This document shows positions 1 to 64,000 of a stretch of DNA of 64,000 nt, piece by piece. The notes under the pieces were generated by a model. It was not told the origin of the DNA. It saw nothing but the letters and a program-made list of their open reading frames with translations, and made no database searches. A program made the translations under genes and the position numbers. The stretch comes from Streptomyces sp. NBC_00464 (lineage in GTDB: Bacteria > Actinomycetota > Actinomycetes > Streptomycetales > Streptomycetaceae), in the NCBI RefSeq assembly GCF_036013915.1, contig NZ_CP107899.1, positions 806,001 to 870,000 of the forward strand. Direction: 5' to 3'. Every line of letters begins with the position of its first letter. Within the stretch, counting starts at the first letter, position 1.

Positions 1-1294
1 CCCAGCCGTCGTCCGCGACCCCGTCCACGGACTGGGCGGCGCTGAACGGGCGGGCGTAGTCGGCGTCCGCGTCACCGGCGCCGGTGCCCTGCTCGGGGTC
101 CTGGGGGTCGGCGGTGGTGCCCTTGGTGACGCCGTTCAGGCAGGTGAGGTTGTTGGGGTCGATGTTGGCGAAGGCGTAGTTGACGATGTCGAGCTTCCCG
201 GCGGCGCCGGAGTCGTGGAGGTTCTTGACGAAGTACTGGCGCCCGTAGATCCCCCACTGGACGAAGTAGCCGACCTTGGCGTAGTTGCCCGCGCCGACGA
301 TGTCGTCGGTCTTCACGGTGAGGGTGTTGCTCGCGGGCGAGGCGTTGTCGGCCGCGTCACGGGCCTTGACCGTGAAGGTGTACGAGGTCGAGGGAGACAG
401 ACCGCCGATGGTGGCGGTGGCCGTGCTGCCGGAGACCGTCGTGGCCAGGGTGGAGCCGCGGTAGATGTCATATGCGGCGACCCGTTGGTTGTCCGTCGCG
501 GCGGTCCAGGCCAGCGTGACGGACGAGGAGTCGGTCGCGGTGGCGTGCAGGGCACCGGGGGCCGTCGGAGGCGAGGTGTCGGTGGCCGGGTCGACGGTGG
601 TGACGGCCAGCGGGGCACTCTCGGCGGAGGTGTTCCCGCGGGTGTCCTTGGCCCGGACGGTGAAGGAGTAGGGGGTGGCGGGGGTCAGACCGGTGACGGT
701 GGCGGAGGTCGTCGCGGTGGCGGAGCCGACCACCTTGCCGCCGGCCAGGATGTCGTACGAGGCCACGGGGAAGTCGCCCGCGGCGGCGGCCGTCCAGGAC
801 AGCGAGGCGGTGCGGGCGGTCACATCGGTCCGCTTGAGCCCGCCGGGCGCGCCGGGCGGCGCGTCGGCGGACCCGTCGCACTTGTCGCCGTTGATCCGGC
901 AGCCGGTCGGTGCGGTGATCGGGCCGGTGGCGACGAACCAGAAGCTGTAGGGCTCGGTGGTGGCGTGCGCGGCGACCGTGCCGTTGTAGTGGGCGTTGAC
1001 CGCGGTGATGTGGCTGCCCCGGGTGGTGACGGTGCCGTTGTACGAGGAACTGATCGCGACCCCGGCAGGCAGGTCGAATTCGAGGCTCCAGCCGGTGACG
1101 GCCGTGTCGGTGTCGTTGCGCAGGACATAGGTCCCCTTCCACCACGGCCCGTTGTCGGCCGAGGTGAAGGTCGCCGTGAGCTTGCCCGCCGCGTGCGCGG
1201 GGCCGGTCTGGAGGGACAGGAGGGCGAGGAGGAGGGCGAGGACGGCGAGCAGTGCGGTCGCCGTCCTCCGTCTGAGGGGCATGTGCTCGAACAT
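1..1294 (-). CDS. Secreted GH18-type chitinase, N-terminal part (runs off the window)
   Basis: Secreted multidomain chitinase; only the first ~431 residues lie in the window. A Sec signal peptide (basic start MPLRRR, Leu/Ala-rich core, AHA cleavage site) is followed by a CBM2-like carbohydrate-binding module (about residues 36-135). Two fibronectin type III domains follow (about 145-235 and 240-335), both ending in the FTVKARD/AADN style typical of Streptomyces chitinases. The start of the catalytic barrel is visible as KVGYFVQWGIYGR and DIVNYAFANI, a GH18 opening. The GH18 DxxDxDxE active-site motif lies outside. The ATG at 1294 is preceded by AGGGAG at 6 nt. Two DasR-like operators lie upstream. 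Chitinase is clear; the exact subclass is not decided here. Confidence 0.9.
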   Translation of the reverse strand, partial: MFEHMPLRRRTATALLAVLALLLALLSLQTGPAHAAGKLTATFTSADNGPWWKGTYVLRNDTDTAVTGWSLEFDLPAGVAISSSYNGTVTTRGSHITAVNAHYNGTVAAHATTEPYSFWFVATGPITAPTGCRINGDKCDGSADAPPGAPGGLKRTDVTARTASLSWTAAAAGDFPVASYDILAGGKVVGSATATTSATVTGLTPATPYSFTVRAKDTRGNTSAESAPLAVTTVDPATDTSPPTAPGALHATATDSSSVTLAWTAATDNQRVAAYDIYRGSTLATTVSGSTATATIGGLSPSTSYTFTVKARDAADNASPASNTLTVKTDDIVGAGNYAKVGYFVQWGIYGRQYFVKNLHDSGAAGKLDIVNYAFANIDPNNLTCLNGVTKGTTADPQDPEQGTGAGDADADYARPFSAAQSVDGVADDGW

Positions 1295-1377
1295 GGTTCT
1301 CCCTTGCGGCTGGGACCGGCGAGGCGGCCCTCGGGAGGAGCGGATGCACGTCGTTCCATGGAGCACAGGGGAAAGTA

Positions 1378-1416
1378 ATTGGTCTGGACCAAGCCGTCAA
1401 TAGGTACAGACCAATT
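1378..1416 (-). promoter_or_regulatory. Pair of DasR-type (dre) operators before the chitinase gene
   Basis: Two inverted copies of a TGGTCTRGACCA-like word stand 85-120 bp upstream of the chitinase start. ATTGGTCTGGACCAAG lies at 1378-1393, and AGGTACAGACCAAT at 1402-1415 reads on the other strand as ATTGGTCTGTACCT. The first matches the known dre consensus for DasR and the 12-bp repeats described in Streptomyces chitinase promoters almost perfectly. Repression relieved by amino-sugar phosphates is inferred, not shown. Confidence 0.75.
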
Positions 1417-1455
1417 AACCTCTTGCCACCCTCCCCGATCCCGCCGGGAAACCGC

Positions 1456-2433
1456 TCAGCCGCCGAGCACGACCGTGCGCGCCGCCGAGAAGTCACCCCA
1501 CTTGCCGTCGGGGAGTTTGGCGCGGATCTTCATCGAGTGGCGGGTGCCGCGCGGCTCGCCGACGGTAAGCCGGTAGCTCGCCCGGCCCGCGGGCGGTTCG
1601 CCGCCCCAGACGATCGTGGTGGTGAGCCGGCCGTCCAGATAGAGCTGGTAGGCGGGAATCTTCCCGCCGGTCTCCGGCTGCTTCCAGTCCAGGTCCACGG
1701 CGTACTCCTTGCCCTGCGCCTTGCTCGTGATCCGCAGGTCCGTGGGGGCGGTACTCGCGGGTGCGCCGGGCGCGGTCGCGGTGGTGAGGTCGAAGGTGTC
1801 GCTGTCGGACGACGAGGTGTCGGCCGCGTCGCGGGCGCGGACCGTGAAGGTGTAGACGGTGCCGGGACGCAGCCCGGTCAGGCGCGCCGTGGTCTGCGTG
1901 CCGGGCACGCTGTGGATGCGGGAGCCCTCCTGGTAGATGTCGTACGAGGTGACGCCGACGTCGTCCGTGGAGCCGCCCCAGGACAGGGTCGCGGCCTTGC
2001 CGCCGTCGGCCTTGCCGCGCAGTTTCACCGGCCGGGTCGGGGCCTCGTGGTCGGCGGGGGTCGGCGCGGGCGTGGTGACGGCCGCGGCGGCGCTCGGCAC
2101 GGAGAGGTTCCCGGCGGCGTCCCGGGCCCGGACGGTGAACGTGTACGCGGTCGAGGCGGTCAGCCCGTCGACGTCGATCATCACCTTGGCCGCGGGAACG
2201 GACTTCACCTTCTCGCCCTGGCGGTAGACCTCATAGCCGGTGACGGCCGTGTCGTCGGTGGCGGGCTCCCACATGACGTGCGCGGAAGTGGCACTACTCG
2301 CCTGAACGGTCACCCCATGGGGTGCGGTCGGTTTCCCGGTGTCCGCCTCGGCCTCCGAACCGCAGGCGGTGAGCGCGGCAAGGAGCAGGGCGGCGGAGCA
2401 GGCCAACGCGGCGGTTGCGTGGGGGCGTTGCAC
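1456..2433 (-). CDS. Fibronectin type III repeat lipoprotein
   Basis: Predicted surface lipoprotein of about 325 residues. I prefer the GTG at 2433 because GGAAGG stands 7 nt upstream; an in-frame ATG at 2448 lacks a ribosome binding site. The signal peptide ends in a lipobox (LTAC), followed by an acidic spacer. Two clear fibronectin type III domains (about residues 33-125 and 132-225) carry the YTFTVRARDAAG/AAD signature also seen in the neighbouring chitinase. A third, more divergent Fn3-like domain ends the protein. No catalytic domain is visible. A DasR-type site immediately upstream suggests co-expression with chitinolytic enzymes, perhaps as a polysaccharide- or partner-binding accessory. 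That role is inference. Confidence 0.75.
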   Translation of the reverse strand: MQRPHATAALACSAALLLAALTACGSEAEADTGKPTAPHGVTVQASSATSAHVMWEPATDDTAVTGYEVYRQGEKVKSVPAAKVMIDVDGLTASTAYTFTVRARDAAGNLSVPSAAAAVTTPAPTPADHEAPTRPVKLRGKADGGKAATLSWGGSTDDVGVTSYDIYQEGSRIHSVPGTQTTARLTGLRPGTVYTFTVRARDAADTSSSDSDTFDLTTATAPGAPASTAPTDLRITSKAQGKEYAVDLDWKQPETGGKIPAYQLYLDGRLTTTIVWGGEPPAGRASYRLTVGEPRGTRHSMKIRAKLPDGKWGDFSAARTVVLGG

Positions 2434-2456
2434 GGTGGTGCCTTCCATCCGGAAGC

Positions 2457-2472
2457 AATGGTCCAGACCTGT
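2457..2472 (-). promoter_or_regulatory. DasR-type operator / chitinase 12-bp repeat
   Basis: AATGGTCCAGACCTGT contains TGGTCCAGACCT, the 12-bp word known from Streptomyces chitinase promoters. It lies about 25 bp upstream of the Fn3 lipoprotein start, in the space between divergent genes. It supports placing this lipoprotein in the chitin/GlcNAc regulon. Confidence 0.7.
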
Positions 2473-2599
2473 ATCGCATGGGGTGGGGGTCCCCGACAAG
2501 GGGACGGAGCGGAACGTTCCGCAATGTGCCGGTGTGCACCGCGCTCTGCGCTCAGTACTCAGTGGCAGCGCTCAGGGCCACCTGACGTACCGTCGTCCG

Positions 2600-3660
2600 A
2601 TGCTGTGCATACGAGGCGTGGTGCTGCCGGAACGCGAGGAGCGTTCGTTCTGGATCGACGGAGAGCTGCTCAGGGCCGGGGCACCGCCGGGCGGTTTCGC
2701 GGGCCGGGATGCCGAGGTGGTCGTGGACGGGGGCTGGCTGCTTCCGGGCCTGGTCGACGTGCACACACATCCGGGGTCCACGGATCCCGGCACGTCCTTC
2801 GACGAGGACCTGTTGCGCGCGCAGTTGGGCGAGCACCGCGACGCCGGGGTGCTGGCGGTGCGCACGCCGGGGACGGCCGCGCGGATGCCCGCTGGGTGGA
2901 CAGCGATCCGGAACTGCCGCGGGTCACCTCGGCGGGGCGGTGGCTGGCCACGCCCGGCCGGTTCTTCCCCGGATTCGGCCGGGACGTCGCCGAGGACGGC
3001 CTGGTGCGGGCGGCACTGGAGGAGGTGGCCGCCTCGTCGGGGTGGTGCAAGGTCATCGGCGACTGGCGCGCGGACGAACCGGCGCTGCCGCTCACGCTGC
3101 TGACCGAGGTGGTGGCGGCCGTGCACGCGGCCGGCGGCAAGGTGGCGGTCCATTGCCAGACGGCCGAGGGCACCCGCAACGCGGTGCTGGCGGGCGCCGA
3201 CAGCCTGGAGCACGGCATGCATCTGGATCCGGCGCTGCTGGACCGGATGGCCGCGCAGGGCACGGCGTTCATACCGACCCTCGGCGTGTTCGGCGCGAAG
3301 GCCGACGCGATGCGGGCGCGGGAGCCGAGTGTGGGCCGCGATCTGTGGCTGACCGGCTGGGACACCATGTTCGGCAACGTCCGGGCCGCCCACGAAGCGG
3401 GCGTGACGGTGCTGGCCGGCACCGACTCGTTCCCCTGCGGAACCGTCGCGGGCGAGGCCTCCTGGCTGATGCGGGCCGGGCTGTCCGCCGAGGCGGCCCT
3501 GGGCGCGGCGTCCTGGACGGCGCGGGCCTGGCTGGGGCTGCCGGGGCTGGTGGACGGGGCTGCGGCCGACCTCGTCGCGTACGCCACCGATCCGATCGCC
3601 GATCCGGCGGCACTCGGTCACCCCGGCCGGATCATTCTGCGGGGACGCGTGGTGCGCTGA
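2600..3660 (+). pseudogene. Amidohydrolase family protein disrupted by a -1 frameshift
   Basis: Two overlapping reading frames together make one amidohydrolase. The N-terminal part begins with ATG 2600 and carries the metal-binding LPGLVDVHTHPG motif. The rest, from about WVDSDPELPRV to the stop at 3660, is in a frame that requires one extra base near 2892. Inserting a base there restores RMPA-WVDSDPELPR. The C-terminal frame retains the barrel histidines (VAVHCQTAEGT, SLEHGMH) and the aspartate of LAGTDSFP. This is either a genuine inactivating deletion or a sequencing error. The substrate is unknown. A run of about 350 intact codons after the shift argues that the lesion is recent or an error. 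Confidence 0.75.
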
Positions 3661-3697
3661 GCGATGATTCCGGGGCGCTCGGGCAGTCTGCACACCT

Positions 3698-4303
3698 ATG
3701 GACACGAAGACGAACTCCGCGCCCCTCCTCGACCTCGAACCCGCGGCCCGGCAGATCGCCGGGACCCTCGACGCCATCGACGACAGCCGCCTGACCGCGC
3801 CCACCCCGTGCCCCGATGTCACGGTGGGCGCCCTGCTCGCCCACGTCGAAGGGCTGGCGGTGGCGTTTCGCGATGCCGCGCGCAAGGAGCTGGGAGCGAC
3901 GACCGACACGGCACCCTCGGTGGAGTCCGGGGTGCTGGCGGACGGCTGGCGCTCCACGCTGCCCGCGGCACTCGACGAGATGGTGGCGGCCTGGCGCGCC
4001 CCCGACGCCTGGCAGGGCATGACCCGGGCGGGCAGCGTGGACCTGCCGGGCGAGGTGGCCGGCATGGTCGCGCTCAACGAGTTGGTGCTGCACGGCTGGG
4101 ACCTGGCGCGGTCGACCGGGCAGCCGTACGGGGCCGAGGAGGCGCATCTGCGCAACACGCTGGCGCTGCTGGCCGACCTGGGCGACGCCCCGCCGGCCGG
4201 CTCCCCGTTCGGCCCGCCGGTCCCGGTCGCGGACGATGCACCTCTGCTGGACCGGGCGGTCGCCCGCAGCGGCCGGCGCCCGGACTGGCAGCCGGCGGGC
4301 TGA
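3698..4303 (+). CDS. TIGR03086-family (DinB/mycothiol-dependent isomerase-like) protein
   Basis: 201-residue cytoplasmic protein of the actinobacterial TIGR03086 / maleylpyruvate-isomerase-N family. It has a DinB-like four-helix fold that binds a divalent metal and in some members uses mycothiol. Visible family features are TPCPDVTVGALLAHVEG near the N terminus and LNELVLHGWDLARSTGQ near residue 130, which supply the metal-binding histidines. It stands alone on the plus strand, 37 nt after the broken amidohydrolase, so the two may have been co-transcribed. Substrate unknown. Confidence 0.8.
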   Translation: MDTKTNSAPLLDLEPAARQIAGTLDAIDDSRLTAPTPCPDVTVGALLAHVEGLAVAFRDAARKELGATTDTAPSVESGVLADGWRSTLPAALDEMVAAWRAPDAWQGMTRAGSVDLPGEVAGMVALNELVLHGWDLARSTGQPYGAEEAHLRNTLALLADLGDAPPAGSPFGPPVPVADDAPLLDRAVARSGRRPDWQPAG

Positions 4304-4321
4304 GCCCTCCCGTTGCGGCCG

Positions 4322-5011
4322 TCAGCTGGTGAAGAACTCCGTGATCTGCTGGGCCACCTGATCGGCGTGGACCTGGTGCACGCGGTGGCCGCCGCCGAGG
4401 GTGATCAGATGACAGTCCGGGATCAGCGTGGCCATGTCCTGCAACCGCCCCTGCGGCATGGTGCTGGCCGGGCCGCCGGCGAGCATGAGCGTCGGGGCGA
4501 CGATCTCACCGAGGCCCTCCTCCCACGCCGGGTCGGGGTCGGCCAGCTGGTTCCGTACGGCCGCGAGCACGGCCTCGTCGTAGTCGACCGGCCCGTCGGG
4601 CGACACGTCGGGGCCCGCCGCTCCCGGGAACGGCGGCGGGGTCTCCACCAGCACCAGCCGCTCCACCCGGTCCGCGTGCGTCTGCGCGAACAGATGGGCG
4701 ACGACGCCGCCCATGCCGTGGCCGACCAGGCCGACCCGGTCGAGCTCGCACGCGTCGAGGAAGCCGAAGAGGTCGTCGAGCATCAGCTCGAAGTCGTACT
4801 CGTCGGGCCAGTCGCTCTCGCCGTGACCGCGCAGGTCGAGGGCGTACACCCGCCATTCCTGACCGAGCAGACTCCCGGCCGCCTCCCAGCTCGCGGCGGA
4901 ATCGCCGAGGCCGTGCAGCAGCACGACGGGCGAGCCGAACGGGTCGCCCCAGGTCCGGTACGCCAGACGTACGTCGCCGACATCCACAACAGACTGATCA
5001 TCCATACCCAT
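4322..5011 (-). CDS. Alpha/beta-fold hydrolase
   Basis: 229-residue cytoplasmic alpha/beta hydrolase. The oxyanion region is VVLLHGLGDS. The nucleophile elbow reads LVGHGMGGVV, with Gly where most enzymes carry Ser (consensus GHSMGG). The acid may be in the VAPTLMLAGG region, and the catalytic histidine candidate is GGGHRVHQVH near the C terminus. The missing serine at the elbow is directly visible and implies an atypical or inactive catalytic site. The start at 5011 is chosen from the sequence beginning MGMDDQ; the ribosome binding site is weak and a second ATG exists at 5005. Convergent with the preceding gene. Confidence 0.75.
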   Translation of the reverse strand: MGMDDQSVVDVGDVRLAYRTWGDPFGSPVVLLHGLGDSAASWEAAGSLLGQEWRVYALDLRGHGESDWPDEYDFELMLDDLFGFLDACELDRVGLVGHGMGGVVAHLFAQTHADRVERLVLVETPPPFPGAAGPDVSPDGPVDYDEAVLAAVRNQLADPDPAWEEGLGEIVAPTLMLAGGPASTMPQGRLQDMATLIPDCHLITLGGGHRVHQVHADQVAQQITEFFTS

Positions 5012-5065
5012 GACGCTACAGCCGAATGAGGGAAGATCACTCCCGCGGCCTGGCAGGCTTGAGAG

Positions 5066-5914
5066 GTGAAGCCCACCCCGCGTGCCCTGGTCAGCCCCCT
5101 CGCCGCTCTCGTCCTGGCCGTCGCCGTGCTGTCCGGCTGTACGGGGGCGGGGTCCGGCGCCTCCGCCGGCAAGGGGGCCGCCGGTGCCGGGCTCGACGAT
5201 CCGGCGAAGAAGGACATCGCCATGCAGCTGGTCTCCAGCGCGGAGAACTCGACCCTGGACTGGAGGGCCCAGTACTCGTACATCCAGGACATCGGCGACG
5301 GACGCGGCTACACGGCGGGCATCATCGGCTTCTGCTCCGGCACCGGCGACATGCTGAGCGTGGTGGAGCGGTACGCGAAGGCCAGGCCGGGGAATTCGCT
5401 GGAGCGGTTCCTGCCCGCCCTGCGGGCGGTCCAGGGGACCGACGCGCACACGGGACTCGGCCGTCCGTTCACCGAGGCGTGGGCCGAGGCCGCCGGTGAC
5501 GCGGCGTTCCGCTCGGCCCAGGACACCGAGCGGGACCGGTCGTACTTCGACCCCGCGGTCGAACAGGCGAAGAAGGACGGGCTGGGCGCGCTGGGCCAGT
5601 TCATCTACTACGACGCCTATGTGATGCACGGGGCCGGTGACACGGAGGGCACCGTCGGTTTCCGTACGATGCGCCGCGAGGCGCTCGCCGAGGACCCGTC
5701 CCCCGCCCAGGGCGGCGACGAGGAGACATACCTCGACGACTTCCTCGACGCCCGGGTCGCGGCGATCCGCAAGGAGCCCTCGCACACCGACACCAGTCGG
5801 GTCGAGACGGCCCAGCGGGTGTTCGTACGCCAGGGCAGGTTCGATCTGGAGACACCTCTGCGGTGGAAGGTGTACGACGACAGCTATCTGATCAAGGATC
5901 CGGCCGGCTCGTAA
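5066..5914 (+). CDS. csn: GH46 chitosanase, lipoprotein form
   Basis: 282-residue endo-chitosanase that cleaves beta-1,4-glucosamine polymers outside the membrane. The signal peptide ends with a lipobox (LSGC, Cys25), so this copy is probably membrane-anchored. The catalytic domain begins with AGAGLDDPAKKDIAMQLVSS, nearly identical to Streptomyces N174 chitosanase. The acid Glu60 (SSAENS) and base Asp78 (DIGDGRGYT) are spaced 18 residues apart as in the N174 pair Glu22/Asp40. The GTG start at 5066 follows a short AGG. A second chitosanase lies 0.7 kb downstream, so these are tandem paralogues with different export modes. Confidence 0.92.
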   Translation: MKPTPRALVSPLAALVLAVAVLSGCTGAGSGASAGKGAAGAGLDDPAKKDIAMQLVSSAENSTLDWRAQYSYIQDIGDGRGYTAGIIGFCSGTGDMLSVVERYAKARPGNSLERFLPALRAVQGTDAHTGLGRPFTEAWAEAAGDAAFRSAQDTERDRSYFDPAVEQAKKDGLGALGQFIYYDAYVMHGAGDTEGTVGFRTMRREALAEDPSPAQGGDEETYLDDFLDARVAAIRKEPSHTDTSRVETAQRVFVRQGRFDLETPLRWKVYDDSYLIKDPAGS

Positions 5915-6102
5915 ACCCATGATCGACAGGCGCGCGAGGCGTTGACCGCAGGTTCCGTGTGCGCCGGTGCGCACCACACGTGACCTGCGCTTTCACTTCC
6001 GGGGGACCCTCGGCCCCCGGCCGTGTCCGGGGCACCTGCCGGCCCGTTGAGGCGGGCGGACGGCACACGCTTCGTGGGCCGGATCATCGAGGAGCTTGCG
6101 AC

Positions 6103-6414
6103 ATGATGAAGAAGATTCTGCTGGCCGCGGCCATGCTGACCGCCGGTCTGGGACTGGCCGTATCGCCCGCCGCCCAGGCCGCCCCGAGCGCGGTCGCCGC
6201 ACACAGCGTCAAGGCAGCGCCGGCCCAGGTCTGCACGGTCAACGACAACGGGGTGAACTTCCGCGGCGGTCCGGGGACGGACTACCCCGTGCTGGGCCAG
6301 GTGAACCGGGGCCAGAATCTCGACGCCCGTGGCCAGGAGGGCAGTTGGGTGATGGGTGACCTGTGGGGCGGCCCCACCGGTGTCTGGATCCACGTGGCCT
6401 ACCTGGACTGCTGA
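6103..6414 (+). CDS. Small secreted SH3-like domain protein
   Basis: 103-residue exported protein. The ATG at 6103 follows GAGGAG at 8 nt. The Sec signal peptide ends near AAQAAPS, and the mature part is a single bacterial SH3-like domain with the typical VNFRGGPGTDYPVLGQV start and GVWIHVAYLDC end. Two cysteines (VCTVND near the start, final LDC) could form a disulfide closing the domain. Such domains often bind cell wall or peptides. Its position between two chitosanase genes may be coincidental; function unknown. Confidence 0.8.
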   Translation: MMKKILLAAAMLTAGLGLAVSPAAQAAPSAVAAHSVKAAPAQVCTVNDNGVNFRGGPGTDYPVLGQVNRGQNLDARGQEGSWVMGDLWGGPTGVWIHVAYLDC

Positions 6415-6428
6415 GCCGGATTTCCGCC

Positions 6429-6464
6429 GCCCCGCACCGACCGCTCCGGCGGCCGGTGCGGGGC
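6429..6464 (+). terminator. Intrinsic terminator-like hairpin after the SH3 gene
   Basis: GCCCCGCACCG and CGGTGCGGGGC form an 11-bp perfect stem with a 14-nt loop, 15 nt after the stop codon. There is no clear T-run, as is usual in streptomycetes. Confidence 0.7.
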
Positions 6465-6532
6465 CTTCGCGTTTCCGGGGCTCGCCCAACTCGCCGACGT
6501 CGAAGGGGTGTACGACCGCCGTTCGACTCTGA

Positions 6533-6547
6533 TAGGAAAGCTTCCTA
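6533..6547 (+). promoter_or_regulatory. Near-palindromic operator candidate before chitosanase 2
   Basis: TAGGAAAGCTTCCTA is a near-perfect palindrome centred 46 bp upstream of the start codon. Chitosanase genes in Streptomyces are known to be repressed by the ROK-family CsnR at a GAAAG-type palindrome. This site is a plausible CsnR operator by position and content, which I infer rather than know. No such sequence precedes the first chitosanase. Confidence 0.5.
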
Positions 6548-6585
6548 ACAGAACCATCGGAACGACGAACTCCCTTGGAGGACTG

Positions 6586-7449
6586 GTGCACGCTCCCCAC
6601 AAGCGCACCGCACGTCGCAACAACCGATCCGTGCGCGTCGCACTCGTCGCGCTCGGCCTGACCCTCACGGCGATCCCCGCAACGGCCTTCGCCGGCACCG
6701 ACTCCGCCCCCACGGCGGTTCACCAACAGGAGGCGGCCGCGACCGGGCTCGACGATCCGGCAAAGAAGGACATCGCCATGCAACTGGTCTCCAGCGCGGA
6801 GAACTCCTCACTGGACTGGAAGGCGCAGTACGGCTACATCGAGGACATCGACGACGGCCGCGGCTACACGGCGGGCATCATCGGCTTCTGCTCCGGCACC
6901 GGCGACATGCTCGACCTCGTGGAGCTCTACACCGAGCGGGATCCGGGCAATCCGCTCGCGGAGTACCTGCCGGCCCTGCGCGAGGTGGACGGCACCGATT
7001 CGCACGAGGGCCTCGACCCCGGCTTCAGCGAGGCCTGGGAGTCGGCGGCCCAGGATCCGGCGTTCCAGCAGGCCCAGAACGACGAGCGCGACCGGGTGTA
7101 CTTCGACCCGGCGGTGAGCCGGGGCAAGAGCGACGGACTGGGCACGCTCGGCCAGTTCGCGTACTACGACGCCATCGTGATGCACGGCGACGGCGGCGAC
7201 AGCACGAGCTTCGGTTCCATTCGCAAGCGCGCCCTCGCCAAGGCGAAGCCGCCGGCCCAGGGCGGCGACGAGGTCACCTACCTCAACGCCTTCCTGGACG
7301 CGCGGGTCTGGGCCATGCAGCAGGAGGAGGCCCACTCGGACACCAGCCGGGTGGACACGGCTCAGCGGGTCTTCCTGAACGAAGGCAATCTGAACCTGGA
7401 CCCGCCGCTCGACTGGAAGGTGTACGGCGACAGCTTCCACATCGGCTGA
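6586..7449 (+). CDS. csn: GH46 chitosanase, freely secreted form
   Basis: 287-residue endo-chitosanase. The GTG at 6586 is favoured by GGAGG 4 nt upstream. The signal peptide has a basic N region (KRTARRNNR), a hydrophobic core and an AFA cleavage site with no lipobox, so the enzyme should be released. The catalytic domain starts TGLDDPAKKDIAMQLVSSAENS. The expected acid is Glu72 and base Asp90, 18 residues apart as in the N174 enzyme. It is highly similar to the chitosanase at 5066-5914, including the ALGQF/TLGQF and QGGDE blocks, consistent with tandem duplication. An operator-like palindrome precedes it, and a strong bidirectional terminator follows. Confidence 0.93.
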   Translation: MHAPHKRTARRNNRSVRVALVALGLTLTAIPATAFAGTDSAPTAVHQQEAAATGLDDPAKKDIAMQLVSSAENSSLDWKAQYGYIEDIDDGRGYTAGIIGFCSGTGDMLDLVELYTERDPGNPLAEYLPALREVDGTDSHEGLDPGFSEAWESAAQDPAFQQAQNDERDRVYFDPAVSRGKSDGLGTLGQFAYYDAIVMHGDGGDSTSFGSIRKRALAKAKPPAQGGDEVTYLNAFLDARVWAMQQEEAHSDTSRVDTAQRVFLNEGNLNLDPPLDWKVYGDSFHIG

Positions 7450-7468
7450 CGCACCCGGGCAGGAAACG

Positions 7469-7521
7469 CGCTGTGGCGCGTACGGTCGCCCTCGCGGGAC
7501 GAGACCGTACGCGCCACAGCG
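7469..7521. terminator. Bidirectional terminator between convergent genes
   Basis: A perfect 19-bp inverted repeat (CGCTGTGGCGCGTACGGTC and its complement) with a 15-nt loop lies between the chitosanase stop (7449) and the permease stop (7535). It can terminate both convergent transcripts. Confidence 0.85.
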
Positions 7522-7534
7522 TCATGACGTAGCG

Positions 7535-8983
7535 TCAGTGCACGGCCACCGGCGCCGCGTTGACCGAATCGTGTTCCTGATACTCCGGTTCGTCCCCCGC
7601 GTCCGACTTCCGGCCCAGGTGGTTGAAGGCCAGGTTGAGGACGATCGCCACGACGCATCCGGTCGAGATCCCCGAGTCGAGGACGACGAGCAGATCCTTC
7701 GGGAAGGCGTGGTAGAACTCCGGCGCCGCGATCGGGATCAGCCCGATGCCGACGGCCGCGGCCACGATCAGCGCGTTCTCGCCCTTCTCCAGCGCGGCGG
7801 TGGCCAGTGTCTGGATACCGCTCGCGGCAACCGAGCCGAAGAGCACGATGCCCGCGCCGCCCAGCACCGGCAGCGGCACCAGCGCGATGACGGACGCGGC
7901 CACCGGACACAGGCCGAGCAGGATGAGGATGCCGCCGCCCGCGGCGACGACAAAGCGGCTGCGGACCTTCGTCATCGCGACCAGCCCGATGTTCTGCGCG
8001 AAGGCGCTGCACATGAAGCCGTTGAACAGCGGGCTGATGGCGCTGCCCAGGGTGTCGGCGCGCAGACCGCCCTCGATGGTCCGCTCGTCGGCGGGCCGGC
8101 CGACGATCTTGCCGAGGGCCAGCATGTCCGCGGTGGACTCGGTCATGCAGACCAGCATCACGATGCACATCGAGACGATCGCGGCGATCTCGAACTGCGG
8201 CGCCCCGAAGTGGAACGGGGTGGGGAAGCCGACGACGTCGGCATCCTTGATGGCGCCGAAGTCGGTGATGCCGACCGGGATCGCGATGAGCGTGCCGATG
8301 ACGAGTCCGAGCAGGATCGCGATCTGCTGGAGGAAGCCGCGCAACAGCTTCCGCAGGGCGAGGACGATCACCAGGGTGACCGCCGCCATCGTGATGTTGG
8401 TGGTCGAACCGTAGTCGTCAGCGGTGGCGTTGCCGCCCTGGGACCAGTTGAAGGCGACCGGCAGCAGCGAGATCCCGATCAGGGTGATGACCGTGCCGGT
8501 GACAACGGGCGGGAAGAAGCGGACCAGTTTGCCGAAATAGGGGGCGAGGACGAACCCGAGGAGGCTCGCGACGATGATCGCGCCGAAGATCACGGCGATG
8601 CCGTCATCGCCGCGGTCCTTGCCGATCGCCACCATCGGCGTCACCCCGGCGAACGAGACGCCGTTGACGAACGGCAGCCGGGCGCCTATTCGCCAGAAGC
8701 CGAGCGTCTGGAGCAGGGTGGCTATCCCCGCGGTGAACAGGCTCGCCCCCATCAGGAAGGCGGTCTCCTTGGCGGTGAGGCCCACAGCGGGTCCCACGAT
8801 CATGGGCGGGGCCACCACGCCCGCGTACATCGCGGCCACGTGCTGGAGGCCGCTGGTGAACATCTTCAGTGGGGGGAGCGTCTCGTCGACCGGATGTTTC
8901 CGGTCGGACGGGGCCGTTGCCGGCTCACCGTCGGGGTCGGGGGCTGCACTTGCGTCGTTGCGAAACCTGGGCGTAGCTGCCAC
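7535..8983 (-). CDS. Nucleobase:cation symporter-2 family permease (xanthine/uric acid type)
   Basis: 482-residue membrane transporter, probably H+-coupled uptake of xanthine, urate or uracil. I choose GTG 8983 because GGAGG lies 7 nt upstream. Around 12-14 hydrophobic segments begin after residue ~50 (LQHVAAMYAGVVAPPMIVG). NCS2 signatures are visible: the QxxTLGFWRIGARLPFVNG block, the MTESTADMLALG motif and the FNGFMCSAFAQNIGLVAMTKVRSR motif. Its place next to 8-oxoguanine deaminase and uricase favours a purine substrate. It is separated from the deaminase gene by a terminator hairpin, so it probably has its own promoter in 8984-9150, where I can see no confident motif. Confidence 0.88.
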   Translation of the reverse strand: MAATPRFRNDASAAPDPDGEPATAPSDRKHPVDETLPPLKMFTSGLQHVAAMYAGVVAPPMIVGPAVGLTAKETAFLMGASLFTAGIATLLQTLGFWRIGARLPFVNGVSFAGVTPMVAIGKDRGDDGIAVIFGAIIVASLLGFVLAPYFGKLVRFFPPVVTGTVITLIGISLLPVAFNWSQGGNATADDYGSTTNITMAAVTLVIVLALRKLLRGFLQQIAILLGLVIGTLIAIPVGITDFGAIKDADVVGFPTPFHFGAPQFEIAAIVSMCIVMLVCMTESTADMLALGKIVGRPADERTIEGGLRADTLGSAISPLFNGFMCSAFAQNIGLVAMTKVRSRFVVAAGGGILILLGLCPVAASVIALVPLPVLGGAGIVLFGSVAASGIQTLATAALEKGENALIVAAAVGIGLIPIAAPEFYHAFPKDLLVVLDSGISTGCVVAIVLNLAFNHLGRKSDAGDEPEYQEHDSVNAAPVAVH

Positions 8984-9151
8984 GGCGGTTCCTCCGGTCG
9001 GGTACACGTCTGCGGCGACGTGGGTATCAGGGAGGTGGTGCCGGGACCCGGTCGCCGGGACATGTGCCTGAAGTGTCCGCCGGACGGGGCCCCGTGTGGT
9101 GCGTTGGTGCAGGTGGGACGGTCGTGCAGCTGGTGCGGGCAGCTCGGTTCC

Positions 9152-9197
9152 CCGGTGCGGGAGGCGCGTACGTCTGGGTACGCGCCTCCCGCACCGG
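9152..9197. terminator. Long perfect hairpin, terminator of the deaminase transcript
   Basis: CCGGTGCGGGAGGCGCGTA and its exact complement (19-bp arms, 8-nt loop) lie 90 nt beyond the deaminase stop codon and upstream of the permease gene. The rest of the 8984-9287 interval shows no coding potential I can support. Confidence 0.8.
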
Positions 9198-9287
9198 TTG
9201 CCGTGGACCCCGCTCGGGTCCACGGCGGCCGGTCGAGGGCCGTCCCCCTCGGCCGGCCGGTATCGGGGGTGCCGGGCCGGCGGCCTC

Positions 9288-10685
9288 TCAGGCCCCTGCG
9301 GCGATCTGCGCGAGGCGGCGGGCCTCGTCGCGGGTGGCGCGGGCGATGGCGTCCTCGTCCACGGTGATGAGGTGGTTGGACTCGACGACCGGCTTGCCGT
9401 TGACCAGCGAGAGGGTGACGGGGGCGGCGGCGCCGAAGACCAGGGCGGTCACCGGGTCGGCGATGGAGGCGTGGGCGAGCGTGTCCAGCTTCCAGAGCAC
9501 GAGGTCGGCGAGTTTGCCGGGCTCCAGGGAGCCGATCTGGTCCGCGCGGCCGAGGACCTGGGCGCCGCCGTACGTACCCAGGCGCAGGGCCTGACGGGCA
9601 TTCAGGGCGCTTTCGCGGTGCGGGCCGAGGCGGTTGATGAGGAGGGCGTTGCGCAGTTCGGTGTGCAGTTCGCCGGACTCGTTGGACGCGGTGCCGTCGA
9701 CGCCGAGGCCGACCGGGACGCCGGCGGCCAGCATGTCCGGGACCCGGGCGATGCCCGCGGCAAGGCGGGCGTTGGAGGACGGGCAGTGCGCGACGCCGGT
9801 GCCGGTGCGGGCGAAGGCGGCGATGTCGGAGTCGTTCATGTGGACGCAGTGCGCCATCCACACGTCGTCACCGAGCCAGCCGGTCGACTCGAAGTAGTCG
9901 GTCGGGCCCATGCCGAACAGTTCGTGGCAGAACTTCTCCTCCTCCACGGTCTCCGAGCCGTGGGTGTGCAGCCGCACTCCGCGTCGTCGCGCCAACTCAG
10001 CGCCCTGTCGCATCAGTTCGGTCGACACGGAGAACGGCGAGCAGGGCGCGACAGCGATCTGGGTCATCGCGTCGAAGGCGGCGTCGTGGTGCGCGTCGAT
10101 GGTCGCCTCGGTGGCGGCGAGTGCGCCTTCGAGGCTCTCCACGGCGAAGTCCGGCGGCAGTCCGCCGTCCTTCTCGCTGCGGTCCATGGAGCCGCGGGCG
10201 AGGGTGAACCGTACGCCCATGTCGCGGGCGGCGCCGATGATCGCGCCGGACAGGTCGCCGGAGCCCTTCGGGTAGACGTAATGGTGGTCCATGGCGGTGG
10301 TGACGCCGCCGCGGGCCATCATGGCGAGCGAACCCTGTGCGGCGGTGCGGGCCATCGGCTCGTCGATGCGCGCCCAGGTCGGATACAGCGCGACCAGCCA
10401 CTCGAAGAGGTTGTGGTCGGTGGCCAGGCCGCGGGTGATCCACTGGTAGAAGTGGTGGTGCGTGTTGATCAGACCGGGCGTGACGAGGTGCCCGGTGCCG
10501 TCGATCCGGCGTACGACGTTGTCCAGGCCCTCCGGAGCCCGGCCGGCGCCGACGGACTCGATGCGGTTGCCCGCGACGACGACATGACCCGAGGCGTACT
10601 CGGTGTCGTCGGCGTCGACGGTCGCGATCGAGCAGTTCTCGATGACGATGCGTTCCACTCGGTCGGACGCTGCCGGTGCTGCCAT
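9288..10685 (-). CDS. 8-oxoguanine deaminase-type amidohydrolase
   Basis: 465-residue cytoplasmic amidohydrolase of the AtzB/8-oxoguanine deaminase group. It has the HxH metal motif in TPGLINTHHHFYQW, further ligands in LHTHGSET and WMAHCVH, and the catalytic Asp in GLGVDGTASNE. These are the signatures of the 8-oxoguanine deaminase / hydroxyatrazine hydrolase clade. That activity would convert 8-oxoguanine to urate plus ammonia, feeding the uricase encoded just upstream. Guanine deaminase or another aminohydrolase activity cannot be excluded from sequence. The ATG at 10685 follows GAAGGA at 6 nt. Located 158 bp after uricase on the same strand. Confidence 0.82.
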   Translation of the reverse strand: MAAPAASDRVERIVIENCSIATVDADDTEYASGHVVVAGNRIESVGAGRAPEGLDNVVRRIDGTGHLVTPGLINTHHHFYQWITRGLATDHNLFEWLVALYPTWARIDEPMARTAAQGSLAMMARGGVTTAMDHHYVYPKGSGDLSGAIIGAARDMGVRFTLARGSMDRSEKDGGLPPDFAVESLEGALAATEATIDAHHDAAFDAMTQIAVAPCSPFSVSTELMRQGAELARRRGVRLHTHGSETVEEEKFCHELFGMGPTDYFESTGWLGDDVWMAHCVHMNDSDIAAFARTGTGVAHCPSSNARLAAGIARVPDMLAAGVPVGLGVDGTASNESGELHTELRNALLINRLGPHRESALNARQALRLGTYGGAQVLGRADQIGSLEPGKLADLVLWKLDTLAHASIADPVTALVFGAAAPVTLSLVNGKPVVESNHLITVDEDAIARATRDEARRLAQIAAGA

Positions 10686-10843
10686 GGTGCTTCCTTCTCT
10701 CATCAGCGATGCGGGCACGGCAGGACCCCAGGAGGATTTGAGTGCCACAGCGGTGCGGCTGTGGGTGCCGAGATGGTGTGGACATGTTGGCCCGGCCGGT
10801 CCCCGTCCGCCGTGGAGGGGGCGGGAACCGGCGCGGCGCCGCG

Positions 10844-11767
10844 TCAGAGGTTGGTCATGTCGACCGGGATCTGCGGCTCGACGCCGTCCCGCAGCACGGT
10901 GGCCTCGATGAGCCCGTACGGACGGTCGGCCGCGAAGTAGACCTCGTTGTCGTTCTTGAGGCCGAACGGCTCCAGGTCCACCAGGAAGTGATGGTTGTTC
11001 GGCAGCGAGAAGCGGATCTCGTCGATCTCGCTGCGGCTGTTGATGACCCGCGAACCCATCTGGTAGAGGGTCTGCTGGAGCGAGAGGGAGTACGTCTCGG
11101 CGAAGGCCTGCAGGATGTGCTTCTTGGCCTGCTCGTACGACTTCTCCCAGTTGGGCATCCGGTCGGCGTCGCTGGTCCAGTTGTAGCGCCAGGCGGCGGC
11201 GACGTCGGTGCACAGGATGCGGTCGTACGCCTCCTTGAGCGTCGTGTACCTGTCCTTGACGTAGCCCCAGAACTCCGAGTTGGTGGAGTTCATCACCGTG
11301 AGGTCCTTGAGACCGGAGATGATCTCCCACTTCTCGCCGTCGAAGGTGATCTGCGTGGTGCGCAGTTCCTGGCCCTTGCGGGCGAAGGAGTGGTTGACCT
11401 CGTCCGATCCGATGAACCGGGAGCTGTTGTCCGAGGTGGCGATCCGCTCCCAGGTGTACTCCTGGATCCGGATGCGGGCGACCTTGATCGGCTCCTGCGA
11501 CGTCACGAAGTGCCGGGCGAGGTGGATGCCGAACTGCTCGGCGGACTCGATGCCGTGTTCCTTGGCGAAAGCGAACACCGTGTTCTTGGTGGTGTCCGTG
11601 GGCAGGACGTTCGCGTTGGAGCCGGAGTAGTGAACGTCGTCCATGTCGCCGGAGAGGGCCACGGAGACGTTCAGGTCCTTGATGTGGTGGGTGTCGCCGT
11701 CCCGCGTGATCCTGACGACGCGGTTCTCTGCTTTGCCGTACTGGTTCTGGCCGAGAATCGTGGGCAT
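10844..11767 (-). CDS. Urate oxidase (uricase)
   Basis: 307-residue cofactor-free urate oxidase: urate + O2 + H2O gives 5-hydroxyisourate plus H2O2. Two T-fold halves are present. The catalytic residues are Lys12 (QYGKAENRV) and Thr57 (LPTDTTKNTV). The second-half signature is SLPNNHHFLVDL, which includes the catalytic histidine. Length matches the family. The gene follows hydroxyisourate hydrolase with only 7 nt between them and belongs to a three-gene operon with OHCU decarboxylase. The H2O2 product is relevant because a catalase gene 12 kb away shares the operon's promoter palindrome. Confidence 0.95.
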   Translation of the reverse strand: MPTILGQNQYGKAENRVVRITRDGDTHHIKDLNVSVALSGDMDDVHYSGSNANVLPTDTTKNTVFAFAKEHGIESAEQFGIHLARHFVTSQEPIKVARIRIQEYTWERIATSDNSSRFIGSDEVNHSFARKGQELRTTQITFDGEKWEIISGLKDLTVMNSTNSEFWGYVKDRYTTLKEAYDRILCTDVAAAWRYNWTSDADRMPNWEKSYEQAKKHILQAFAETYSLSLQQTLYQMGSRVINSRSEIDEIRFSLPNNHHFLVDLEPFGLKNDNEVYFAADRPYGLIEATVLRDGVEPQIPVDMTNL

Positions 11768-11774
11768 GTGTCTG

Positions 11775-12176
11775 CTAGCTCCCTCGGTATACGGAGTAGC
11801 CGAACGGGTTGAGCAGCAGCGGTACGTGATAGTGCTCGCCCGGGGTGACGGCGAACGTGATCGCCACCTCGGGGAAGAACGCACCGCTGTCCCTTACGCG
11901 GGGGGCGTCCTGCTGCGCCTCGGCTTGCTTCTTGGCGGTGAAGTACGGCTCGGTCTCGAAGTCGAGCCGTACGTGGGTGGTCCCTTCCGGCAGGGCCGGC
12001 AGGTCCTTGCAGCGCCCGTCCGCATCGGTCGCGGATCCGCCGAGCGCCACCCACTGCGCGTCGCTGCCCGTGCGGGCGGCGAGCGAGACGGGGACGGCCT
12101 CGGCGGGGCGGCCGATGCTGGTGTCCAGGATGTGGGTGGACACCGATGCGGTGGCGAAGGTGCTCAAGACCTTCAC
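11775..12176 (-). CDS. uraH: 5-hydroxyisourate hydrolase (transthyretin-like)
   Basis: Hydrolyses 5-hydroxyisourate to OHCU in the urate pathway. About 130 residues, with the N-terminal ASVSTHILDTSIGRPA block and the C-terminal HYHVPLLLNPFGYSVYRGS tail that carries the diagnostic YRGS motif. The key His (STH), Arg and C-terminal His/Ser are all present. The start is uncertain. GTG 12176 has AGGAG only 1 nt away, whereas TTG 12167 (giving MSTFATASVSTH) has AAGGAG at 10 nt and is the better start. It sits between OHCU decarboxylase and uricase with short gaps, consistent with one transcript. Confidence 0.93.
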   Translation of the reverse strand: MKVLSTFATASVSTHILDTSIGRPAEAVPVSLAARTGSDAQWVALGGSATDADGRCKDLPALPEGTTHVRLDFETEPYFTAKKQAEAQQDAPRVRDSGAFFPEVAITFAVTPGEHYHVPLLLNPFGYSVYRGS

Positions 12177-12196
12177 TCTCCTTCTGTTACGAGCTC

Positions 12197-12706
12197 TTAC
12201 GAGTCGTCCGTGACGAGACGGGTGAGGCGGATGCGGTTGATCTTGCCCAGTTCGGTGCGCACGATGGCGCGTTCCTGCTCGGGCGTGTTCCCGGTCCGGG
12301 CCCTCACCGCGTCGCGCATCTGCTCACCGGTGGCTCCGGTGGCGCAGATCAGGAAGACATGTCCGAACCGTTCCTGGTAGGCCAGGTTGAGTTCGAGCAT
12401 CTCGGCCTTGAGCTCCTCGGTGGCGCCGGCCATCCCCCGCTGTTCACGGGAGGAGGTCGGGTCCCCGGGCTTCGGGCGGCCGATCGGCGGGTGACCGGCC
12501 ATGGCGTCGGCCAGGTCCTGCGCGCCGAGTGCCGCCGTGGCGGTGTCGCTCGCGGAGAACAGGGCGTCGGCGGTGGCGTACGGGCGACGGGAGAGGATCG
12601 CTCTCCCCCAGGCCGCACTGGCACAGACCTCGTGCAGCGCGGTGGCCGCCTCGTCGTCCGCCAGGGTGTTGAACCGGGCGAGGCCCGGTGTGGTGCTCGA
12701 AGTCAC
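12197..12706 (-). CDS. OHCU decarboxylase, first gene of the urate operon
   Basis: 169-residue 2-oxo-4-hydroxy-4-carboxy-5-ureidoimidazoline decarboxylase, which yields S-allantoin. The catalytic His lies in AGHPPIGRP; the substrate-binding helix motif appears as LNLAYQERFGHVFLICATG. The GTG start at 12706 has GGAGG at 5 nt and matches the usual N terminus (FNTLADDEAATAL). Order in the operon is decarboxylase, uraH, uricase. A palindrome-containing promoter lies immediately upstream. Allantoinase and allantoicase, needed for the next steps, are not in this window. Confidence 0.92.
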   Translation of the reverse strand: MTSSTTPGLARFNTLADDEAATALHEVCASAAWGRAILSRRPYATADALFSASDTATAALGAQDLADAMAGHPPIGRPKPGDPTSSREQRGMAGATEELKAEMLELNLAYQERFGHVFLICATGATGEQMRDAVRARTGNTPEQERAIVRTELGKINRIRLTRLVTDDS

Positions 12707-12753
12707 GGGAGCCTCCGTGGCTGTTTTTCGCTGTGCGTCGGTCGGGCTGCGGA

Positions 12754-12794
12754 TAGCTAACGCCCTCCACAACACCACGTCAACACTTTGTTGA
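12754..12794 (-). promoter_or_regulatory. Urate operon promoter with TCAACA-N3-TGTTGA operator
   Basis: Reading the minus strand, -35 TTGACG (12778-12783) is separated by 18 bp from -10 TAGCTA (12754-12759). A perfect 6+6 palindrome, TCAACAAAGTGTTGA (12780-12794), overlaps the -35. The same 22-bp stretch, AATTTCAACAAANTGTTGACGT (N differs), recurs in the catalase promoter near 24311-24332. An operator overlapping -35 implies repression. Confidence 0.78.
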
Positions 12795-12808
12795 AATTCC
12801 GTTCATGT

Positions 12809-12841
12809 AAAAAGCCGTCGCCCGGTGATCCGGACGACGGC
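12809..12841 (-). terminator. Intrinsic terminator of the regulator transcript
   Basis: On the minus strand a GC-rich stem (GCCGTCG and CGACGGC flanking an inner CCGG pair) is followed by TTTTT, a textbook intrinsic terminator. It separates the regulator gene from the urate operon promoter. Confidence 0.85.
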
Positions 12842-12882
12842 CCGCACGTTCATGTGCCGTTTACATCTGCCTGGCGGCTCAA

Positions 12883-13260
12883 CTAGTCACCCTTGGAAGC
12901 GTTTTCCCTGTTCAGGTAGTTGTAGACGGTGAAGCGGCTGACCCCCAGGGCCCCCGCCACCGTCTCGACACCGTGCCGCACCGAGAAGGCACCGCGTGCC
13001 TCCAGAGTCCGTACGACCTCCTGCTTGGTCCTGCGGTCCAGTTCGGCGAGCGGTCTGCCGTGCCGGCGCTCCATCGCGGCCAGGATGTGGTCCAGCGAGT
13101 CGGAGAGCTGTGGCAGCCGGACGGCTACGACGTCGACGCCCTCCCAGGCCAGAACGACGTCGTCGGCCTGCGCCTGCTCGGGTCCGAGCAGTTCGGCGCC
13201 CATGGCGTCGACGAGCGGCTTGACGGCGGTGACGAGGGGGTGGTCCGCGGGGCCGGTCAC
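12883..13260 (-). CDS. YheO-like HTH regulator upstream of the urate operon
   Basis: 125-residue protein. The N-terminal portion (VDAMGAELLGPEQAQADDVVLAWEG) resembles part of the PAS-like domain of YheO proteins. The C-terminal ~55 residues form an HTH_22-type DNA-binding domain (TKQEVVRTLEARGAFSVRHGVETVAGALGVSRFTVYNYL). It is shorter than canonical YheO. The GTG start overlaps the stop of the preceding small gene (GTGA), implying translational coupling. Lying directly upstream of the urate operon, it is the best local candidate for binding the TCAACA-N3-TGTTGA operator. That assignment is inferred from position only. Confidence 0.75.
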   Translation of the reverse strand: MTGPADHPLVTAVKPLVDAMGAELLGPEQAQADDVVLAWEGVDVVAVRLPQLSDSLDHILAAMERRHGRPLAELDRRTKQEVVRTLEARGAFSVRHGVETVAGALGVSRFTVYNYLNRENASKGD

Positions 13261-13508
13261 TTCGGGTCCTCCCCGATGACGTTGACCTGGAGCGAGACCC
13301 GAGTGGCACCCGATGCCAGCGCCTGGTGCAGGAGGGAGTCCACCGCCGTGAGCACCTCGTCGGCGCCGCCCTCCGCCGTGTTGCCGAAGGGGCCGACGTC
13401 GACCGCGTCCAGTTCGGCCGACTGGATGACCTCGCGGGCCACGACCGCGTGGGCCGGTGCCTCGTCGAGATCGAAGGGCTCGGTGGTGAACTCCACTCTC
13501 AAGCGCAC
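13257..13508 (-). CDS. Small thiamine-binding/MTH1187-like protein
   Basis: 83-residue protein beginning MRLRVEFTTEPFDLDE from a GTG with GGGAG 5 nt upstream. The predicted alternation of strands and helices and the C-terminal LQVNVIGEDPK resemble the YqgV/MTH1187 (DUF77) ferredoxin-like ligand-binding family. The match is weak, so I treat the family as tentative. It overlaps the YheO-like regulator by 4 nt, so the two are surely co-expressed. It could be a small-molecule sensor subunit for the regulator, which is speculation. Confidence 0.6.
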   Translation of the reverse strand: MRLRVEFTTEPFDLDEAPAHAVVAREVIQSAELDAVDVGPFGNTAEGGADEVLTAVDSLLHQALASGATRVSLQVNVIGEDPK

Positions 13509-13581
13509 TGTGTCTCCCTCATGCGTCCCACCGCGTCCGGGGCGACCCGCGGCTCGGGCACGACCCTAACCCGCTCGCGGT

Positions 13582-14754
13582 CTACAGCGGCAGCACGCAG
13601 ACCGCGGCCGGGGCGGGGAACGGGGTCCCGGACGGGCTCAGGGCGCCGGTGTCCCGATCGACCCGGAAGGCGGTGACCGTGCCGGACCGCTGGTTGGCGG
13701 CGAAGAGCAGGGCTCCGTCCGGGGAGAAGGCGGTGTGCCGGGGGAAGTCGCCGCCCACCGGCACCGTGTCGAGCAGCCTCAGCGTCGCCCCGCCGTCCTC
13801 GACGGCGTAACGGGTGAGGCTGTTGTGCCCCCGGTTGGCGAGGTAGGCGAAGCGGCCGTCGCCGGTGACCAGGAACTGGGCGGGGTAGCTGGTGCCCTCG
13901 CCCGTTCCGGTGGGCTGCGGGGTGCCGGGGGTCAGGGTGCCGGTGGCGGGGTCGTATCCGCACACGACGACCGTGTTGTCGAGCTCGCACGCGAGGTAGG
14001 CGTGGCGGCCGTCCGGATGGAAGGTGAGGTGGCGCGGGCCTGCGCCCGGGGGCAGTGCGGCGTACGAGAGCTGCTCCAGGGTGCCGTGGTCCTCGTCGAG
14101 CCGGTACGTGTACACCGTGTCGTTGCCGAGGTCGACAGCGAGGATGTGGCCGCCGTCGGGGGCGGTGACGATCTGGTGGGCGTGCGGGCCGTCCTGGCCC
14201 GGTCCGGGCGGCGGCGTGGTGTGGGCGACCAGGTCGGTGCGCTCCCCCACCGATCCGTCGGCGGCGAGGGGGTGCACGGCGACGCTGCCGGAGGTGTAGT
14301 TGGCGCTGAGCAGCCACTGCCCGCCCGGGTGGACCGAGAGGTGGCAGGGGCCGGCGCCACCGGTGGGCTGCGTCCCCAGCACCCGGAACGTGCCGTCCTC
14401 GGCGAGCGTCACGGCCGTGACGCCGCCGTTGTCCTGCTCGTCGACGGCGTAGAGCGTGCTGCCGGTGGGGTGCAGCGCGAGGTACGAGGGGTTCTCGACG
14501 CCGGTGACGACGGTGCGGGAGGCGATGCCGCCCGTTGCCGTGTCGTACGAGGCGACGCCGATGCCGGTGCCTCCCGGAGTGGTCGAGGTGTACGTGCCCA
14601 GGAAGAGCGTCCCGGTCCGGCGCGCCCCGTGCTTCGTGGGGCGGTGCGCCGGGCCGGGGCGGTGTTCGCTGCGGGGAACCCCGGGGGCGGCGGCAAGGGC
14701 GCCGCCCGCCAGGAGTGCTCCGAGAACGGTGCGGCGACTGGTGGGGGGAGTCAT
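13582..14754 (-). CDS. TAT-exported lactonase-family beta-propeller protein
   Basis: About 390 residues. A twin-arginine signal (SRRTVLGALLAGGALAAAPG) precedes a seven-bladed propeller of the lactonase family (6-phosphogluconolactonase-like). Blade motifs recur, for example NPSYLALHPTGSTLYAVDE, GAGPCHLSVHPGGQWLLSANY, GAGPRHLTFHPDGRHAYLACE and FPRHTAFSPDGALLFAANQ. Export makes cytoplasmic pentose-phosphate function unlikely; extracellular lactone or sugar-acid hydrolysis is more plausible. The ATG at 14754 is chosen because GAGG stands 8 nt upstream. It lies downstream of the GntR regulator gene on the same strand, 126 bp away. Confidence 0.82.
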   Translation of the reverse strand: MTPPTSRRTVLGALLAGGALAAAPGVPRSEHRPGPAHRPTKHGARRTGTLFLGTYTSTTPGGTGIGVASYDTATGGIASRTVVTGVENPSYLALHPTGSTLYAVDEQDNGGVTAVTLAEDGTFRVLGTQPTGGAGPCHLSVHPGGQWLLSANYTSGSVAVHPLAADGSVGERTDLVAHTTPPPGPGQDGPHAHQIVTAPDGGHILAVDLGNDTVYTYRLDEDHGTLEQLSYAALPPGAGPRHLTFHPDGRHAYLACELDNTVVVCGYDPATGTLTPGTPQPTGTGEGTSYPAQFLVTGDGRFAYLANRGHNSLTRYAVEDGGATLRLLDTVPVGGDFPRHTAFSPDGALLFAANQRSGTVTAFRVDRDTGALSPSGTPFPAPAAVCVLPL

Positions 14755-14880
14755 GCGAGGCACCTCGTGGGGTCGATGGCGTCGGATGTGTCAGCCACAG
14801 TGGCCTTCCCCGTTGGCCCGCGCAAGAGACGCACCGGCCATTGCACAGGGCGCAACAACAAGGGATGGGGTGGCACCGGG

Positions 14881-15720
14881 TCAGTCGCCGGACTGGATGT
14901 CGCCGCGGGTGGACGACGTGATCGGGTCCCCCTGGGCGAAGTCCCCCGGCGGGATCCCCGGGTGGTGTCCGCCCTCCACGGGTTCGACGGCGGCCGCCGG
15001 GCCGAGGGCCAGGCGGGAGACGATCCGGTAGCGGTCACCCCGGTAGAGCGAGTGCACGTACTCCACGGGGCGACCTGTGGTGTCCGAGGTCAGCCGCTCG
15101 AAGAGAAGGGCCGGGGAGAGCTCCGGTACGTCCAGGAGCCGGGCCTCGGCCCGGGTCACGACGGTGGGCTCGATGGCCTGGACCGCTTCGTGGACGTGCA
15201 CGTCGTGGCGCTCGCGCAGATGCTCGTACAGGTCACCGCTCTCCAGCTCCTGGGCGGTCAGACCGGGTACCAGCGCGGCCCTGATGTGCAGGTGCTCGAT
15301 GGCCATCGGGGCGCCGTCGACCAGCCGCAGCCGGGCCACGTACACGATCTCCGCCGCGGGCGACATGCGCAGTTTGCGGCCGACGCGGGCTCCCGCCTGG
15401 AGGGTGGTGAACTCCAGCAGTCGGCTCGACCAGGCTCCCGCCGCCTGCGGGACCCTCAGGGCGAGGTCGGCCGAGACGAGCTCCTGGGTGATCTTCGCGG
15501 GTGCGACGAACATGCCGCGGCCGTGTTCGCGCACCAGGAGCCCGACGGCCACCAGCTCGTCGATCGCGGCGCGCAGGGTGGGCCGGGAGACGCCGAGCGT
15601 GGCGCACAGCGCGCGCTCCGAAGGGATGGCGTCGCCCGGACTGCGCGACTCGATCAGCTCCAGCACGGCGTCGCGGGCCCGTTCCCGTTTGAGCACCGTT
15701 CCCGATGCGTCGGCGTCCAT
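14881..15720 (-). CDS. GntR/HutC-family regulator, DasR-like
   Basis: 279-residue repressor-type regulator. The N-terminal winged helix-turn-helix (about residues 14-75) contains IPSERALCATLGVSRPTLRAAIDEL. The C-terminal UTRA effector-binding domain contains LRLVDGAPMAIEHLHI and YRGDRYRIVSRL, closely resembling DasR, the GlcNAc regulator. It is not DasR itself: the N terminus differs and it carries a ~35-residue acidic tail. It is transcribed divergently from the adjacent ABC transporter, which it most likely controls through the ACCAGT/ACTGGT repeats in the shared 260-bp region. The ATG at 15720 has GGGAGG at 9 nt. Confidence 0.85.
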   Translation of the reverse strand: MDADASGTVLKRERARDAVLELIESRSPGDAIPSERALCATLGVSRPTLRAAIDELVAVGLLVREHGRGMFVAPAKITQELVSADLALRVPQAAGAWSSRLLEFTTLQAGARVGRKLRMSPAAEIVYVARLRLVDGAPMAIEHLHIRAALVPGLTAQELESGDLYEHLRERHDVHVHEAVQAIEPTVVTRAEARLLDVPELSPALLFERLTSDTTGRPVEYVHSLYRGDRYRIVSRLALGPAAAVEPVEGGHHPGIPPGDFAQGDPITSSTRGDIQSGD

Positions 15721-15751
15721 GCGCTGCACCCTCCCGACCTGTCCATCACTT

Positions 15752-15790
15752 ACCAGTTGAGCGACCAGTCGCCCCAACTGGGCCACTGGT
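15752..15790. promoter_or_regulatory. Cluster of ACCAGT/ACTGGT half-sites near the gntR start
   Basis: Four half-sites stand in 39 bp just upstream of gntR: ACCAGT at 15752 and 15764, ACTGGG at 15777 and ACTGGT at 15785, giving inverted-repeat arrangements. Their orientation and position suggest an autoregulatory operator for the DasR-like repressor. Confidence 0.55.
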
Positions 15791-15874
15791 CAAGGGAAGT
15801 GTAACCGCTCCCGAGGCAACCATCGCCGTCCACATTTCTGCGAGATCACACAAATCCCATATACGCCAAGGGGG

Positions 15875-15960
15875 TTGACGACCTCATTGGTCTATGCCAC
15901 CTTCATCCACCATCAAGAGGTGAGCTGTCCAGTGGGCTTCACTGGTCAGGTGGTCAGGTC
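15875..15960 (+). promoter_or_regulatory. dre-like site and ACTGGT repeats before the ABC transporter operon
   Basis: A TTGACG hexamer (15875) is followed by ATTGGTCTATGCCA (15886-15899), matching 11 of 14 dre positions. Further downstream CACTGGTCAGGTGGTCAGG (from 15940) repeats the ACTGGTCA word found near gntR. The layout fits dual control by DasR and the local DasR-like regulator; no convincing -10 is visible. Confidence 0.55.
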
Positions 15961-15980
15961 CTGTTCCCCAGAGGTGAACC

Positions 15981-17249
15981 GTGAAGTACCGCTTGCTTGC
16001 CGGTGGGTCCGCGCTCGTGATGGCCGCCGTTCTCAGTGCCTGCAGCTCGTCCTCCGACTCCGCCGGAACGTCCGGTGACGGGCGGACGGACATCGATGTG
16101 TGGCTGATGCGCGACAGCGTCTCCGCCGAGTTCCAGAAGGAGTTCGTGAAGGGCTTCGAGGCCGCGCACCCCACGATCAGGGTCCGGGTGCAGATCCAGG
16201 AGTGGGACGGCATCGGCGAGAAGATCACCGCCGCGCTGGCCAGCAACGACGCACCCGACGTGATCGAGAGCGGCAACACCCAGGTCGCCCAGTTCGCACA
16301 GAGCGGCGGCCTGCTCGACCTGAGCGACAAGGTCGACGAGCTGAACGGCAAGGACTGGCTCAAGGGCCTCGCCGAGCCGGGAGCGTACGAGGGCAAGCAG
16401 TACGGCATCCCGTACTACGCGGCCAACCGTGTCGTCATCTACCGCACCGACCTGTTCGAGAAGGCGGGGGTCGACGCGTCCGCCATCAAGACGCGCGCGC
16501 AGTGGACCGAGGCCACCGGGAAGCTCAACAAGGGTGGCACGCAGGGCATCTACCTGCCCGGTCAGATGTGGTACGCGCTGGCGGGCTTCGTCTGGGACGA
16601 GGGCGGCGACCTCGCCACCGAGTCCGGCGGTAAGTGGAAGGGCACGCTGGACACTCCCGAGGCGCTGCGCGGGATGGAGTTCTACGAACAGCTCCAGGCG
16701 CTCGGCAAGGGGCCGAAGGACTCCGACGAGGACTCCCCGCCACAGGCCGATGTGATGGCCCAGGGGAAGGTGGCCCAGGTGATCTCCACCCCGGGCGGCG
16801 CCAACGTCGTCATGGAGAAGAACCCGGAACTGAAGGGCAAGCTCGGCTTCTTCCCGATCCCGGGCAAGAGCGCGGACACCCCGGGTGCCGTCTTCACCGG
16901 AGGCTCCGACCTGGTCATCCCCACGGCGGCCGGGCACCAGGAAGCGGCACTGACCTTCATCAAGGAGCTCACCGGTGACGCCTGGCAGAAGAAGCTGGCC
17001 GTCGCCATGAGCTACGTACCGAACCGGACGACGCTCGCCTCCGCGGTGGCGGCCGACCCCGGGGCCGCGGCGATGGCGGCCGGTGCGGCCAACGGGCATG
17101 CGACGCCCAACACCCCCGGCTGGGCGGCCGTCGAGGCGGAGAACCCGATCAAGGACTACATGGCGGCCGTCCTGACCGGCGGCGACCCGGCCGAGGAGGC
17201 CGCCAAGGCCTCCGCCGACATCACCCGGGCCATGAACACCGCTTCCTGA
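15981..17249 (+). CDS. DasA-like ABC transporter substrate-binding lipoprotein
   Basis: 422-residue extracellular solute-binding protein (family 1). The lipobox LSAC gives Cys21. The mature part parallels DasA, the N,N'-diacetylchitobiose-binding protein of S. coelicolor. Shared blocks include DAPDVIESGNTQ, YGIPYYAANRVVIYRTDLFEKAG, GIYLPGQMWYALAGFVW and NPIKDYMAAVL. A chito-oligosaccharide or related amino-sugar ligand is therefore likely, supported by the GH20 gene in the same operon. The GTG start has GAGGT 5 nt upstream. It is the first gene of a four- to five-gene operon. Confidence 0.88.
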   Translation: MKYRLLAGGSALVMAAVLSACSSSSDSAGTSGDGRTDIDVWLMRDSVSAEFQKEFVKGFEAAHPTIRVRVQIQEWDGIGEKITAALASNDAPDVIESGNTQVAQFAQSGGLLDLSDKVDELNGKDWLKGLAEPGAYEGKQYGIPYYAANRVVIYRTDLFEKAGVDASAIKTRAQWTEATGKLNKGGTQGIYLPGQMWYALAGFVWDEGGDLATESGGKWKGTLDTPEALRGMEFYEQLQALGKGPKDSDEDSPPQADVMAQGKVAQVISTPGGANVVMEKNPELKGKLGFFPIPGKSADTPGAVFTGGSDLVIPTAAGHQEAALTFIKELTGDAWQKKLAVAMSYVPNRTTLASAVAADPGAAAMAAGAANGHATPNTPGWAAVEAENPIKDYMAAVLTGGDPAEEAAKASADITRAMNTAS

Positions 17250-17290
17250 TCCCTTCGCCCATCCGCCCGACCATCGAGAGGAGGCGTGCC

Positions 17291-18274
17291 GTGTCGGTCA
17301 TCCGGGAACGGACCGCACCCCCCAGCAGCCTGCGCCGCCCGGCGACCGGCACGGCAGGTCCGCCGCGCCGGCGGCGGTCCGGGGAACCGCGCGGCCTCTG
17401 GCCGTACGTCCTGATCGCACCCGCCGTCGGCGGCATGCTCTATCTGCTGGTCTACCCGCTGCTGCGGGCCGTACTGATCTCGCTGCAGGACTTCCGGCTG
17501 CGCCAGCTGATCATGGGCGACGCGGAGTTCGTCGGACTGCGCAACTACCGGACGCTGCTGTCCGACCCGCGGTTCTGGGAGGTGGTGCGCCGCACCTTCC
17601 TGTTCATGGCGGTCAACGTGGTCCTGATCATGGTGATCGCGACCCTGGTCGCGCTGATGACCGAGCGGCTGGGCCGGTTCGGCCGCACGGTGGTGCTCAG
17701 TTCGCTGGTGCTGGCGTGGGCGATGCCGGTGGTGGCGGCCACCACGGTCTTCCAGTGGCTGTTCCACTCCGAGTTCGGCATCGTCAACCGGCTGCTGACC
17801 GAGGCCGGGTTCTCCTCCTTCGACCGCTATCCGTGGTTCGCGCACGGCACCGCCGCCTTCTCGATCCTCGTCCTGCTGATCGTCTGGCAGTCGGTGCCGT
17901 TCGCGGCGATCACCGTCTACTCGGCGCTCACCACGGTCCCCGCGGAGCTGTACGAGTCGGCGCGGCTGGACGGGGCGTCCGGCTCCCGGATCTTCCGCTC
18001 CGTCACCTTCCCGATGCTCCGCCCCATCTTCCTGCTGGTCTTCTCGCTCGAAGTGATCTGGACGTTCAAGGCGTTCGTCCAGATCTGGGTGATGACCCGC
18101 GGGGGGCCGGGCGACGCCACGACGATCCTGCCCGTGTACGCGGTGCAGAAGGCGCTCGCAGGACAGCGCTACGACCTGGGCTCGGCCGCCTCGATGATCA
18201 CCGTGGTCCTGATGTCCGGGGTGCTCGTCCTCTACTTCCGCCAGATGCTCCGACAGGAGGACGAGTCCCGATGA
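17291..18274 (+). CDS. DasB-like sugar ABC transporter permease
   Basis: 327-residue inner-membrane permease of the MalF type with six predicted transmembrane helices after a ~45-residue basic N-terminal extension (RRRRSGEPRG). The EAA loop that contacts the ATPase is visible as LYESARLDGASGSRIFRSVTFPMLRP. The GTG start is preceded by GAGGAGG at 6 nt. It overlaps the next permease gene by 4 nt (ATGA). No ATPase gene follows, which in Streptomyces usually means the shared MsiK ATPase energises the system. Confidence 0.9.
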   Translation: MSVIRERTAPPSSLRRPATGTAGPPRRRRSGEPRGLWPYVLIAPAVGGMLYLLVYPLLRAVLISLQDFRLRQLIMGDAEFVGLRNYRTLLSDPRFWEVVRRTFLFMAVNVVLIMVIATLVALMTERLGRFGRTVVLSSLVLAWAMPVVAATTVFQWLFHSEFGIVNRLLTEAGFSSFDRYPWFAHGTAAFSILVLLIVWQSVPFAAITVYSALTTVPAELYESARLDGASGSRIFRSVTFPMLRPIFLLVFSLEVIWTFKAFVQIWVMTRGGPGDATTILPVYAVQKALAGQRYDLGSAASMITVVLMSGVLVLYFRQMLRQEDESR

Positions 18275-19110
18275 CCCTGCTGCACCCGAGAGTCCGGCGG
18301 ATCCCGCTGAACGCCGCCGCCGTACTGACCGTCCTGGTCTGTCTGTTCCCCGTCTACTGGATGGTCTCGACCGCGTTCAAGCCGTCGCGGGACATCCAGA
18401 CCGCCGATCCGAAGCTCTTCCCGCACACCTGGACGCTCGAACACTTCCGCACAGCCGTACACGCCGACGGGTTCGAGCTGTTCTGGCGCAACAGCATCCT
18501 GGTGACGCTCAGCGCGATCCTGCTGGCGCTGCTGGTCGCCATCGGCTCGGCGTATGCCGTGGCCAGGATGCGGTGGAAGGGCCGGCGGCAGTTCATGCTC
18601 ATGGTCTTCATCGCCCAGATGGCGCCCTGGGAGTCGCTGATCATTCCGATCTACATCATCTCCCGCGACACGGACATGCTGGACCGGCTGCCGACGCTCA
18701 CGCTCATCTACTTCATGGTCACCCTGCCGTTCTCGATCGTGGTGCTGCGCGGCTTCATCGCGACCGTTCCGCCGGAGCTGGAGGAGGCGGCGCAGGTCGA
18801 TGGGTGCACCAGGACCGGCGCGTTCCGGCGGGTGGCGCTGCCCCTGCTGGCGCCGGGGCTGATGGCGACCTCGCTGTTCGGATTCATCACCGCGTGGAAC
18901 GAGTTCGCGTACGCCAACTTCCTGATCATCAAGCACCAGGACAGCCGCACGCTGCCGGTCTGGCTGTCGTCGTTCCAGAACACCTTCGGCACCGACTGGG
19001 GCGCCACCATGGCCGCCTCGACCCTCTTCGCCCTGCCCGCGCTGGTCGTCTTCCTGCTGCTCCAGCGCCATGTCACCTCCGGCTTCGCGGCCGGCGCCGT
19101 CAAGGGCTGA
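18271..19110 (+). CDS. DasC-like sugar ABC transporter permease
   Basis: 279-residue MalG-type permease with six transmembrane helices. The EAA loop reads ELEEAAQVDGCTRTGAFRRVALPLLAPG, and MAPWESLIIPIYIISRDTDMLD is typical of the DasC/NgcG group. The start overlaps the stop of the DasB-like gene. Together with the preceding two genes it forms the importer; the GH20 gene starts 31 nt downstream. Confidence 0.9.
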   Translation: MTLLHPRVRRIPLNAAAVLTVLVCLFPVYWMVSTAFKPSRDIQTADPKLFPHTWTLEHFRTAVHADGFELFWRNSILVTLSAILLALLVAIGSAYAVARMRWKGRRQFMLMVFIAQMAPWESLIIPIYIISRDTDMLDRLPTLTLIYFMVTLPFSIVVLRGFIATVPPELEEAAQVDGCTRTGAFRRVALPLLAPGLMATSLFGFITAWNEFAYANFLIIKHQDSRTLPVWLSSFQNTFGTDWGATMAASTLFALPALVVFLLLQRHVTSGFAAGAVKG

Positions 19111-19141
19111 AGCCCGAGATCCGAACCCGGAGGCCACCCCC

Positions 19142-20734
19142 GTGCCCGCATCACGCCCCGAACACTCCCTCGTGCCCCTCCCCCGCAAGGTCTCGTCCCG
19201 CCCCGGCCGCTTCACCCTCGACCAGGACACCTGCGTCCGGGCCTACCCCGGCGCGGAGGGCGCCGCCGACCTGCTGCGCACCCTGCTCGCCCCCGCCACC
19301 GGGCTGCCCCTCGCGCCCTCCGCCACCGGCCGCATCGTGCTGGCCCTCGATCCACAGCTGGGCGGGCTCGGCGAGGAGGGCTACGGACTCACCATCAGCC
19401 CGGACGCCCTGCTGTTGCGGGCGGCGCGGCTCCCGGGTCTGCTCTGCGGAGTGCAGACGATCCGTCAACTACTGCCGTCCGAGGCCCTGTCGGGCACGGC
19501 GCAGCGGGACGCGCCGTGGATGCTGCCCTGTGTCGAGATCAGCGACGTGCCCGCACACCCGTGGCGCGGGTCGATGCTCGACGTGGCCCGGCACTTCCAG
19601 CCGGTGTCCTATCTGCGCCGGTACGTGGACCTGATGGCGCTGCACAAGCTCAACACGCTCCATCTCCACCTCACCGACGACCAGGGCTGGCGGATGCCCG
19701 TCGCCGCCTACCCCCGGCTGACCGGGATCGGCGGTCACCGCAGGCAGTCGATGTCCGGCCCGCCGGGGCTCGGCGACGAGAGCTACGACGGGGTTCCGCA
19801 CTCGGGGGCGTACACCAGGCAGGAGCTGCGGGACCTGGTCCGTTACGCGGCGGCGCGCGGGGTGCGCGTGATGCCCGAGATCGAGATGCCCGGCCATGTG
19901 CGCGCGGCGCTCGCCGCCCACCCCGAGCTGGGCAACGATCCCTCGCGGCGGCTGGACGTGTGGACCCGCTGGGGCGTCTGCGACACCGTGTTCGGCGTCC
20001 ACGAGGAGGTCTTCGACTTCTGCCGGACGGTGCTGGAGGAGGTCATGGACGTCTTCCCGTCGCCGTACATCCACATCGGCGGCGAGGAGTGCCCGACCGC
20101 CGAGTGGGAGTCGAGCCCGGCGGCCCTGGCGCGGGTCGCCGCCGAGGGGCTGCCCGACGCCCGGGCGCTGCACGGCTGGTTCATGGGCCGGATCGGGTCC
20201 TTCCTGGCCGAGCAGGGCAGGCGGCCGGTCGGCTGGGCCGAGACGGGCACCGAACTCCCTCCCGAATTCACGGTGATGACGTGGCGCGACCCGGCCCACG
20301 CACTGGCGGCAGCCCGCCGCGGCCATCAGGTGGTCGCCGCGCACTACCGGGCCACCTACCTCGACTACGCCCAGTCCGCGGACCCCGGCGAACCGGCCGC
20401 ACAGCCGGGACCGCCCGTCGGCCTGCGGGCCGTCCACGGCAACCGGCCGGTGCCGGAGGGCTGGGACGCGGCGGACGCGGCCCGGGTGCTGGGCACCCAG
20501 GCCCAGCTGTGGACCGAGTACGCGAGCACGCCGGAGCAGATCGAGTATCTGACGTACCCGCGGCTGTGCGCCCTCGCGGACCGTGCCTGGTCGGGCGGTC
20601 GCAGCGACTGGCCCGGCTTCCTGTCCCGCCTCGGCCGGCACACGGCACGCCTGGACGCCCTCGGCGTCCGCCACCGCCCCCTGAACCCCCGGTCGCTCCA
20701 GACCACTTCCCCAGGAGCAGCGCCACCCCGGTAG
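19142..20734 (+). CDS. GH20 beta-N-acetylhexosaminidase, cytoplasmic
   Basis: 530-residue glycosidase that would release GlcNAc from imported chito-oligosaccharides. No signal peptide is visible, consistent with action on ABC-imported substrate. GH20 blocks are clear: WRGSMLDVARHFQPV, LNTLHLHLTDDQGWR, VMPEIEMPGH and the active-site strand YIHIGGEECPT. In classical GH20 enzymes the last motif is GGDE, an Asp-Glu pair. Here residues 315-316 are Glu-Glu, so the oxazoline-stabilising Asp is replaced. A start at GTG 19142 is supported by GGAGG 8 nt upstream; an earlier in-frame ATG (19070) overlaps the permease gene and lacks a site. Confidence 0.87.
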   Translation: MPASRPEHSLVPLPRKVSSRPGRFTLDQDTCVRAYPGAEGAADLLRTLLAPATGLPLAPSATGRIVLALDPQLGGLGEEGYGLTISPDALLLRAARLPGLLCGVQTIRQLLPSEALSGTAQRDAPWMLPCVEISDVPAHPWRGSMLDVARHFQPVSYLRRYVDLMALHKLNTLHLHLTDDQGWRMPVAAYPRLTGIGGHRRQSMSGPPGLGDESYDGVPHSGAYTRQELRDLVRYAAARGVRVMPEIEMPGHVRAALAAHPELGNDPSRRLDVWTRWGVCDTVFGVHEEVFDFCRTVLEEVMDVFPSPYIHIGGEECPTAEWESSPAALARVAAEGLPDARALHGWFMGRIGSFLAEQGRRPVGWAETGTELPPEFTVMTWRDPAHALAAARRGHQVVAAHYRATYLDYAQSADPGEPAAQPGPPVGLRAVHGNRPVPEGWDAADAARVLGTQAQLWTEYASTPEQIEYLTYPRLCALADRAWSGGRSDWPGFLSRLGRHTARLDALGVRHRPLNPRSLQTTSPGAAPPR

Positions 20735-20774
20735 GTACCAATCCCCCACGACCGTTCCGGAGAGGAACAGGTTA

Positions 20775-22199
20775 ATGAAGTCTCTCGCGAAGAGCCGGAT
20801 CCGCGCGGCGGCGGCAGCCGCCGCCACCGTGGCCCTGGGCTGTACGGCCCTGGCCGCCGTCCCGTCGTCGGCGAGCGCCGCCGACGGATCGCTCAGCGTG
20901 CAGTACCGCACCAGTGCGTCGGGAGCCACGGCCGACCAAAGCGAACCCTGGCTGAAGGTGCGCAACACCGGCAGTGCGGCCGTGCAGCTCAGCGCCGTCA
21001 AGGTCCGCTACTACTTCAAGGGCGAGGCGGCGGGCGACGCCTACCGGTTCGCCTGCTCGTGGGCGGTGAAGGGCTGCGCGAACATCACCGGTACGTTCGG
21101 CACGCTCGCCTCCCCGACCGCCACCGCCGACCGCTATCTGGAGATCGGCTTCACCGCCGGTGCGGGATCGCTCGCGCCGGGCGCCGACACCGGTGACATG
21201 CAGCTGCGCTTCTACCGGTCGAGCTGGCAGACCCTGGTGCAGAGCGACGACTACTCCTTCGGCGCGGGCCGGACGGCGTACGGGGACTGGTCGAAGGTGA
21301 CCGCGCAGCTCGGCGGCGCCACGGTCTGGGGCCAGGCTCCGGAGGGCAACGACCCGACGGATCCCACGGATCCGACCGATCCGCCGGAGGGCGCGCCGAC
21401 GCTCTTCGACGACTTCGACTACAGCGGCCACACGGACCCGCAGATCGCCGCGCACGGCTGGAACGTCCGCTCCAACTCCGGTGGACCGGGCGTGCCCGGC
21501 GCCACCTGGGCGCCGGAGAACGTCACGTTCGCCTCCCAGGGCGGTAACTCGGTGATGAACCTGGAGACGTCGACCGCGGGCAGCGGCGAGTCGACGAAGC
21601 AGACCGAGATCCTGACCCAGTCGATGAAGTTCCGCAACGGCACCTATGCGGCCCGGGTGAAGTTCGACGACGCACCGGTCTCCGGCCCCGACGGCGACCA
21701 CCTCGTCCAGACGTTCTTCACCATCAACGACCTCAAGGCGCCGATGGCGGACGACTACGCGGAGTACGACTTCGAGTACCTGCCGAACGGCGGCTGGGGC
21801 GAGAGCGGCAACATCCTCTACACGACCTCGTGGGAGACCTACCGCCCGGACCCGTGGGAGGCGGTCAACGCGCACAGCGAGGCCCGGCAGAGCTACGCGG
21901 GCTGGCACGACCTGGTCGTGACGATCGACGACAGCGCGATCACGTACTACATCGACGGCCAGTTGTTCGGCACGCACGGTGCGGCGTATCTGCCGGAACG
22001 GGGGATGTCGATCAACTTCAACCAGTGGCTGATCGACCTGGCCGGGCAGACGAGCACGACGCCGCGCTCGTACGACCAGCAGGTGGACTACGTCCTGCAC
22101 GTGAAGGACCAGGTCCTCACCCCGGCGCAGGTCAGTGCCCGGGTGAGCGCGTACCGCACGGCGGGGACGACGTTCCAGGACACGGTGCCGGCCGGGTGA
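20775..22199 (+). CDS. Secreted CBM3-GH16 polysaccharide hydrolase
   Basis: 474-residue exported enzyme. A Sec signal peptide ends at SASAAD. Residues ~37-185 form a CBM3-like domain (QYRTSASGATADQSEPWLKVRNTG...VKVRYYF). A DPTDPTDPTDPPEG linker follows. The C-terminal concanavalin-like GH16 domain (about 205-470) contains the ExDxE catalytic motif as E330, D332 and E334 in YAEYDFEYLPNGG. CBM3 domains generally bind cellulose; the GH16 substrate could be beta-glucan or another galactan/glucan. It lies 40 nt after GH20 and may be the operon's last gene, although an extracellular glucanase fits less obviously with chitobiose import. Confidence 0.8.
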   Translation: MKSLAKSRIRAAAAAAATVALGCTALAAVPSSASAADGSLSVQYRTSASGATADQSEPWLKVRNTGSAAVQLSAVKVRYYFKGEAAGDAYRFACSWAVKGCANITGTFGTLASPTATADRYLEIGFTAGAGSLAPGADTGDMQLRFYRSSWQTLVQSDDYSFGAGRTAYGDWSKVTAQLGGATVWGQAPEGNDPTDPTDPTDPPEGAPTLFDDFDYSGHTDPQIAAHGWNVRSNSGGPGVPGATWAPENVTFASQGGNSVMNLETSTAGSGESTKQTEILTQSMKFRNGTYAARVKFDDAPVSGPDGDHLVQTFFTINDLKAPMADDYAEYDFEYLPNGGWGESGNILYTTSWETYRPDPWEAVNAHSEARQSYAGWHDLVVTIDDSAITYYIDGQLFGTHGAAYLPERGMSINFNQWLIDLAGQTSTTPRSYDQQVDYVLHVKDQVLTPAQVSARVSAYRTAGTTFQDTVPAG

Positions 22200-22218
22200 T
22201 CCGGTAGCGGACGCGGAG

Positions 22219-22254
22219 GGCGGGGCGGAGGGCCGGAAAGGCCTCCGCCCCGCC
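22219..22254 (+). terminator. Terminator after the GH16 gene
   Basis: GGCGGGGCGGAGG and CCTCCGCCCCGCC form a 13-bp perfect stem with a 10-nt loop, 20 nt after the stop codon. Confidence 0.8.
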
Positions 22255-22290
22255 TTCGGTCTGTCCGGGGCCCGATTTCCGGACACCCCC

Positions 22291-22355
22291 TTGACATCGT
22301 ACCCACCCTCCGGGCAATCTTCCGTTAAGCAGAAACTAACTTCCGCAATACGGAA
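22291..22355 (+). promoter_or_regulatory. hyi-glxR promoter with TTCCG-N5-CGGAA operator
   Basis: TTGACA (22291-22296), 18-bp spacer, CAATCT (22315-22320), then a perfect palindrome TTCCGCAATACGGAA at 22341-22355 just before the start codon. Two further copies precede gcl. In S. coelicolor these glyoxylate genes belong to the regulon of the IclR-type repressor AllR, so this is a probable AllR site. The binder is inferred. Confidence 0.75.
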
Positions 22356-22372
22356 GGAGCGCCGAAACCCTC

Positions 22373-23212
22373 ATGGGCTACCCGGACCAGCGCTTCGATG
22401 TGAACCTCTCGATCCTCTTCACGGAACTCCCGCTCCTGGAGCGACCTGCGGCAGCCGCCGCGGCGGGCTTCACGGCGGTCGAGCTGTGGTGGCCATGGAC
22501 CGAGACCCCCACCCCTCCGCAGGCCGAGCTCGACGCGCTGAAGAAGGCGCTCGACGAGGCAGGCACCCAGTTGGTGGGGCTGAACTTCTACGCCGGACAG
22601 CTGCCCGGCCCCGACCGCGGCGCGCTCTCCGTGCCCGGCACGGAGTCGGACCGCTTCCGGGCCAACATCGAGGTGGTGGCCGACTTCGCCGCCTCGGTCG
22701 GCTGCAAGGCGCTCAACGCGCTCTACGGCAACCGGGTCGACGGCGTCGACCCCGCCGAGCAGGACGCACTCGCCCTGGAGAACCTGGTCCTCGCCGCCCG
22801 CGCGGCGGACCGGATCGGGGCCGTCCTGCTCATCGAGACCCTGAACGAGCCGGAGTCGCCGCGCTACCCGCTCGTCAGCGCACCGGCGGGCATCGAGGTC
22901 GTCGACCGGATCAACGCGGCGACGGGCCTCGGCAACGCGAAGTTCCTCCTGGACCTGTACCACCTGTCGATGAACGGCGAGGACCTCAGCCAGGTCATCA
23001 CGGCCTACGCCGACAGGACCGGTCACGTGCAGATCGCGGACAATCCGGGGCGCGGCGCGCCCGGCACCGGCACGCTCCCGCTGGAGCAGCTCCTCGACGA
23101 GCTGGCGAAGGCCGGTTACGACGGCTGGGTCGGCCTGGAGTACAAGCCGGGCGACCGGCCGAGCGCCGAGTCCTTCGAGTGGCTCCCGGCCACCGCGCGG
23201 GCCGCCCGCTGA
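22373..23212 (+). CDS. hyi: Hydroxypyruvate isomerase
   Basis: 279-residue TIM-barrel isomerase interconverting hydroxypyruvate and tartronate semialdehyde in the glyoxylate (glycerate) pathway. Typical features are FDVNLSILFTELPLLERP at the N terminus, LLIETLNEP with the metal-binding Glu, LLDLYHLSMNGEDL, GHVQIADNPGRGAPGTG and GLEYKPGD. The ATG at 22373 has GGAG about 14 nt away, longer than ideal. It forms an operon with glxR 45 nt downstream and is controlled by the palindromic operator in its leader. Confidence 0.92.
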   Translation: MGYPDQRFDVNLSILFTELPLLERPAAAAAAGFTAVELWWPWTETPTPPQAELDALKKALDEAGTQLVGLNFYAGQLPGPDRGALSVPGTESDRFRANIEVVADFAASVGCKALNALYGNRVDGVDPAEQDALALENLVLAARAADRIGAVLLIETLNEPESPRYPLVSAPAGIEVVDRINAATGLGNAKFLLDLYHLSMNGEDLSQVITAYADRTGHVQIADNPGRGAPGTGTLPLEQLLDELAKAGYDGWVGLEYKPGDRPSAESFEWLPATARAAR

Positions 23213-23257
23213 GGGCCGGACTCCCCCTCGTACACACGCTTATCGGAAGGCACCCTC

Positions 23258-24157
23258 ATGAGCAACAACCTCCCCAAGGTTGCGTGGATCGGGCTCGGCA
23301 TCATGGGCTCGCCCATGTCCGAGAACCTGATCAAGGCCGGTTACGACGTCACCGGTTACACCCTGGAGCAGGACAAGGTCGACCGGCTGGCCGCGGCCGG
23401 CGGCACCGGCGCCTCCTCGATCGCCGAGGCGGTCAAGGACGCGGACGTGGTCATCACGATGGTGCCCGCCTCCCCGCAGGTCGAGGCGATCGCGTACGGC
23501 CCCGAGGGCATCCTGGAGAACGCCAAGCACGGCGCGCTGCTGGTCGACATGTCCTCGATCACCCCGCAGACCTCGGTGGACCTGGCGAAGAACGCCGCCG
23601 AGAAGGGCATCCGCGTCCTGGACGCCCCCGTCTCCGGCGGCGAGGCCGGCGCCATCGAGGCCGTGCTGTCCATCATGGTCGGCGGCGAGCAGGCCGACTT
23701 CGACGCCGCGAAGCCGGTGCTCGACGCGCTCGGCAAGACCATCGTGCTCTGCGGCCCGCACGGCTCGGGCCAGACGGTGAAGGCGGCCAACCAGCTGATC
23801 GTCGCCGTCAACATCCAGGCCTGCGCCGAGGCCGTCGTCTTCCTGGAGAAGTCCGGGGTCGACCTCGCCGCCGCGCTGGACGTCCTCAACGGCGGACTGG
23901 CCGGCTCGACCGTGCTGACCCGCAAGAAGGACAACTTCCTGAACCGGGACTTCGCTCCGGGCTTCCGGATCGACCTGCACCACAAGGACATGGGCATCGT
24001 CACCGACGCCGCCCGCAATGTCGGTGCCGCGCTGCCCGTCGGCGGCGTGGTCGCCCAGCTCGTCGCCTCGCTGCGTGCGCAGGGTGACGGCGGCCTGGAC
24101 CACTCGGCGCTGCTGCGCTCGGTGGAGCGTCTCTCCGGTCAGCCCGTCCAGGACTGA
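23258..24157 (+). CDS. glxR: 2-hydroxy-3-oxopropionate (tartronate semialdehyde) reductase
   Basis: 299-residue NAD(P)H-dependent reductase that converts tartronate semialdehyde to glycerate. The Rossmann motif GLGIMGSPM stands near residue 12, the substrate-binding signature DAPVSGGEAGA near 125, and the catalytic Lys in GSGQTVKAANQ near 172. The beta-hydroxyacid dehydrogenase C-terminal helices follow (DLHHKDMGIVTDAARN). Length is standard. Start supported by GGAAGG upstream. Second gene of the hyi operon, followed by a terminator. Confidence 0.93.
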   Translation: MSNNLPKVAWIGLGIMGSPMSENLIKAGYDVTGYTLEQDKVDRLAAAGGTGASSIAEAVKDADVVITMVPASPQVEAIAYGPEGILENAKHGALLVDMSSITPQTSVDLAKNAAEKGIRVLDAPVSGGEAGAIEAVLSIMVGGEQADFDAAKPVLDALGKTIVLCGPHGSGQTVKAANQLIVAVNIQACAEAVVFLEKSGVDLAAALDVLNGGLAGSTVLTRKKDNFLNRDFAPGFRIDLHHKDMGIVTDAARNVGAALPVGGVVAQLVASLRAQGDGGLDHSALLRSVERLSGQPVQD

Positions 24158-24164
24158 TCCGATG

Positions 24165-24193
24165 CGGCCGGGCCCCTCCACCGGGCCCGGCCG
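24165..24193 (+). terminator. Terminator after glxR
   Basis: CGGCCGGGCCC and GGGCCCGGCCG form an 11-bp stem with a 7-nt loop, starting 8 nt beyond the stop codon. Remaining intergenic sequence up to the catalase promoter shows no coding signal. Confidence 0.75.
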
Positions 24194-24310
24194 GCACCAC
24201 CCCCGCCGGGTGCACATCCCCCGGCCCCCAGACTTCCGGACGGCGTCGGCGCTGACACCTGTCCTGTCGCGCCCAGGCGCCGGCGCCGTCCGGAACACCT
24301 CTTCACCATG

Positions 24311-24354
24311 AATTTCAACAAACTGTTGACGTCGGGTTCGGAGCGTACTTACGC
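24311..24354 (+). promoter_or_regulatory. Catalase promoter with TCAACA-N3-TGTTGA operator
   Basis: -35 TTGACG (24326-24331), 18-bp spacer, -10 TACGCT (24350-24355). The palindrome TCAACAAACTGTTGA (24315-24329) overlaps the -35. Palindrome, -35 hexamer, spacing and the preceding AATT are shared with the urate operon promoter at 12754-12794. Confidence 0.78.
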
Positions 24355-24423
24355 TCCTGGAGCCCCTACGCCCCCAGGCCGTCGCAGTTCAGCAGCTCCC
24401 GTACGGAAGGTCGCCCCGACACC

Positions 24424-25881
24424 ATGACGCAGCGCGTGCTTACGACCGAGTCCGGCGCCCCGATCGCCGACAACCAGAACTCCGCCACCGCCGGCGCCGG
24501 CGGCCCGATCCTCCTCCAGGACGGTCACCTCCTGGAGAAGCTCGCCCGTTTCAACCGGGAGCGCATCCCGGAGCGCGTGGTGCACGCCCGGGGCTCCGGC
24601 GCGTACGGCTACTTCGAGGTGACCGACGACGTCACCGGCTTCACCCGTGCGGACTTCCTCTCCGAGGTCGGCCGCCGAACCGAGACGTTCATCCGCTTCT
24701 CCACGGTCGCCGACTCGCTCGGCGGCGCGGACGCGGTACGCGACCCGCGCGGCTTCGCGCTCAAGTTCTATACGAACGACGGCAATTACGACCTCGTCGG
24801 CAACAACACCCCGGTGTTCTTCATCAAGGACCCGATCAAGTTCCCCGACTTCATCCACTCGCAGAAGCGCGACCCGTTCACGGGCCGTCAGGAGCCGGAC
24901 AACGTCTGGGACTTCTGGGCGCACGCCCCCGAGGCGACGCACCAGATCACCTGGCTGATGGGTGACCGCGGCATCCCTGCCTCGTACCGCCACATGAACG
25001 GCTACGGCTCGCACACCTACCAGTGGACCAACGCCGCGGGCGAGGCCTTCTTCGTCAAGTACCACTTCAAGACCAACCAGGGCGTGCGCTCCCTCTCCGC
25101 CGACCAGGCCGCCGAGCTCGTCGGCAAGGACGCCAACTCCCACCAGACGGACCTGCTCCAGGCGATCGAGCGCGGTGTGAACCCGTCCTGGACGCTGCAC
25201 GTCCAGGTCATGCCGGCCGCAGAGGCCGCGGACTACCGCTTCAACCCGTTCGACCTCACCAAGGTGTGGCCGCACAGCGACTACCCGCTCCAGCGGGTGG
25301 GCCGGCTGGTCCTGGACCGCAACCCGGACAACGTCTTCGCGGAGGTGGAGCAGGCCGCGTTCTCCCCGAACAACTTCGTGCCCGGCATCGGTCCGTCCCC
25401 GGACAAGATGCTCCAGGGCCGGCTGTTCGCCTACGCGGACGCGCACCGCTACCGGCTGGGCGTCAACCACACCCACCTGCCGGTGAACGCGCCGCGCACC
25501 GCCGTCGTCGACAACTACGGCCGCGACGGGCTGCACGCCACGCGCAACGGGGCGCGGCACGACAAGAACTACGAGCCCAACTCGTACGCGGGCCCGGCCC
25601 AGACGGACGCGGCGCACTCCGCTCCGCTGGCCGTCCACGGCTGGACCGGCACGCACGAGGCGCCCGCCCACACCAAGGACGACGACTTCTTCCAGGCGGG
25701 CGAGCTGTACCGGCTGATGTCGGACGACGAGAAGGGCCGGCTGATCGGGAACATCGCCGGGGGCCTTTCGCAGGTCACGCGCGACGACGTGATCGAGAAG
25801 AACCTCGCCCACTTCCACGCCGCGGATGCCGAGTACGGCAAGCGCGTGGAGGAGGCCGTCCGCGCCCTGCGCGAGGACTAG
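24424..25881 (+). CDS. Small-subunit monofunctional haem catalase
   Basis: 485-residue catalase disproportionating H2O2. The distal histidine motif RERIPERVVHARGSGAYG (residues ~46-63), the catalytic Asn in VGNNTPVFF and the proximal haem-ligand signature RLFAYADAHRYRLG with Tyr are all intact. Length matches clade 3 catalases. It lies between the glyoxylate genes glxR and gcl. It shares an unusual promoter palindrome with the uricase operon, which points to removal of H2O2 made by urate oxidation rather than general oxidative stress. Confidence 0.95.
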   Translation: MTQRVLTTESGAPIADNQNSATAGAGGPILLQDGHLLEKLARFNRERIPERVVHARGSGAYGYFEVTDDVTGFTRADFLSEVGRRTETFIRFSTVADSLGGADAVRDPRGFALKFYTNDGNYDLVGNNTPVFFIKDPIKFPDFIHSQKRDPFTGRQEPDNVWDFWAHAPEATHQITWLMGDRGIPASYRHMNGYGSHTYQWTNAAGEAFFVKYHFKTNQGVRSLSADQAAELVGKDANSHQTDLLQAIERGVNPSWTLHVQVMPAAEAADYRFNPFDLTKVWPHSDYPLQRVGRLVLDRNPDNVFAEVEQAAFSPNNFVPGIGPSPDKMLQGRLFAYADAHRYRLGVNHTHLPVNAPRTAVVDNYGRDGLHATRNGARHDKNYEPNSYAGPAQTDAAHSAPLAVHGWTGTHEAPAHTKDDDFFQAGELYRLMSDDEKGRLIGNIAGGLSQVTRDDVIEKNLAHFHAADAEYGKRVEEAVRALRED

Positions 25882-26146
25882 GCCCCGGGTAAAGCCCTGC
25901 TCGCGTCGTCGCGCCCGCCCGGATGAGGGGTTGCGCGGGGCGCGGGCAGGACGAGGCCGCGGCGGTGGTGCGATGCCAGTGCGGTGGTGTGGGTGGCGGT
26001 CCGGTCTCCTGACCTGAAGGCGACCGGGGCCCGCCGCCCCCTCGCGCCTCGCCGCGGCCCCTGTCATTCCCCTGTTCCAGGGCGTGGAGTACGGATTACG
26101 GTCCCGTGCTCCACGCCCTTTCGCGTGCGCGGGCCCCTGGGTGGCC

Positions 26147-26261
26147 GGTTCCGTCCTCAATCGCCGGACGGGCTTGGGATGCACCGGGCCGGGCCCCTGC
26201 GAGTTCAGGACCCCCGCCCTGACGGTTCCGTCCTCAAACGCCGGACGGGCTTGGGATGCAC
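26147..26261 (+). repeat. Two direct copies of a 38-bp CGCCGGACGGGCTT element
   Basis: A 38-bp unit starting GGTTCCGTCCTCAA and containing CGCCGGACGGGCTTG occurs at 26147-26184 and 26224-26261 with one mismatch, 77 bp apart. The core is a frequent intergenic word in Streptomyces genomes. Between the catalase stop and 26147 I see no gene. Confidence 0.75.
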
Positions 26262-26283
26262 GGGCGGAGGAACTGGGTTTGCC

Positions 26284-26462
26284 GCCGGGGACGGGGTGGG
26301 GTTGCCACCACCGGAGGGGCTGGGTTGCTGCCGGGGACGGGGTGGGGTTGCCACCACCGGAGGGGCTGGGTTGCTGCCGGGGACGGGGTGGGGTTGCCAC
26401 CACCGGAGGGGCTGGGTTGCCGCCGGGGACGGGCTGGGGTCGCCACCGCCGGACGGTTCGGC
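26284..26462 (+). repeat. 46-bp tandem repeat, about four copies
   Basis: Units beginning GCCGGGGACGGGGTGGGG start at 26284, 26330, 26376 and 26422, exactly 46 bp apart. The first three are essentially identical and the fourth is diverged. The period is not a multiple of three, so it is not a coding repeat, although it produces open frames on both strands. Confidence 0.85.
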
Positions 26463-26533
26463 TTGCGCTGCCGGACGGCTGGGACTGCCAGCAGGGCGGG
26501 CCGGATCCATCCTGCGGACGCCGGGCAGAATCA

Positions 26534-26616
26534 AGCCCGTCCGGCGATTGATGACATCTTTTCAGCCCGTCCGGCGATTGAGGACACCTTTCAGCCCGTC
26601 CGGCAATTGAGGACAC
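26534..26616 (-). repeat. Three inverted copies of the CGCCGGACGGGCT element
   Basis: AGCCCGTCCGGCGATTGA-type units at 26534, 26564 and 26593 (about 30 bp apart) are the reverse complement of the elements at 26147 and 26224. The 46-bp tandem repeat is thus flanked by oppositely oriented copies. They lie just downstream of the gcl stop codon. Confidence 0.75.
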
Positions 26617-26672
26617 AACGATGCGGCCCCAGCCCCCGTCGAACGGGAGCCGGGGCCGCAGGCCCGGACGGG

Positions 26673-28457
26673 TCAGGCCGTCGCGAACGGGCGGATCGCC
26701 GTCGGCGCGTGGCCCGGTTCCGTCGCCACGTCCTCGAACTCGTTCACCGAGGCGATATCCGTACCGCTCATCGCGATGTTCGTCACCCGCTCCAGGATCG
26801 CCTCGACAACCACCGGCACCCGGAACTCCGCCGCCAGCTTCTTCGCCTCCTCGAAGGCCGGCAGCAGCTGGTCCGGCTCGGTGACCCGGATCGCCTTGCA
26901 GCCCAGGCCCTCGACGACCTTGACGTGGTCCACGCCGTAGACGCCCAGCTCCGGGGAGTTGAGGTTCTCGAACTCCAGATTGACCTGGAAGTCGATGTCG
27001 AAGTTGCGCTGCGCCTGGCGGATCAGCCCCAGGTAGGAGTTGTTGACCAGGACGTGCACGTACGGGATGCGGTGCTGCGCACCGACCGCGAGCTCCTCCA
27101 GCATGAACTGGAAGTCGTAGTCACCGGAGAGCGCGACGACGGAGCCCTCGGGGTCGGCCGTGGCGACGCCCAGGGCCGCCGGGATGGTCCAGCCGAGCGG
27201 GCCCGCCTGGCCGCAGTTGATCCAGTGGCGCGGCCGGTAGACGTGCAGCATCTGCGCGCCGGCGATCTGCGAGAGGCCGATCGTGGTGACGTACCGGGTC
27301 TCGGGTCCGAACGCCCGGTTCATCTCCTCGTACACGCGCTGCGGCTTCAGCGGCACGTTGTCGAAGTGCGTGCGCCGCTGCAGGGTCGCCTTGCGTTCCT
27401 GCGCGGAGGCCGCCCACTGCGAGCGGTCCTTCAGCTTGCCGGCCGCCTTCAGCTCGCGCGCCACCTCGATGAACAGTTCCAGCGCGGCCTTGGCGTCGGA
27501 GGCGATGCCGAGGTCGGGGGCGAAGATCTTGCCCAGCTGGGTGGGCTCGATGTCGACGTGGACGAACGTCCTGCCCTCGGTGTAGACGTTCAGGTGACCG
27601 GTGTGGCGGTTGGCCCAGCGGTTGCCGATGCCGAGGACGAAGTCGGACTCCAGGAACGTCGCGTTGCCGTAGCGGTGCGAGGTCTGGAGGCCCACCATGC
27701 CGGCGTTCAGCTCGTGGTCGTCGGCGATGATGCCCCAGCCCATCAGGGTCGGGACGACCGGGATGCCGGTCAGCTCGGCGAACTCCACCAGGAGTTCGGG
27801 CGCGTCGGCGTTGATGATGCCGCCGCCCGCGACGAGCAGCGGGCGCTCGGAGGCGTTCAGCATCTCCAGGGCGCGCTCGATCTGCTTGCGGGTCGCGGCG
27901 GGCTTGTGCACCGGCAGCGGCTCGTACAGGTCGGGGTCGAACTCGATCTCGGTGAGCTGCACATCGATCGGCAGGTCGATGAGGACCGGGCCGGGACGGC
28001 CGGTGCGCATCAGGTGGAAGGCCTGCTGGAAGACGCCGGGGACCTGCGCGGCCTCCAGGACGGTGGTCGCGGCCTTGGTGACCGGCTTGGCGATCGAGGC
28101 GATGTCGACCGCCTGGAAGTCCTCCTTGTGGAGCACCGCGGTCGGGGCCTGGCCGGTGATGCACAGGATCGGGATGGAGTCCGCGATGGCGGAGTAGAGG
28201 CCGGTGATCATGTCGGTGCCTGCCGGACCCGACGTGCCGATGCAGACGCCGATGTTCCCCGGGCGGGCCCGGGTGTAGCCCTCGGCCATGTGGGAGGCGC
28301 CCTCGACGTGGCGGGCGAGCGTGTGATGAACCCCGCCGGAGGCCTTGAGGGCCGCGTAGAAGGGGTTGATCGCCGCGCCCGGCACACCGAACGCGTTGCT
28401 GACGCCTTCGCGCTTGAGGATCTCAACTGCCGCTCGGGCAGCGGTCATTCGAGGCAT
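26673..28457 (-). CDS. gcl: Glyoxylate carboligase
   Basis: 594-residue thiamine-diphosphate enzyme condensing two glyoxylate molecules to tartronate semialdehyde and CO2. The start is ATG 28457 ([19 protein letters not shown]), with AGGAG 7 nt upstream. Glyoxylate carboligase carries Val instead of the usual catalytic Glu in the N-terminal domain. Here the region reads [21 protein letters not shown], consistent with gcl. The ThDP/metal-binding segment appears as [19 protein letters not shown] with [15 protein letters not shown]. The gene is transcribed away from catalase and has two operator palindromes upstream. Confidence 0.95.
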
Positions 28458-28518
28458 TGAGTGCTCCTGCTCGGACCTGGGTGGAGTCGGGCTCTGTCGC
28501 GCCACCTGAGAGCGCCAA

Positions 28519-28554
28519 TTCCGTATTACGGAAGTTTGATTCTGCTATACGGAA
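28519..28554 (-). promoter_or_regulatory. Two TTCCG-N5-CGGAA operators before gcl
   Basis: TTCCGTATTACGGAA (28519-28533, perfect) and TTCTGCTATACGGAA (28540-28554, one arm mismatch) start 21 bp apart, about two helical turns. They match the palindrome before hyi, indicating one regulator for the whole glyoxylate branch (AllR-type, inferred). Confidence 0.75.
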
Positions 28555-28631
28555 GACAATCTAAAGTGCGGCCGGACAGCCGTCAAGAGAGGGCGCCCTG
28601 GGCGCCCCGGGGCACGGACAGGCCGTGCGAA

Positions 28632-28682
28632 GTACCCCAAGTCCCTCCCCCGGGCCTCGCTCTTGGTGGAGCATGGGGGTAC
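28632..28682. repeat. Imperfect hairpin element GTACCCC...GGGGTAC
   Basis: GTACCCC at 28632 pairs with GGGGTAC at 28676, enclosing a GC-rich sequence. It lies between the gcl promoter and the zinc-ribbon gene. This resembles the short intergenic hairpins common in streptomycetes; function unknown. Confidence 0.45.
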
Positions 28683-28754
28683 GGAGCGGCCCGGATTCCG
28701 GGGGCCGGCCGCATGCCCGTGGGCCGCGATCCGTGGGCCGGAAGGAGTCCGAGG

Positions 28755-29477
28755 GTGGAATCAGTGCCGGTACGGTGCCCGGCCTGCCGCCGCGACCACG
28801 CGTACATCACGCCCGTCTATCCGTGCCCGTGCGGCGCACCGACCGCCCCGCCCCTGCTGCGCGGCGCCCCCGTCACGCCGATCACCCACCGCACCTGGAA
28901 CGACGACTGGGTGACCGTGCGCTGCCGTGGCTGCGGACGGCACGACCAGTGGCCGCAGCCCGAGCTGTGCTGCCCGTGCGGGACCGTGCTGCGGATCCCG
29001 GTCCGGCCGGTGGCGGCTCCCGGCCGTACGGACGGTGGGCCGTCCCGGTCCGTGCGGCCGTCGCACATACCGCTGCCGCGTACGGCTCCGGCCCCGCGGC
29101 CCGCCTTCCGGCCGCTGACGATCCGTACCGCCCGCGACGCGGTGGGCGCCGCCGCGCTGTACCTGAACTGGCTGGGCTACCGCGACGTCGTACAGCCCGC
29201 CGAACGTCCGGCGTCCCGGATCGACCTGCGGGCGGCCGGACTGATCGCCCAGGTCGACTCCACCACCCGGCCGACCACGCTGCGCGATGTCGAATGCCTG
29301 TGGCTCAACGCGCTCAGCGCCTCGGTGTCGAGCGTGTTCTTCTCGCTCGCCGGGTACGCGCCGGATGCCAGGGAGCGGGCGGACGGGCTCGGCATCCCCC
29401 TGTTCGTCATGGACCTCACCGGAACCCCGCAGCCGGTGAACAGCCCGGCGGACGAACTGCTCAGCACCGGCGCCTGA
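28755..29477 (+). CDS. Zinc-ribbon protein with degenerate Mrr-like nuclease fold
   Basis: 240-residue protein of unknown function. Start GTG 28755 has AAGGAG at 7 nt. The N-terminal half shows two zinc-ribbon-like units: Cys8-x2-Cys11 with Cys24-x-Cys26, and Cys57-x2-Cys60 with Cys72/Cys73 and Cys75. A Pro/Arg-rich linker follows. Residues ~122-235 resemble the Mrr/restriction-endonuclease-like fold: AALYLNWLGYRDV, a RIDLR strand, an AQVD strand, VFFSLAGYAPDARERADGLGIPLFVMD. In active Mrr nucleases the second strand ends QxK; here it is Gln166-Val-Asp168, so the catalytic Lys is missing. A binding role for DNA or another polymer is possible but unproven. Confidence 0.65.
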   Translation: MESVPVRCPACRRDHAYITPVYPCPCGAPTAPPLLRGAPVTPITHRTWNDDWVTVRCRGCGRHDQWPQPELCCPCGTVLRIPVRPVAAPGRTDGGPSRSVRPSHIPLPRTAPAPRPAFRPLTIRTARDAVGAAALYLNWLGYRDVVQPAERPASRIDLRAAGLIAQVDSTTRPTTLRDVECLWLNALSASVSSVFFSLAGYAPDARERADGLGIPLFVMDLTGTPQPVNSPADELLSTGA

Positions 29478-29524
29478 GTCCGGCACACCGCTTCCCGGGC
29501 AGGCGCCACGCGCCATACTGAAAC

Positions 29525-30061
29525 ATGCGCATCCGTCCCGCCCGCCGCTCCGATCTCCCGCTGCTCCAGGACATCGAGCGCGCCGCAGGTGAACCCTTCC
29601 GCACCCTCGGCATGTCCTGTGTGGCCGACGACGACCCCCCGCCCCTGGAGCTGCTGAACGGCTACCGCGAGGCCGGCCGCGCCTGGGTGACCACCGGTCC
29701 CGACAACCGGCCCCTCGGCTACCTCATCGCCGACGAGGTCGACGGCTCCGCCCATGTCGAACAGGTCTCCGTCCATCCGGCGGCCGCCCGGCGCGGCCTG
29801 GGCAGCGCGCTGATCGACCACGTCGCCGGCTGGGCCGCGGCCGGCGGCCTGAGCGCGCTGACCCTGACGACCTTCTCCCACGTGCCGTGGAACGCGCCGT
29901 ACTACGCCCGGCTCGGCTTCCGCGTCCTGACGGAGTCCGAACTCTCCGACGGGCTGCGCAAGATTCGCGCCGAGGAGGCGGAACACGGCCTCGACCGGTG
30001 GCCGCGGGTCTGCATGCGGCGCGACGTGCCGCACCTCACAGAAACCGTCCGGCCACAGTGA
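29525..30061 (+). CDS. GNAT-family N-acetyltransferase
   Basis: 178-residue cytoplasmic acetyltransferase (acetyl-CoA dependent). MRIRPARRSDLPLLQDIE is the usual GNAT opening; the acetyl-CoA binding loop is VHPAAARRGLGSALIDHV (motif R-x-x-G-x-G/A reading RRGLGS) near residue 85; the C-terminal NAPYYARLGFRVL block closes the fold. Substrate not predictable. No clear operon partner. Confidence 0.88.
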   Translation: MRIRPARRSDLPLLQDIERAAGEPFRTLGMSCVADDDPPPLELLNGYREAGRAWVTTGPDNRPLGYLIADEVDGSAHVEQVSVHPAAARRGLGSALIDHVAGWAAAGGLSALTLTTFSHVPWNAPYYARLGFRVLTESELSDGLRKIRAEEAEHGLDRWPRVCMRRDVPHLTETVRPQ

Positions 30062-30137
30062 GTGCTATCCGTCACGTTCGAGCCAGGGGCCACAGATGTT
30101 CGGTCCGTTGTCAGTGGCGGGGCCTAGAGTGGGGCGC

Positions 30138-30413
30138 ATGGTCTTAACTCCACGACTTTCTCCACCCGCGACACCTGCGACACCCGCAACACCCGCGGTA
30201 CCCACCACACCCGCGACACCGTCGCAGAGCACCTTTCCCGCACAGCCGGCCCACCCCGCCGCCGTCGAGGCGAACGAGGCGATCCGCGCGCTCGTGGACG
30301 CGCGCGCCGGCCAGGACTGGTCCCCCGTGGAGTCCGCCGCGTACGAGGTACTGCTGATCGAGTGGGCGGCCGCGACACAGGGCACCGCCGGCGACATCAT
30401 CGAAGCCGCCTGA
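30138..30413 (+). CDS. Small Pro-Ala-Thr-rich actinobacterial protein
   Basis: About 91 residues from ATG 30138 (a longer frame from 30096 is possible). The N-terminal 40 residues are low complexity (PATPATPATPA), encoded by a degenerate ACACCCGCG tandem. The C-terminal ~45 residues form a conserved-looking helical segment (EANEAIRALVDARAGQDWSPVESAAYEVLLIEWAAA). I do not recognise a function. Confidence 0.6.
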   Translation: MVLTPRLSPPATPATPATPAVPTTPATPSQSTFPAQPAHPAAVEANEAIRALVDARAGQDWSPVESAAYEVLLIEWAAATQGTAGDIIEAA

Positions 30414-30432
30414 CGGTGCCCGTCCGCCGGTC

Positions 30433-32040
30433 CTACCGGCGGTAGTTCTCCCGCAGTTCGATCTTCCGGACCTTCCCGCTGACCGTCATCGGGAAGGCCT
30501 CCATGATCCGGAGCAGGCGCGGAACCTTGTAGTGCGCCAGCTGCTCGTGGCAGAAGGTCCTGATCTCCTCCAGGCCCGGCGGGTCCGCCGGGTCGGCGGG
30601 GATGACGCAGGCCAGGATCTCCTCGCCGTACCGCTCGTCCGCCACCCCCACCACCTGCACGTCAGCGATCTTGGGGTGGCGGTAAAGGAACTCCTCGACC
30701 TCCCGCGGATACACGTTCTCGCCACCGCGGATGATCACGTCCTTGATCCGGCCGACGATCTGTACATAGCCGTCCTCGCGCATCACCGCGAGGTCCCCGG
30801 TGTGCATCCAGCGCCCCGCGTCGATGACCTCCGCGGTCCGCTCCGGCTGATCCCAGTATCCGAGCATCACGCTGTAGCCGCGGGTGCACAGTTCGCCCGA
30901 CGTCCCGCGCTCCAGCGTCACGCCCGTCGCCGGATCGACGACCTTGACCTCGATGTGCGGCATCACGCGGCCGACCGTGCCGGTGCGGCGCTCCAGGTCG
31001 TCGTCGCGGCGGGTCTGGGTGGAGACCGGGGACGTCTCCGTCATGCCGTAACAGATGGACACCTCGTCCATGTGCATCTCGGCGACGACGCGCTTCATCA
31101 CCTCGACCGGGCAGGGCGATCCGGCCATGATGCCGGTGCGCAGCGAGGAGAGATCGTACGAGGCGAAATCGGGGAGGCTCAGTTCCGCGATGAACATGGT
31201 GGGGACCCCGTACAGCGAGGTGCAGCGCTCCTGCTGGACGGCGGCGAGGACGGCCGCGGGTTCGAACGCGGGGGCCGGGATCACGATGCAGGCGCCGTGC
31301 GAGGTGACGCCGAGGTTTCCCATGACCATGCCGAAGCAGTGGTAGAACGGCACCGGCAGACAGACCCGGTCCTGTTCGGTGTAGGTGACCAACTCCCCCA
31401 CGAAGTAGCCGTTGTTGAGGATGCTGTGGTGGGAAAGAGTGGCCCCTTTGGGGAAGCCGGTCGTACCGGAGGTGTACTGGATGTTGATCGGGTCGTCGCA
31501 GGACAACCCGGCCTCACGGGACGCGAGTTCTTCGACGGTCACCGCACCGGCGACGGCGATCAGCTCGTCCCAGGAGCGGTCGCCGATGTAGTGCACGGCG
31601 CGCAGGGCGGGGCAGTTCGCCCGGACCTCGTCGACCAGGGCCCGGTAGTCGCTGGTGCGGTGCGCGAGCGAGGCGACCAGGAGGGAGACCCCGGCCTGCT
31701 CGAGTACGTACTCCAGCTCGTGCGCCCGGTACGCGGGGTTGATGTTGACCATGACGGCGCCGATGCGTGCGGTCGCGTACTGGACGAGTACCCACTCGGG
31801 GCAGTTGACCGCCCAGATGCCGACCCGGTCCCCCTGTGCCACACCCGATGCCATCAGTGCGCGGGCCAGCTCCTCGACGGCCGCACCGAACTCCGCGTAT
31901 GTCCAGCGCCGCCCGGAGGGTACGTCGACGAGCGCCTCGCGGCCGGGGTACGCCTGGACCGCCCGGTCGAGGTTGCGGCCGATGGTGTCGCCGAGCAGGG
32001 GGGTGGTGCCGGTGCCGTGCGCGTAGGACGGCTCGGTCAT
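30433..32040 (-). CDS. AMP-binding acyl-CoA synthetase
   Basis: 535-residue fatty-acyl-CoA ligase-type enzyme: ATP-dependent activation of a carboxylic acid to its CoA thioester. The phosphate-binding loop is [16 protein letters not shown], the adenylate motif YGMTETSP, the hinge [21 protein letters not shown] and the catalytic Lys in [10 protein letters not shown]. It overlaps the upstream ligase gene by 4 nt (ATGA), so both are co-translated. Medium/long-chain fatty acid specificity is likely from overall resemblance to the FadD3/AcsM-like group, but is not determined. Confidence 0.9.
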
Positions 32041-33713
32041 GTGAGGTCCCCCTCGCTGTACTCGATCCCGGTGCCCCGGGCCGTGCGCTCGCGCAGCTCG
32101 ATGCGGCGGATCTTTCCCGAGACGGTCTTCGGCAGCTCGTCGAACTCCAGCCGGCGGACCCGCTTGTACGGGGCGAGCACGGCCCGGGAGTGGGCGAACA
32201 GCACCTTGGCGGTGTCCGGTCCGGGCTCCCAGCCCTCGGCGAGCACGATGTACGCCTTCGGGACGGAGAGCCGCACCGGGTCGGGGGCCGGAACGACCGC
32301 GGCCTCGGCGACCGCCTCGTGCTCCAGCAGGGCGCTCTCCAGCTCGAACGGGGAGATCTTGTAGTCGGATGCCTTGAAGACGTCGTCGGCGCGGCCGATG
32401 TAGGTGATGTACCCGTCGGCATCGCGGGAGCCGATGTCGCCGGTGCGGTAGTAGCCGCCCGCCATGGCCTCGGCGGTGCGCTCCGGATCGCCGTGGTATC
32501 CGGTCATCAGGCCGACCGGATGGGCCGACAGGTCGAGCGAGATCTCGCCCTCGACGGCGCCGGGCTCGCCGCTGACCGGGTCGAGAAGGACCACCTTGAA
32601 GCCCGGGCTGGGGCGGCCCATCGAACCGGCCTTCAGGACCTGACCGGGGGTGTTGGCGACCTGGACGGAGGTCTCCGTCTGACCGAAGCCGTCGCGGATG
32701 GTGACACCCCAGGCGCGCCGGACCGTCTCGATGACCTCCGGGTTCAGCGGTTCGCCGGCCGCGACGACCTCGCGCGGCGGGGTCTTCAGCTGGGAGAGGT
32801 CGGCCTGGATGAGCATGCGCCAGACGGTGGGCGGGGCGCAGAAGCTGGTGACGCCCGAGCGGTCCATCTCGGCCATCAGCCGGCCGGCGTCGAAGCGGGT
32901 GTAGTTGAAGATGAAGACAGTCGCCTCGGCGCTCCACGGGGCGAAGAGGTTGGACCAGGCGTGCTTGGCCCAGCCGGGCGAGGAGATGTTGAGGTGGACG
33001 TCGCCGGGCTTGAGACCGATCCAGTACATCGTCGACAAGTGGCCCACGGGGTAGGAGACATGGGTCTGCTCGACGAGTTTGGGGCTGGCGGTGGTGCCCG
33101 AGGTGAAGTAGAGCATCAGCGGTTCGTCGGCGTCGGTCTCGCGGTCCGCCGTGAAGGTCTCCGGCTGCGCGTCGGCCCCGGCGTAGGAGATCCAGCCCTC
33201 GGTGTCGGCGCCGACGGAGATCCGGGTGTAGTCGCCGGGTACGTCGTCGAACTTGGCGGTGTCGGCGTCGCGGACCAGGACGTGCCTGACCCGGCCGCGC
33301 GCGACCCGGTCGCGCAGGTCGACGGGGCCCAGCAGCGGCGTCGCGGGGATGACTACGGCGCGCAGCTTCATCGCGGCGAGGGCGGTCTCCCACAGCTCGA
33401 CCTGGTTGCCGAGCATGACGAGGATGCGGTCGCCCTCGCGTACGCCCTGGGCACGCAGCCAGTTCGCGGCCCGGTTGGAGCGGGCGGACATCCGGGCGAA
33501 GGACATCTCGGTGCGTGCGCCGTCCTCCTCCACGATGTGCAGGGCGGTGCGGTCGTTGTTCTCGGCGATGACGTCGAACCAGTCGAGCGCCCAGTTGAAG
33601 TGGTCGCTGCGGGGCCAGCTGAAGCCCTCGTAGGCCGCGGTGTAGTCCTCGCGGTGCCGAAGCAGAAAGTCCCGGGCAGCCCGGAACGTCTCCGTCGCAC
33701 TGGTTGCCGACAT
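32037..33713 (-). CDS. AMP-binding acyl-CoA synthetase (benzoate/medium-chain ACSM type)
   Basis: 558-residue acyl-CoA ligase, different in type from its downstream neighbour. The opening [22 protein letters not shown] and the loop [17 protein letters not shown] place it with ACSM/benzoate-CoA ligase-like enzymes. Further motifs are [51 protein letters not shown] and the catalytic Lys in [10 protein letters not shown]. The ATG at 33713 has GAGGAGGG upstream. It is the first gene of a two-gene operon divergent from a GAF-LuxR regulator. Confidence 0.9.
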
Positions 33714-33840
33714 GTGCCCTCCTCGTTGCGGACCCGACGCTCCTGACATCATGTAAACAGTGACCCAGGTCTCACCACCCCCGAACGGGGGTGCCGTGGG
33801 GGACGATGTGTTCCCCGGAGCCGGGCGGAGAGGCGTCAGC

Positions 33841-34683
33841 GTGCCGGAATCGGTCGATGCGGTCGAGATGCAAGCGGCGCTGCTGCGGCTGCGCCGGACG
33901 AGCGGGCTGCCCGTGGCCTTCGGCGGGCTGCTCTCCGACACCCGCCACGCCCGGATCGCGGAGCTGAACGGGGCGCAGACCACGGCCCTGCGCGGGCTCG
34001 TGATCTCGGCCGGCAGCGGTCTGGGCGGCAAGTCGATCGCGTTGTCGCGCCCGTGTGCGGTGACCGACTACCACTCCTCGCGCCACATCAGCCACGAGTA
34101 CGACACGGCGGTGGCGGCGGAGGGCCTGCGTTCGGTGGTCGCCGTGCCCGTCGTCGTACGCCGCAAGGTGCGGGGAGTGCTGTACGGGGCGCTGCGCGAG
34201 CCCCTCACCCTCGGGGACCGTACGTTCGACGCGGCGGTCGCGGCGGCCCGCGACGTGGAGCAGGCGCTGGCCGTCCGGGACGAGGTGCAGCAGCTGCTCG
34301 CCGTGACCCGGGACGAGGTCACCGACCCCCGGGCCGTGCCCGGGGCGTGGGAGGACGTCCGGGAGGCGCACCGCGAGCTGCGCGCCCTCGCGCCGAAGGT
34401 CCTCGACCCGGCGCTGCGCGACGAGTTGCTCGCGGTGTGCGGGCGGCTCGCCGCGGCGGCGGGTGCCCGGGTGCCCAGGGCGCGAGGGTTCCAGCTGGCG
34501 CCGCGCGAGGTCGATGTCCTCGCCTGTGTCGCCTCGGGCGCGACGAACGCGGTGGCGGCGGACCGGCTCGGGCTGCGGCCGGAGACCGTGAAGGGCTATC
34601 TGCGCTCCGCGATGCGGAAGCTGGGTGCGCACACCCGGCTGGAAGCGGTCGTCGCGGCCCGGCGGGCGGGGCTGCTGCCCTAG
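33841..34683 (+). CDS. GAF-like/LuxR-type HTH transcriptional regulator
   Basis: About 280 residues. I favour GTG 33841, with GGAGAGG at 7 nt; a longer frame from GTG 33760 is possible and would be leaderless. Residues ~20-150 form a GAF-like sensor (LRRTSGLPVAFGGLLSD...GLRSVVAVPVVVRRKVRGVLYGALREPLTLGD). The last ~60 residues are a LuxR-type helix-turn-helix (LAPREVDVLACVASGATNAVAADRLGLRPETVKGYLRSAMRKLGAHTR). It is divergent from the acyl-CoA ligase pair and probably regulates it; the ligand may be an acyl or aromatic compound, by inference. Confidence 0.82.
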   Translation: MPESVDAVEMQAALLRLRRTSGLPVAFGGLLSDTRHARIAELNGAQTTALRGLVISAGSGLGGKSIALSRPCAVTDYHSSRHISHEYDTAVAAEGLRSVVAVPVVVRRKVRGVLYGALREPLTLGDRTFDAAVAAARDVEQALAVRDEVQQLLAVTRDEVTDPRAVPGAWEDVREAHRELRALAPKVLDPALRDELLAVCGRLAAAAGARVPRARGFQLAPREVDVLACVASGATNAVAADRLGLRPETVKGYLRSAMRKLGAHTRLEAVVAARRAGLLP

Positions 34684-34685
34684 GT

Positions 34686-35840
34686 TCAGCGGTCGAAGTC
34701 GATGAATGAGGCGAAGCGGACGTCACCTCCGTTGCCGTCGGTGGTCGCCTTCGTCATCACGGAGAGCATGGCCACGGCCTCGTCCGTGACCTCGTCCCGC
34801 TCGGCTGTGGTGAACGGGCGGAGCTCCTGGACGGTGACGGTCGTCGGCGCACCGCCCCGGCCTTCCTCCAGCCGCCAGATCGCGGCGAGGAAACCGTCGG
34901 CCAGCACGCTGCCGTACGACTGGTTCCCCACCCCGTTGCGTCCCTTGAAGGGGGGCGGGATGACACGGGTCCGGTCCGCGTGGCCGAGCAGGACGTTGTC
35001 GAACTCGGGCAGGAAGCGCGGCGGTGCGGGGGTGTCCTCGGCGGGGCGCGGGGCGTCGGGCAGGTCGAAGAGCTCGATGCCGTTCTCGTCCCGGAAGGTG
35101 GCCAGCTGCGGGCGGAGCCGCTCGAAGACCTCCCGCATCCGGGTCAGCCCGGCCCAGGACTGCATGTCCTTGACCGAAGCGGGTCCGAAGGCGGCGAGGT
35201 AGCGCAGCACGGTGGCGTCGGGCGCCGGGGCCGGTTCGGAGGGTCTCCCGAGCCAGTGTTCCGCGGTGGTCAGCGCGACCTGACCGCTCTTCTCCCACAC
35301 GCCGCGCGGGGTGATCTGAACGAGCGGCAGCAGACAGCGGGCGGCCGTGCTCAGCGCCTGCGGGTCCGCGTCGGGCCACTCGGCGAGGAGCCGTTCGCGG
35401 ATCTCCTTCGGGGTGCGGGGCGACTCCTCGACGTACGTCCTGCTGAGGTCCCTGAGCCGGTCCAGGTCCACGCCCACGAGCCCCTTCCGGAACATCCTGA
35501 GCTCCCGGTCGCGGGCCTCCTGCACGAGGGGGCGCAGGGTCAGGGCGTCGTCGGCGGTGTGGGTGTGGATGGTGGAGCGCAGGGTGACGATGCGGACGAC
35601 GTCGCGCGACTCCATCAGCCCGGCGAGCTCGGCAGGCTCGAAGCCCTCCAGCCGGGCGAGCAGCTGGAAGTACGGGGGCCTGGTGTTCTGCGCCTGGAGG
35701 CCGACGAGGTGGCGGACGGCGTCCTCGGCACTCATCGCGGCACGGCGGAGCAGGAGTTGGCGCTCCAGGGTCGCGCGCCCCAGCGCCCGCGGCGAGAGCA
35801 CGGCGGGCTGGACGGCGGCGGGCTTCTTCTTCACGGCCAT
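34686..35840 (-). CDS. HTH_42 (AlkZ-like) family DNA-binding/glycosylase protein
   Basis: 384-residue protein of the winged-helix DNA-binding (HTH_42) superfamily. Members include AlkZ/YcaQ DNA glycosylases that unhook interstrand crosslinks. The catalytic signature of that family, Gln-x-Gln, is present as GLQAQNTRPPYFQL near residue 50, and the VTLRSTIHTHTADDALTL strand follows. The C-terminal FLPEFDNVLLGHADRTRVIP is typical. Repair activity is plausible given the intact QAQ, but many family members are uncharacterised. ATG 35840 lacks a clear ribosome binding site. Confidence 0.78.
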   Translation of the reverse strand: MAVKKKPAAVQPAVLSPRALGRATLERQLLLRRAAMSAEDAVRHLVGLQAQNTRPPYFQLLARLEGFEPAELAGLMESRDVVRIVTLRSTIHTHTADDALTLRPLVQEARDRELRMFRKGLVGVDLDRLRDLSRTYVEESPRTPKEIRERLLAEWPDADPQALSTAARCLLPLVQITPRGVWEKSGQVALTTAEHWLGRPSEPAPAPDATVLRYLAAFGPASVKDMQSWAGLTRMREVFERLRPQLATFRDENGIELFDLPDAPRPAEDTPAPPRFLPEFDNVLLGHADRTRVIPPPFKGRNGVGNQSYGSVLADGFLAAIWRLEEGRGGAPTTVTVQELRPFTTAERDEVTDEAVAMLSVMTKATTDGNGGDVRFASFIDFDR

Positions 35841-35894
35841 GGACGGCACGCTACGCGGCCATGCGGTCAGATCCTGTCCTGATGGCACGAATCC

Positions 35895-35991
35895 TTCGCC
35901 GACACCACTCCGCCATGCCCGGCTGATTCGCCGACACGTACTCGCCCACGCCCGGCTCCTTCGCCGACACGTGCTCCGCCATGCCGCTGCT
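35895..35991. repeat. 33-bp imperfect tandem repeat, three copies
   Basis: TTCGCCGACAC-led units begin at 35895, 35927 and 35960, each ending in CGCCCGGCT-like sequence, in the gap between divergent genes. On the minus strand they read as an 11-residue repeat (AEHVSAKEPG / GEYVSANQPG) within a 43-codon frame. I do not call a gene there. Confidence 0.6.
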
Positions 35992-36036
35992 CGGCGGGAT
36001 CCCGGATTGCGTGCCGGGCACCCGCATCATGGACCG

Positions 36037-36918
36037 GTGATCAGCGTCCTGTTCGCCGTCCTGACCGCGCTCAGCAACGGCGCGGCCTCTGTCCTGCAAC
36101 GCCGAGCCGCGAGCACGGCCCCCGACAGCCAGTCGATGCGGCTGTCGTTGATCGGCCATCTGCTCCGCCAGAAGGTGTGGCTGGCCGGCATCGGACTGGT
36201 GATCGTCGCGGCCGTGTGCCAGGCCGTGGCGCTGGCCACCGGGCCGATCGCGGTGGTACAGCCGATCTTCGTGATCGAGCTGCCGGCGACGCTCCTGATG
36301 GCGAGCTTCGTGATGCGGGTGCGGCTGCCCCGGCCCGTGTGGTTCGGGGTGGCCGCCATGACGTCGGGCCTGGCCCTCGGCATGGCGTCGGCCGCTCCGG
36401 GCGGCGGCAGTGCCACGGTGCACGGGGCGGCGTGGGTTCCGGCCCTGATCCTGACGGGCCTGTTCGAGGCGGTCCTCATCGCGGGCGCCCTCGCCACCCG
36501 TGGCAATCCCCGGGCGGCGCTGCTGGGGCTGGCCGCCGCGTGTGCGTACGCGCTCACCGCCGCCCTGATGAAGGACGCCATGGCCCGGCTCGACAACGGG
36601 GGCGGAGCGGCGGCGCTGTTCACGTCCTGGCAGCTCTACGCCATGGCCGCGGCGGGGGTAGGCGCGCTGTTCCTCCTCCAGAACGCGCTGCAGGCGGGCA
36701 CGCTGGTCGCTGTCCAGCCGTGTCTGACCCTGGGCGACGCCCTGATCAGCATCCTGTACGGGGTGACCCTGTTCGGCGAGGACCTGCGCACCGGCTGGTG
36801 GGTGCTCCCGGAGCTGCTGGCGCTCGGCCTGATCGCCGCGGGCTGCATGGAACTGGCGCGCTCGCCGCTGGCTTCCGGGGACGCGACAGCCCCGGCCCGT
36901 GAGCGGCGGGTGGACTGA
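36037..36918 (+). CDS. DMT-superfamily (NIPA/EamA-like) membrane transporter
   Basis: 293-residue integral membrane protein with about nine to ten hydrophobic segments. The start VLFAVLTALSNGAASVLQRRAA, the repeat VCQAVALATGPIAVVQPIFVIELPATLL and the mirrored LQNALQAGTLVAVQPCLTLGDALISILYGV are typical of actinobacterial DMT-type transporters related to NIPA magnesium transporters and small-molecule exporters. GTG 36037 is the apparent start; no strong ribosome binding site is visible. Substrate unknown. Confidence 0.82.
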   Translation: MISVLFAVLTALSNGAASVLQRRAASTAPDSQSMRLSLIGHLLRQKVWLAGIGLVIVAAVCQAVALATGPIAVVQPIFVIELPATLLMASFVMRVRLPRPVWFGVAAMTSGLALGMASAAPGGGSATVHGAAWVPALILTGLFEAVLIAGALATRGNPRAALLGLAAACAYALTAALMKDAMARLDNGGGAAALFTSWQLYAMAAAGVGALFLLQNALQAGTLVAVQPCLTLGDALISILYGVTLFGEDLRTGWWVLPELLALGLIAAGCMELARSPLASGDATAPARERRVD

Positions 36919-36965
36919 ATCGCCGCATGGGGGGCCGGGGCCGGGCGCCTGCCAGGGGCGGGCGG

Positions 36966-37550
36966 CTACTTGCTGACCGCGAAGCGCATCAGGGCCTGCT
37001 CGTCGCCCTGCTTGATCTTCCCCGTCTCGTTGATCACCTCAAGCTTCCAGCTTCCGCCGACGCGGAACGCCTTGGCCACGGCGCAGCCGTTGTCGTTGCT
37101 GAGCAGGCTCGGCCAGATGTCCGCGACCTGCTGGGTGGTGCCACCCGTCGCGTCGTACACCTTGAAGCTGATGTTGCGCGCGCTCTGGAAGGAGCTGTGC
37201 TTCTTGTACGCGGCGGCGATGAAGACGACCGACGTGATGTTGCCCGGGACCCTGGCGAAGTCGACGGTCACGGTCTCGTCGTCGCCGTCACCGTGCCCGG
37301 TCTGGTTGTCGCCGCTGTGCTGCAGCGAGCCGTTGCCCAGCGGGTCCAGGGAGTCCAGTCCGGCCAGCCGCACGGGCTCCGCGCCCTGCATCGCGATGGC
37401 GATCAGGTCGAGGTCGGTGCCCTTCTTCTGACGAAGCTTCCCCATCAGCCCGCCACTGGCTCCGACCGTGGGGTCCCAGGACACCCCGATGGACAGGTGG
37501 GTCACCCCGTCCAGATCCGCCGGGCCGTCTTCCTTCTTCAACGTGATCAT
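36966..37550 (-). CDS. TerD-family stress protein
   Basis: 194-residue cytoplasmic protein of the TerD/TerE/CABP1 family. ITLKKEDGPADLDGVTHLSIGVSWDP is the N-terminal signature. DLDLIAIAMQG, the acidic Ca2+-binding loop GDGDDETVTVDFARVPGNITSVVF and the INDQ-like C terminus are present. Family members bind calcium and are linked to tellurite/oxidative stress and development in Streptomyces. The ATG at 37550 has GAGGA at 6 nt. Monocistronic by spacing. Confidence 0.92.
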   Translation of the reverse strand: MITLKKEDGPADLDGVTHLSIGVSWDPTVGASGGLMGKLRQKKGTDLDLIAIAMQGAEPVRLAGLDSLDPLGNGSLQHSGDNQTGHGDGDDETVTVDFARVPGNITSVVFIAAAYKKHSSFQSARNISFKVYDATGGTTQQVADIWPSLLSNDNGCAVAKAFRVGGSWKLEVINETGKIKQGDEQALMRFAVSK

Positions 37551-37651
37551 GCGTGATCCTCTTCGTGGCGAGTTTCCTACAGGTTGAGTGTGCCTGGTGT
37601 CTTCCGCAGGCAGCCCACCAGGGGCAAAATTTCGACCAAGTGTTTGACGAC

Positions 37652-38917
37652 TCAAACCGAATTGTCCTGCGTCGGCACGATGTGATCGCAGGCTTCCTCG
37701 TGATAAAGGTCCGCCGTCTCCACAACGCCCCGAGCACACAGCGCCTCGATGTCGGAGCGGCTGCGGCCCAGGTCGGCGAGGATCTGCCCGGTGTGCCGGC
37801 CCGCCGCGGGTACCGGGTCCATCCGCGGGCCGACGCCGCCGAGGTCCACCGGTGGCAGGAGTGCCTGTACGGGGCCGGGGGCGCCGGGCACGGAGATATC
37901 GCGCCAGCGGTCGCGCTCGGTGAGCGCGGGGTGGTCGAGGAATTCCATGACGGAGTTCACGCCGGCGTTGGCGATGGCCGCCCGGTCCAGGAGGTCCATG
38001 GCCTCCGCGCTGCCGAGGTCCGCGAACCGTGCGGCCACGATGGCGTTGAGCTCCTCGCGGTGCGCGACCCGGTCGGAGCCGGTGACGAACCGGGGGTCGT
38101 CGACGAGTCCGGGCCGGCCGAGGACGGTGCCGCACAGGGCCTCCCACTCGCGCTCGTTCTGGATGGAGAGCATCACGTCCTTGCCGTCGGCGGCGGTGAA
38201 GGGGCCGTACGGCGCGATCGTGGCGTGCTGCGCACCGATCCGCGGGGGCTGGGTCCCGCCGTAGCGCGTGTAGTACGCGGGCTGGCTCATCCACTCGGCG
38301 AGGGCGTCGAAGAGGGAGACCTCGACCGTGGGGGCCCGGCCGGTGGTGGCCCGGGTGAAGAGGGCGGACAGGATGCCGCTGTAGGCGTACATCCCGCCGG
38401 CGATGTCCGCGACGGAGATCCCCGAGCGCGCGGGCTCGTCGGGTGAGCCCGTGATCGACAGCAGCCCGGTCTGGCACTGCACCAGGAGGTCGTACGCCTT
38501 GCGTCCGGACCACGATCCGCTGGTGCCGTAGCCGCTGACCGTGCAGGTGATGAGGGAGGGATGCCGGGCCTGGAGGGCCGCGGCGCCGAGACCCATCCGG
38601 TCCGCCGCTCCGGGCGCGAGATTCTGCACGAACACATCGGCTCCGGCGATGAGTTCATCGAGGATCTCGCGCCCCTCCGGCGCCTTGACGTCCAGGGTCA
38701 GGGACTCCTTGGAGCGGTTGAGCCAGACGAAGTAGCTGGCCTGGCCGTGCACGGTGGTGTCGTAGCGGCGGGCGAAGTCACCGCCGCCGGGACGCTCGAC
38801 CTTGATGACGCGGGCGCCGAGGTCGGCCAGCTGACGGGTGGCGAAGGGCGCGGCGACGGCCTGTTCCAGGCTGACGACGGTGATGCCCGCGAGCGGGAGC
38901 GGAAACGGTTCGGTCAT
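37652..38917 (-). CDS. CaiB/BaiF-type (class III) CoA-transferase
   Basis: 421-residue enzyme transferring CoA between carboxylic acids. N-terminal LAGITVVSLEQAVAAPFATRQLADLGARVIKVERPGGGDFAR is the family opening. The catalytic Asp lies in SVADIAGGMYAYSGI near residue 170, and EVSLFDALAEWMSQP follows. Typical length. CoA acceptor unknown; other acyl-CoA genes lie 4-6 kb away but not in the same operon. Confidence 0.9.
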   Translation of the reverse strand: MTEPFPLPLAGITVVSLEQAVAAPFATRQLADLGARVIKVERPGGGDFARRYDTTVHGQASYFVWLNRSKESLTLDVKAPEGREILDELIAGADVFVQNLAPGAADRMGLGAAALQARHPSLITCTVSGYGTSGSWSGRKAYDLLVQCQTGLLSITGSPDEPARSGISVADIAGGMYAYSGILSALFTRATTGRAPTVEVSLFDALAEWMSQPAYYTRYGGTQPPRIGAQHATIAPYGPFTAADGKDVMLSIQNEREWEALCGTVLGRPGLVDDPRFVTGSDRVAHREELNAIVAARFADLGSAEAMDLLDRAAIANAGVNSVMEFLDHPALTERDRWRDISVPGAPGPVQALLPPVDLGGVGPRMDPVPAAGRHTGQILADLGRSRSDIEALCARGVVETADLYHEEACDHIVPTQDNSV

Positions 38918-38971
38918 GCGCCCATACTCCCGGGGCGGTCACCGCGGGAGGATGCGGCCGGCCCGGCCGGC

Positions 38972-39202
38972 TCAGACGGTCGGCTCCGGCACCACCAGTG
39001 GCGTACCGAGGAGCTGATGCCCGCCGCTGGCGAGCATGCGCACCTCTCCGCGCTCGCTGATCTCCGCGCGGACGATCCCGGTCTCGTCCTCGTAGACCGG
39101 GTATCCGCCCGCCCCGGACTGCGCGGTCCGCCGGACGGTCACCGTGTCGTCCTCCACGGCGGACGACTGAAACACCAGCTGATAGCTCTCCGGGTACTCC
39201 AT
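38972..39202 (-). CDS. Small conserved actinobacterial protein (DUF6296-like)
   Basis: 76-residue protein starting MEYPESYQLVFQSSAVEDD, from ATG 39202 with GGAGAGG 5 nt upstream. It appears to be a small beta-rich fold (DTVTVRRTAQSGAGGYPVYEDETGIVRAEISERGE). I associate it tentatively with the DUF6296 group from Streptomyces; no function known. Confidence 0.6.
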   Translation of the reverse strand: MEYPESYQLVFQSSAVEDDTVTVRRTAQSGAGGYPVYEDETGIVRAEISERGEVRMLASGGHQLLGTPLVVPEPTV

Positions 39203-39480
39203 GACGGCCTCTCCACGACGGCCTTCGGAAGGACGGTGCGGGCCGGGCTGCGAACGGGCTTCGCCTGCCGCGACACCCGCCCGTCCGGCCTGCACCTTCC
39301 ATGGTCTCGCACACCGGCCGTCCCCGCCCGTGCACGGCCGCACGGTGCGAGCCCCGGCCCCGGCTGCCTATCCTGAAGGGGTACGGGAAGTTCCAAGGCA
39401 ATCGGGCCGGTACGGCCCTTTGCTCCCGCGTCGTACGGCAGGCATGGCCCGGGATCCCCGACACCGGGAAGGGAAACGTC

Positions 39481-39933
39481 ATGGAAGGTGCCGACCGGGG
39501 CGACGATGTGTACCAGCCCCAGCAGCCGGAGGCCTCCGACCCCGTCGAGCAGCTCGACGCGGCGGACACCCTCGACAACCGGCAGCTCGCCGACGTCCTG
39601 GACGAGGGGTACTCGCCTCCCGAACGGCCATGGGCCGTGGAGGACCGGGGCACCACCGGGTCCGAGCAGCTCAGCGGGGAGACGCTGGACGGCCGGCTGG
39701 CCAGGGAGCTGCCCGAGACCGCCGATCGGTCCGGCGACGACGAGGGCGACCTGTCCGACGGGGACGGAGAGCCCCGGGACGCGGAGGTCGGGGACGTCCG
39801 CGCCGGACGGCTCACCCGCGAACTGGACCTGGACGAGCCGGACAGCATGGCCGGCGAGGACGTCGGGATCGACGGGGCGGCGGCGTCCGCCGAGGAGGCG
39901 GCCATGCACGTCATTCCGGACGCGCAGCCGTAG
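39481..39933 (+). CDS. DUF5709-type acidic protein
   Basis: 150-residue, strongly acidic, probably disordered cytoplasmic protein. It carries the actinobacterial DUF5709 pattern: QLDAADTLDNRQLADVLDEGYSPPERPWAVED, then a degenerate repeat of ETLDGRLARELPE and GRLTRELDLDEPDSMAGEDVGIDGAAASAEEAAMH. ATG 39481 follows GGAAGGGAAA. Function unknown. The 278 nt upstream hold no gene that I can support. Confidence 0.75.
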   Translation: MEGADRGDDVYQPQQPEASDPVEQLDAADTLDNRQLADVLDEGYSPPERPWAVEDRGTTGSEQLSGETLDGRLARELPETADRSGDDEGDLSDGDGEPRDAEVGDVRAGRLTRELDLDEPDSMAGEDVGIDGAAASAEEAAMHVIPDAQP

Positions 39934-40066
39934 GGCCTCTGCCGGGACCGCCTCCGCCGCCCTTACCCCGGAGGTAATCGACGCCCTCCGCCCCGTGCGA
40001 CATCGTGTTCCTCACCAGCACAGCGCTCCCGGCCCAGCGGCCGGAGCCGAGGGAGAGGACCGCACG

Positions 40067-40435
40067 ATGACCGCATACGACGAGGCCGTCCAGCGCTACT
40101 TCGCCGCGTGGAACGCCGCCACCCCCGAGGAGCTGGAGAAGGCCGTCGCCGCGGCGTTCACCGAGGACGCCACGTACACCGACCCGCTGGCCGACGTACG
40201 AGGGCACGAGGCGCTGGCCGCCGCGATCAGCGGCGCACAGCAGCAGTTCCCCGGGTTCTCCTTCCGGCCGGCCGGGGCGGTGGACGGGCATCACGCCCTC
40301 GCCCGCTTCGGCTGGGAGCTGGTCGCCGCGGCCGACGGCTCGGCGCCCGTCGCCGGCTCGGACGTGATCACTCTCGCCGATGACGGGCGGATCAGCTCGG
40401 TCAGCGGCTTCCTGGACCGCGTGCCGGTGTCCTGA
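40067..40435 (+). CDS. NTF2/SnoaL-like small protein
   Basis: 122-residue SnoaL-like/NTF2-fold protein. VQRYFAAWNAATPEELEKAVAAAFTEDATYTDPLADVRGHEALAAAIS is the typical N-terminal half, with the conserved acid in YTDPL, and the C-terminal GRISSVSGFLD strand closes the cone. GGGAGAGGA stands 7 nt before the ATG. Such proteins are isomerases, cyclases or ligand binders; no partner is visible here. Confidence 0.82.
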   Translation: MTAYDEAVQRYFAAWNAATPEELEKAVAAAFTEDATYTDPLADVRGHEALAAAISGAQQQFPGFSFRPAGAVDGHHALARFGWELVAAADGSAPVAGSDVITLADDGRISSVSGFLDRVPVS

Positions 40436-40530
40436 CTGCGCACCCGGGAGCGGACGGCGGTGCAGCGCCGGGTCGGTGCTCCAGCACGAAGGCCAGTGCG
40501 AGCGGTACGGGAGTCAGCCCGGCCTCGTCG

Positions 40531-41916
40531 TCACCGGGCCTCCGCCAGGCCGATGCCGAAGTGCCCCTCGCTGCGGTCGACGGTCTCGAACAGCCGGTTG
40601 GCGGGCCTCGGCAGCCCGTAGTGCCCGCGCAGGGTGCTCGCGGTGTACTCGGTACGGAACAGGCCGCGTTCCTGGAGGATCGGCACCACCCGGTCGACGA
40701 AGACCTCCAGGCCGGAGGGGAGGACGGCGGGCATGATGTTGAAACCGTCGGCGGCCCCGCTGTCGTACCACTGCTCGATGGTGTCGGCGACCTGCTCGGC
40801 GGTTCCGGCGAAGGTGCGGTGGCCGCGGCCGCCACCGAGCCGGCCGATCAGCTGACGTACGGTCAGCTTCTCGCGCCTGGCCAGCTCCACGATGAGCGTG
40901 TAGCGGCTCTTGGCACCCTCGATCTCGTCCTCGGTGGGGATGTCATCGGGGAGTTGTGCGTCGAGGTCCAGGTCGTCCGGGGCGATCCTCAGCGTCCGGG
41001 CGAGCTGGCGCTTGGCGTACTCGGGGACGATGAGGCCCTCCAGCTCGGCGTCCAGCGCCAGCGCCTCGGCCTCGGTGTCGCCGATGACGGGCACGATGCC
41101 GGGCAGGATCTTGATGCCTTCGGGGCTGCGGCCGATGACCTCGGCGCGCTGCTTGACGTCCTTGTAGAAGGCGATGCCTTCCTCCAGGGTCTGCTGGGCG
41201 GTGAACACCGCCTCCGCGTAGCGGGCCGCGAAGTCCTTGCCGTCCTCGCTCGATCCGGCCTGTACGAGCAACGGATATCCCTGCGGGGGCCGTTGCACGT
41301 TGAGCGGGCCGTCGACGCGGAAGAACTCGCCGTTGTGCTCGATCTTCCGTACGCGGTCGGCCAGGGCGTGGACGCCGCGTTCCTTGTCGGCGATCACGGC
41401 GTCGTCGGCCCAGCTGTCCCAGAGCTTGGTGGAGACCTCGACGAACTCGCCGGCCCGGCGGTAGCGGTCGTGGTGCAGCGGGGTGTCGTCGAGGCCGAAG
41501 TTGCGGGCCGCGTCGGCCCCCGCGGTGGTGACGATGTTCCAGCCGGCCCGGCCGCCGGAGACATGGTCCAGCGAGGCGAACCGGCGGGCCAGGTTGTACG
41601 GCTCGTTGTAGCTGGTGGACGCGGTGGCGATGAGGCCGATGCGCTCGGTGGCCCCGGCGAGCGCGGTGAGCAGGACGGTGGGCTCCAGCTTGGCGGCGGG
41701 CCGCCGGCCGGGGTCGCCCATCAGGACGGGGCTGTCGGCGAGGAACAGCGAGTCCAGCCGGCCGCGTTCGGCGATCCGGGCGAGGTTCTTGTAGTGCTCG
41801 ATGTCGGAGTCGGCCCCGGCCGGGCTGCCGGGCAGCCGCCAGGACGCCTCGTGGTGGCCGGTGGACATCAGGAACGCGTTGAGGTGCAACTGCTTGCGGT
41901 CAGGCGTGCGGGACAT
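40531..41916 (-). CDS. LLM flavin-dependent monooxygenase (NtaA/DszA/SnaA type)
   Basis: 461-residue FMNH2-dependent monooxygenase of the two-component NtaA/SnaA/DszA/DmoA family. Signatures: LHLNAFLMSTGHHEASWRLP, ARIAERGRLDSLFLADSP, STSYNEPYNLARRFASLDHVSGGRAGWNIVTT and YPLLVQAGSSEDGKDFAARYAE. It is the last gene of a sulfonate-type operon and needs reduced flavin, which the flavin reductase encoded at the other end can supply. The probable role is C-S bond cleavage of an organosulfur compound. It overlaps the ssuB gene by 17 nt. Confidence 0.9.
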   Translation of the reverse strand: MSRTPDRKQLHLNAFLMSTGHHEASWRLPGSPAGADSDIEHYKNLARIAERGRLDSLFLADSPVLMGDPGRRPAAKLEPTVLLTALAGATERIGLIATASTSYNEPYNLARRFASLDHVSGGRAGWNIVTTAGADAARNFGLDDTPLHHDRYRRAGEFVEVSTKLWDSWADDAVIADKERGVHALADRVRKIEHNGEFFRVDGPLNVQRPPQGYPLLVQAGSSEDGKDFAARYAEAVFTAQQTLEEGIAFYKDVKQRAEVIGRSPEGIKILPGIVPVIGDTEAEALALDAELEGLIVPEYAKRQLARTLRIAPDDLDLDAQLPDDIPTEDEIEGAKSRYTLIVELARREKLTVRQLIGRLGGGRGHRTFAGTAEQVADTIEQWYDSGAADGFNIMPAVLPSGLEVFVDRVVPILQERGLFRTEYTASTLRGHYGLPRPANRLFETVDRSEGHFGIGLAEAR

Positions 41917-42706
41917 GGGATTCCTTCGCTTCGGCAGGGGTCTGGGGCTGGGGCACGCCGAGGGCGGTGAGCAGCGTGTCGCGGTACTCCTGGAACCGGG
42001 GGTCCCGGCGGGAGCGCGGGGTGGGCAGGTCGACGACGAGGTCGACGGAGATCCGTCCGTCCTCCAGGACGAGGACCCGGTCGGCGAGTTCGACGGCCTC
42101 GTCGACGTCGTGCGTGACCAGGAGGACCGCGGGGCGGTGGCGTTCGTACAGTTCCCGCAGCAGGTCGTGCATCTTGATCCGGGTCAGTGCGTCCAGGGCG
42201 CCGAACGGCTCGTCCGCCAGGAGGAGTTCGGGTTCCCGGACCAGGGCGCGGGCCAGCGCGGCGCGCTGCTGCTCACCGCCGGAGAGCTCGTGCGGCCAGG
42301 ACCGGTCGCGGCCCTCCAGGCCGACCTCGGCCAGTGCGGTGAGACCGCGTTCGCGGGTCCTGGGGCCGCGCAGCCCGAGGATCACGTTGTCGATGATCCG
42401 GAGCCAGGGCAGCAGCCGGGAGTCCTGGAAGGAGAGCGACACCCGGTCGGGGACCGTGAGTTCACCGGAGCCCTCGACGGTGTGGTCGAGCCGGGCGACG
42501 GCCCGCAGCAGCGTGGACTTGCCGGAGCCGCTGCGGCCGAGCAGGGCGGTGAACTCGCCCGGCGCCACGGTGAGATCGAGTTCCTTGAGGATGTCGCGGT
42601 CACCGAACCGGCGGACCAGCTTCCCGGTGCGGATGGCCGGGCGCTCCGCGACCGCCGTCGTACCGGCCCCGTGGGCGGGGTTCAGCCCGCCAGAGTGCGT
42701 CGCCAT
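41900..42706 (-). CDS. ssuB: Sulfonate ABC transporter ATP-binding protein
   Basis: 268-residue ATPase subunit of an aliphatic sulfonate/taurine/nitrate-type importer. Walker A is GRSGSGKST, the Q-loop SFQDSRLLPW is typical of SsuB, the ABC signature LSGGEQQR, Walker B LLLADEPFGALD, and the H-loop His lies in VTHDVDEAV. ATG 42706 overlaps the permease gene by 25 nt. The C-terminal tail (TPAEAKESH) is somewhat longer than typical. Confidence 0.92.
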   Translation of the reverse strand: MATHSGGLNPAHGAGTTAVAERPAIRTGKLVRRFGDRDILKELDLTVAPGEFTALLGRSGSGKSTLLRAVARLDHTVEGSGELTVPDRVSLSFQDSRLLPWLRIIDNVILGLRGPRTRERGLTALAEVGLEGRDRSWPHELSGGEQQRAALARALVREPELLLADEPFGALDALTRIKMHDLLRELYERHRPAVLLVTHDVDEAVELADRVLVLEDGRISVDLVVDLPTPRSRRDPRFQEYRDTLLTALGVPQPQTPAEAKESHVPHA

Positions 42707-43581
42707 GACAGGACCTTCCTCTCGACGGCGCGTACCGCCGCGTCCGATGCGAAGCCGAAGATCCCGTAGGCCACCAGGCCCACGACGATCACGTCGGACT
42801 GGGCGTACTGCTGGGCCTGGAACATCATGTAGCCGATGCCGCTGGTGGCGTTGATCTGCTCGACGACGATCAGTCCGAGCCAGGACGCGGTGACGCCGAG
42901 GCGCAGCCCGACGAAGAAGCCGGGCAGCGAGCCGGGCACCACGACCTTGCGGACGAACTGCGCCCGGCTCAGGTCGAGTCCCTCGGCGAGCTCGACATAC
43001 TTGCTGTCGATGCCGGTCAGCGAGGCGTACGTGTTGATGTACATGTTCACCGCGACGCCGAGCGCGATGACGGTCACCTTCATCTGTTCGCCGATGCCGA
43101 GCCAGAGGATCAGCAGCGGGAGCATGGCCAGGGAGGGGATGGCCCGCTTGATCTGGAGCGGCCCGTCCAGCAGGTACTCGCCGGTGCGGCTGAGTCCGGC
43201 GGCGACGGCGAGGAGCACCCCGGCGGTCACCCCGAAGAGCAGACCGAGTCCGGCGCGCTGGAGCGAGATGAGGACGTTGTCCTGGAGCCGGCCGCTGGAG
43301 ACGAGGTCGGACGCGGTGGAGAGGACCGTGCCGGGTCCGGACAGGATCCGGGGGTCGAGGTAGCCGATGGCGGAGGCGAACCACCACAGGGCGATGACCA
43401 GCACCGGGCCGATCAGCCGCCCGAAGGGGATGGCCCGGCCGGGGCCGAGCCGCCTGCGGGTGGCACGGGGCACGGGCGGGGCGGACTTCGTCCCGGCCCC
43501 CGGCTCCCCGGCCTTCCTCAGTGGCACGGCAGCCGGGCTCACGCGGCCTGCCGTGCGGGTGTTCGTCAGCAGTTCGGTCAT
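42682..43581 (-). CDS. ssuC: Sulfonate ABC transporter permease
   Basis: 299-residue permease with a ~50-residue cytoplasmic N-terminal extension and six transmembrane helices. The BPD_transp_1 loop reads YVELAEGLDLSRAQFVRKVVVPGSLPGFFVGLRLGV, and WLGLIVVEQINATSGIGYMM is characteristic of SsuC. It overlaps ssuA by 4 nt (ATGA), showing tight translational coupling through the operon. Confidence 0.92.
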   Translation of the reverse strand: MTELLTNTRTAGRVSPAAVPLRKAGEPGAGTKSAPPVPRATRRRLGPGRAIPFGRLIGPVLVIALWWFASAIGYLDPRILSGPGTVLSTASDLVSSGRLQDNVLISLQRAGLGLLFGVTAGVLLAVAAGLSRTGEYLLDGPLQIKRAIPSLAMLPLLILWLGIGEQMKVTVIALGVAVNMYINTYASLTGIDSKYVELAEGLDLSRAQFVRKVVVPGSLPGFFVGLRLGVTASWLGLIVVEQINATSGIGYMMFQAQQYAQSDVIVVGLVAYGIFGFASDAAVRAVERKVLSWRRTLAG

Positions 43582-44645
43582 GACGTCTCCCGGTACCGGG
43601 CGGCCACGGCCTTGGCCGCGATCCCCTCGAAGCGGCGGTCGAACAGCTCGGCGACGTCCTGCTTCGGCACGAAGCCGCCCTCGGCCATCAGGTCGGCGGT
43701 CTCCTGCTCCCACGCGATCGCCTTGTCCCAGTCGACCGGGAACTGCGGTTTGTGCAGCGAGGCGACGATGCGCTTGCCGTCCTCCCGGGAGACGCCCTGG
43801 TCCTTGACGTAGTAGGTGTCGATCCACTCGTCGGTGTTCTCCCAGGCCCAGGTCAGGCCGCGGGCCCAGAGCGGGATGAAGCTGCGCACGGCGGCGGCCC
43901 TGGCCCGGTCGTTCAGCACCTCGTTGGGCGCCCAGAGGACCGTGAGCAGGTCCACCACGTCGGTCTTCACCCCGTGTGCGCCGTCCTTCCCGTACTGGGT
44001 GAGGTACTTGGTGAGGGTCGGTTCGCCGAGCGGTGCCACATCGACCTGCTTGGACTGCAGGGCGGTGAGGAACTGCGTGCTGGGCAGGGCGACCAGTTCG
44101 ACGTCCTTGTTGGCGATGCCCGCCTGCTTCAGTGCGCGCAGGACGACGACACCCTGCGCCTGGCCCTGGGAGAAGCCGATCTTCCTGCCGCGGAAGTCGG
44201 CCACGGACCTGATGTCCGAGCCGGGTGCGGTCGCGAAGACGTACGAGGGATGGTTCCGCACCTGCACGGCGACGATCTTCGCCCCGACGCCGATGGCGTG
44301 GGCCTGGATGGGCGGAATTCCGGCGTTGACCGCAAGGTCGATGGAATGGGACCGGAATCCCTGGATGATATCGGGCCCCGCGCTCAGGTTGGGCCACTGG
44401 GAAACACCGAAGGAAAGGTCCTTCTGCAATCCGGAGGGCTTGAGCTGGAGTTGTGTCGACCGGACCGCTATGGAGAGTTCTGTACCCGGCGGCGGTGCAC
44501 CCGAGGGGAGTTTTCCGGAGGGTTCGGCGCTTGCCGCTGTTCTGACCTGGGGTGAGCAGGCGGCGAGCGCACCTATGGCCGTCCCGCCGGCGAGGGCGAG
44601 AAACGACCTGCGGCCGACGGTCCTGTATGTGTCGTGGTGTGCCAT
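43578..44645 (-). CDS. ssuA: Sulfonate ABC transporter substrate-binding lipoprotein
   Basis: 355-residue binding protein with a twin-arginine motif (GRRSFLALAGG) and a lipobox (LAAC), so probably a TAT-exported lipoprotein. The mature part matches the SsuA/NMT1 group: FRSHSIDLAVNAGIPPIQAHAIG, VADFRGRKIGFSQGQAQGVVVLRALKQAGI and VDVAPLGEPTLTKYL. The ligand is probably an alkanesulfonate or sulfate ester. It follows the flavin reductase gene by 40 nt. Confidence 0.9.
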   Translation of the reverse strand: MAHHDTYRTVGRRSFLALAGGTAIGALAACSPQVRTAASAEPSGKLPSGAPPPGTELSIAVRSTQLQLKPSGLQKDLSFGVSQWPNLSAGPDIIQGFRSHSIDLAVNAGIPPIQAHAIGVGAKIVAVQVRNHPSYVFATAPGSDIRSVADFRGRKIGFSQGQAQGVVVLRALKQAGIANKDVELVALPSTQFLTALQSKQVDVAPLGEPTLTKYLTQYGKDGAHGVKTDVVDLLTVLWAPNEVLNDRARAAAVRSFIPLWARGLTWAWENTDEWIDTYYVKDQGVSREDGKRIVASLHKPQFPVDWDKAIAWEQETADLMAEGGFVPKQDVAELFDRRFEGIAAKAVAARYRETS

Positions 44646-44685
44646 GGTGAATTCCTGATCCGTTGTCGTAGGAGAGGGCGGCTGG

Positions 44686-45207
44686 TCAGAGGGAGTGGTA
44701 GGCGCCGTCGTGGAAGAGCAGCGGGCTGCGTCCCTCGTCGAGCCGGGCGTCCACCACCCGGGCGATGACGATGCGGTGGTCGCCGGCCGGGACGATCTGC
44801 TCGGTCTCCAGCCGCAGCCAGCCGGCCACTCCGTCGAGCACCGGCTCCCCCTCCGGCAGGCGTCGCCAGCGGGTGGGGGCGGCGAACCGGTCGATGCCGC
44901 TGGTGGCGAAGGTGGTGGCCAGGTCCCGCTGTTCGGCGCCGAGGAAGTTCACGACGGCCGAACCGGCCCGTTCGATGTGCGGCCAGGACGAGGTGCCGGT
45001 GCCGATGCCGAACGACACGAGCGGCGGGTCGAGCGAGAGGGAGCTGAGCGAGGTGGCGGTGAAGCCGATCGGGCCGTGGCCCGCGTCGGCGGTGACGACG
45101 ACGACTCCTGCGGGATAGCGGCGGAACGCCTTCTTGAACCGGTCCGGGGCGATTCCCTTCGTGGCGGGCGCGGCCGGCGCCAGGTACGAGGGCACGGTAA
45201 TGGTCAA
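44686..45207 (-). CDS. Flavin reductase-domain protein
   Basis: 173-residue NAD(P)H:flavin oxidoreductase of the flavin_reduct (HpaC/SnaC-like) family. FKKAFRRYPAGVVVVTA, GPIGFTATSLSSLSLDPPLVSFGI and FTATS-type FMN contacts are visible, and the ending IVIARVVDARLDEGRSPLLFHDGAYHSL is diagnostic. It would deliver reduced FMN to the LLM monooxygenase of this operon. The start is taken as TTG 45207, with GGGAGA about 4 nt upstream, because no ATG or GTG is better placed. It is first in the operon, downstream of a cysteine-rich leader peptide. Confidence 0.9.
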   Translation of the reverse strand: MTITVPSYLAPAAPATKGIAPDRFKKAFRRYPAGVVVVTADAGHGPIGFTATSLSSLSLDPPLVSFGIGTGTSSWPHIERAGSAVVNFLGAEQRDLATTFATSGIDRFAAPTRWRRLPEGEPVLDGVAGWLRLETEQIVPAGDHRIVIARVVDARLDEGRSPLLFHDGAYHSL

Positions 45208-45318
45208 CGTCTCTCCCTGATGGAAAGTCGGAAAGGGGCAGAGAAATGCGATGGGGTACGCATGAGGGCAGATCGGAACGCACGGCGGAGCGGACTCCCG
45301 CCGGAATTCATCGGGTGG

Positions 45319-45441
45319 TTATCGGGCACCCGGGCAGGAGCGACAACACAGGCTCGCAGCGCGAACGCCGGCCGACGCGGCCGCGCGGCAGGTGCGCGTC
45401 GTCGAGGACGCGTCTCCTGAATTCCGCTGTCGGCTGGTCAT
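45319..45441 (-). CDS. Cysteine-rich leader peptide before the ssu operon
   Basis: A 40-codon frame from ATG 45441 to TAA 45319. It contains Cys18 and a terminal cluster ASLCCRSCPG, with Cys32, Cys33 and Cys36 near the end. Cys32-Cys33 are both TGT, the rare cysteine codon in such GC-rich genomes. The ATG begins 6 nt after the -10 element, so the message would be leaderless. It ends 111 nt before the flavin reductase start. This matches the logic of polycysteine, leaderless attenuator peptides described in mycobacteria upstream of sulfur genes; that it works the same way here is inference. No protein function is expected. Confidence 0.7.
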   Translation of the reverse strand: MTSRQRNSGDASSTTRTCRAAASAGVRAASLCCRSCPGAR

Positions 45442-45447
45442 GAATCC

Positions 45448-45477
45448 ATCATCCCGTTTCGATTCGGGTCCGGTCAA
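45448..45477 (-). promoter_or_regulatory. Promoter of the ssu operon leader peptide
   Basis: Minus-strand -35 TTGACC (45472-45477), 18-bp spacer, -10 GATGAT (45448-45453), with the leader ATG 6 nt further on. The predicted transcript start coincides with the ATG, as in leaderless genes. Confidence 0.65.
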
Positions 45478-45535
45478 CAATGCAACTGCCTGAATTAAGT
45501 CGGATACGAGGACGGGCGCGGGAGGTGAGAGGGCG

Positions 45536-46804
45536 TCAGGAGACCGCGGGCAGCGCCGGCCAGGGGCCGAGCGGGTCCACGTACAGCTCACCGAGCGCCA
45601 CCGCACCACCCGCGGTGGCCAGCACGGAGCCGGTGAAGCTGCTCGGCACCACGGCCCGCTCCGGGTCGTCACAGACCCAGGAGCGCTCCGCCACCTCCGC
45701 CCGCAGATCCGCCAGACACTCCGGGATCCGGCCCGCCCCGGGTTCGACGACGACGAGCACCTCCGGGTCGAACATGTCCAGCAGCAGGGCCGCCGCCCGG
45801 CCGACCAGCCGTGCCCGTCGGCGGAACAGCGCCACCGCCCGCGCGTCCCCGGCCAGCGCCTGTTCCAGGAGCTCCGGAAACGAGCCGACGACCAGCCCCT
45901 GCTCGGCGGCCCGCCGCACCATGGCGCGCTCCGACACCTCCGACTGGAGGCAGCCGGCCCGGCCGCAGGAACAGGGCTCGGCGCCGCCCGTCCCACCGGC
46001 GCCGAGCGGAAGGTGCGCCACGCTGCCGGCCCCCGAGCGCGGGCCGCGGTGCATGGCCCCCTCGGTGGCGAAGGCCGCGTCCACGACGGCGCCGACGAAC
46101 AGCAGGACGGTGCTGCTGCGGGTCGACTCCTCGCCGAACAACTGCTCCGCGCGGGCCAGCGCCCGTGAGTGGCTGTCCACGTGGACCGGCAGCCCGGTCG
46201 CGGCGGAGAGGATGTCGCGGGCCGGCACGTCGCGCCAGCCGAGGTGCGGGTGTTCCACGACCACCCCGGTCACCGGGTCGACCCGGTGACCGGTGGCCAG
46301 GCCCAGGGCGAGCACGGTCCGTCCGCCGGCGTGCGCGGCCACCAGGCCGGGCAGCCGGGCCGCGAGTCCGTCGAGTATGTGGCGGGGTTCGGTGGTGCGG
46401 TGCGGCCGCCGGTCCTCGGCGACGATCCGGCCCCGCAGATCCATCAGGGAGACGGTGGAGTGGGCGACGGCGATGTGCGCCCCGGCCACCAGGAAGCGGC
46501 CGGTGTCGATCTCGACGGGGATGTGCGGCCGGCCGAGCCCCTTGGGCCCTGCGGTCTCCGCGCTCTCCCGGACCAGTCCGCGGTCGAGCAGCCGGCCGAC
46601 GTGCCCGCTCACGGAGGCGGGCGAGAGGCCGGTGAGACGGGCGACGGTGGAGCGGGCGACCGGTCCGTGGTCGAGAATCGCGCCGAAGACGGATCCGGTG
46701 CCGGTGTGCCGGCGTCCGGAAGCGGGGGCGGGTATGTCGGAGCGGCGCAGCGGGGTGGGGCGGTCCGCGTGAGGGGTGCGGGCGGGCGCGGAAAGACTCT
46801 TCAC
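45536..46804 (-). CDS. ROK-family transcriptional regulator
   Basis: 422-residue regulator. GTG 46804 has GGAAG 5 nt upstream. The N-terminal winged helix (GARSTVARLTGLSPASVSGHVGRLLDRGLVRES-like region, about residues 40-90) is followed by a ROK domain. The domain includes the zinc motif CSCGRAGCLQSE. The kinase phosphate loop (DxGGT) is absent; the equivalent reads AGAHIAVAHS, so this is a regulator, not a sugar kinase. It is on the same strand as, and upstream of, the reductase-ssu operon, separated by the leader peptide region. It may regulate sulfonate use, although ROK proteins usually sense sugars. Confidence 0.85.
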   Translation of the reverse strand: MKSLSAPARTPHADRPTPLRRSDIPAPASGRRHTGTGSVFGAILDHGPVARSTVARLTGLSPASVSGHVGRLLDRGLVRESAETAGPKGLGRPHIPVEIDTGRFLVAGAHIAVAHSTVSLMDLRGRIVAEDRRPHRTTEPRHILDGLAARLPGLVAAHAGGRTVLALGLATGHRVDPVTGVVVEHPHLGWRDVPARDILSAATGLPVHVDSHSRALARAEQLFGEESTRSSTVLLFVGAVVDAAFATEGAMHRGPRSGAGSVAHLPLGAGGTGGAEPCSCGRAGCLQSEVSERAMVRRAAEQGLVVGSFPELLEQALAGDARAVALFRRRARLVGRAAALLLDMFDPEVLVVVEPGAGRIPECLADLRAEVAERSWVCDDPERAVVPSSFTGSVLATAGGAVALGELYVDPLGPWPALPAVS

Positions 46805-46861
46805 AGTGACTTCCAGGTCCTCGGTGGCAGCGATTGACGCGGTGCGTGCTCCGCGGACGGA

Positions 46862-47018
46862 GCTGGGGTCTTTCGTTTGGATCAGGCTGGATCGGGGAGC
46901 GGGGTCCGGTGCCGTGCATCGCAAGGCGGAGGAGGGAGCCATGGCGACCGACGACAACGCCGCGAGGTGCGGTGCCGGACCCCGCGAGCCCAGCATGATC
47001 CAAACGAAAGGCCCCAGG
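46862..47018. repeat. 157-bp imperfect palindrome with TTTCGTTTGGATCA ends (MITE-like or giant hairpin)
   Basis: Arms of about 55-60 nt are inverted copies of each other. CTTTCGTTTGGATCAGGCTGG (from 46870) pairs with CCAGCATGATCCAAACGAAAG (46990-47010) with one mismatch, and GGGGTCCGG (from 46901) pairs with CCGGACCCC (ending 46985). The loop contains a GGAGGGAGCCATGG stretch. It lies between leader peptide 1 and the ROK gene. It is either a small non-autonomous element or a long attenuator hairpin. A related hairpin motif occurs at 50856-50878. Confidence 0.65.
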
Positions 47019-47124
47019 GGCAGACCGCCTGCGGCGCGGAGCCGGAGGGTGCTGCCTCTTCCGTGGAGAGAGACCCTGCGAGGAACCGGGGCGGGCGTGG
47101 CCCCCAGTCGCAGGTGTGGTGCTC

Positions 47125-47205
47125 TCAGGCGCGGTGACACACGGCGGAGCACACACGCTTCAGGTCGATATGACCTCGCGTCGTCAGGTGTGCGGATCGC
47201 TGCAT
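47125..47205 (-). CDS. Putative cysteine leader peptide before the ROK gene
   Basis: A 26-codon frame, ATG 47205 to TGA 47125. It carries the conserved RGHIDLKRVCSAVC core seen in many Streptomyces "putative leader peptide" genes near sulfur metabolism operons, ending HRA. The two cysteines are Cys19 and Cys23. A TTGACC-N18-TACGTT promoter ends 7 nt before the ATG, giving a leaderless message. The next gene on this strand is the ROK regulator, 320 nt on, with a large palindrome between. The role as a cysteine-sensing attenuator is inferred from the family, not shown here. Confidence 0.75.
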   Translation of the reverse strand: MQRSAHLTTRGHIDLKRVCSAVCHRA

Positions 47206-47212
47206 GCCGCGC

Positions 47213-47242
47213 AACGTAGCCGGACCGGCGCAACCCGGTCAA
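47213..47242 (-). promoter_or_regulatory. Promoter of leader peptide 1
   Basis: Minus-strand -35 TTGACC (47237-47242), 18-bp spacer, -10 TACGTT (47213-47218). The start codon follows 7 nt later, implying a leaderless transcript. Same hexamer and spacing as the promoter at 45448-45477. Confidence 0.68.
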
Positions 47243-47429
47243 ACCATCGCCGCATCCTGGACACCCGTACCCAGGAGGGATGTTGCCCTGTTGTTGCGGC
47301 GGCATGGCGGGGGTACGGCGGGCGCGTGAACAGCCGTTCGGGGACCGGGCGGTACGACGACTGCGGGCGGGGCCGCCAGCGGCACCCGGCCGGACGGCGG
47401 AACGATTTCTGGAATTAACCTCTGATGCC

Positions 47430-47459
47430 TTGTCATCGCCGGTTCTACGCGCATAGCTT
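47430..47459 (+). promoter_or_regulatory. Probable promoter of the secreted nuclease gene
   Basis: TTGTCA (47430-47435) and TAGCTT (47454-47459) are 18 bp apart, 34 nt before the GTG start. The remaining 47243-47429 sequence shows no gene. Confidence 0.45.
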
Positions 47460-47493
47460 GTGCTCCCTCATCACACTCTGAGGGGCAGTATCC

Positions 47494-49902
47494 GTGCGCA
47501 TATCCAGATCCCGTTCCGTCCTGCTGGCCGGCGCGGTCGCCGTGACCCTCTCGGCGACCGCGCTGCCCGCCGCCTTCGCCGCCCCGTCGTCGACCGCCGT
47601 GATCTCCGAGGTGTACGGCGGCGGCGGGAACTCGGGAGCGACGCTCACCCGCGACTTCATCGAGCTGGCCAACTCCGGCTCCGCCGCCTACGACCTGTCC
47701 GGGTTCAGCGTCCAGTACCTGCCCGGGGCCCCGTCCGCGGGCTCGCTGTGGCAGGTCTCGGCGCTGACGGGCTCCGTCGCGCCCGGCGGCCGCTATCTGC
47801 TCGCCCAGGCCGCGGGCACCGGCGGCACCGTGGCACTGCCCGCCCCGGACGCCACCGGCACCGTCGCCATGTCCGCCGCCAGCGGCACCGTCGCTCTGGT
47901 CTCCGGCACCACGCCGCTGACCTGCAGGACAGCGGCCGACTGCGCCACCGACACCCGCATCGTCGACCTGGTGGGCTACGGCTCCGCGGTCGTCCGGGAA
48001 GGCAGCGGACCGGCCACCGGCGCCTCCGCCACCGCCTCCGTGGCGCGCGCGGCCTCCCTCTCCGACACCGACGACAACGCGGCGGACCTCTCCGCCGCGG
48101 CCCCCACCCCCGTCAACGCGGCCGGCGAGACGTCCGGCGGCGGCACGGACCCGGGCGACCCGGGCAACCCGACCGAGCCCGGCACCGTGCGTGTGCACGA
48201 CATCCAGGGCATCACCCGGGTCTCCCCGCTGGACGGCAAGGCAGTGACCGGGGTGCCCGGCATCGTCACCGCGGTCCGCACCACGGGTTCGAAGGGCTTC
48301 TGGATCCAGGACACCGCCCCGGACGAGGACCCGCGCACCGGCGAGGGCGTCTTCGTGTACACCGGCTCCACCGCCCCGGCGGTCGCGGTGGGCGACTCCG
48401 TCCTGGTCAGCGGCACGGTCGACGAGTACTACCCGTCGGCCACCACACAGTCCATCACCGAGATCACCGCCCCCAGGACCACGGTCCTCTCGTCCGGCCA
48501 CGCGCTTCCGGCGCCGGTGGTGCTCGACGCGGCCGCGGTGCCGGCCGCCTATGTCCCCTCGGCGGACGGCGGATCGGTCGACGCGCTGCCCCTGGAGCCG
48601 TCGACGTACGCCCTCGATCTCTACGAGTCACTCGAAGGCACCCGCGTACAGATCGCCGACACCCGGGTCACGGGTGCCACGACCGCGTACGACGAGATCT
48701 GGGTGACGGTCGAGCCGAAGCAGAACCCGACCCGGCGCGGCGGCACGCTGTACTCCTCGTACACCGACCAGAACACCGGCCGGATCAAGGTGATGTCGCT
48801 CGACGCCACGCGCCCCTTCCCCGTCGGGAACGTCGGCGACGTGCTGTCCGGCACCACCACCGGTGTGATCGACTACGCCTCGTTCGGCGGCTACAACCTC
48901 CAGGCCACCGAGCTCGGCACGCTCACCGACCGCCATCTGCAGCGCGAGGTCACGCGGAAGCAGAAGGGCGGCGAACTCGCCGTCGCCACGTACAACGTGG
49001 AGAACCTGGACGCGCTCGACGAGCAGACCAAGTTCGACACGCTGGCCAAGGGCGTCGCGGTGAACCTCTCCTCCCCCGACATCGTCTCGCTGGAGGAGAT
49101 CCAGGACGACAACGGCGCGGTCAGCGACGGCACGGTCGGCTCCGAGGCGACGCTGAAGCGGTTCACCGACGCGATCGTCGCGGCGGGCGGACCCCGCTAC
49201 GCCTGGCGCTATGTCGCCCCGCAGGACGGCCAGGACGGCGGCGAGCCCGGCGGCAACATCCGTAACGTCTTCCTCTTCAACCCGCACCGGGTCTCCTTCG
49301 TGGACCGTGCGGGCGGCGACGCGACGACCGCGGTGACGGCTGTGCCGACGCGGAAGGGCGTCACCCTGTCGGTGTCGCCCGGCCGGATCAGCCCGGCGAA
49401 CGAGGCGTGGTCCGACAGCCGCAAGCCGCTGGTCGGTGAGTTCCGCTTCCACGGGAAGCCGGTGTTCGTGATCGGCAACCACTTCACCTCCAAGGGCGGC
49501 GACCAGCCGCTGCACGGCCGCTACCAGGAACCGTCGCGCAGTTCGGAGACGAAGCGGGTCCAGCAGGCGGCGGAGGTCAACACCTTCGTCAAGTCGCTGC
49601 TGGCGGCAGACAAGTCGGCGCGGGTCGTCACGCTCGGCGACCTGAACGACTTCGCGTTCTCACCGACGATGTCCGCGCTGACCGCAGGCAAGGCGCTCAA
49701 GCCGCTCATCACCACGCTGCCCGCGAACGAGCAGTACAGCTATGTGTACGAGGGCAACTCGCAGACGCTGGACCACATCCTGACGAGCCCCGGCATCCGG
49801 CGGTTCGACTACGACGTGGTGCACATCAACGCCGAGTTCGCGGACCAGGCGAGCGACCACGACCCGCAGATCGTGCGGGTGAAGGTGGACGGCCGCCGCT
49901 GA
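47494..49902 (+). CDS. Secreted lamin-tail/endonuclease-exonuclease-phosphatase protein
   Basis: 802-residue exported nuclease or phosphodiesterase of the ExeM/NucH type. A Sec signal peptide ends AAFAAPS. Residues ~32-160 form a lamin-tail-like domain (VISEVYGGGGNSGATLTRDFIELANSG). A Gly/Asp/Pro linker and an OB-like region (VHDIQGITRVSPLDGKAVTGVPGIVTAV) follow. The C-terminal EEP domain (about 490-800) contains VATYNVENLD, DIVSLEEIQDDNG with the metal-binding Glu, FVIGNHFTSKGGD, LGDLNDFAFSPT and the terminal DHDPQIV catalytic histidine block. Extracellular DNA degradation for phosphate or nitrogen is likely. GTG 47494 is the apparent start. Confidence 0.9.
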   Translation: MRISRSRSVLLAGAVAVTLSATALPAAFAAPSSTAVISEVYGGGGNSGATLTRDFIELANSGSAAYDLSGFSVQYLPGAPSAGSLWQVSALTGSVAPGGRYLLAQAAGTGGTVALPAPDATGTVAMSAASGTVALVSGTTPLTCRTAADCATDTRIVDLVGYGSAVVREGSGPATGASATASVARAASLSDTDDNAADLSAAAPTPVNAAGETSGGGTDPGDPGNPTEPGTVRVHDIQGITRVSPLDGKAVTGVPGIVTAVRTTGSKGFWIQDTAPDEDPRTGEGVFVYTGSTAPAVAVGDSVLVSGTVDEYYPSATTQSITEITAPRTTVLSSGHALPAPVVLDAAAVPAAYVPSADGGSVDALPLEPSTYALDLYESLEGTRVQIADTRVTGATTAYDEIWVTVEPKQNPTRRGGTLYSSYTDQNTGRIKVMSLDATRPFPVGNVGDVLSGTTTGVIDYASFGGYNLQATELGTLTDRHLQREVTRKQKGGELAVATYNVENLDALDEQTKFDTLAKGVAVNLSSPDIVSLEEIQDDNGAVSDGTVGSEATLKRFTDAIVAAGGPRYAWRYVAPQDGQDGGEPGGNIRNVFLFNPHRVSFVDRAGGDATTAVTAVPTRKGVTLSVSPGRISPANEAWSDSRKPLVGEFRFHGKPVFVIGNHFTSKGGDQPLHGRYQEPSRSSETKRVQQAAEVNTFVKSLLAADKSARVVTLGDLNDFAFSPTMSALTAGKALKPLITTLPANEQYSYVYEGNSQTLDHILTSPGIRRFDYDVVHINAEFADQASDHDPQIVRVKVDGRR

Positions 49903-49919
49903 TCCCGGCCGCAGGCCGT

Positions 49920-50846
49920 TCAGCTGCCCGGCCGCGGCAGGACCGGACCTGCCGCGCCCGCACGCGGGCGCGGCAGCGAGGGCAACGGCCCCAGGGCGGG
50001 CGCGGCCTCCAGGGGCCGGTCGGTGAAGAAGCGGGCCACCAGGTCCGCCACATCGTCGGGCCGCTCCAGCACGACCCAGTGGTCGGAGTCGCCGATCGTC
50101 AGGAAACGGCTGCCCTCGATCGTCGCCGCGAAGGCGCGCTGCCGCTCGGGTGAGGTCACGGTGTCGTGCTCGCCCGCGAAGACGAGCGCGGGCACCCCGC
50201 TCAACCCGCCGGAGAAGTCGGGCCGGTGACCCAGCGCCCGGCGCAACGACTGCGCCGCGTGCGGGGAATGGGTGAGCGCGTGCACGAACGAACGCCGGAC
50301 ATAGCGCCGCGCGAGCTCCCTGCGGTGCACCCGGCGCCGCGGGTCCAGGCACATCAGCGCCTCGGCGGTGATGGTGGCGAGCCCCTCCACGTCGCTGGTG
50401 CCCAGCCGGTCGACCGCGCCGCCCCAATGGGCCCGCTGGGCCTCGCTGATGTGTGCCGGCACGCCGCCGAGGACCAGCCGGGCGATCCGCCCGGGGTTCC
50501 GCCGGGCGCAGCCGAACGCGATCGCCGTGCCGTAGGAGAACCCGAAGAGGTTGACCCGGTCCGCGCCCAGGTCGTCGATGACGGCCGCGACGGCGTCGTA
50601 CAGGACGTCGTCGCCGGTGCCGGGCGGCAGCGGGTCGGCGGCGCCCATGCCGGGGAGGTCGGCGGTGACGACCGGGGCGTGCGGGCCGAGGTGCTCGTCC
50701 ATCTGCGGCCAGCCGTACATTCCCTGGAGCGCCCCGCCGAGGACGACGACCGGATCGGTGCGGGGCGAGGGCTGCGCCAGGACGCGGTAGCTGTAACGCA
50801 GCCCGTGCACCGACAGGTTCCGGATGATCTCGTCGGGCATGGTCAT
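49920..50846 (-). CDS. Alpha/beta hydrolase linked to ketosynthase and ACP
   Basis: 308-residue hydrolase. The Ser nucleophile elbow is GFSYGTAIAFG (near residue 105), the acid lies in VFAGEHDTVTSPE and the His in IGDSDHWVV. The C-terminal 40 residues are Pro/Arg-rich and unstructured. Two adjacent ATG codons (50846, 50840) could start it. It follows the ketosynthase gene by 24 nt with a hairpin motif in between, so it probably acts on an ACP-bound or released acyl chain (thioesterase/cyclase-like). The substrate is unknown. Confidence 0.8.
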   Translation of the reverse strand: MTMPDEIIRNLSVHGLRYSYRVLAQPSPRTDPVVVLGGALQGMYGWPQMDEHLGPHAPVVTADLPGMGAADPLPPGTGDDVLYDAVAAVIDDLGADRVNLFGFSYGTAIAFGCARRNPGRIARLVLGGVPAHISEAQRAHWGGAVDRLGTSDVEGLATITAEALMCLDPRRRVHRRELARRYVRRSFVHALTHSPHAAQSLRRALGHRPDFSGGLSGVPALVFAGEHDTVTSPERQRAFAATIEGSRFLTIGDSDHWVVLERPDDVADLVARFFTDRPLEAAPALGPLPSLPRPRAGAAGPVLPRPGS

Positions 50847-50855
50847 CGGTCCTTG

Positions 50856-50878
50856 GGCCTTTCGTTCGGATCAGGCCC
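50856..50878. repeat. Hairpin GGGCCT-TTCGTTCGGATC-AGGCCC
   Basis: GGGCCT (50855-50860) and AGGCCC enclose TTCGTTCGGATC. The loop matches the ends of the palindrome at 46862-47018 (TTTCGTTTGGATCA), so it is a related dispersed element. It overlaps the ketosynthase stop codon and precedes the hydrolase ribosome binding region. Confidence 0.5.
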
Positions 50879-52118
50879 GGGTGAGGACGAGTGCGGCGTT
50901 GTGCCCGCCGAAGCCGAGCGAGGTCTTCACGGCCGCGTCGAACACGCCCGGCCTGGCTTCCTTCCTCACCACGTCGACCGGGATCTCCGGGTCGGGGACG
51001 TCGAGGTTGACGGTGGGCGGTACGAGCTGGTGCTGGAGGGCCAGGACCGTCAGCGCGGTCTCGATGCCGCCCGCCGCGCCCAGGGTGTGTCCGGTCATGG
51101 CCTTCGTCGAGGTGACGAGGGGGTGCTCGCCCAGGACCCGGCGCAGCATCGTCGCCTCGATCAGGTCGTTCGCCACGGTCGAGGTGCCGTGGGCGTTGAC
51201 GTGCCCGATGTCGGCGGCGGCCACCCCGGCGTCCGCGAGTGCGGTGCGCAGGGCCCGTTCGATGCCGAGCCCGTCGGGGTCGGGGGCGACGGCGGAGTAC
51301 GCGTCGCTGGAGGCCCCGTAGCCGGCGACGTGGGCCCGGACGGTGGCGCCGCGGGCCGCCGCGTGTTCGGGGCGTTCCAGGACGAGGAGGCCGGCGCCCT
51401 CGCCGACGACGAAGCCGTCGCGGTGGGTGTCGAAGGGGCGGCAGGCCCCCTCGGGGTCGTCGCGCCGGGTGGATACGGCCTTCAGCTGGCAGGCGCTGGC
51501 GATCAGCAGCCGGGAGCAGACGGACTCGGCGCCTCCCGCGACGACGATGTCGCAGGCGCCGGTGCGCAGCATCTGGTGGGCGGTGCCGATGGCGACCGTG
51601 CCGGAGGAGCAGGCGGTGGAGACGGCCTGGCTCGGGCCGCGTGCGCCGAGGTCGGTGGCGACGCTGCTGGCGGCGCCGTTGACGACGGTGAGCGGGGCGA
51701 GTTTCGGCGAGACCCGGCGGGCGCCGCGCTCGGTGAGGGCGGTGTGCTGCTCGTCGTAGAAGGGCAGTCCGCCGTGGGCGGAGCCGATGACGACGGCGAC
51801 GCGGCCGCTGTCCCAGACCGAGGGGTCGAGCCCGGCGTCCGCGACGGCCTCGCGGGCGGCGATGACGGCGAGCTGCGAGAAGCGGTCCATGAGCCGCTGG
51901 GCGGCGATCCCGAGCACGGCCTTCGTGTCGAGGCCGGTGATGGTGTACATGAAGTCGCACGGCAGGTCGTGGAGTTCGGGCCGGTGCAGGACCGAGGGCG
52001 CTTCGATGGCCTCGGACACCCCGCGCCAGGTGGCCGCGGTACCCACGCCGGCCGCGGTGACCAGACCGATGCCGGTGACGGCGGCGGCGAACGGCTCGGG
52101 GCGGTACGGGGCCGTCAT
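50871..52118 (-). CDS. Beta-ketoacyl-ACP synthase (FabF-like), orphan
   Basis: 415-residue condensing enzyme. The catalytic triad is complete: Cys170 in VSTACSSGT, His310 in NAHGTST and His344 with Lys339 in STKAMTGHTLGAAGG. The overall pattern is KSII/FabF-like, not the chain-length-factor type (which lacks the Cys). It overlaps the ACP gene by 4 nt (ATGA), and no acyltransferase, ketoreductase or KAS III gene is next to it. It likely belongs to a small dedicated fatty acid/polyketide-like pathway using enzymes from elsewhere. Confidence 0.9.
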   Translation of the reverse strand: MTAPYRPEPFAAAVTGIGLVTAAGVGTAATWRGVSEAIEAPSVLHRPELHDLPCDFMYTITGLDTKAVLGIAAQRLMDRFSQLAVIAAREAVADAGLDPSVWDSGRVAVVIGSAHGGLPFYDEQHTALTERGARRVSPKLAPLTVVNGAASSVATDLGARGPSQAVSTACSSGTVAIGTAHQMLRTGACDIVVAGGAESVCSRLLIASACQLKAVSTRRDDPEGACRPFDTHRDGFVVGEGAGLLVLERPEHAAARGATVRAHVAGYGASSDAYSAVAPDPDGLGIERALRTALADAGVAAADIGHVNAHGTSTVANDLIEATMLRRVLGEHPLVTSTKAMTGHTLGAAGGIETALTVLALQHQLVPPTVNLDVPDPEIPVDVVRKEARPGVFDAAVKTSLGFGGHNAALVLTRA

Positions 52119-52354
52119 GCCGCGGCCTTCCGGTGCACGTGCACGGCATCGACCAGCCGGCCGACGGTGTCGCGCGAGGTCAGCTGGACGTCGTCCAGGT
52201 CGACGCCCAGCCGGTCCTCGATGAGGAGCCGCAGTTCCTCCAGGGCCAGGGAATCCAGCCTGAGCTGCCGCAGCGACGCCTCGGGGCGGATCGCTGCCGG
52301 ATCGGTCCCGAAGTTCGCCACCAGCAAGGTGCTGATCTCGTCTGCCGTGCTCAT
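52115..52354 (-). CDS. Acyl carrier protein
   Basis: 79-residue ACP. The phosphopantetheine attachment Ser35 lies in LRQLRLDSLALEELRLLIEDRLGV, a slightly atypical motif (LDS rather than DSL-type with a following L). ATG 52354 is preceded by GAGGAG. It is the first gene of the ACP-ketosynthase-hydrolase operon. Confidence 0.88.
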   Translation of the reverse strand: MSTADEISTLLVANFGTDPAAIRPEASLRQLRLDSLALEELRLLIEDRLGVDLDDVQLTSRDTVGRLVDAVHVHRKAAA

Positions 52355-52580
52355 GGGGCACTCCTCCGCTGTCGTACGCGGTGACGCCTTGCCGCGTGAA
52401 GGTGTGAGTGCCATCGGGGGACGCCGGCTGGTCCGGAGGAACCTTTTATACGCCCTGCCGGGGGCGGGTCCGGTCCGCGTTCCCCCGTGCGGTGGGGGGT
52501 TGTCCAGGTGTGCGAATCCGCTGGTGCGTACGCCGGGGTGCGACGATGGGGCGGAAGATACGCGAGAGGGAGATCCGGGC

Positions 52581-53042
52581 ATGGCAGTGGAGAACGGCAA
52601 CGAGACACCCGCACAGGTCAGCCCGAGCACCTGGGTGGCGAAGCAGGCCGAGTTGTACGAGTCGTCGGGCGGCACGAAGGGCACCACGCAGCTCGGCGTC
52701 CCCTGCCTGCTGCTGGACTACGTCGGCCGGCGCAGCGGCGCGCTGCGGCGCACGGTGCTGATGTACGGGCGCGACGGCGACGACTACCTGATCGTGGGGT
52801 CGAACGGCGGCTCGGACAGCCATCCGCTCTGGTACCTGAACCTGCTCGCGAACCCGGCCGTCGAGCTCCGGGTGGGCCCCGAGCGCTTCCCGGCCGTCGC
52901 GGAGACACTGTCCGCCGGGGAGAAGGAGCGGGTGTGGCCGCATCTGGTGGAGGTCTTCCCCCGGTACGCGCAGTACCGGGACGGAACCGACCGCGACATC
53001 CCGGTGGTCCGGCTGCGGCGGACCGCTCCGGCCGCGGGCTGA
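52581..53042 (+). CDS. Deazaflavin-dependent nitroreductase-family protein (Ddn-like)
   Basis: 153-residue F420-dependent oxidoreductase-like protein of the Ddn/nitroreductase family. Features: TKGTTQLGVPCLLLDYVGRRSGALRRTVLMYGRDGDDYLIVGSNGGSDSHPLWYLNLLANPAVELRVG, with the usual GRRSG and SNGG cofactor contacts. GGGAGA precedes ATG 52581 at a short distance. It is divergent from the ACP operon. Role could be quinone reduction or detoxification, as for the family. Confidence 0.9.
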   Translation: MAVENGNETPAQVSPSTWVAKQAELYESSGGTKGTTQLGVPCLLLDYVGRRSGALRRTVLMYGRDGDDYLIVGSNGGSDSHPLWYLNLLANPAVELRVGPERFPAVAETLSAGEKERVWPHLVEVFPRYAQYRDGTDRDIPVVRLRRTAPAAG

Positions 53043-53089
53043 TCAACGGGCCTCCTCATGGCGGGGCTTCGCCCGTAAACTCCGCGATC

Positions 53090-53818
53090 ATGACGATCGA
53101 AACGACTCAGGCAGCCGGAACGGCCGAGGCCGAGGCCCTGTTCTCCACCATGTCCACGATGCGCGCGATGCGCCGTCTCAAGCCGGAGCCCGTGCCGGAC
53201 GAGACGCTTGAGCAGCTCATACAGGCCGCTGTCTGGGGTCCCAGCGGCGGGAACATGCAGTGTTACGAGTACGTGGTGGTGACGGACCGCGAGGTGATGG
53301 CACGTCTGGCTCCGCTGTGGAAGCGGTGTGTGGACGCGTATCTGGCGACGACCGGGAAGTACACGCCGAAGGGCATGGACAACGCGGCGTACGGCCGGAT
53401 GGTCGCCGCGATCGAGTACCAGCGTGACCACTTCGCCGATACGCCCGCGCTGATCGTGCCCTGCTACCGGTTCCCGGAGCCCCGGATGGAGGAGGAGGGC
53501 CTGGCCGCCTACGCGCAGGCGCTCGGTCCGGCGGGGGTCGAGCACATGATGACCACCCAGACCCGTTTCCAGGCGCTCGCCGAGGGGTCCTGCGTGTACC
53601 CGGGGGTCCAGAACATCCTGCTCGCCGCCCGCGCGCTGGGGCTCGCGGCGAACGTCACCATCTGGCACCTGATGCTGGAGCAGGAGTGGAAGGAGGCGCT
53701 GGGCATCCCCGAGGACATGGAGACCTTCGCCGCCATTCCCGTCGGATGGCCGCAGGGCAATTTCGGTCCGATCAGGCGCCGCCCGGTGGCCGACGTCATC
53801 CACCGCGACCGCTGGTAG
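53090..53818 (+). CDS. FMN-dependent nitroreductase-family protein
   Basis: 242-residue nitroreductase-fold enzyme. STMRAMRRLKPEPVPDETLEQLIQAAVWGPSGGNMQCYEYVVV is the FMN-binding N-terminal segment. GVQNILLAARALGLAANVTIWHL and AAIPVGWPQGNFGPIRRRPVADVI end the fold. It lies 47 nt after the Ddn-like gene, in the same direction, so the two may be co-transcribed. Physiological substrate unknown. Confidence 0.88.
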   Translation: MTIETTQAAGTAEAEALFSTMSTMRAMRRLKPEPVPDETLEQLIQAAVWGPSGGNMQCYEYVVVTDREVMARLAPLWKRCVDAYLATTGKYTPKGMDNAAYGRMVAAIEYQRDHFADTPALIVPCYRFPEPRMEEEGLAAYAQALGPAGVEHMMTTQTRFQALAEGSCVYPGVQNILLAARALGLAANVTIWHLMLEQEWKEALGIPEDMETFAAIPVGWPQGNFGPIRRRPVADVIHRDRW

Positions 53819-53827
53819 CACCTGCCG

Positions 53828-53859
53828 TCAGGACCCCGCCCGCCGAGGCGGGGTCCTGA
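53828..53859 (+). terminator. Terminator after the nitroreductase gene
   Basis: TCAGGACCCCGCC and GGCGGGGTCCTGA form a 13-bp perfect stem with a 6-nt loop, 10 nt after the stop codon. Confidence 0.85.
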
Positions 53860-54034
53860 CTCCCCGCCTCCCCTGACCCGACCTCAACTCCATTGGAGTG
53901 AAAGGGACTTCGACACGCGACACCGTCGTTGTCATGCCCCGAACAGATGGATACCCTGAGCGGGCTTCGCGGCCCCTCTGCCCACCCCACCCGGGCGCGG
54001 GGCCGTTCTTCTCCCCCACAGAGCAGGAGCAGGT

Positions 54035-55588
54035 ATGCCCACACGCGCCGCCGCCCACACCAAGGCCCGCGCTTCCGTGCTGGCGGCCCTCACCGCCACC
54101 GTCCTGGCCGCGACCGGCACCCCGGCCCTCGCCTCGACGGACACCGGGCACCCGATGAACCGGGCGTTCGAGCAGGCGGCCGAGACGTTCGACGTCCCGC
54201 GCGATCTGCTCGCCGCCGTCGGATACGGCGAGACCCGGCTCGACGGCCACTCCGGGCGCCCCAGCCAGGCCAACGGCTACGGCATCATGCACCTGGTCAG
54301 CAACCCCACGAACCGGACCCTGGAGCGGGCCGCCACCCTCACCGGGACGCCCCTGGCCGAGCTCCGCTCCGACACGGCGGCCAACATCATGGGCGGCGCG
54401 GCGGTGCTGCGCGGTTACGCGGACAGGCTCGGGCTCGACGCCCGGGACCGCGACGACCTCGGCTCCTGGTATCCGGCCGTCGCCCGCTACAGCGGCACCG
54501 AGGGGGCCGCCGCCGCCCTCTACGCCGACACGGTCTACACCTTCCTGGCGGACGGGCTGGACGCCGTCTCCCCGGACGGCGAGCGGATCTCCGTGACGGG
54601 GCGCCCGGTGTCACCGCACAAGGGTGCGCTCACCGCCGCGGACGTGAGCACCCGGAGTGCCGACTACCCGTCGGCGCTCTGGGTCCCGGCGAACGCGAAC
54701 AACTACGCCACGGGCCGCTCGGCGGCGATCGACAAGGTGGTCATCCATGTCACGCAGGGCTCGTACGCGGGCTCGATCAGCTGGTTCCAGGACCCGGCGT
54801 CCGAGGTGAGCGCCCACTACGTGGTGCGCTCGTCGGACGGCCAGATCACCCAGATGGTGCGTGACAGCGACACCGCCTACCACGCACGGAGCGCCAACGC
54901 CTCGGCGCTCGGCATCGAGCACGAGGGGTTCATCGACGACCCGTCCTGGTTCACGGACTCGATGTACCGGTCATCGGCGGCCCTGACGGCGTATCTGTGC
55001 GACCGGTACGGCATCCCGAAGGACCGGGCGCACATCATCGGGCACAGCGAGGCACCGGGCAACGACCACACCGACCCGGGCCCGTACTGGGACTGGACCC
55101 GCTACATGGAGCTGGTCGGCGGGAGCACCGGCGGCAGTCCCGGCGCGGACGGGCTGAGCTTCACCGCGTACGCGACACAGCAGAGCGGGTCGACGGGTGC
55201 CCAGGTCAAGGCCGTTCAGACGCTGCTGAACGCGCAGGGCTATCCGGCGGGCGAGGCGGACAGCAGCTTCGGCACGGCCACGCAGAGCGCGGTGAAGGCG
55301 TTCCAGACCGCGCGCGGGCTGGAGGCCGACGGCGTGGTGGGGTCGAAGACGTGGACGGCGCTGCTGTCCGCGGGCACCACGCCCACGCTCGCCGAGGGGG
55401 CTTCGGGTGACGGCGTGAAGCGGCTCCAGCGCGCGCTGACCGCGGCGCTCGGCTCGACGGTCGGTGTCGACGGGAGCTTCGGGCCGGGGACGGCCACCGC
55501 GGTGCGCAGCTACCAGACCGGCCGGGGCCTGACGGCCGACGGCATCGTGGGTCCGGGCACCTGGGCGGCGCTTCAGGCGGGCCGCTGA
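54035..55588 (+). CDS. Secreted N-acetylmuramoyl-L-alanine amidase with lysozyme-like and PG-binding domains
   Basis: 517-residue peptidoglycan hydrolase. A Sec signal peptide ends near PALAST. Residues ~40-170 resemble a transglycosylase/SLT-like domain (FDVPRDLLAAVGYGETRLDGH...GYGIMHLV), with a candidate catalytic Glu in GYGETRLDG. An Amidase_2 domain (about 215-360) follows, with VVIHVTQGSYAGSISWFQ, SAHYVVRSSDGQI and HSEAPGNDHTDPGPYWDW, containing the zinc-binding histidines. Two PG_binding_1 repeats close the protein (GAQVKAVQTLLNAQGYP; GDGVKRLQRALTAAL). ATG 54035 has AGGAG at 5 nt. Cell-wall remodelling enzyme. Confidence 0.9.
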   Translation: MPTRAAAHTKARASVLAALTATVLAATGTPALASTDTGHPMNRAFEQAAETFDVPRDLLAAVGYGETRLDGHSGRPSQANGYGIMHLVSNPTNRTLERAATLTGTPLAELRSDTAANIMGGAAVLRGYADRLGLDARDRDDLGSWYPAVARYSGTEGAAAALYADTVYTFLADGLDAVSPDGERISVTGRPVSPHKGALTAADVSTRSADYPSALWVPANANNYATGRSAAIDKVVIHVTQGSYAGSISWFQDPASEVSAHYVVRSSDGQITQMVRDSDTAYHARSANASALGIEHEGFIDDPSWFTDSMYRSSAALTAYLCDRYGIPKDRAHIIGHSEAPGNDHTDPGPYWDWTRYMELVGGSTGGSPGADGLSFTAYATQQSGSTGAQVKAVQTLLNAQGYPAGEADSSFGTATQSAVKAFQTARGLEADGVVGSKTWTALLSAGTTPTLAEGASGDGVKRLQRALTAALGSTVGVDGSFGPGTATAVRSYQTGRGLTADGIVGPGTWAALQAGR

Positions 55589-55598
55589 CGGAGACGGC

Positions 55599-55639
55599 CG
55601 AAAGGCGGGGCGGTGCGCACGGCACCGCCCCGCCTTTCG
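55599..55639 (+). terminator. Terminator after the amidase gene
   Basis: CGAAAGGCGGGGCGGTGC and its exact complement (18-bp arms, 5-nt loop) begin 11 nt after the stop codon. Confidence 0.88.
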
Positions 55640-55897
55640 CGCGCCCCGGCCCACGCGCCGAACGCTCCCGGCCCCGGCACCGGAACACCCCCGTCGCACC
55701 CGCCTCGATGCTCCTGCAGGGATCACGGGTGATCGTGACGGAGAGGCGGTTCGGAACGTGGCGCCCAGGCCTGAGACGCGGGAACGGCCGGCGGGTGCGG
55801 CGCCGGCCGCGCCGGGCGGCGGGCGGCCTGGACGGGACCGCCGGGGCGGCCGGTCATCAGCCGGACGGCCTGGTGCCGCTCGGCCTATCATGACGCA

Positions 55898-56575
55898 ATG
55901 AAGTTCGTGATGGTGCCGGGTGGTTGGCAAGGTGGATGGGTGTTCGACTCCGTGGCCGCCGAACTGCGCCGAGCCGGTCACCACGTCGAGGCCGTGACGC
56001 TGTCGGGGCTGGAGCCTGACGGCCCGGCCGATCCGGGCCGTCCGCCGAACCTCGACACCCATATCGACCAGGTGGCCGAGATCATCGACCGTAGCGACGG
56101 AACGCCCCTGGCACTGTGCGGGCACAGCTACGGCGGAATGGTGATCGCCGGTGTCGCGGACCGGCTCGGCGACCGCATCGACCAGCTCGTCTTCATCGAC
56201 GCCTACGTCCCGGACGACGGGGATTCGTGCTGGTCCCTGACCAGCGACAGTTTCCGGGACCTGTTCATCGCCGGCGTACACGCCGACGGCCGTTGGGTCG
56301 CCGTCCCTGACGGGCTCGACCCCCGCGCGCGACCGCACCCACTCGCCAGTTTCGTTCAGTCGATCAGGCTGAGGGCGAAGCCCGGGGACGTGCTCGGCCG
56401 AACCTTCATCAGCGGTGGCGCGTGGCCGGGCAGCCCGTTCGCGGACCTGCCCGAGCGGTTGCGCAGCGACTCGGCCTGGCGGGTTCACGAGATTCCCGTG
56501 GGGCACAACATCGCCCGCCGCGACCCGCACAGCCTCGCGGCCCTTCTCGGCACACTGGCGCCCGGCTTCGCCTGA
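55898..56575 (+). CDS. Alpha/beta hydrolase, hydroxynitrile-lyase/esterase-like
   Basis: 225-residue alpha/beta hydrolase of the MES/HNL-like group. The oxyanion opening is MVPGGWQGGWVFDSVAAELRRAGH, the nucleophile elbow CGHSYGGMVIAGVADR and the catalytic His in IPVGHNIARRDP. The likely -10 TATCAT lies 6-8 nt before the ATG, suggesting leaderless expression. Substrate unknown. No operon partner. Confidence 0.85.
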   Translation: MKFVMVPGGWQGGWVFDSVAAELRRAGHHVEAVTLSGLEPDGPADPGRPPNLDTHIDQVAEIIDRSDGTPLALCGHSYGGMVIAGVADRLGDRIDQLVFIDAYVPDDGDSCWSLTSDSFRDLFIAGVHADGRWVAVPDGLDPRARPHPLASFVQSIRLRAKPGDVLGRTFISGGAWPGSPFADLPERLRSDSAWRVHEIPVGHNIARRDPHSLAALLGTLAPGFA

Positions 56576-56612
56576 CGCGCGGCCGCCGCCCACAGCGCCG
56601 TGCCACCGCCGC

Positions 56613-56655
56613 GTTCGCCTTCGCCTTCGCCTTCGCCTTCGTCTTCGTCTTCGTC
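56613..56655. repeat. TTCGCC/TTCGTC hexanucleotide tandem repeat
   Basis: Seven contiguous hexamers (TTCGCC, then TTCGTC) form a 43-bp microsatellite-like tract between the hydrolase and the glp operon promoter. In the minus frame it encodes alternating Gly/Asp-Glu; I do not call a gene. Confidence 0.75.
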
Positions 56656-56730
56656 GGGATGGACGCTCGCCGGGGCGTGGATCCACCCCCATGGGCTCTT
56701 CGTCACGTTTGGGTAACCTGCCGGAAACCC

Positions 56731-56760
56731 TTGACGTTTCTCCTGACGTCTTCCTAACCT
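56731..56760 (+). promoter_or_regulatory. Promoter of the glycerol-3-phosphate operon
   Basis: -35 TTGACG (56731-56736), 18-bp spacer, -10 TAACCT (56755-56760). This predicts transcription from about 56767 and a leader of roughly 139 nt before the first start codon at 56906. Confidence 0.65.
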
Positions 56761-56784
56761 CCTCGTGTAGTCGCTCTTCACGTG

Positions 56785-56862
56785 CTGCGGCGCTTTCCGC
56801 AGTGTTTTGACAGGCACAGACATAGACCACCTGTCGGTGGTTTCGTCATGCCTGTTTTTTTT
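56785..56862 (+). promoter_or_regulatory. Leader with intrinsic terminator, candidate GlpP antitermination target
   Basis: A first hairpin CTGCGG-CGCTTT-CCGCAG (56785-56802) is followed by a longer rod: ACAGGCA (56810-56816) pairs with TGCCTGT (56849-56855), GAC with GTC, and ACCACC-tgtc-GGTGGT closes the tip. It ends in TTTTTTTT (56855-56862). A U-tract of this length is very unusual in such a GC-rich genome. It lies between promoter and first gene, so read-through must be regulated. The operon encodes a GlpP-type antiterminator, making this its likely RNA target. Confidence 0.75.
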
Positions 56863-56905
56863 GTGCTCCCCGTGCCGCCGATGGGTCTTCCTCGAAGGCG
56901 GATTC

Positions 56906-58342
56906 ATGGCACAACGTCCGAGCGTCAAAGGCGTCGCCGACGTCGTTGCGCTCATCGATGGGCTGGGAAAGATCACCGGCCGGGCGCAAGTCATCTGGTT
57001 CCTCGTGTTCGGCGGGCTGTTCCTCGACGCCTATTCGAATGCGGCACTGAGCGCCGGTCTGGGACCGATGACGTCCCAGATGGAGCTGACCAGCACGCAG
57101 GTCTCGATCCTCACGGCCACCGCTCCGGCCCTGGCGATCATCTTCAACCCGGTCGGCGGCTGGCTCGCCACCCGGATCGGCCGGGTCCCCCCGCTGCTCA
57201 TCGCCAAGGTCTTCGCCATCGCGGGCGCCCTGATCGCCGCGTTCGCCGGTGACTTCACGGTCGTCTGGGTCGGCCGGGTCCTGGTGGGAGTCGCGTACGG
57301 CATCGACTTCGCCGTCGCCATGGCCCTGCTCGCCGAGTACACGCCCGCCAAGCTCGGCGGCCGGCTGAACCTGTGGCAGGCCGTCTGGTACGTCGCCACC
57401 ACCAGCAACCTCGCGCTCGCCCTGATCTTCTTCAACCTGGACGTCGGCGCGGACATCTGGCGCTGGTCGGTCGGCTCGGCCGCCGTGGTCGCCGTGGCGC
57501 TGCTCGTGGGCCAGTGGCTGATGCTCAGGGAGAGCCCCACCTGGCTGGCGAGCAAGGGCCGCCTGGACGACGCCGTCCTCAACCTGGACCGGATCTACGG
57601 CATCAAGGCGGTCGCCGGAAAGCCGGACGCGGCGACCCGCGCCGCGACCGCCGCACCCGCCATCGGCTTCCGCCAGGCCGGACTGCTCTTCAAGGGCGAG
57701 TACCTGCCGCGCACGATCCTCTCCTCGGTCATCTCGCTCGGGCAGTCGATGCAGTACTTCGCGGTCGGCTGGTATCTCCCGCTGATCAGCCTGACGATCT
57801 TCGGCGAGAGCTTCGAGAAGGCCACGATCGGCTCGATGGTGTTCAACGCCTTCGGTATCGCGGGCGGGCTGCTGTCCGCGTACTTCGGCCGCAGGCTCGG
57901 ACTGCGGCTCAGCTCCGCCGCCGGATTCGCCGGGGTGTTCGTCGCCCTGATCGCGATGGGACTCACCTTCGAGAAGGTCCCGACGGCCGTGGCGTTCCTG
58001 CTGCCGGTGCTGTTCATCCTCTGCCACTCCGCCGGCCCCGGCGCCAACGGCAAGTCCATCGCCGCGCTCTCGTACAGCAGTGATGTGCGCGCGCTCGGCA
58101 CCGGTGTCACCGGGATGGTCGGCAGCTTCGGCAGTGTCGCCGGGCTGTACCTCTTCCCGCAGATCAAGGAGTCGCTCGGCCTCGCCGACACCTTCCTGGT
58201 GCTCTCCGTCGTCCCGCTGCTCGGCATGATCACCTGTCTGGCCATCAAGTGGGACCCGATGAAGGCCGCTTCGCCCGACGAGGCCGCGGCGGAGCAGGCA
58301 GCAGAGGCGCAGGAACACGCGGAGTCCGTCACCGCGCGCTGA
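56906..58342 (+). CDS. MFS transporter, first gene of the glp-like operon
   Basis: 478-residue major facilitator with about 12 transmembrane helices. Sugar-porter-type motifs: IFNPVGGWLATRIGRVPPLL (loop 2-3), GRVLVGVAYGIDFAVAMALLAEYTP and GGLLSAYFGRRLGLRLSSAAGFAG. GAAGG lies 7 nt before ATG 56906. An upstream in-frame ATG at 56807 would place the terminator inside the coding sequence and is rejected. In this operon the natural substrate could be glycerol, a glycerophosphodiester or a glycerol ether; not determinable from sequence. Confidence 0.88.
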   Translation: MAQRPSVKGVADVVALIDGLGKITGRAQVIWFLVFGGLFLDAYSNAALSAGLGPMTSQMELTSTQVSILTATAPALAIIFNPVGGWLATRIGRVPPLLIAKVFAIAGALIAAFAGDFTVVWVGRVLVGVAYGIDFAVAMALLAEYTPAKLGGRLNLWQAVWYVATTSNLALALIFFNLDVGADIWRWSVGSAAVVAVALLVGQWLMLRESPTWLASKGRLDDAVLNLDRIYGIKAVAGKPDAATRAATAAPAIGFRQAGLLFKGEYLPRTILSSVISLGQSMQYFAVGWYLPLISLTIFGESFEKATIGSMVFNAFGIAGGLLSAYFGRRLGLRLSSAAGFAGVFVALIAMGLTFEKVPTAVAFLLPVLFILCHSAGPGANGKSIAALSYSSDVRALGTGVTGMVGSFGSVAGLYLFPQIKESLGLADTFLVLSVVPLLGMITCLAIKWDPMKAASPDEAAAEQAAEAQEHAESVTAR

Positions 58343-58425
58343 CCGTCCGCCGTGCCTGCCGCACCACACGATGGTCCCTTCTCCCCCTCCGTACAGCTCG
58401 CGATGCTCGCAATGAAAGGGCTGCA

Positions 58426-59970
58426 ATGACGCAGACGCTCCCCGGCGCCTCCCCCCGGCGCGGTGTGCTGGCCATCGACGAGGGCACCACCGGCACCAGG
58501 GCCGGAGTCGTCCTCGACTCCGGCGCCGCGCACGAGGTGTTCTACCGGTCGATCGCGGTCAGCCATCCGGACGACCTCTCGGTCGAGCAGGATCCGATGG
58601 AGATCTGGACCGCCACCCTCGACGTGGCGCGCCGGGCCGTCGGCGCCGCCCGGGCGGAGGGGATCGAGCTCACCGCCGTCGCCCTCTCCACCCAGCGGGC
58701 CACCGCGATGCTCTGGGACCGGGTCACCGGGCAGCCGCTGCTGCCCGCCGTGGTGTGGCAGGACCGGCGGTACGCCGCCGAGCTCACCGCGCACGAGGCG
58801 AAGTGGGACGCCGTTCTCACCGCCCGTCAGGGCCGGCCGGTCGGCGCCCGCGCACCGTTCCTCTGGGCCGCCCGGCAGATCGCCGCGCACCCGGCGGTGG
58901 CCGCCGCGCACCGCGAGGGCCGGCTGCTCTTCGGCACCGTCGACACCTGGCTGATCTGGCGGCTGACCGGTGGCGCCGTGCACGCCACCACCCCGACCAA
59001 CGCCGCGTCCAGCGGGGGTTACCTGCTGGAGCGGCACGCCTGGGACGAGGAGTGGATCGGCCATCTCGGCTTCCCCCTCGACCTGCTTCCGGAACTCCGC
59101 TCGGACGACGCCGGATTCGGCATCACCGACCCGGCCGCCCTCGGCATCGCCGTCCCGCTGGCCGCCTCCATGGGCGACCAGCACGCCGCACTGATCGCGC
59201 TCGGCGGCCTGGCCGCCGGGCAGGGCATGTGCATGTACGGGACCGGCGCGTTCGTCGACGCGGCGACCGGCACCACGCCCGCCCTGCCCCGGCCGGACAT
59301 CTCCGGGGTGCTCGCCCAGCCCGGCCGGCGGCAGGGCGACATCAGCCACTACAGCCTGGAGGCCTACACCTCCACGGCGGGTTCGGCGCTGCGCTGGCTC
59401 TGCGACGACCTGGGCCTGTTCGCCTCGCCGAAGGAGCTCGGTGAGGAGGCCGGCCGGGTCCCCACCCGGCCGGGCCGCACCCCTCGTTTCGTCCCGGCGC
59501 TCGCCGGGGTCCGTACGCCGGTCTGGCACCCGGAGGCCACCGCCTCCCTCACCGGGCTCACCCTCGCCACCACCCGCGCCGATCTGGCCCGCGCCGTGCT
59601 CGACGGGATCGCGCACTCGGTGTGCGACCTCGTCGACGGGGTGGCCGCCACCATGGGCGCCCCGTTCACCCGGCTCCGGGTCGGCGGCGGAGTCGCGGGC
59701 AGCGACCCGCTCATGCGGATCCAGGCCGACCTGACCGGCCTCCCGCTGGAACGGGTCGCCGACTCGGCAACCGCCAGCCTGCGCGGCACCGCCTATCTGG
59801 CCGGGGTCGCCCAGGGCCTGTGGGGCTCGCTGGAGGAGATCGTCGAGGCGCAGCCGCACGGCCGGGTCTTCGAACCCTCCACCGGCGCGGACGATCGCGC
59901 CGAACAGCGGGCCGCCTGGCGCGACGTGCTGATCGGCCACCTCAAGGACCCCGCACTCACCCCCCACTGA
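58426..59970 (+). CDS. FGGY-family carbohydrate kinase (glycerol kinase-like)
   Basis: 514-residue kinase that would phosphorylate glycerol or a similar polyol. The N-terminal phosphate loop is VLAIDEGTTGTRAGVVLD (glycerol kinases usually read DQGTT). The second domain has MGDQHAALIALGGL and GQGMCMYGTGAFVD; the C-terminal FGGY signature is the LRVGGGVAGSDPLMRIQADLTGLPLERV stretch. Because of the Gln-to-Glu change and other differences I avoid the symbol glpK. GAAAGGG is 5 nt before the ATG. It lies 83 nt after the MFS gene. Confidence 0.88.
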   Translation: MTQTLPGASPRRGVLAIDEGTTGTRAGVVLDSGAAHEVFYRSIAVSHPDDLSVEQDPMEIWTATLDVARRAVGAARAEGIELTAVALSTQRATAMLWDRVTGQPLLPAVVWQDRRYAAELTAHEAKWDAVLTARQGRPVGARAPFLWAARQIAAHPAVAAAHREGRLLFGTVDTWLIWRLTGGAVHATTPTNAASSGGYLLERHAWDEEWIGHLGFPLDLLPELRSDDAGFGITDPAALGIAVPLAASMGDQHAALIALGGLAAGQGMCMYGTGAFVDAATGTTPALPRPDISGVLAQPGRRQGDISHYSLEAYTSTAGSALRWLCDDLGLFASPKELGEEAGRVPTRPGRTPRFVPALAGVRTPVWHPEATASLTGLTLATTRADLARAVLDGIAHSVCDLVDGVAATMGAPFTRLRVGGGVAGSDPLMRIQADLTGLPLERVADSATASLRGTAYLAGVAQGLWGSLEEIVEAQPHGRVFEPSTGADDRAEQRAAWRDVLIGHLKDPALTPH

Positions 59971-60048
59971 CGGCCCCTCACCGTCAGCAGGCGGCGGCCG
60001 GACACCCGACCACGCGGCCGCCGCACCGAACCACCAGGAGTTGATGTT

Positions 60049-61722
60049 GTGATCACCATGCCCGCCCGGAAACCGCGGCGCACCGCCGCGGCGACCCGCC
60101 GCACCCCCCTGCTGCTCGACCGCGCGGCGGCCAAGCGGCAGCTGGCCGACGACACGTACGACGTACTCGTCATCGGCGGCGGCATCACCGGGGCGTACGC
60201 CGTGCTGGACGCCGCCTCGCGCGGGCTGCGCGCGGCGCTGGTCGAGAAGGACGACTTCGCCTCGGGCACGTCGTCGAAGTCCTCGAAGATGGTGCACGGC
60301 GGTCTGCGCTACATCGAGCAGGGCAACGTCAATCTCGTACGCCACTCGCTCCTGGAGCGGCACCGCTTCCGCAAGAACGCCCCGCATCTGGTGCACCGGC
60401 TGCCGTTCCTCTTCCCGATCCTGGAGAAGGAGGGCATCTTCGACGCCCGCCTCGCCAAGGGCTTCGAGGGTCTGCTGTGGACGTACGACCTGGTCGGCGG
60501 CTGGCGGATCGGCAAGCTGCACCAGCGGCTGACCGTCCCGGAGGTCCTCGCGCAGGCGCCGACGCTGCGCGCGGAGAACCTCAAGGGCGGGCTGATGTAC
60601 TTCGACGCCCGCACCGACGACGCCCGTCTCGTCCTGACCATCGTGCGGACCGCCGCCGCGCTCGGCGCGACCGTCCTGAACGGGGCGAAGGCCGAAGGCC
60701 TGCTGATGCAGTCCGGCAAGGTGGCCGGGGCCCGGGTCGACGTGGACGGTGACAGCGTCGACATCCGGGCGCGGGCCGTCGTCAACGCCACCGGGGTGTG
60801 GACCGACGAGCTGGACGCGAAGGCCGTCGACGGCCACCGCCCGCAGGTCCGCCCGGCCAAGGGCGTGCACATCGTGGTGCCGTGGGACAAGGTACGGATC
60901 AACTGCACGGTCACCGTGCCGATCCCCGGCCGGGCCCGCCGTGCGACCTGCACCCGCTGGGGCAACAGCGTCGTGCTGGGCACCACGGACGAGGACTACC
61001 AGGGCTCCCCCGACGATGTGCACTGCACGCGTCAGGAGATGGACTTCCTGCTGGAGGGCGCCAACACCGCCTTCGAGGGGAAGCTCACCCCGGACGACGT
61101 GGTCGGCTCCATCGGCGGACTGCGTCCGCTGGTCGGCGGCAAGGAGGGCGCGACGCTCGACATGCGCCGCGACCACCACATCAGCGTCGGCCGCACCGGC
61201 ATGGTGACGGTGACCGGCGGCAAGCTCACCACCAGCCGCCACATGGGCGAGCTCGTCATCGACAAGGTGATGGCGGTCCTCGGCCGCAGGGGGAAGAGCC
61301 GCACCAGCGACCTTCCGCTGCTCGGCGGCGCCGGCTACGACGCCGAGGCCGTGGCCGCCTCCGGTGGCATCGCCGCACACCTGGGCGAGCGCTTCGGCAC
61401 CGAGGCGCGCTTCGTCGGCGACCTGATCCAGGAGGACCCGACGCTGGCCGAGCCCATCGTCGCGGGACTTGCCTACACGAAGGCCGAGGTCGTCTACGCG
61501 GCCCGCGCGGAGCTCGCCCGCTCGGTCGACGACGTCCTCTCCCGCCGCATGCGCGCCCGGCTCTTCGCCCGCGACGCCTCCGCCGAGGCGGCGGGCGCGG
61601 TGGGCGCGATCCTCGGCCGCGAACTGAACCTCACGGAGGCCGAGGTGGAGCGTTCCGTCTCCGACTACCTCGCGGCCGTCCGTCACGAAAAGTCCGTACT
61701 CCTCGAAGGGGCAGCAGCATGA
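60049..61722 (+). CDS. glpD: Glycerol-3-phosphate dehydrogenase (FAD-dependent, respiratory)
   Basis: 557-residue membrane-associated flavoenzyme: glycerol-3-phosphate to dihydroxyacetone phosphate, electrons to quinone. The FAD dinucleotide fold VLVIGGGITGAYAVLDAASRGLRAALVEKDDFASGTSSKSSKMVHGGLRY is intact. Later blocks VVNATGVWTDEL, GTTDEDYQGSPDDV and VTVTGGKLTTSRHM are typical. The GTG at 60049 has AGGAG at 8 nt. A stem CTGACGG/CCGTCAG lies in the 78-nt gap before it. Stop codon overlaps the next start (ATGA). Confidence 0.94.
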   Translation: MITMPARKPRRTAAATRRTPLLLDRAAAKRQLADDTYDVLVIGGGITGAYAVLDAASRGLRAALVEKDDFASGTSSKSSKMVHGGLRYIEQGNVNLVRHSLLERHRFRKNAPHLVHRLPFLFPILEKEGIFDARLAKGFEGLLWTYDLVGGWRIGKLHQRLTVPEVLAQAPTLRAENLKGGLMYFDARTDDARLVLTIVRTAAALGATVLNGAKAEGLLMQSGKVAGARVDVDGDSVDIRARAVVNATGVWTDELDAKAVDGHRPQVRPAKGVHIVVPWDKVRINCTVTVPIPGRARRATCTRWGNSVVLGTTDEDYQGSPDDVHCTRQEMDFLLEGANTAFEGKLTPDDVVGSIGGLRPLVGGKEGATLDMRRDHHISVGRTGMVTVTGGKLTTSRHMGELVIDKVMAVLGRRGKSRTSDLPLLGGAGYDAEAVAASGGIAAHLGERFGTEARFVGDLIQEDPTLAEPIVAGLAYTKAEVVYAARAELARSVDDVLSRRMRARLFARDASAEAAGAVGAILGRELNLTEAEVERSVSDYLAAVRHEKSVLLEGAAA

Positions 61723-63272
61723 TCAGCCGTCAGACCATCACCCACCCGTTCAACCGGGGCAACTACACGATCGGCGCCCCCAGTTTCGCCAAGTGGGCGC
61801 AGAACACCCCGATCGGCGACGGGGAGGCCGCGCTCCAGGCCAACCCGGTCGAGGTCCCCGAGGCCGTGGTCGAGGCGCTGCGCGAGGCCGCGCACGCCGT
61901 GCACGTGGAGCGCGACGAGGTCGTCACCCGGACCCGTGACTGGTGGGCCGGCTCGATGATCGGTGAGACCGAGGGCCGTCCCGCGACGCCGGACGCCGTG
62001 ATCGTCGAGGCGGCCGACGCGGACCAGATCGCGGCCGTGCTGCGGATCTGCCACGAGGCGGGCATCCCGGTCACCCCGTCCGCGGGCCGCTCCAACGTCA
62101 CGGGGGCGGCGCTGCCCGTCTTCGGCGGGGTCGTCCTGGACGTGTGCGCGCTGAACGGGATCACCGGTTTCGACGCCGAGTCGAACGTGGTGGACGTCCA
62201 GGCCGGCATGTTCGGCGACCTCTTCGAGAAGCAGCTCCAGGAGGAGTACGGCGTCACGACGGGCCACTGGCCGTCCGCGTTCGCCGTCTCCACGGTCGGC
62301 GGCTGGATCGCCTGCCGCGGTGCGGGTCAGCTCTCGACGCGCTACGGCAAGATCGAGGACATGGTCGTGGGCGTGGACGTGATCCACGCGGACGGCACCC
62401 GCGCCACGTACGGCGACTACGCCCGCGCGGCGGTCGGCCCGGACCTGCGCCAGCTGTTCATCGGCTCCGAGGGCACGCTCGGCGTCATCGTCTCGGCCCG
62501 GCTGCGCGTCCACCCGCTGCCCGAGTACGCGAACGCGGTCGCGTTCGGCTTCGAGACCTTCGCCGAGGGCCTGGACGCCTGCCGCAAGATCATGCAGCGC
62601 GGTGCGACCCCGGCTGTCCTGCGGCTGTACGACGCCCTGGAGTCGGGCACCCACTTCGGCCACCCGGAGACCAATCTTCTGCTGATCGCCGACGAGGGCG
62701 ACCCGGCGATCGTGGACGCCTCGATCAAGGTGGCGGCCGAGGTCTGCTCCGCGTACGGCCCCGAGCTGGACTCCCAGGCCGTCTTCGAGCGCTGGCTGGA
62801 CGAACGGATGATCGTCGGCAAGTCCGCCGACGGCTTCACGCCCGGCCCCGGCTTCGTCGCCGACACCCTGGAGATGGCGGCCTCCTGGGCCGACCTCCCG
62901 GTGATCTACGACGAGGTCGTCGCCGCGATCCAGTCGGTGGAGGGCACCCTGGCGGCCTCGGCCCACCAGTCGCACGCGTACACCGACGGCGCCTGTGTCT
63001 ACTTCTCGCTGCGCGGCGAGGTGGCGCCCGAGTCGCGGCGCGACTGGTACCGCTCGGTGTGGGACGCGGCCAACGCCGTACTCATCAAGCACGCCGCGGC
63101 GCTCAGCCACCACCACGGCTGCGGACTGCTGCGCGGTCCCTACCTGGAGGAATCCCTGGGAGCGGGCTTCGCGACGTTCGTCGCGGTGAAGGCGGCCCTG
63201 GACCCGGCCGGCATTCTCAACCCTGGCAAACTGGGTCTTCCCAGCCGATTCGGTACGTCTCCGCTGAACTGA
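61719..63272 (+). CDS. AGPS-like FAD-binding oxidase
   Basis: 517-residue protein of the VAO-type flavoprotein family, close to alkyldihydroxyacetonephosphate synthase. The FAD-binding region shows TPSAGRSNVTGAALPVFGGVVLDV and HWPSAFAVSTVGGWIACRGAGQLSTRYGKIEDMVVG, and the C-terminal substrate site includes ALSHHHGCGLLR. AGPS exchanges an acyl for an alkyl group on DHAP. Translational coupling (ATGA) to glpD, which makes DHAP, supports a role in DHAP- or glycerol-ether chemistry, perhaps catabolic oxidation rather than ether-lipid synthesis. This is inference. Confidence 0.85.
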   Translation: MISRQTITHPFNRGNYTIGAPSFAKWAQNTPIGDGEAALQANPVEVPEAVVEALREAAHAVHVERDEVVTRTRDWWAGSMIGETEGRPATPDAVIVEAADADQIAAVLRICHEAGIPVTPSAGRSNVTGAALPVFGGVVLDVCALNGITGFDAESNVVDVQAGMFGDLFEKQLQEEYGVTTGHWPSAFAVSTVGGWIACRGAGQLSTRYGKIEDMVVGVDVIHADGTRATYGDYARAAVGPDLRQLFIGSEGTLGVIVSARLRVHPLPEYANAVAFGFETFAEGLDACRKIMQRGATPAVLRLYDALESGTHFGHPETNLLLIADEGDPAIVDASIKVAAEVCSAYGPELDSQAVFERWLDERMIVGKSADGFTPGPGFVADTLEMAASWADLPVIYDEVVAAIQSVEGTLAASAHQSHAYTDGACVYFSLRGEVAPESRRDWYRSVWDAANAVLIKHAAALSHHHGCGLLRGPYLEESLGAGFATFVAVKAALDPAGILNPGKLGLPSRFGTSPLN

Positions 63273-63300
63273 CCCAGCACTCTTCCAGGCAGGTTTTGCC

Positions 63301-63960
63301 ATGCCCCCTTCCCCGTCCCGCTCCGGCGCCCCGCTCGATCCGCGGCTCACTTCGGCGTTCGCCGAGGTGCCCGTCATCGCGTCGGTCGTCGGCACCCAGC
63401 CGCTGCGGCAGTTCCTGACCGCACCGGCCAAGGTGTGCATCCTCGCTTCGTTCGCGGTGGGGCAGCTGCCCCAGGTCGTGCCGGCGCTGGGGCGGGCGGG
63501 GAAGCTCGTGTTCGTGAACGTGGACAGCAGCCCCGGTCTCGCGCAGGACCGGGGCGCGCTGGAGTTCATCAAGAACATGGGCGCCCACGGCGTGGTCAGC
63601 ACCCGGCTCTCGCTCATAGAGAAGGGCCGCCCGCTCGGCCTGCTGACGATGATGAAGGTGTTCGTCACCGACCGGTCCAATCTGCGCCGCTCCACGGACG
63701 CGATCGCGCGCGGGGCGCCGGACCTGGTCGAGATCATGCCCGCCCCGATCATCGCCCGGATGAGCGCGCAGGCCCAGCGCGCGATGTCCCCGTCGGTGGC
63801 CGCGGGATTCGTGGAGTCCCCCGCGGACGTGGCGCTCGCCCTGGCCCTCGGGTCGGCCGCGGCCGCCACGTCCGACCCCCGCCTCTGGCATCTGCGCCGC
63901 GACCAGCTGCCGCCGGTCCCGCCGGCCGCACTCAAGAGGCCAGTCCCACCCCAGGAGTAG
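63301..63960 (+). CDS. GlpP-type glycerol-3-phosphate-responsive antiterminator
   Basis: 219-residue regulator of the GlpP family, a TIM-barrel-like protein that in B. subtilis binds glycerol-3-phosphate and the glpD leader mRNA to prevent termination. Family features: VPVIASVVGTQPLRQFLTAP, ASFAVGQLP, LVFVNVDSSPGLAQDRGALEFIKNMGAHGVVSTR, a middle segment MKVFVTDRSNLRRS and the signature PDLVEIMPAPI. It starts 28 nt after the AGPS-like gene. The same operon has a leader with a terminator, giving an autoregulatory loop (inferred). It is unusual to find it in an actinomycete, where GylR-type control is the known mode. Confidence 0.82.
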   Translation: MPPSPSRSGAPLDPRLTSAFAEVPVIASVVGTQPLRQFLTAPAKVCILASFAVGQLPQVVPALGRAGKLVFVNVDSSPGLAQDRGALEFIKNMGAHGVVSTRLSLIEKGRPLGLLTMMKVFVTDRSNLRRSTDAIARGAPDLVEIMPAPIIARMSAQAQRAMSPSVAAGFVESPADVALALALGSAAAATSDPRLWHLRRDQLPPVPPAALKRPVPPQE

Positions 63961-63967
63961 TACCGAC

Positions 63968-64000
63968 GTGACATACGTAGTCGTAGCCCGCTACCGCACG
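63968..64000 (+). CDS. Start of a small monooxygenase-like (ABM) gene, truncated by window end
   Basis: GTG 63968 opens MTYVVVARYRT, a typical beginning of ABM-type putative quinol monooxygenases. Only 11 codons are visible, 7 nt after the GlpP stop, so the gene is probably the next member of the operon. Weakly supported. Confidence 0.4.
   Translation, partial: MTYVVVARYRT

Follow-up and report, generated by a model that had tools for sequence, protein, structure and literature searches.

The leader of a five-gene operon in Streptomyces sp. NBC_00464 is, in our judgement, probably a transcription attenuator controlled by GlpP, the product of the last gene of the same set. The operon lies near the end of the window, by which we mean the whole 64,000-nucleotide stretch analysed, and its features are on the + strand. 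Its genes encode an MFS transporter (56906-58342; profile match to Sugar_tr, PF00083), an FGGY carbohydrate kinase resembling glycerol kinase (58426-59970), a GlpD-like FAD-dependent glycerol-3-phosphate dehydrogenase (60049-61722), an FAD-binding oxidase whose closest solved structures are alkyl-dihydroxyacetonephosphate synthases (61722-63272) and a GlpP-family antiterminator protein (63301-63960). The last of these matched G3P_antiterm (PF04309) with 139 bits against a cut-off of 27 and is related by sequence to the solved GlpP-family proteins 3kts and 1vkf. An earlier sequence-only reading of this DNA, according to which the operon encodes both a GlpP-family protein and GlpD, is thus upheld. 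A gene for an ABM-domain protein starts directly afterwards (63968-64000) and runs off the window, and a zinc alcohol dehydrogenase gene is found 3' of it, beyond the window.

The TTGACG-N18-TAACCT promoter proposed in that reading is present letter for letter, with the -35 hexamer TTGACG at 56731-56736, an 18-base spacer and the -10 hexamer TAACCT at 56755-56760. Both hexamers are conserved across 36 distinct leaders, with column identities of 1.00 (-35) and 0.91 (-10) against 0.49 further upstream, six Embleya and Actinomadura leaders having been left out of this identity table. Three of the six -10 letters match TATAAT, and a consensus sigma-70 scan of positions 54000-64000 returned no sites, missing the promoter at 56731-56760. 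A small hairpin (GCTGCGG-CGCTTT-CCGCAGT, 56784-56803; identity 0.96) precedes the rod described below in most Streptomyces leaders; the leaders displayed from Actinomadura and Embleya showed none.

Between the promoter and the first gene, where a rod-like terminator with eight T residues had been claimed, the window does carry the features of an intrinsic terminator. A rod hairpin is predicted at 56809-56856, pairing GACAGGCA (56809-56816) with TGCCTGTT (56849-56856), and a T8 tract occupies 56855-56862, its first two T being the last two paired bases of the rod. Folding of positions 56805-56875 gave -26.3 kcal/mol, whereas shuffled sequences averaged -15.0 (z -3.8) and one in 200 was as good. 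A simple terminator scan missed the rod, probably because its stem is interrupted, and reported three minus-strand sites where 2.3 were expected. At the gathering score, no Rfam family matched in the window, and the eight further loci searched gave a single match, sok in the Escherichia coli locus (L162), away from the leaders discussed here.

Within the rod, a competing structure is predicted in which GACAGG (56809-56814) pairs with CCTGTC (56830-56835) to form an antiterminator at 56809-56835, as indicated by pairing, arm permutation and folding. Because it uses both arms of the terminator, the two hairpins are mutually exclusive. Its 15-base loop, CACAGACATAGACCA, holds the purine repeat AGAC-AT-AGAC (56818-56827), which we propose as the GlpP recognition site since its columns are invariant and have counterparts in other GlpP leaders. 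Across 46 leaders that include those of proteobacteria, the letters CAG, AGA, AGAC and CTGT are invariant, and the antiterminator stem explains the invariance of CAG and CTGT. Among the 36 distinct leaders, column identity was 0.97 for the loop and 1.00 for the antiterminator's 3' arm. The minimum-energy fold of a transcript ending at 56836 is the antiterminator, and by 56856 the rod has taken its place. The predicted energies are -25.9 kcal/mol for the rod and -10.7 kcal/mol for the fold constrained to the antiterminator, so that the less stable structure would need a bound protein to persist.

The antiterminator pairing was retained in 97.5% of 276 cells of a 46-row alignment, against 26-47% for partners slid out of register, and three Burkholderiales rows replace a G-C pair by A-U, changing both sides of the stem. 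Covariation inside class B, the GlpP class of the window, is nonetheless thin: of the six base pairs of the antiterminator, one varies at both positions, a level reached by 96 of 500 shuffles, while column shuffles within the class gave 96.5% paired cells against the observed 97.5% and a mean of 3.1 further pair types against two. The stronger covariation rests on the comparison between classes presented below.

Linkage between leader, operon and protein was consistent across genera. Close relatives of the window's GlpP were found at 40 genome loci, of which 37 kept the order MFS-kinase-GlpD-FAD oxidase-GlpP; in the other three the contig begins inside the operon. This order is maintained across Streptomyces, Embleya and Actinomadura, is also seen in records of Arthrobacter, Burkholderia (with an incomplete MFS gene) and Cupriavidus plasmids, and recurs at eight of ten more distant loci from the family of Actinomadura. 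The hairpin was present at 54 of 57 class-B loci, a set that omits L025, L171 and repeat copies of genomes it already includes; the remaining three (L058, L063 and L071) are contigs cut inside the operon, and the terminator hairpin is accordingly conserved in all 54 leaders that could be read. A further 199 genomes from the family of Actinomadura contributed ten new GlpP loci, nine of them with the hairpin and the tenth, whose GlpP is divergent, with a class-A box. In 199 Streptomyces genomes, PF04309 exceeded its cut-off in 15 (class B in 13, another class in three, one genome having both), and the exact 17-base core AGACCACCTGTCGGTGG occurred in the same 13 genomes as class-B GlpP and in no other. 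This co-occurrence mainly marks the leader as part of the operon; more informative is how little the leader changes.

The core is single-copy in the window's genome. One-mismatch matches to the core numbered 11 in 199 genomes against 14 for the reversed control and are regarded as background, and the pattern AGAC-N2-4-AGAC-N2-4-CTGT, used to seek further GlpP boxes in the same genome, gave three matches against two for its reversed control. Two candidates at an IclR-linked glycerol locus elsewhere in the genome are attributed to chance: one, among the three pattern matches, lies about 2.3 kb past glpD, with at most four Watson-Crick pairs and no T-run, and the other is a loose repeat in the glpF-glpK gap, with three pairs and no T-run.

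The T-tract varies more than the hairpin. The T8 described by the sequence-only reading is present in the window, but conservation of a T-tract does not extend to all lineages. Although column identity over the tract is 0.80 in the 36 leaders, the longest T-run among the 54 class-B leaders ranges from 1 to 8. A run of at least five T was counted 3' of the hairpin in 24 of these 54, or in 28 after four leaders (L048, L165, L166 and L167) were read by eye, the automated count being low where the fitted hairpin overruns the T-run (L042, L048, L165-L169). Arthrobacter and L170 leaders carry T6, and many more of the 54 have runs of just three or four. In eight, from Embleya (L067-L068), Actinomadura (L070, L072, L073) and Burkholderiales (L138-L140), no run of at least three T directly follows the hairpin, and a ninth leader (L069) has only T3, further downstream. 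Control in these lineages may therefore differ. We regard the terminator as an ancestral feature that some lineages have lost, because runs of five or more T occur in about half of the leaders, in distant ones such as those of Arthrobacter and L170, and in several leaders of other GlpP classes.

The same stem-loop design recurs near other GlpP-family genes, where a loop of the form AGAGAY...GAGA or a close variant is enclosed by stems of differing letters; AGAGAY-N-GAGA is the counterpart of the AGAC repeat. Such leaders were found in Streptomyces class A (L020, L021, L022, L145), at a divergent locus (L174), ahead of ygcW and yqcE in E. coli, ahead of an MFS gene in Enterococcus (L144, L163), in Peptoclostridium (L160), in Paenibacillus L143 ahead of a gene that reads as a HAD-type hydrolase, and in Cytobacillus ahead of glpF and, more weakly, glpD (L141). 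One class-A leader (G021) differs from its relatives in carrying GTTGC/GCAAC in place of GTTAC/GTAAC. In family f18 of the phylum, the box was recognized by eye at 17 of 19 loci; five loci (L109, L110, L111, L114 and L119) have a box whose first repeat lacks the pyrimidine, and L115 and L120 have degenerate forms at most. At L116, the one locus of this family that was translated, the gene 3' of glpP looks like one for glycerol kinase. Four GlpP loci, Paenibacillus L158, Acetoanaerobium L159, Vescimonas L161 and Planococcus L142, showed no clear box with paired arms in the vicinity of glpP. A GAGAC-hairpin scan of the phylum's loci was too noisy for use.

When 3' flanks were swapped among 13 chosen lineages, the leaders' own arms scored 186 against 120 +/- 14, a value reached in 0 of 100,000 permutations; with 18 rows, the corresponding figures were 264 against 174 +/- 18 and again 0 of 100,000. 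The leaders permuted were chosen for showing the loop motif, with L158, L159, L161 and L142 left out, and the 18-row set excluded L072, L172, L020 and L116 as near repeats and added L022. A descriptor requiring a stem of at least 5 pairs, the loop motif and T5 downstream found eight sites in 226,913 bases from 16 GlpP loci, compared with a mean of 0.45 and at most 3 per shuffle over 40 shuffles; 20 control loci (58,927 bases) contained no such site. This result supports the design without being an independent test, as some of the sites belong to loci that are related to one another and the descriptor took shape when some were already known. An antiterminator competing with a terminator, the arrangement common to other GlpP leaders, is thus present in the window by prediction and comparison, and its recurrence beside GlpP genes from other classes and from other phyla ties the RNA to GlpP itself, beyond the window's operon alone. 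Sequence comparison accordingly gives good support to the earlier proposal of GlpP action on this leader, through the linkage of the hairpin to class B and the shared antiterminator design. More tentatively, and as a generalization that we consider possible rather than probable, one RNA element (a stem of about 5-9 bp and a 13-19 base loop with AGAY-N-AGA) may serve as the GlpP-family recognition site from Firmicutes to actinomycetes and proteobacteria, with lineages that have no T-tract (Actinomadura, Embleya, Burkholderiales) re-using the contact for translation or mRNA stability.

What the operon metabolizes is less secure than how its leader is built. The sequence-only reading described a glycerol-3-phosphate circuit, and a GlpD-like gene is present, but glycerol as the substrate does not follow readily from the gene set. 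The kinase scored 334 bits against a GlpK cut-off of 590, while the GlpD-like protein scored 280 against 360; the other GlpD of the genome, at 288 bits, is likewise under its cut-off, so the kinase alone is clearly divergent. No GlpF is encoded in the operon, and the genome holds a separate IclR-glpF-glpK-glpD locus with a kinase of 754 bits, as well as a further kinase of 717 bits. Together, the MFS transporter, the divergent FGGY kinase, the alkyl-dihydroxyacetonephosphate synthase-like oxidase and the separate IclR-linked locus suggest a substrate that may be other than plain glycerol. It may be glycerol, another polyol or a glycerol derivative, and the inducer may be glycerol-3-phosphate or a relative.

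The course of events that we infer, from binding and inducer through termination and read-through to a single transcript for the genes, would be as follows. RNA polymerase would start at the promoter ending at 56760, and the antiterminator would form early, displaying AGAC-AT-AGAC in its loop. Loaded with its inducer, which is most likely glycerol-3-phosphate or a closely related polyol phosphate, GlpP would bind this loop and hold the antiterminator, blocking the rod and allowing transcription into the transporter, kinase, dehydrogenase, oxidase and glpP genes. Without bound GlpP, the more stable rod would form and the T8 tract would release the polymerase. As glpP is the last of the five genes that it would control, the circuit would include positive feedback.

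Several other explanations of the leader were weighed. GlpP might bind the hairpin but exert its main effect on translation or on the stability of the mRNA, with the T-tract important in some lineages only and the rod an inefficient terminator, which we consider unlikely. GlpP does stabilize glpD mRNA in B. subtilis, according to PMC7430163 and PMC7509114, and the antiterminator is intact in the eight leaders in which no run of at least three T directly follows the hairpin. A helix over the start region, with partial cover, was moreover predicted in all 15 leaders folded (z of -2 or lower in seven), leaving room for translational control, which is possible in the lineages without a T-tract. 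In the window, however, this helix, which is predicted to enclose part of a Shine-Dalgarno-like GAAGGCGGA (56894-56902), is not significant (z -0.75), and the distribution of T5 or longer runs, from about half of the class-B leaders to several of other GlpP classes, speaks for an ancestral terminator.

The position of the inverted repeat just 3' of the promoter would also suit a DNA operator bound by a repressor such as one of the IclR type, with GlpP acting elsewhere, and GylR controls Streptomyces glycerol genes (PMC9732521). We regard this as very improbable, given the uneven conservation (the 5' side and loop keep AGA, AGAC and CTGT unchanged, whereas the 3' side of the rod varies), the maintenance of pairing with different letters in other GlpP leaders, and a scan in which none of the six genes near the leader encoded a DNA-binding regulator; no IclR gene was found among these six or the two genes that follow. 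Least credible of all is that the hairpin terminates the alpha/beta hydrolase gene upstream (55898-56575), which it follows on the same strand: the conserved promoter sits between that gene and the hairpin, and the hairpin accompanies the MFS-GlpP operon from genus to genus. GlpP-controlled attenuation is thus the reading that we prefer.

The literature searched, a scope outside which the ygcP papers and the original GlpP papers lie, described neither control by GlpP in actinomycetes or proteobacteria nor a general RNA target. Within that scope, the sequence comparison is new in three respects: the occurrence of the predicted system in actinomycetes and Burkholderiales in an operon carrying its own glpP, the explicit predicted antiterminator with a purine-repeat loop common to GlpP classes, and the apparent absence of the T-tract in some lineages. 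It yields a short candidate RNA target open to binding and mutation tests and leads to the prediction that in E. coli antitermination by YgcP governs ygcW and yqcE. For high-GC actinomycetes, it offers a compact switch that is probably responsive to a polyol phosphate. The loss of the T-tract in some lineages provides a handle on how an antiterminator becomes another kind of regulator.

GlpP antitermination is known from B. subtilis, and on the evidence the circuit described here would work in the same way, the family features examined having been found, with a less clear picture for the control of glycerol uptake and glycerol-3-phosphate genes. Both systems have a PF04309 protein, a conditional terminator (predicted, in the window) between promoter and first gene, and genes of glycerol-3-phosphate type downstream; in B. 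subtilis these are glpD, glpFK and glpT (PMC9604022). There, glpP belongs to a yhxA-glpP transcript (PMC3997798), whereas in the window it ends the gene set that it would control. The window further differs in its high-GC actinomycete host, in the MFS transporter that replaces GlpF and in the extra FAD oxidase, and leaders of its type differ in their AGAC-NN-AGAC loop, as judged with Cytobacillus leaders standing in for those of B. subtilis in the letter comparison, and in the missing T-tract of some lineages. The ygcP cluster of E. coli similarly places a GlpP-family gene near genes for an MFS transporter, an FGGY kinase and an FAD-binding oxidase, and its ygcW and yqcE leaders have the AGAGAY...GAGA stem-loop and a terminator with T8-T9; its GlpP-family protein is 24% identical to that of the window, and the stretch has SDR and electron-transfer flavoprotein genes instead of GlpD. 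GylR, a DNA-binding regulator of the IclR type, controls glycerol genes in the genus to which the window belongs, and an IclR-glpF-glpK-glpD locus is present in the same genome; this locus by contrast has no GlpP stem-loop with a T-run. BglG and LicT belong to a protein family unrelated to GlpP and recognize a different RNA motif. Antitermination of their type nevertheless depends on an antiterminator stabilized by protein (PMC7430163), which is the arrangement proposed here for GlpP.

Both GlpP classes were found in a single Streptomyces genome (G175, loci L022 and L031), where each GlpP gene adjoins a leader with its own loop type, AGAGAC..GAGA for one class and CAGAC..AGAC, the class of the window operon, for the other. 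This pairing of each class with its own loop suggests that leader loop and GlpP protein co-evolve.

In the window itself, the predicted antiterminator-terminator switch is preceded on its 5' side by a second small hairpin (56784-56803), which is kept in most Streptomyces leaders and whose initial segment can alternatively pair with downstream sequence. Short TTCGCC/TTCGTC repeats (56610-56660) lie further upstream, in the stretch that separates the promoter from the hydrolase gene. The same genome also carries an IclR-glpF-glpK-glpD locus (L188:3210-8299), separate from the window operon and with no GlpP stem-loop with a T-run detected within it, and an additional full-score glycerol kinase (G000:C1:6834656-6836134).

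Boxes were also found 3' of glpP in other lineages. Within family f18 of the phylum, arms that pair flank an AGAGAY-N-AGAGAGAGCC-like box directly downstream of glpP in 17 of the 19 loci (L108-L126, judged by eye); in L116 the box is followed by a gene read from its sequence as a putative glycerol kinase. Downstream of glpP in Paenibacillus (L143:7690-7850), GGTTT[GAGACCAGGAGAC]AAACC and then a long terminator-like hairpin precede a gene similarly read as a putative HAD-type hydrolase.

Two operon copies appeared altered. In Burkholderia arboris (L138:2457-3900), approximately 1.4 kb extends from the GlpP hairpin to the downstream MFS match, which is without its first 48 residues, as if an insertion had occurred between hairpin and MFS gene. 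At L171:8725-9700, the hairpin is followed by a short MFS match overlapping a partial FAD oxidase match, an apparent operon deletion or else an assembly fault.

For YgcP, the GlpP-family protein of E. coli, the literature searched gave no account of antitermination at ygcW/yqcE, passing mentions of these genes being outside that scope. Each of the divergent leaders in the ygcW/yqcE intergenic region (L162:15350-15690) contains a predicted GlpP-type antiterminator together with a T8-T9 terminator, and we therefore predict that ygcW and yqcE are both controlled by YgcP via antitermination.
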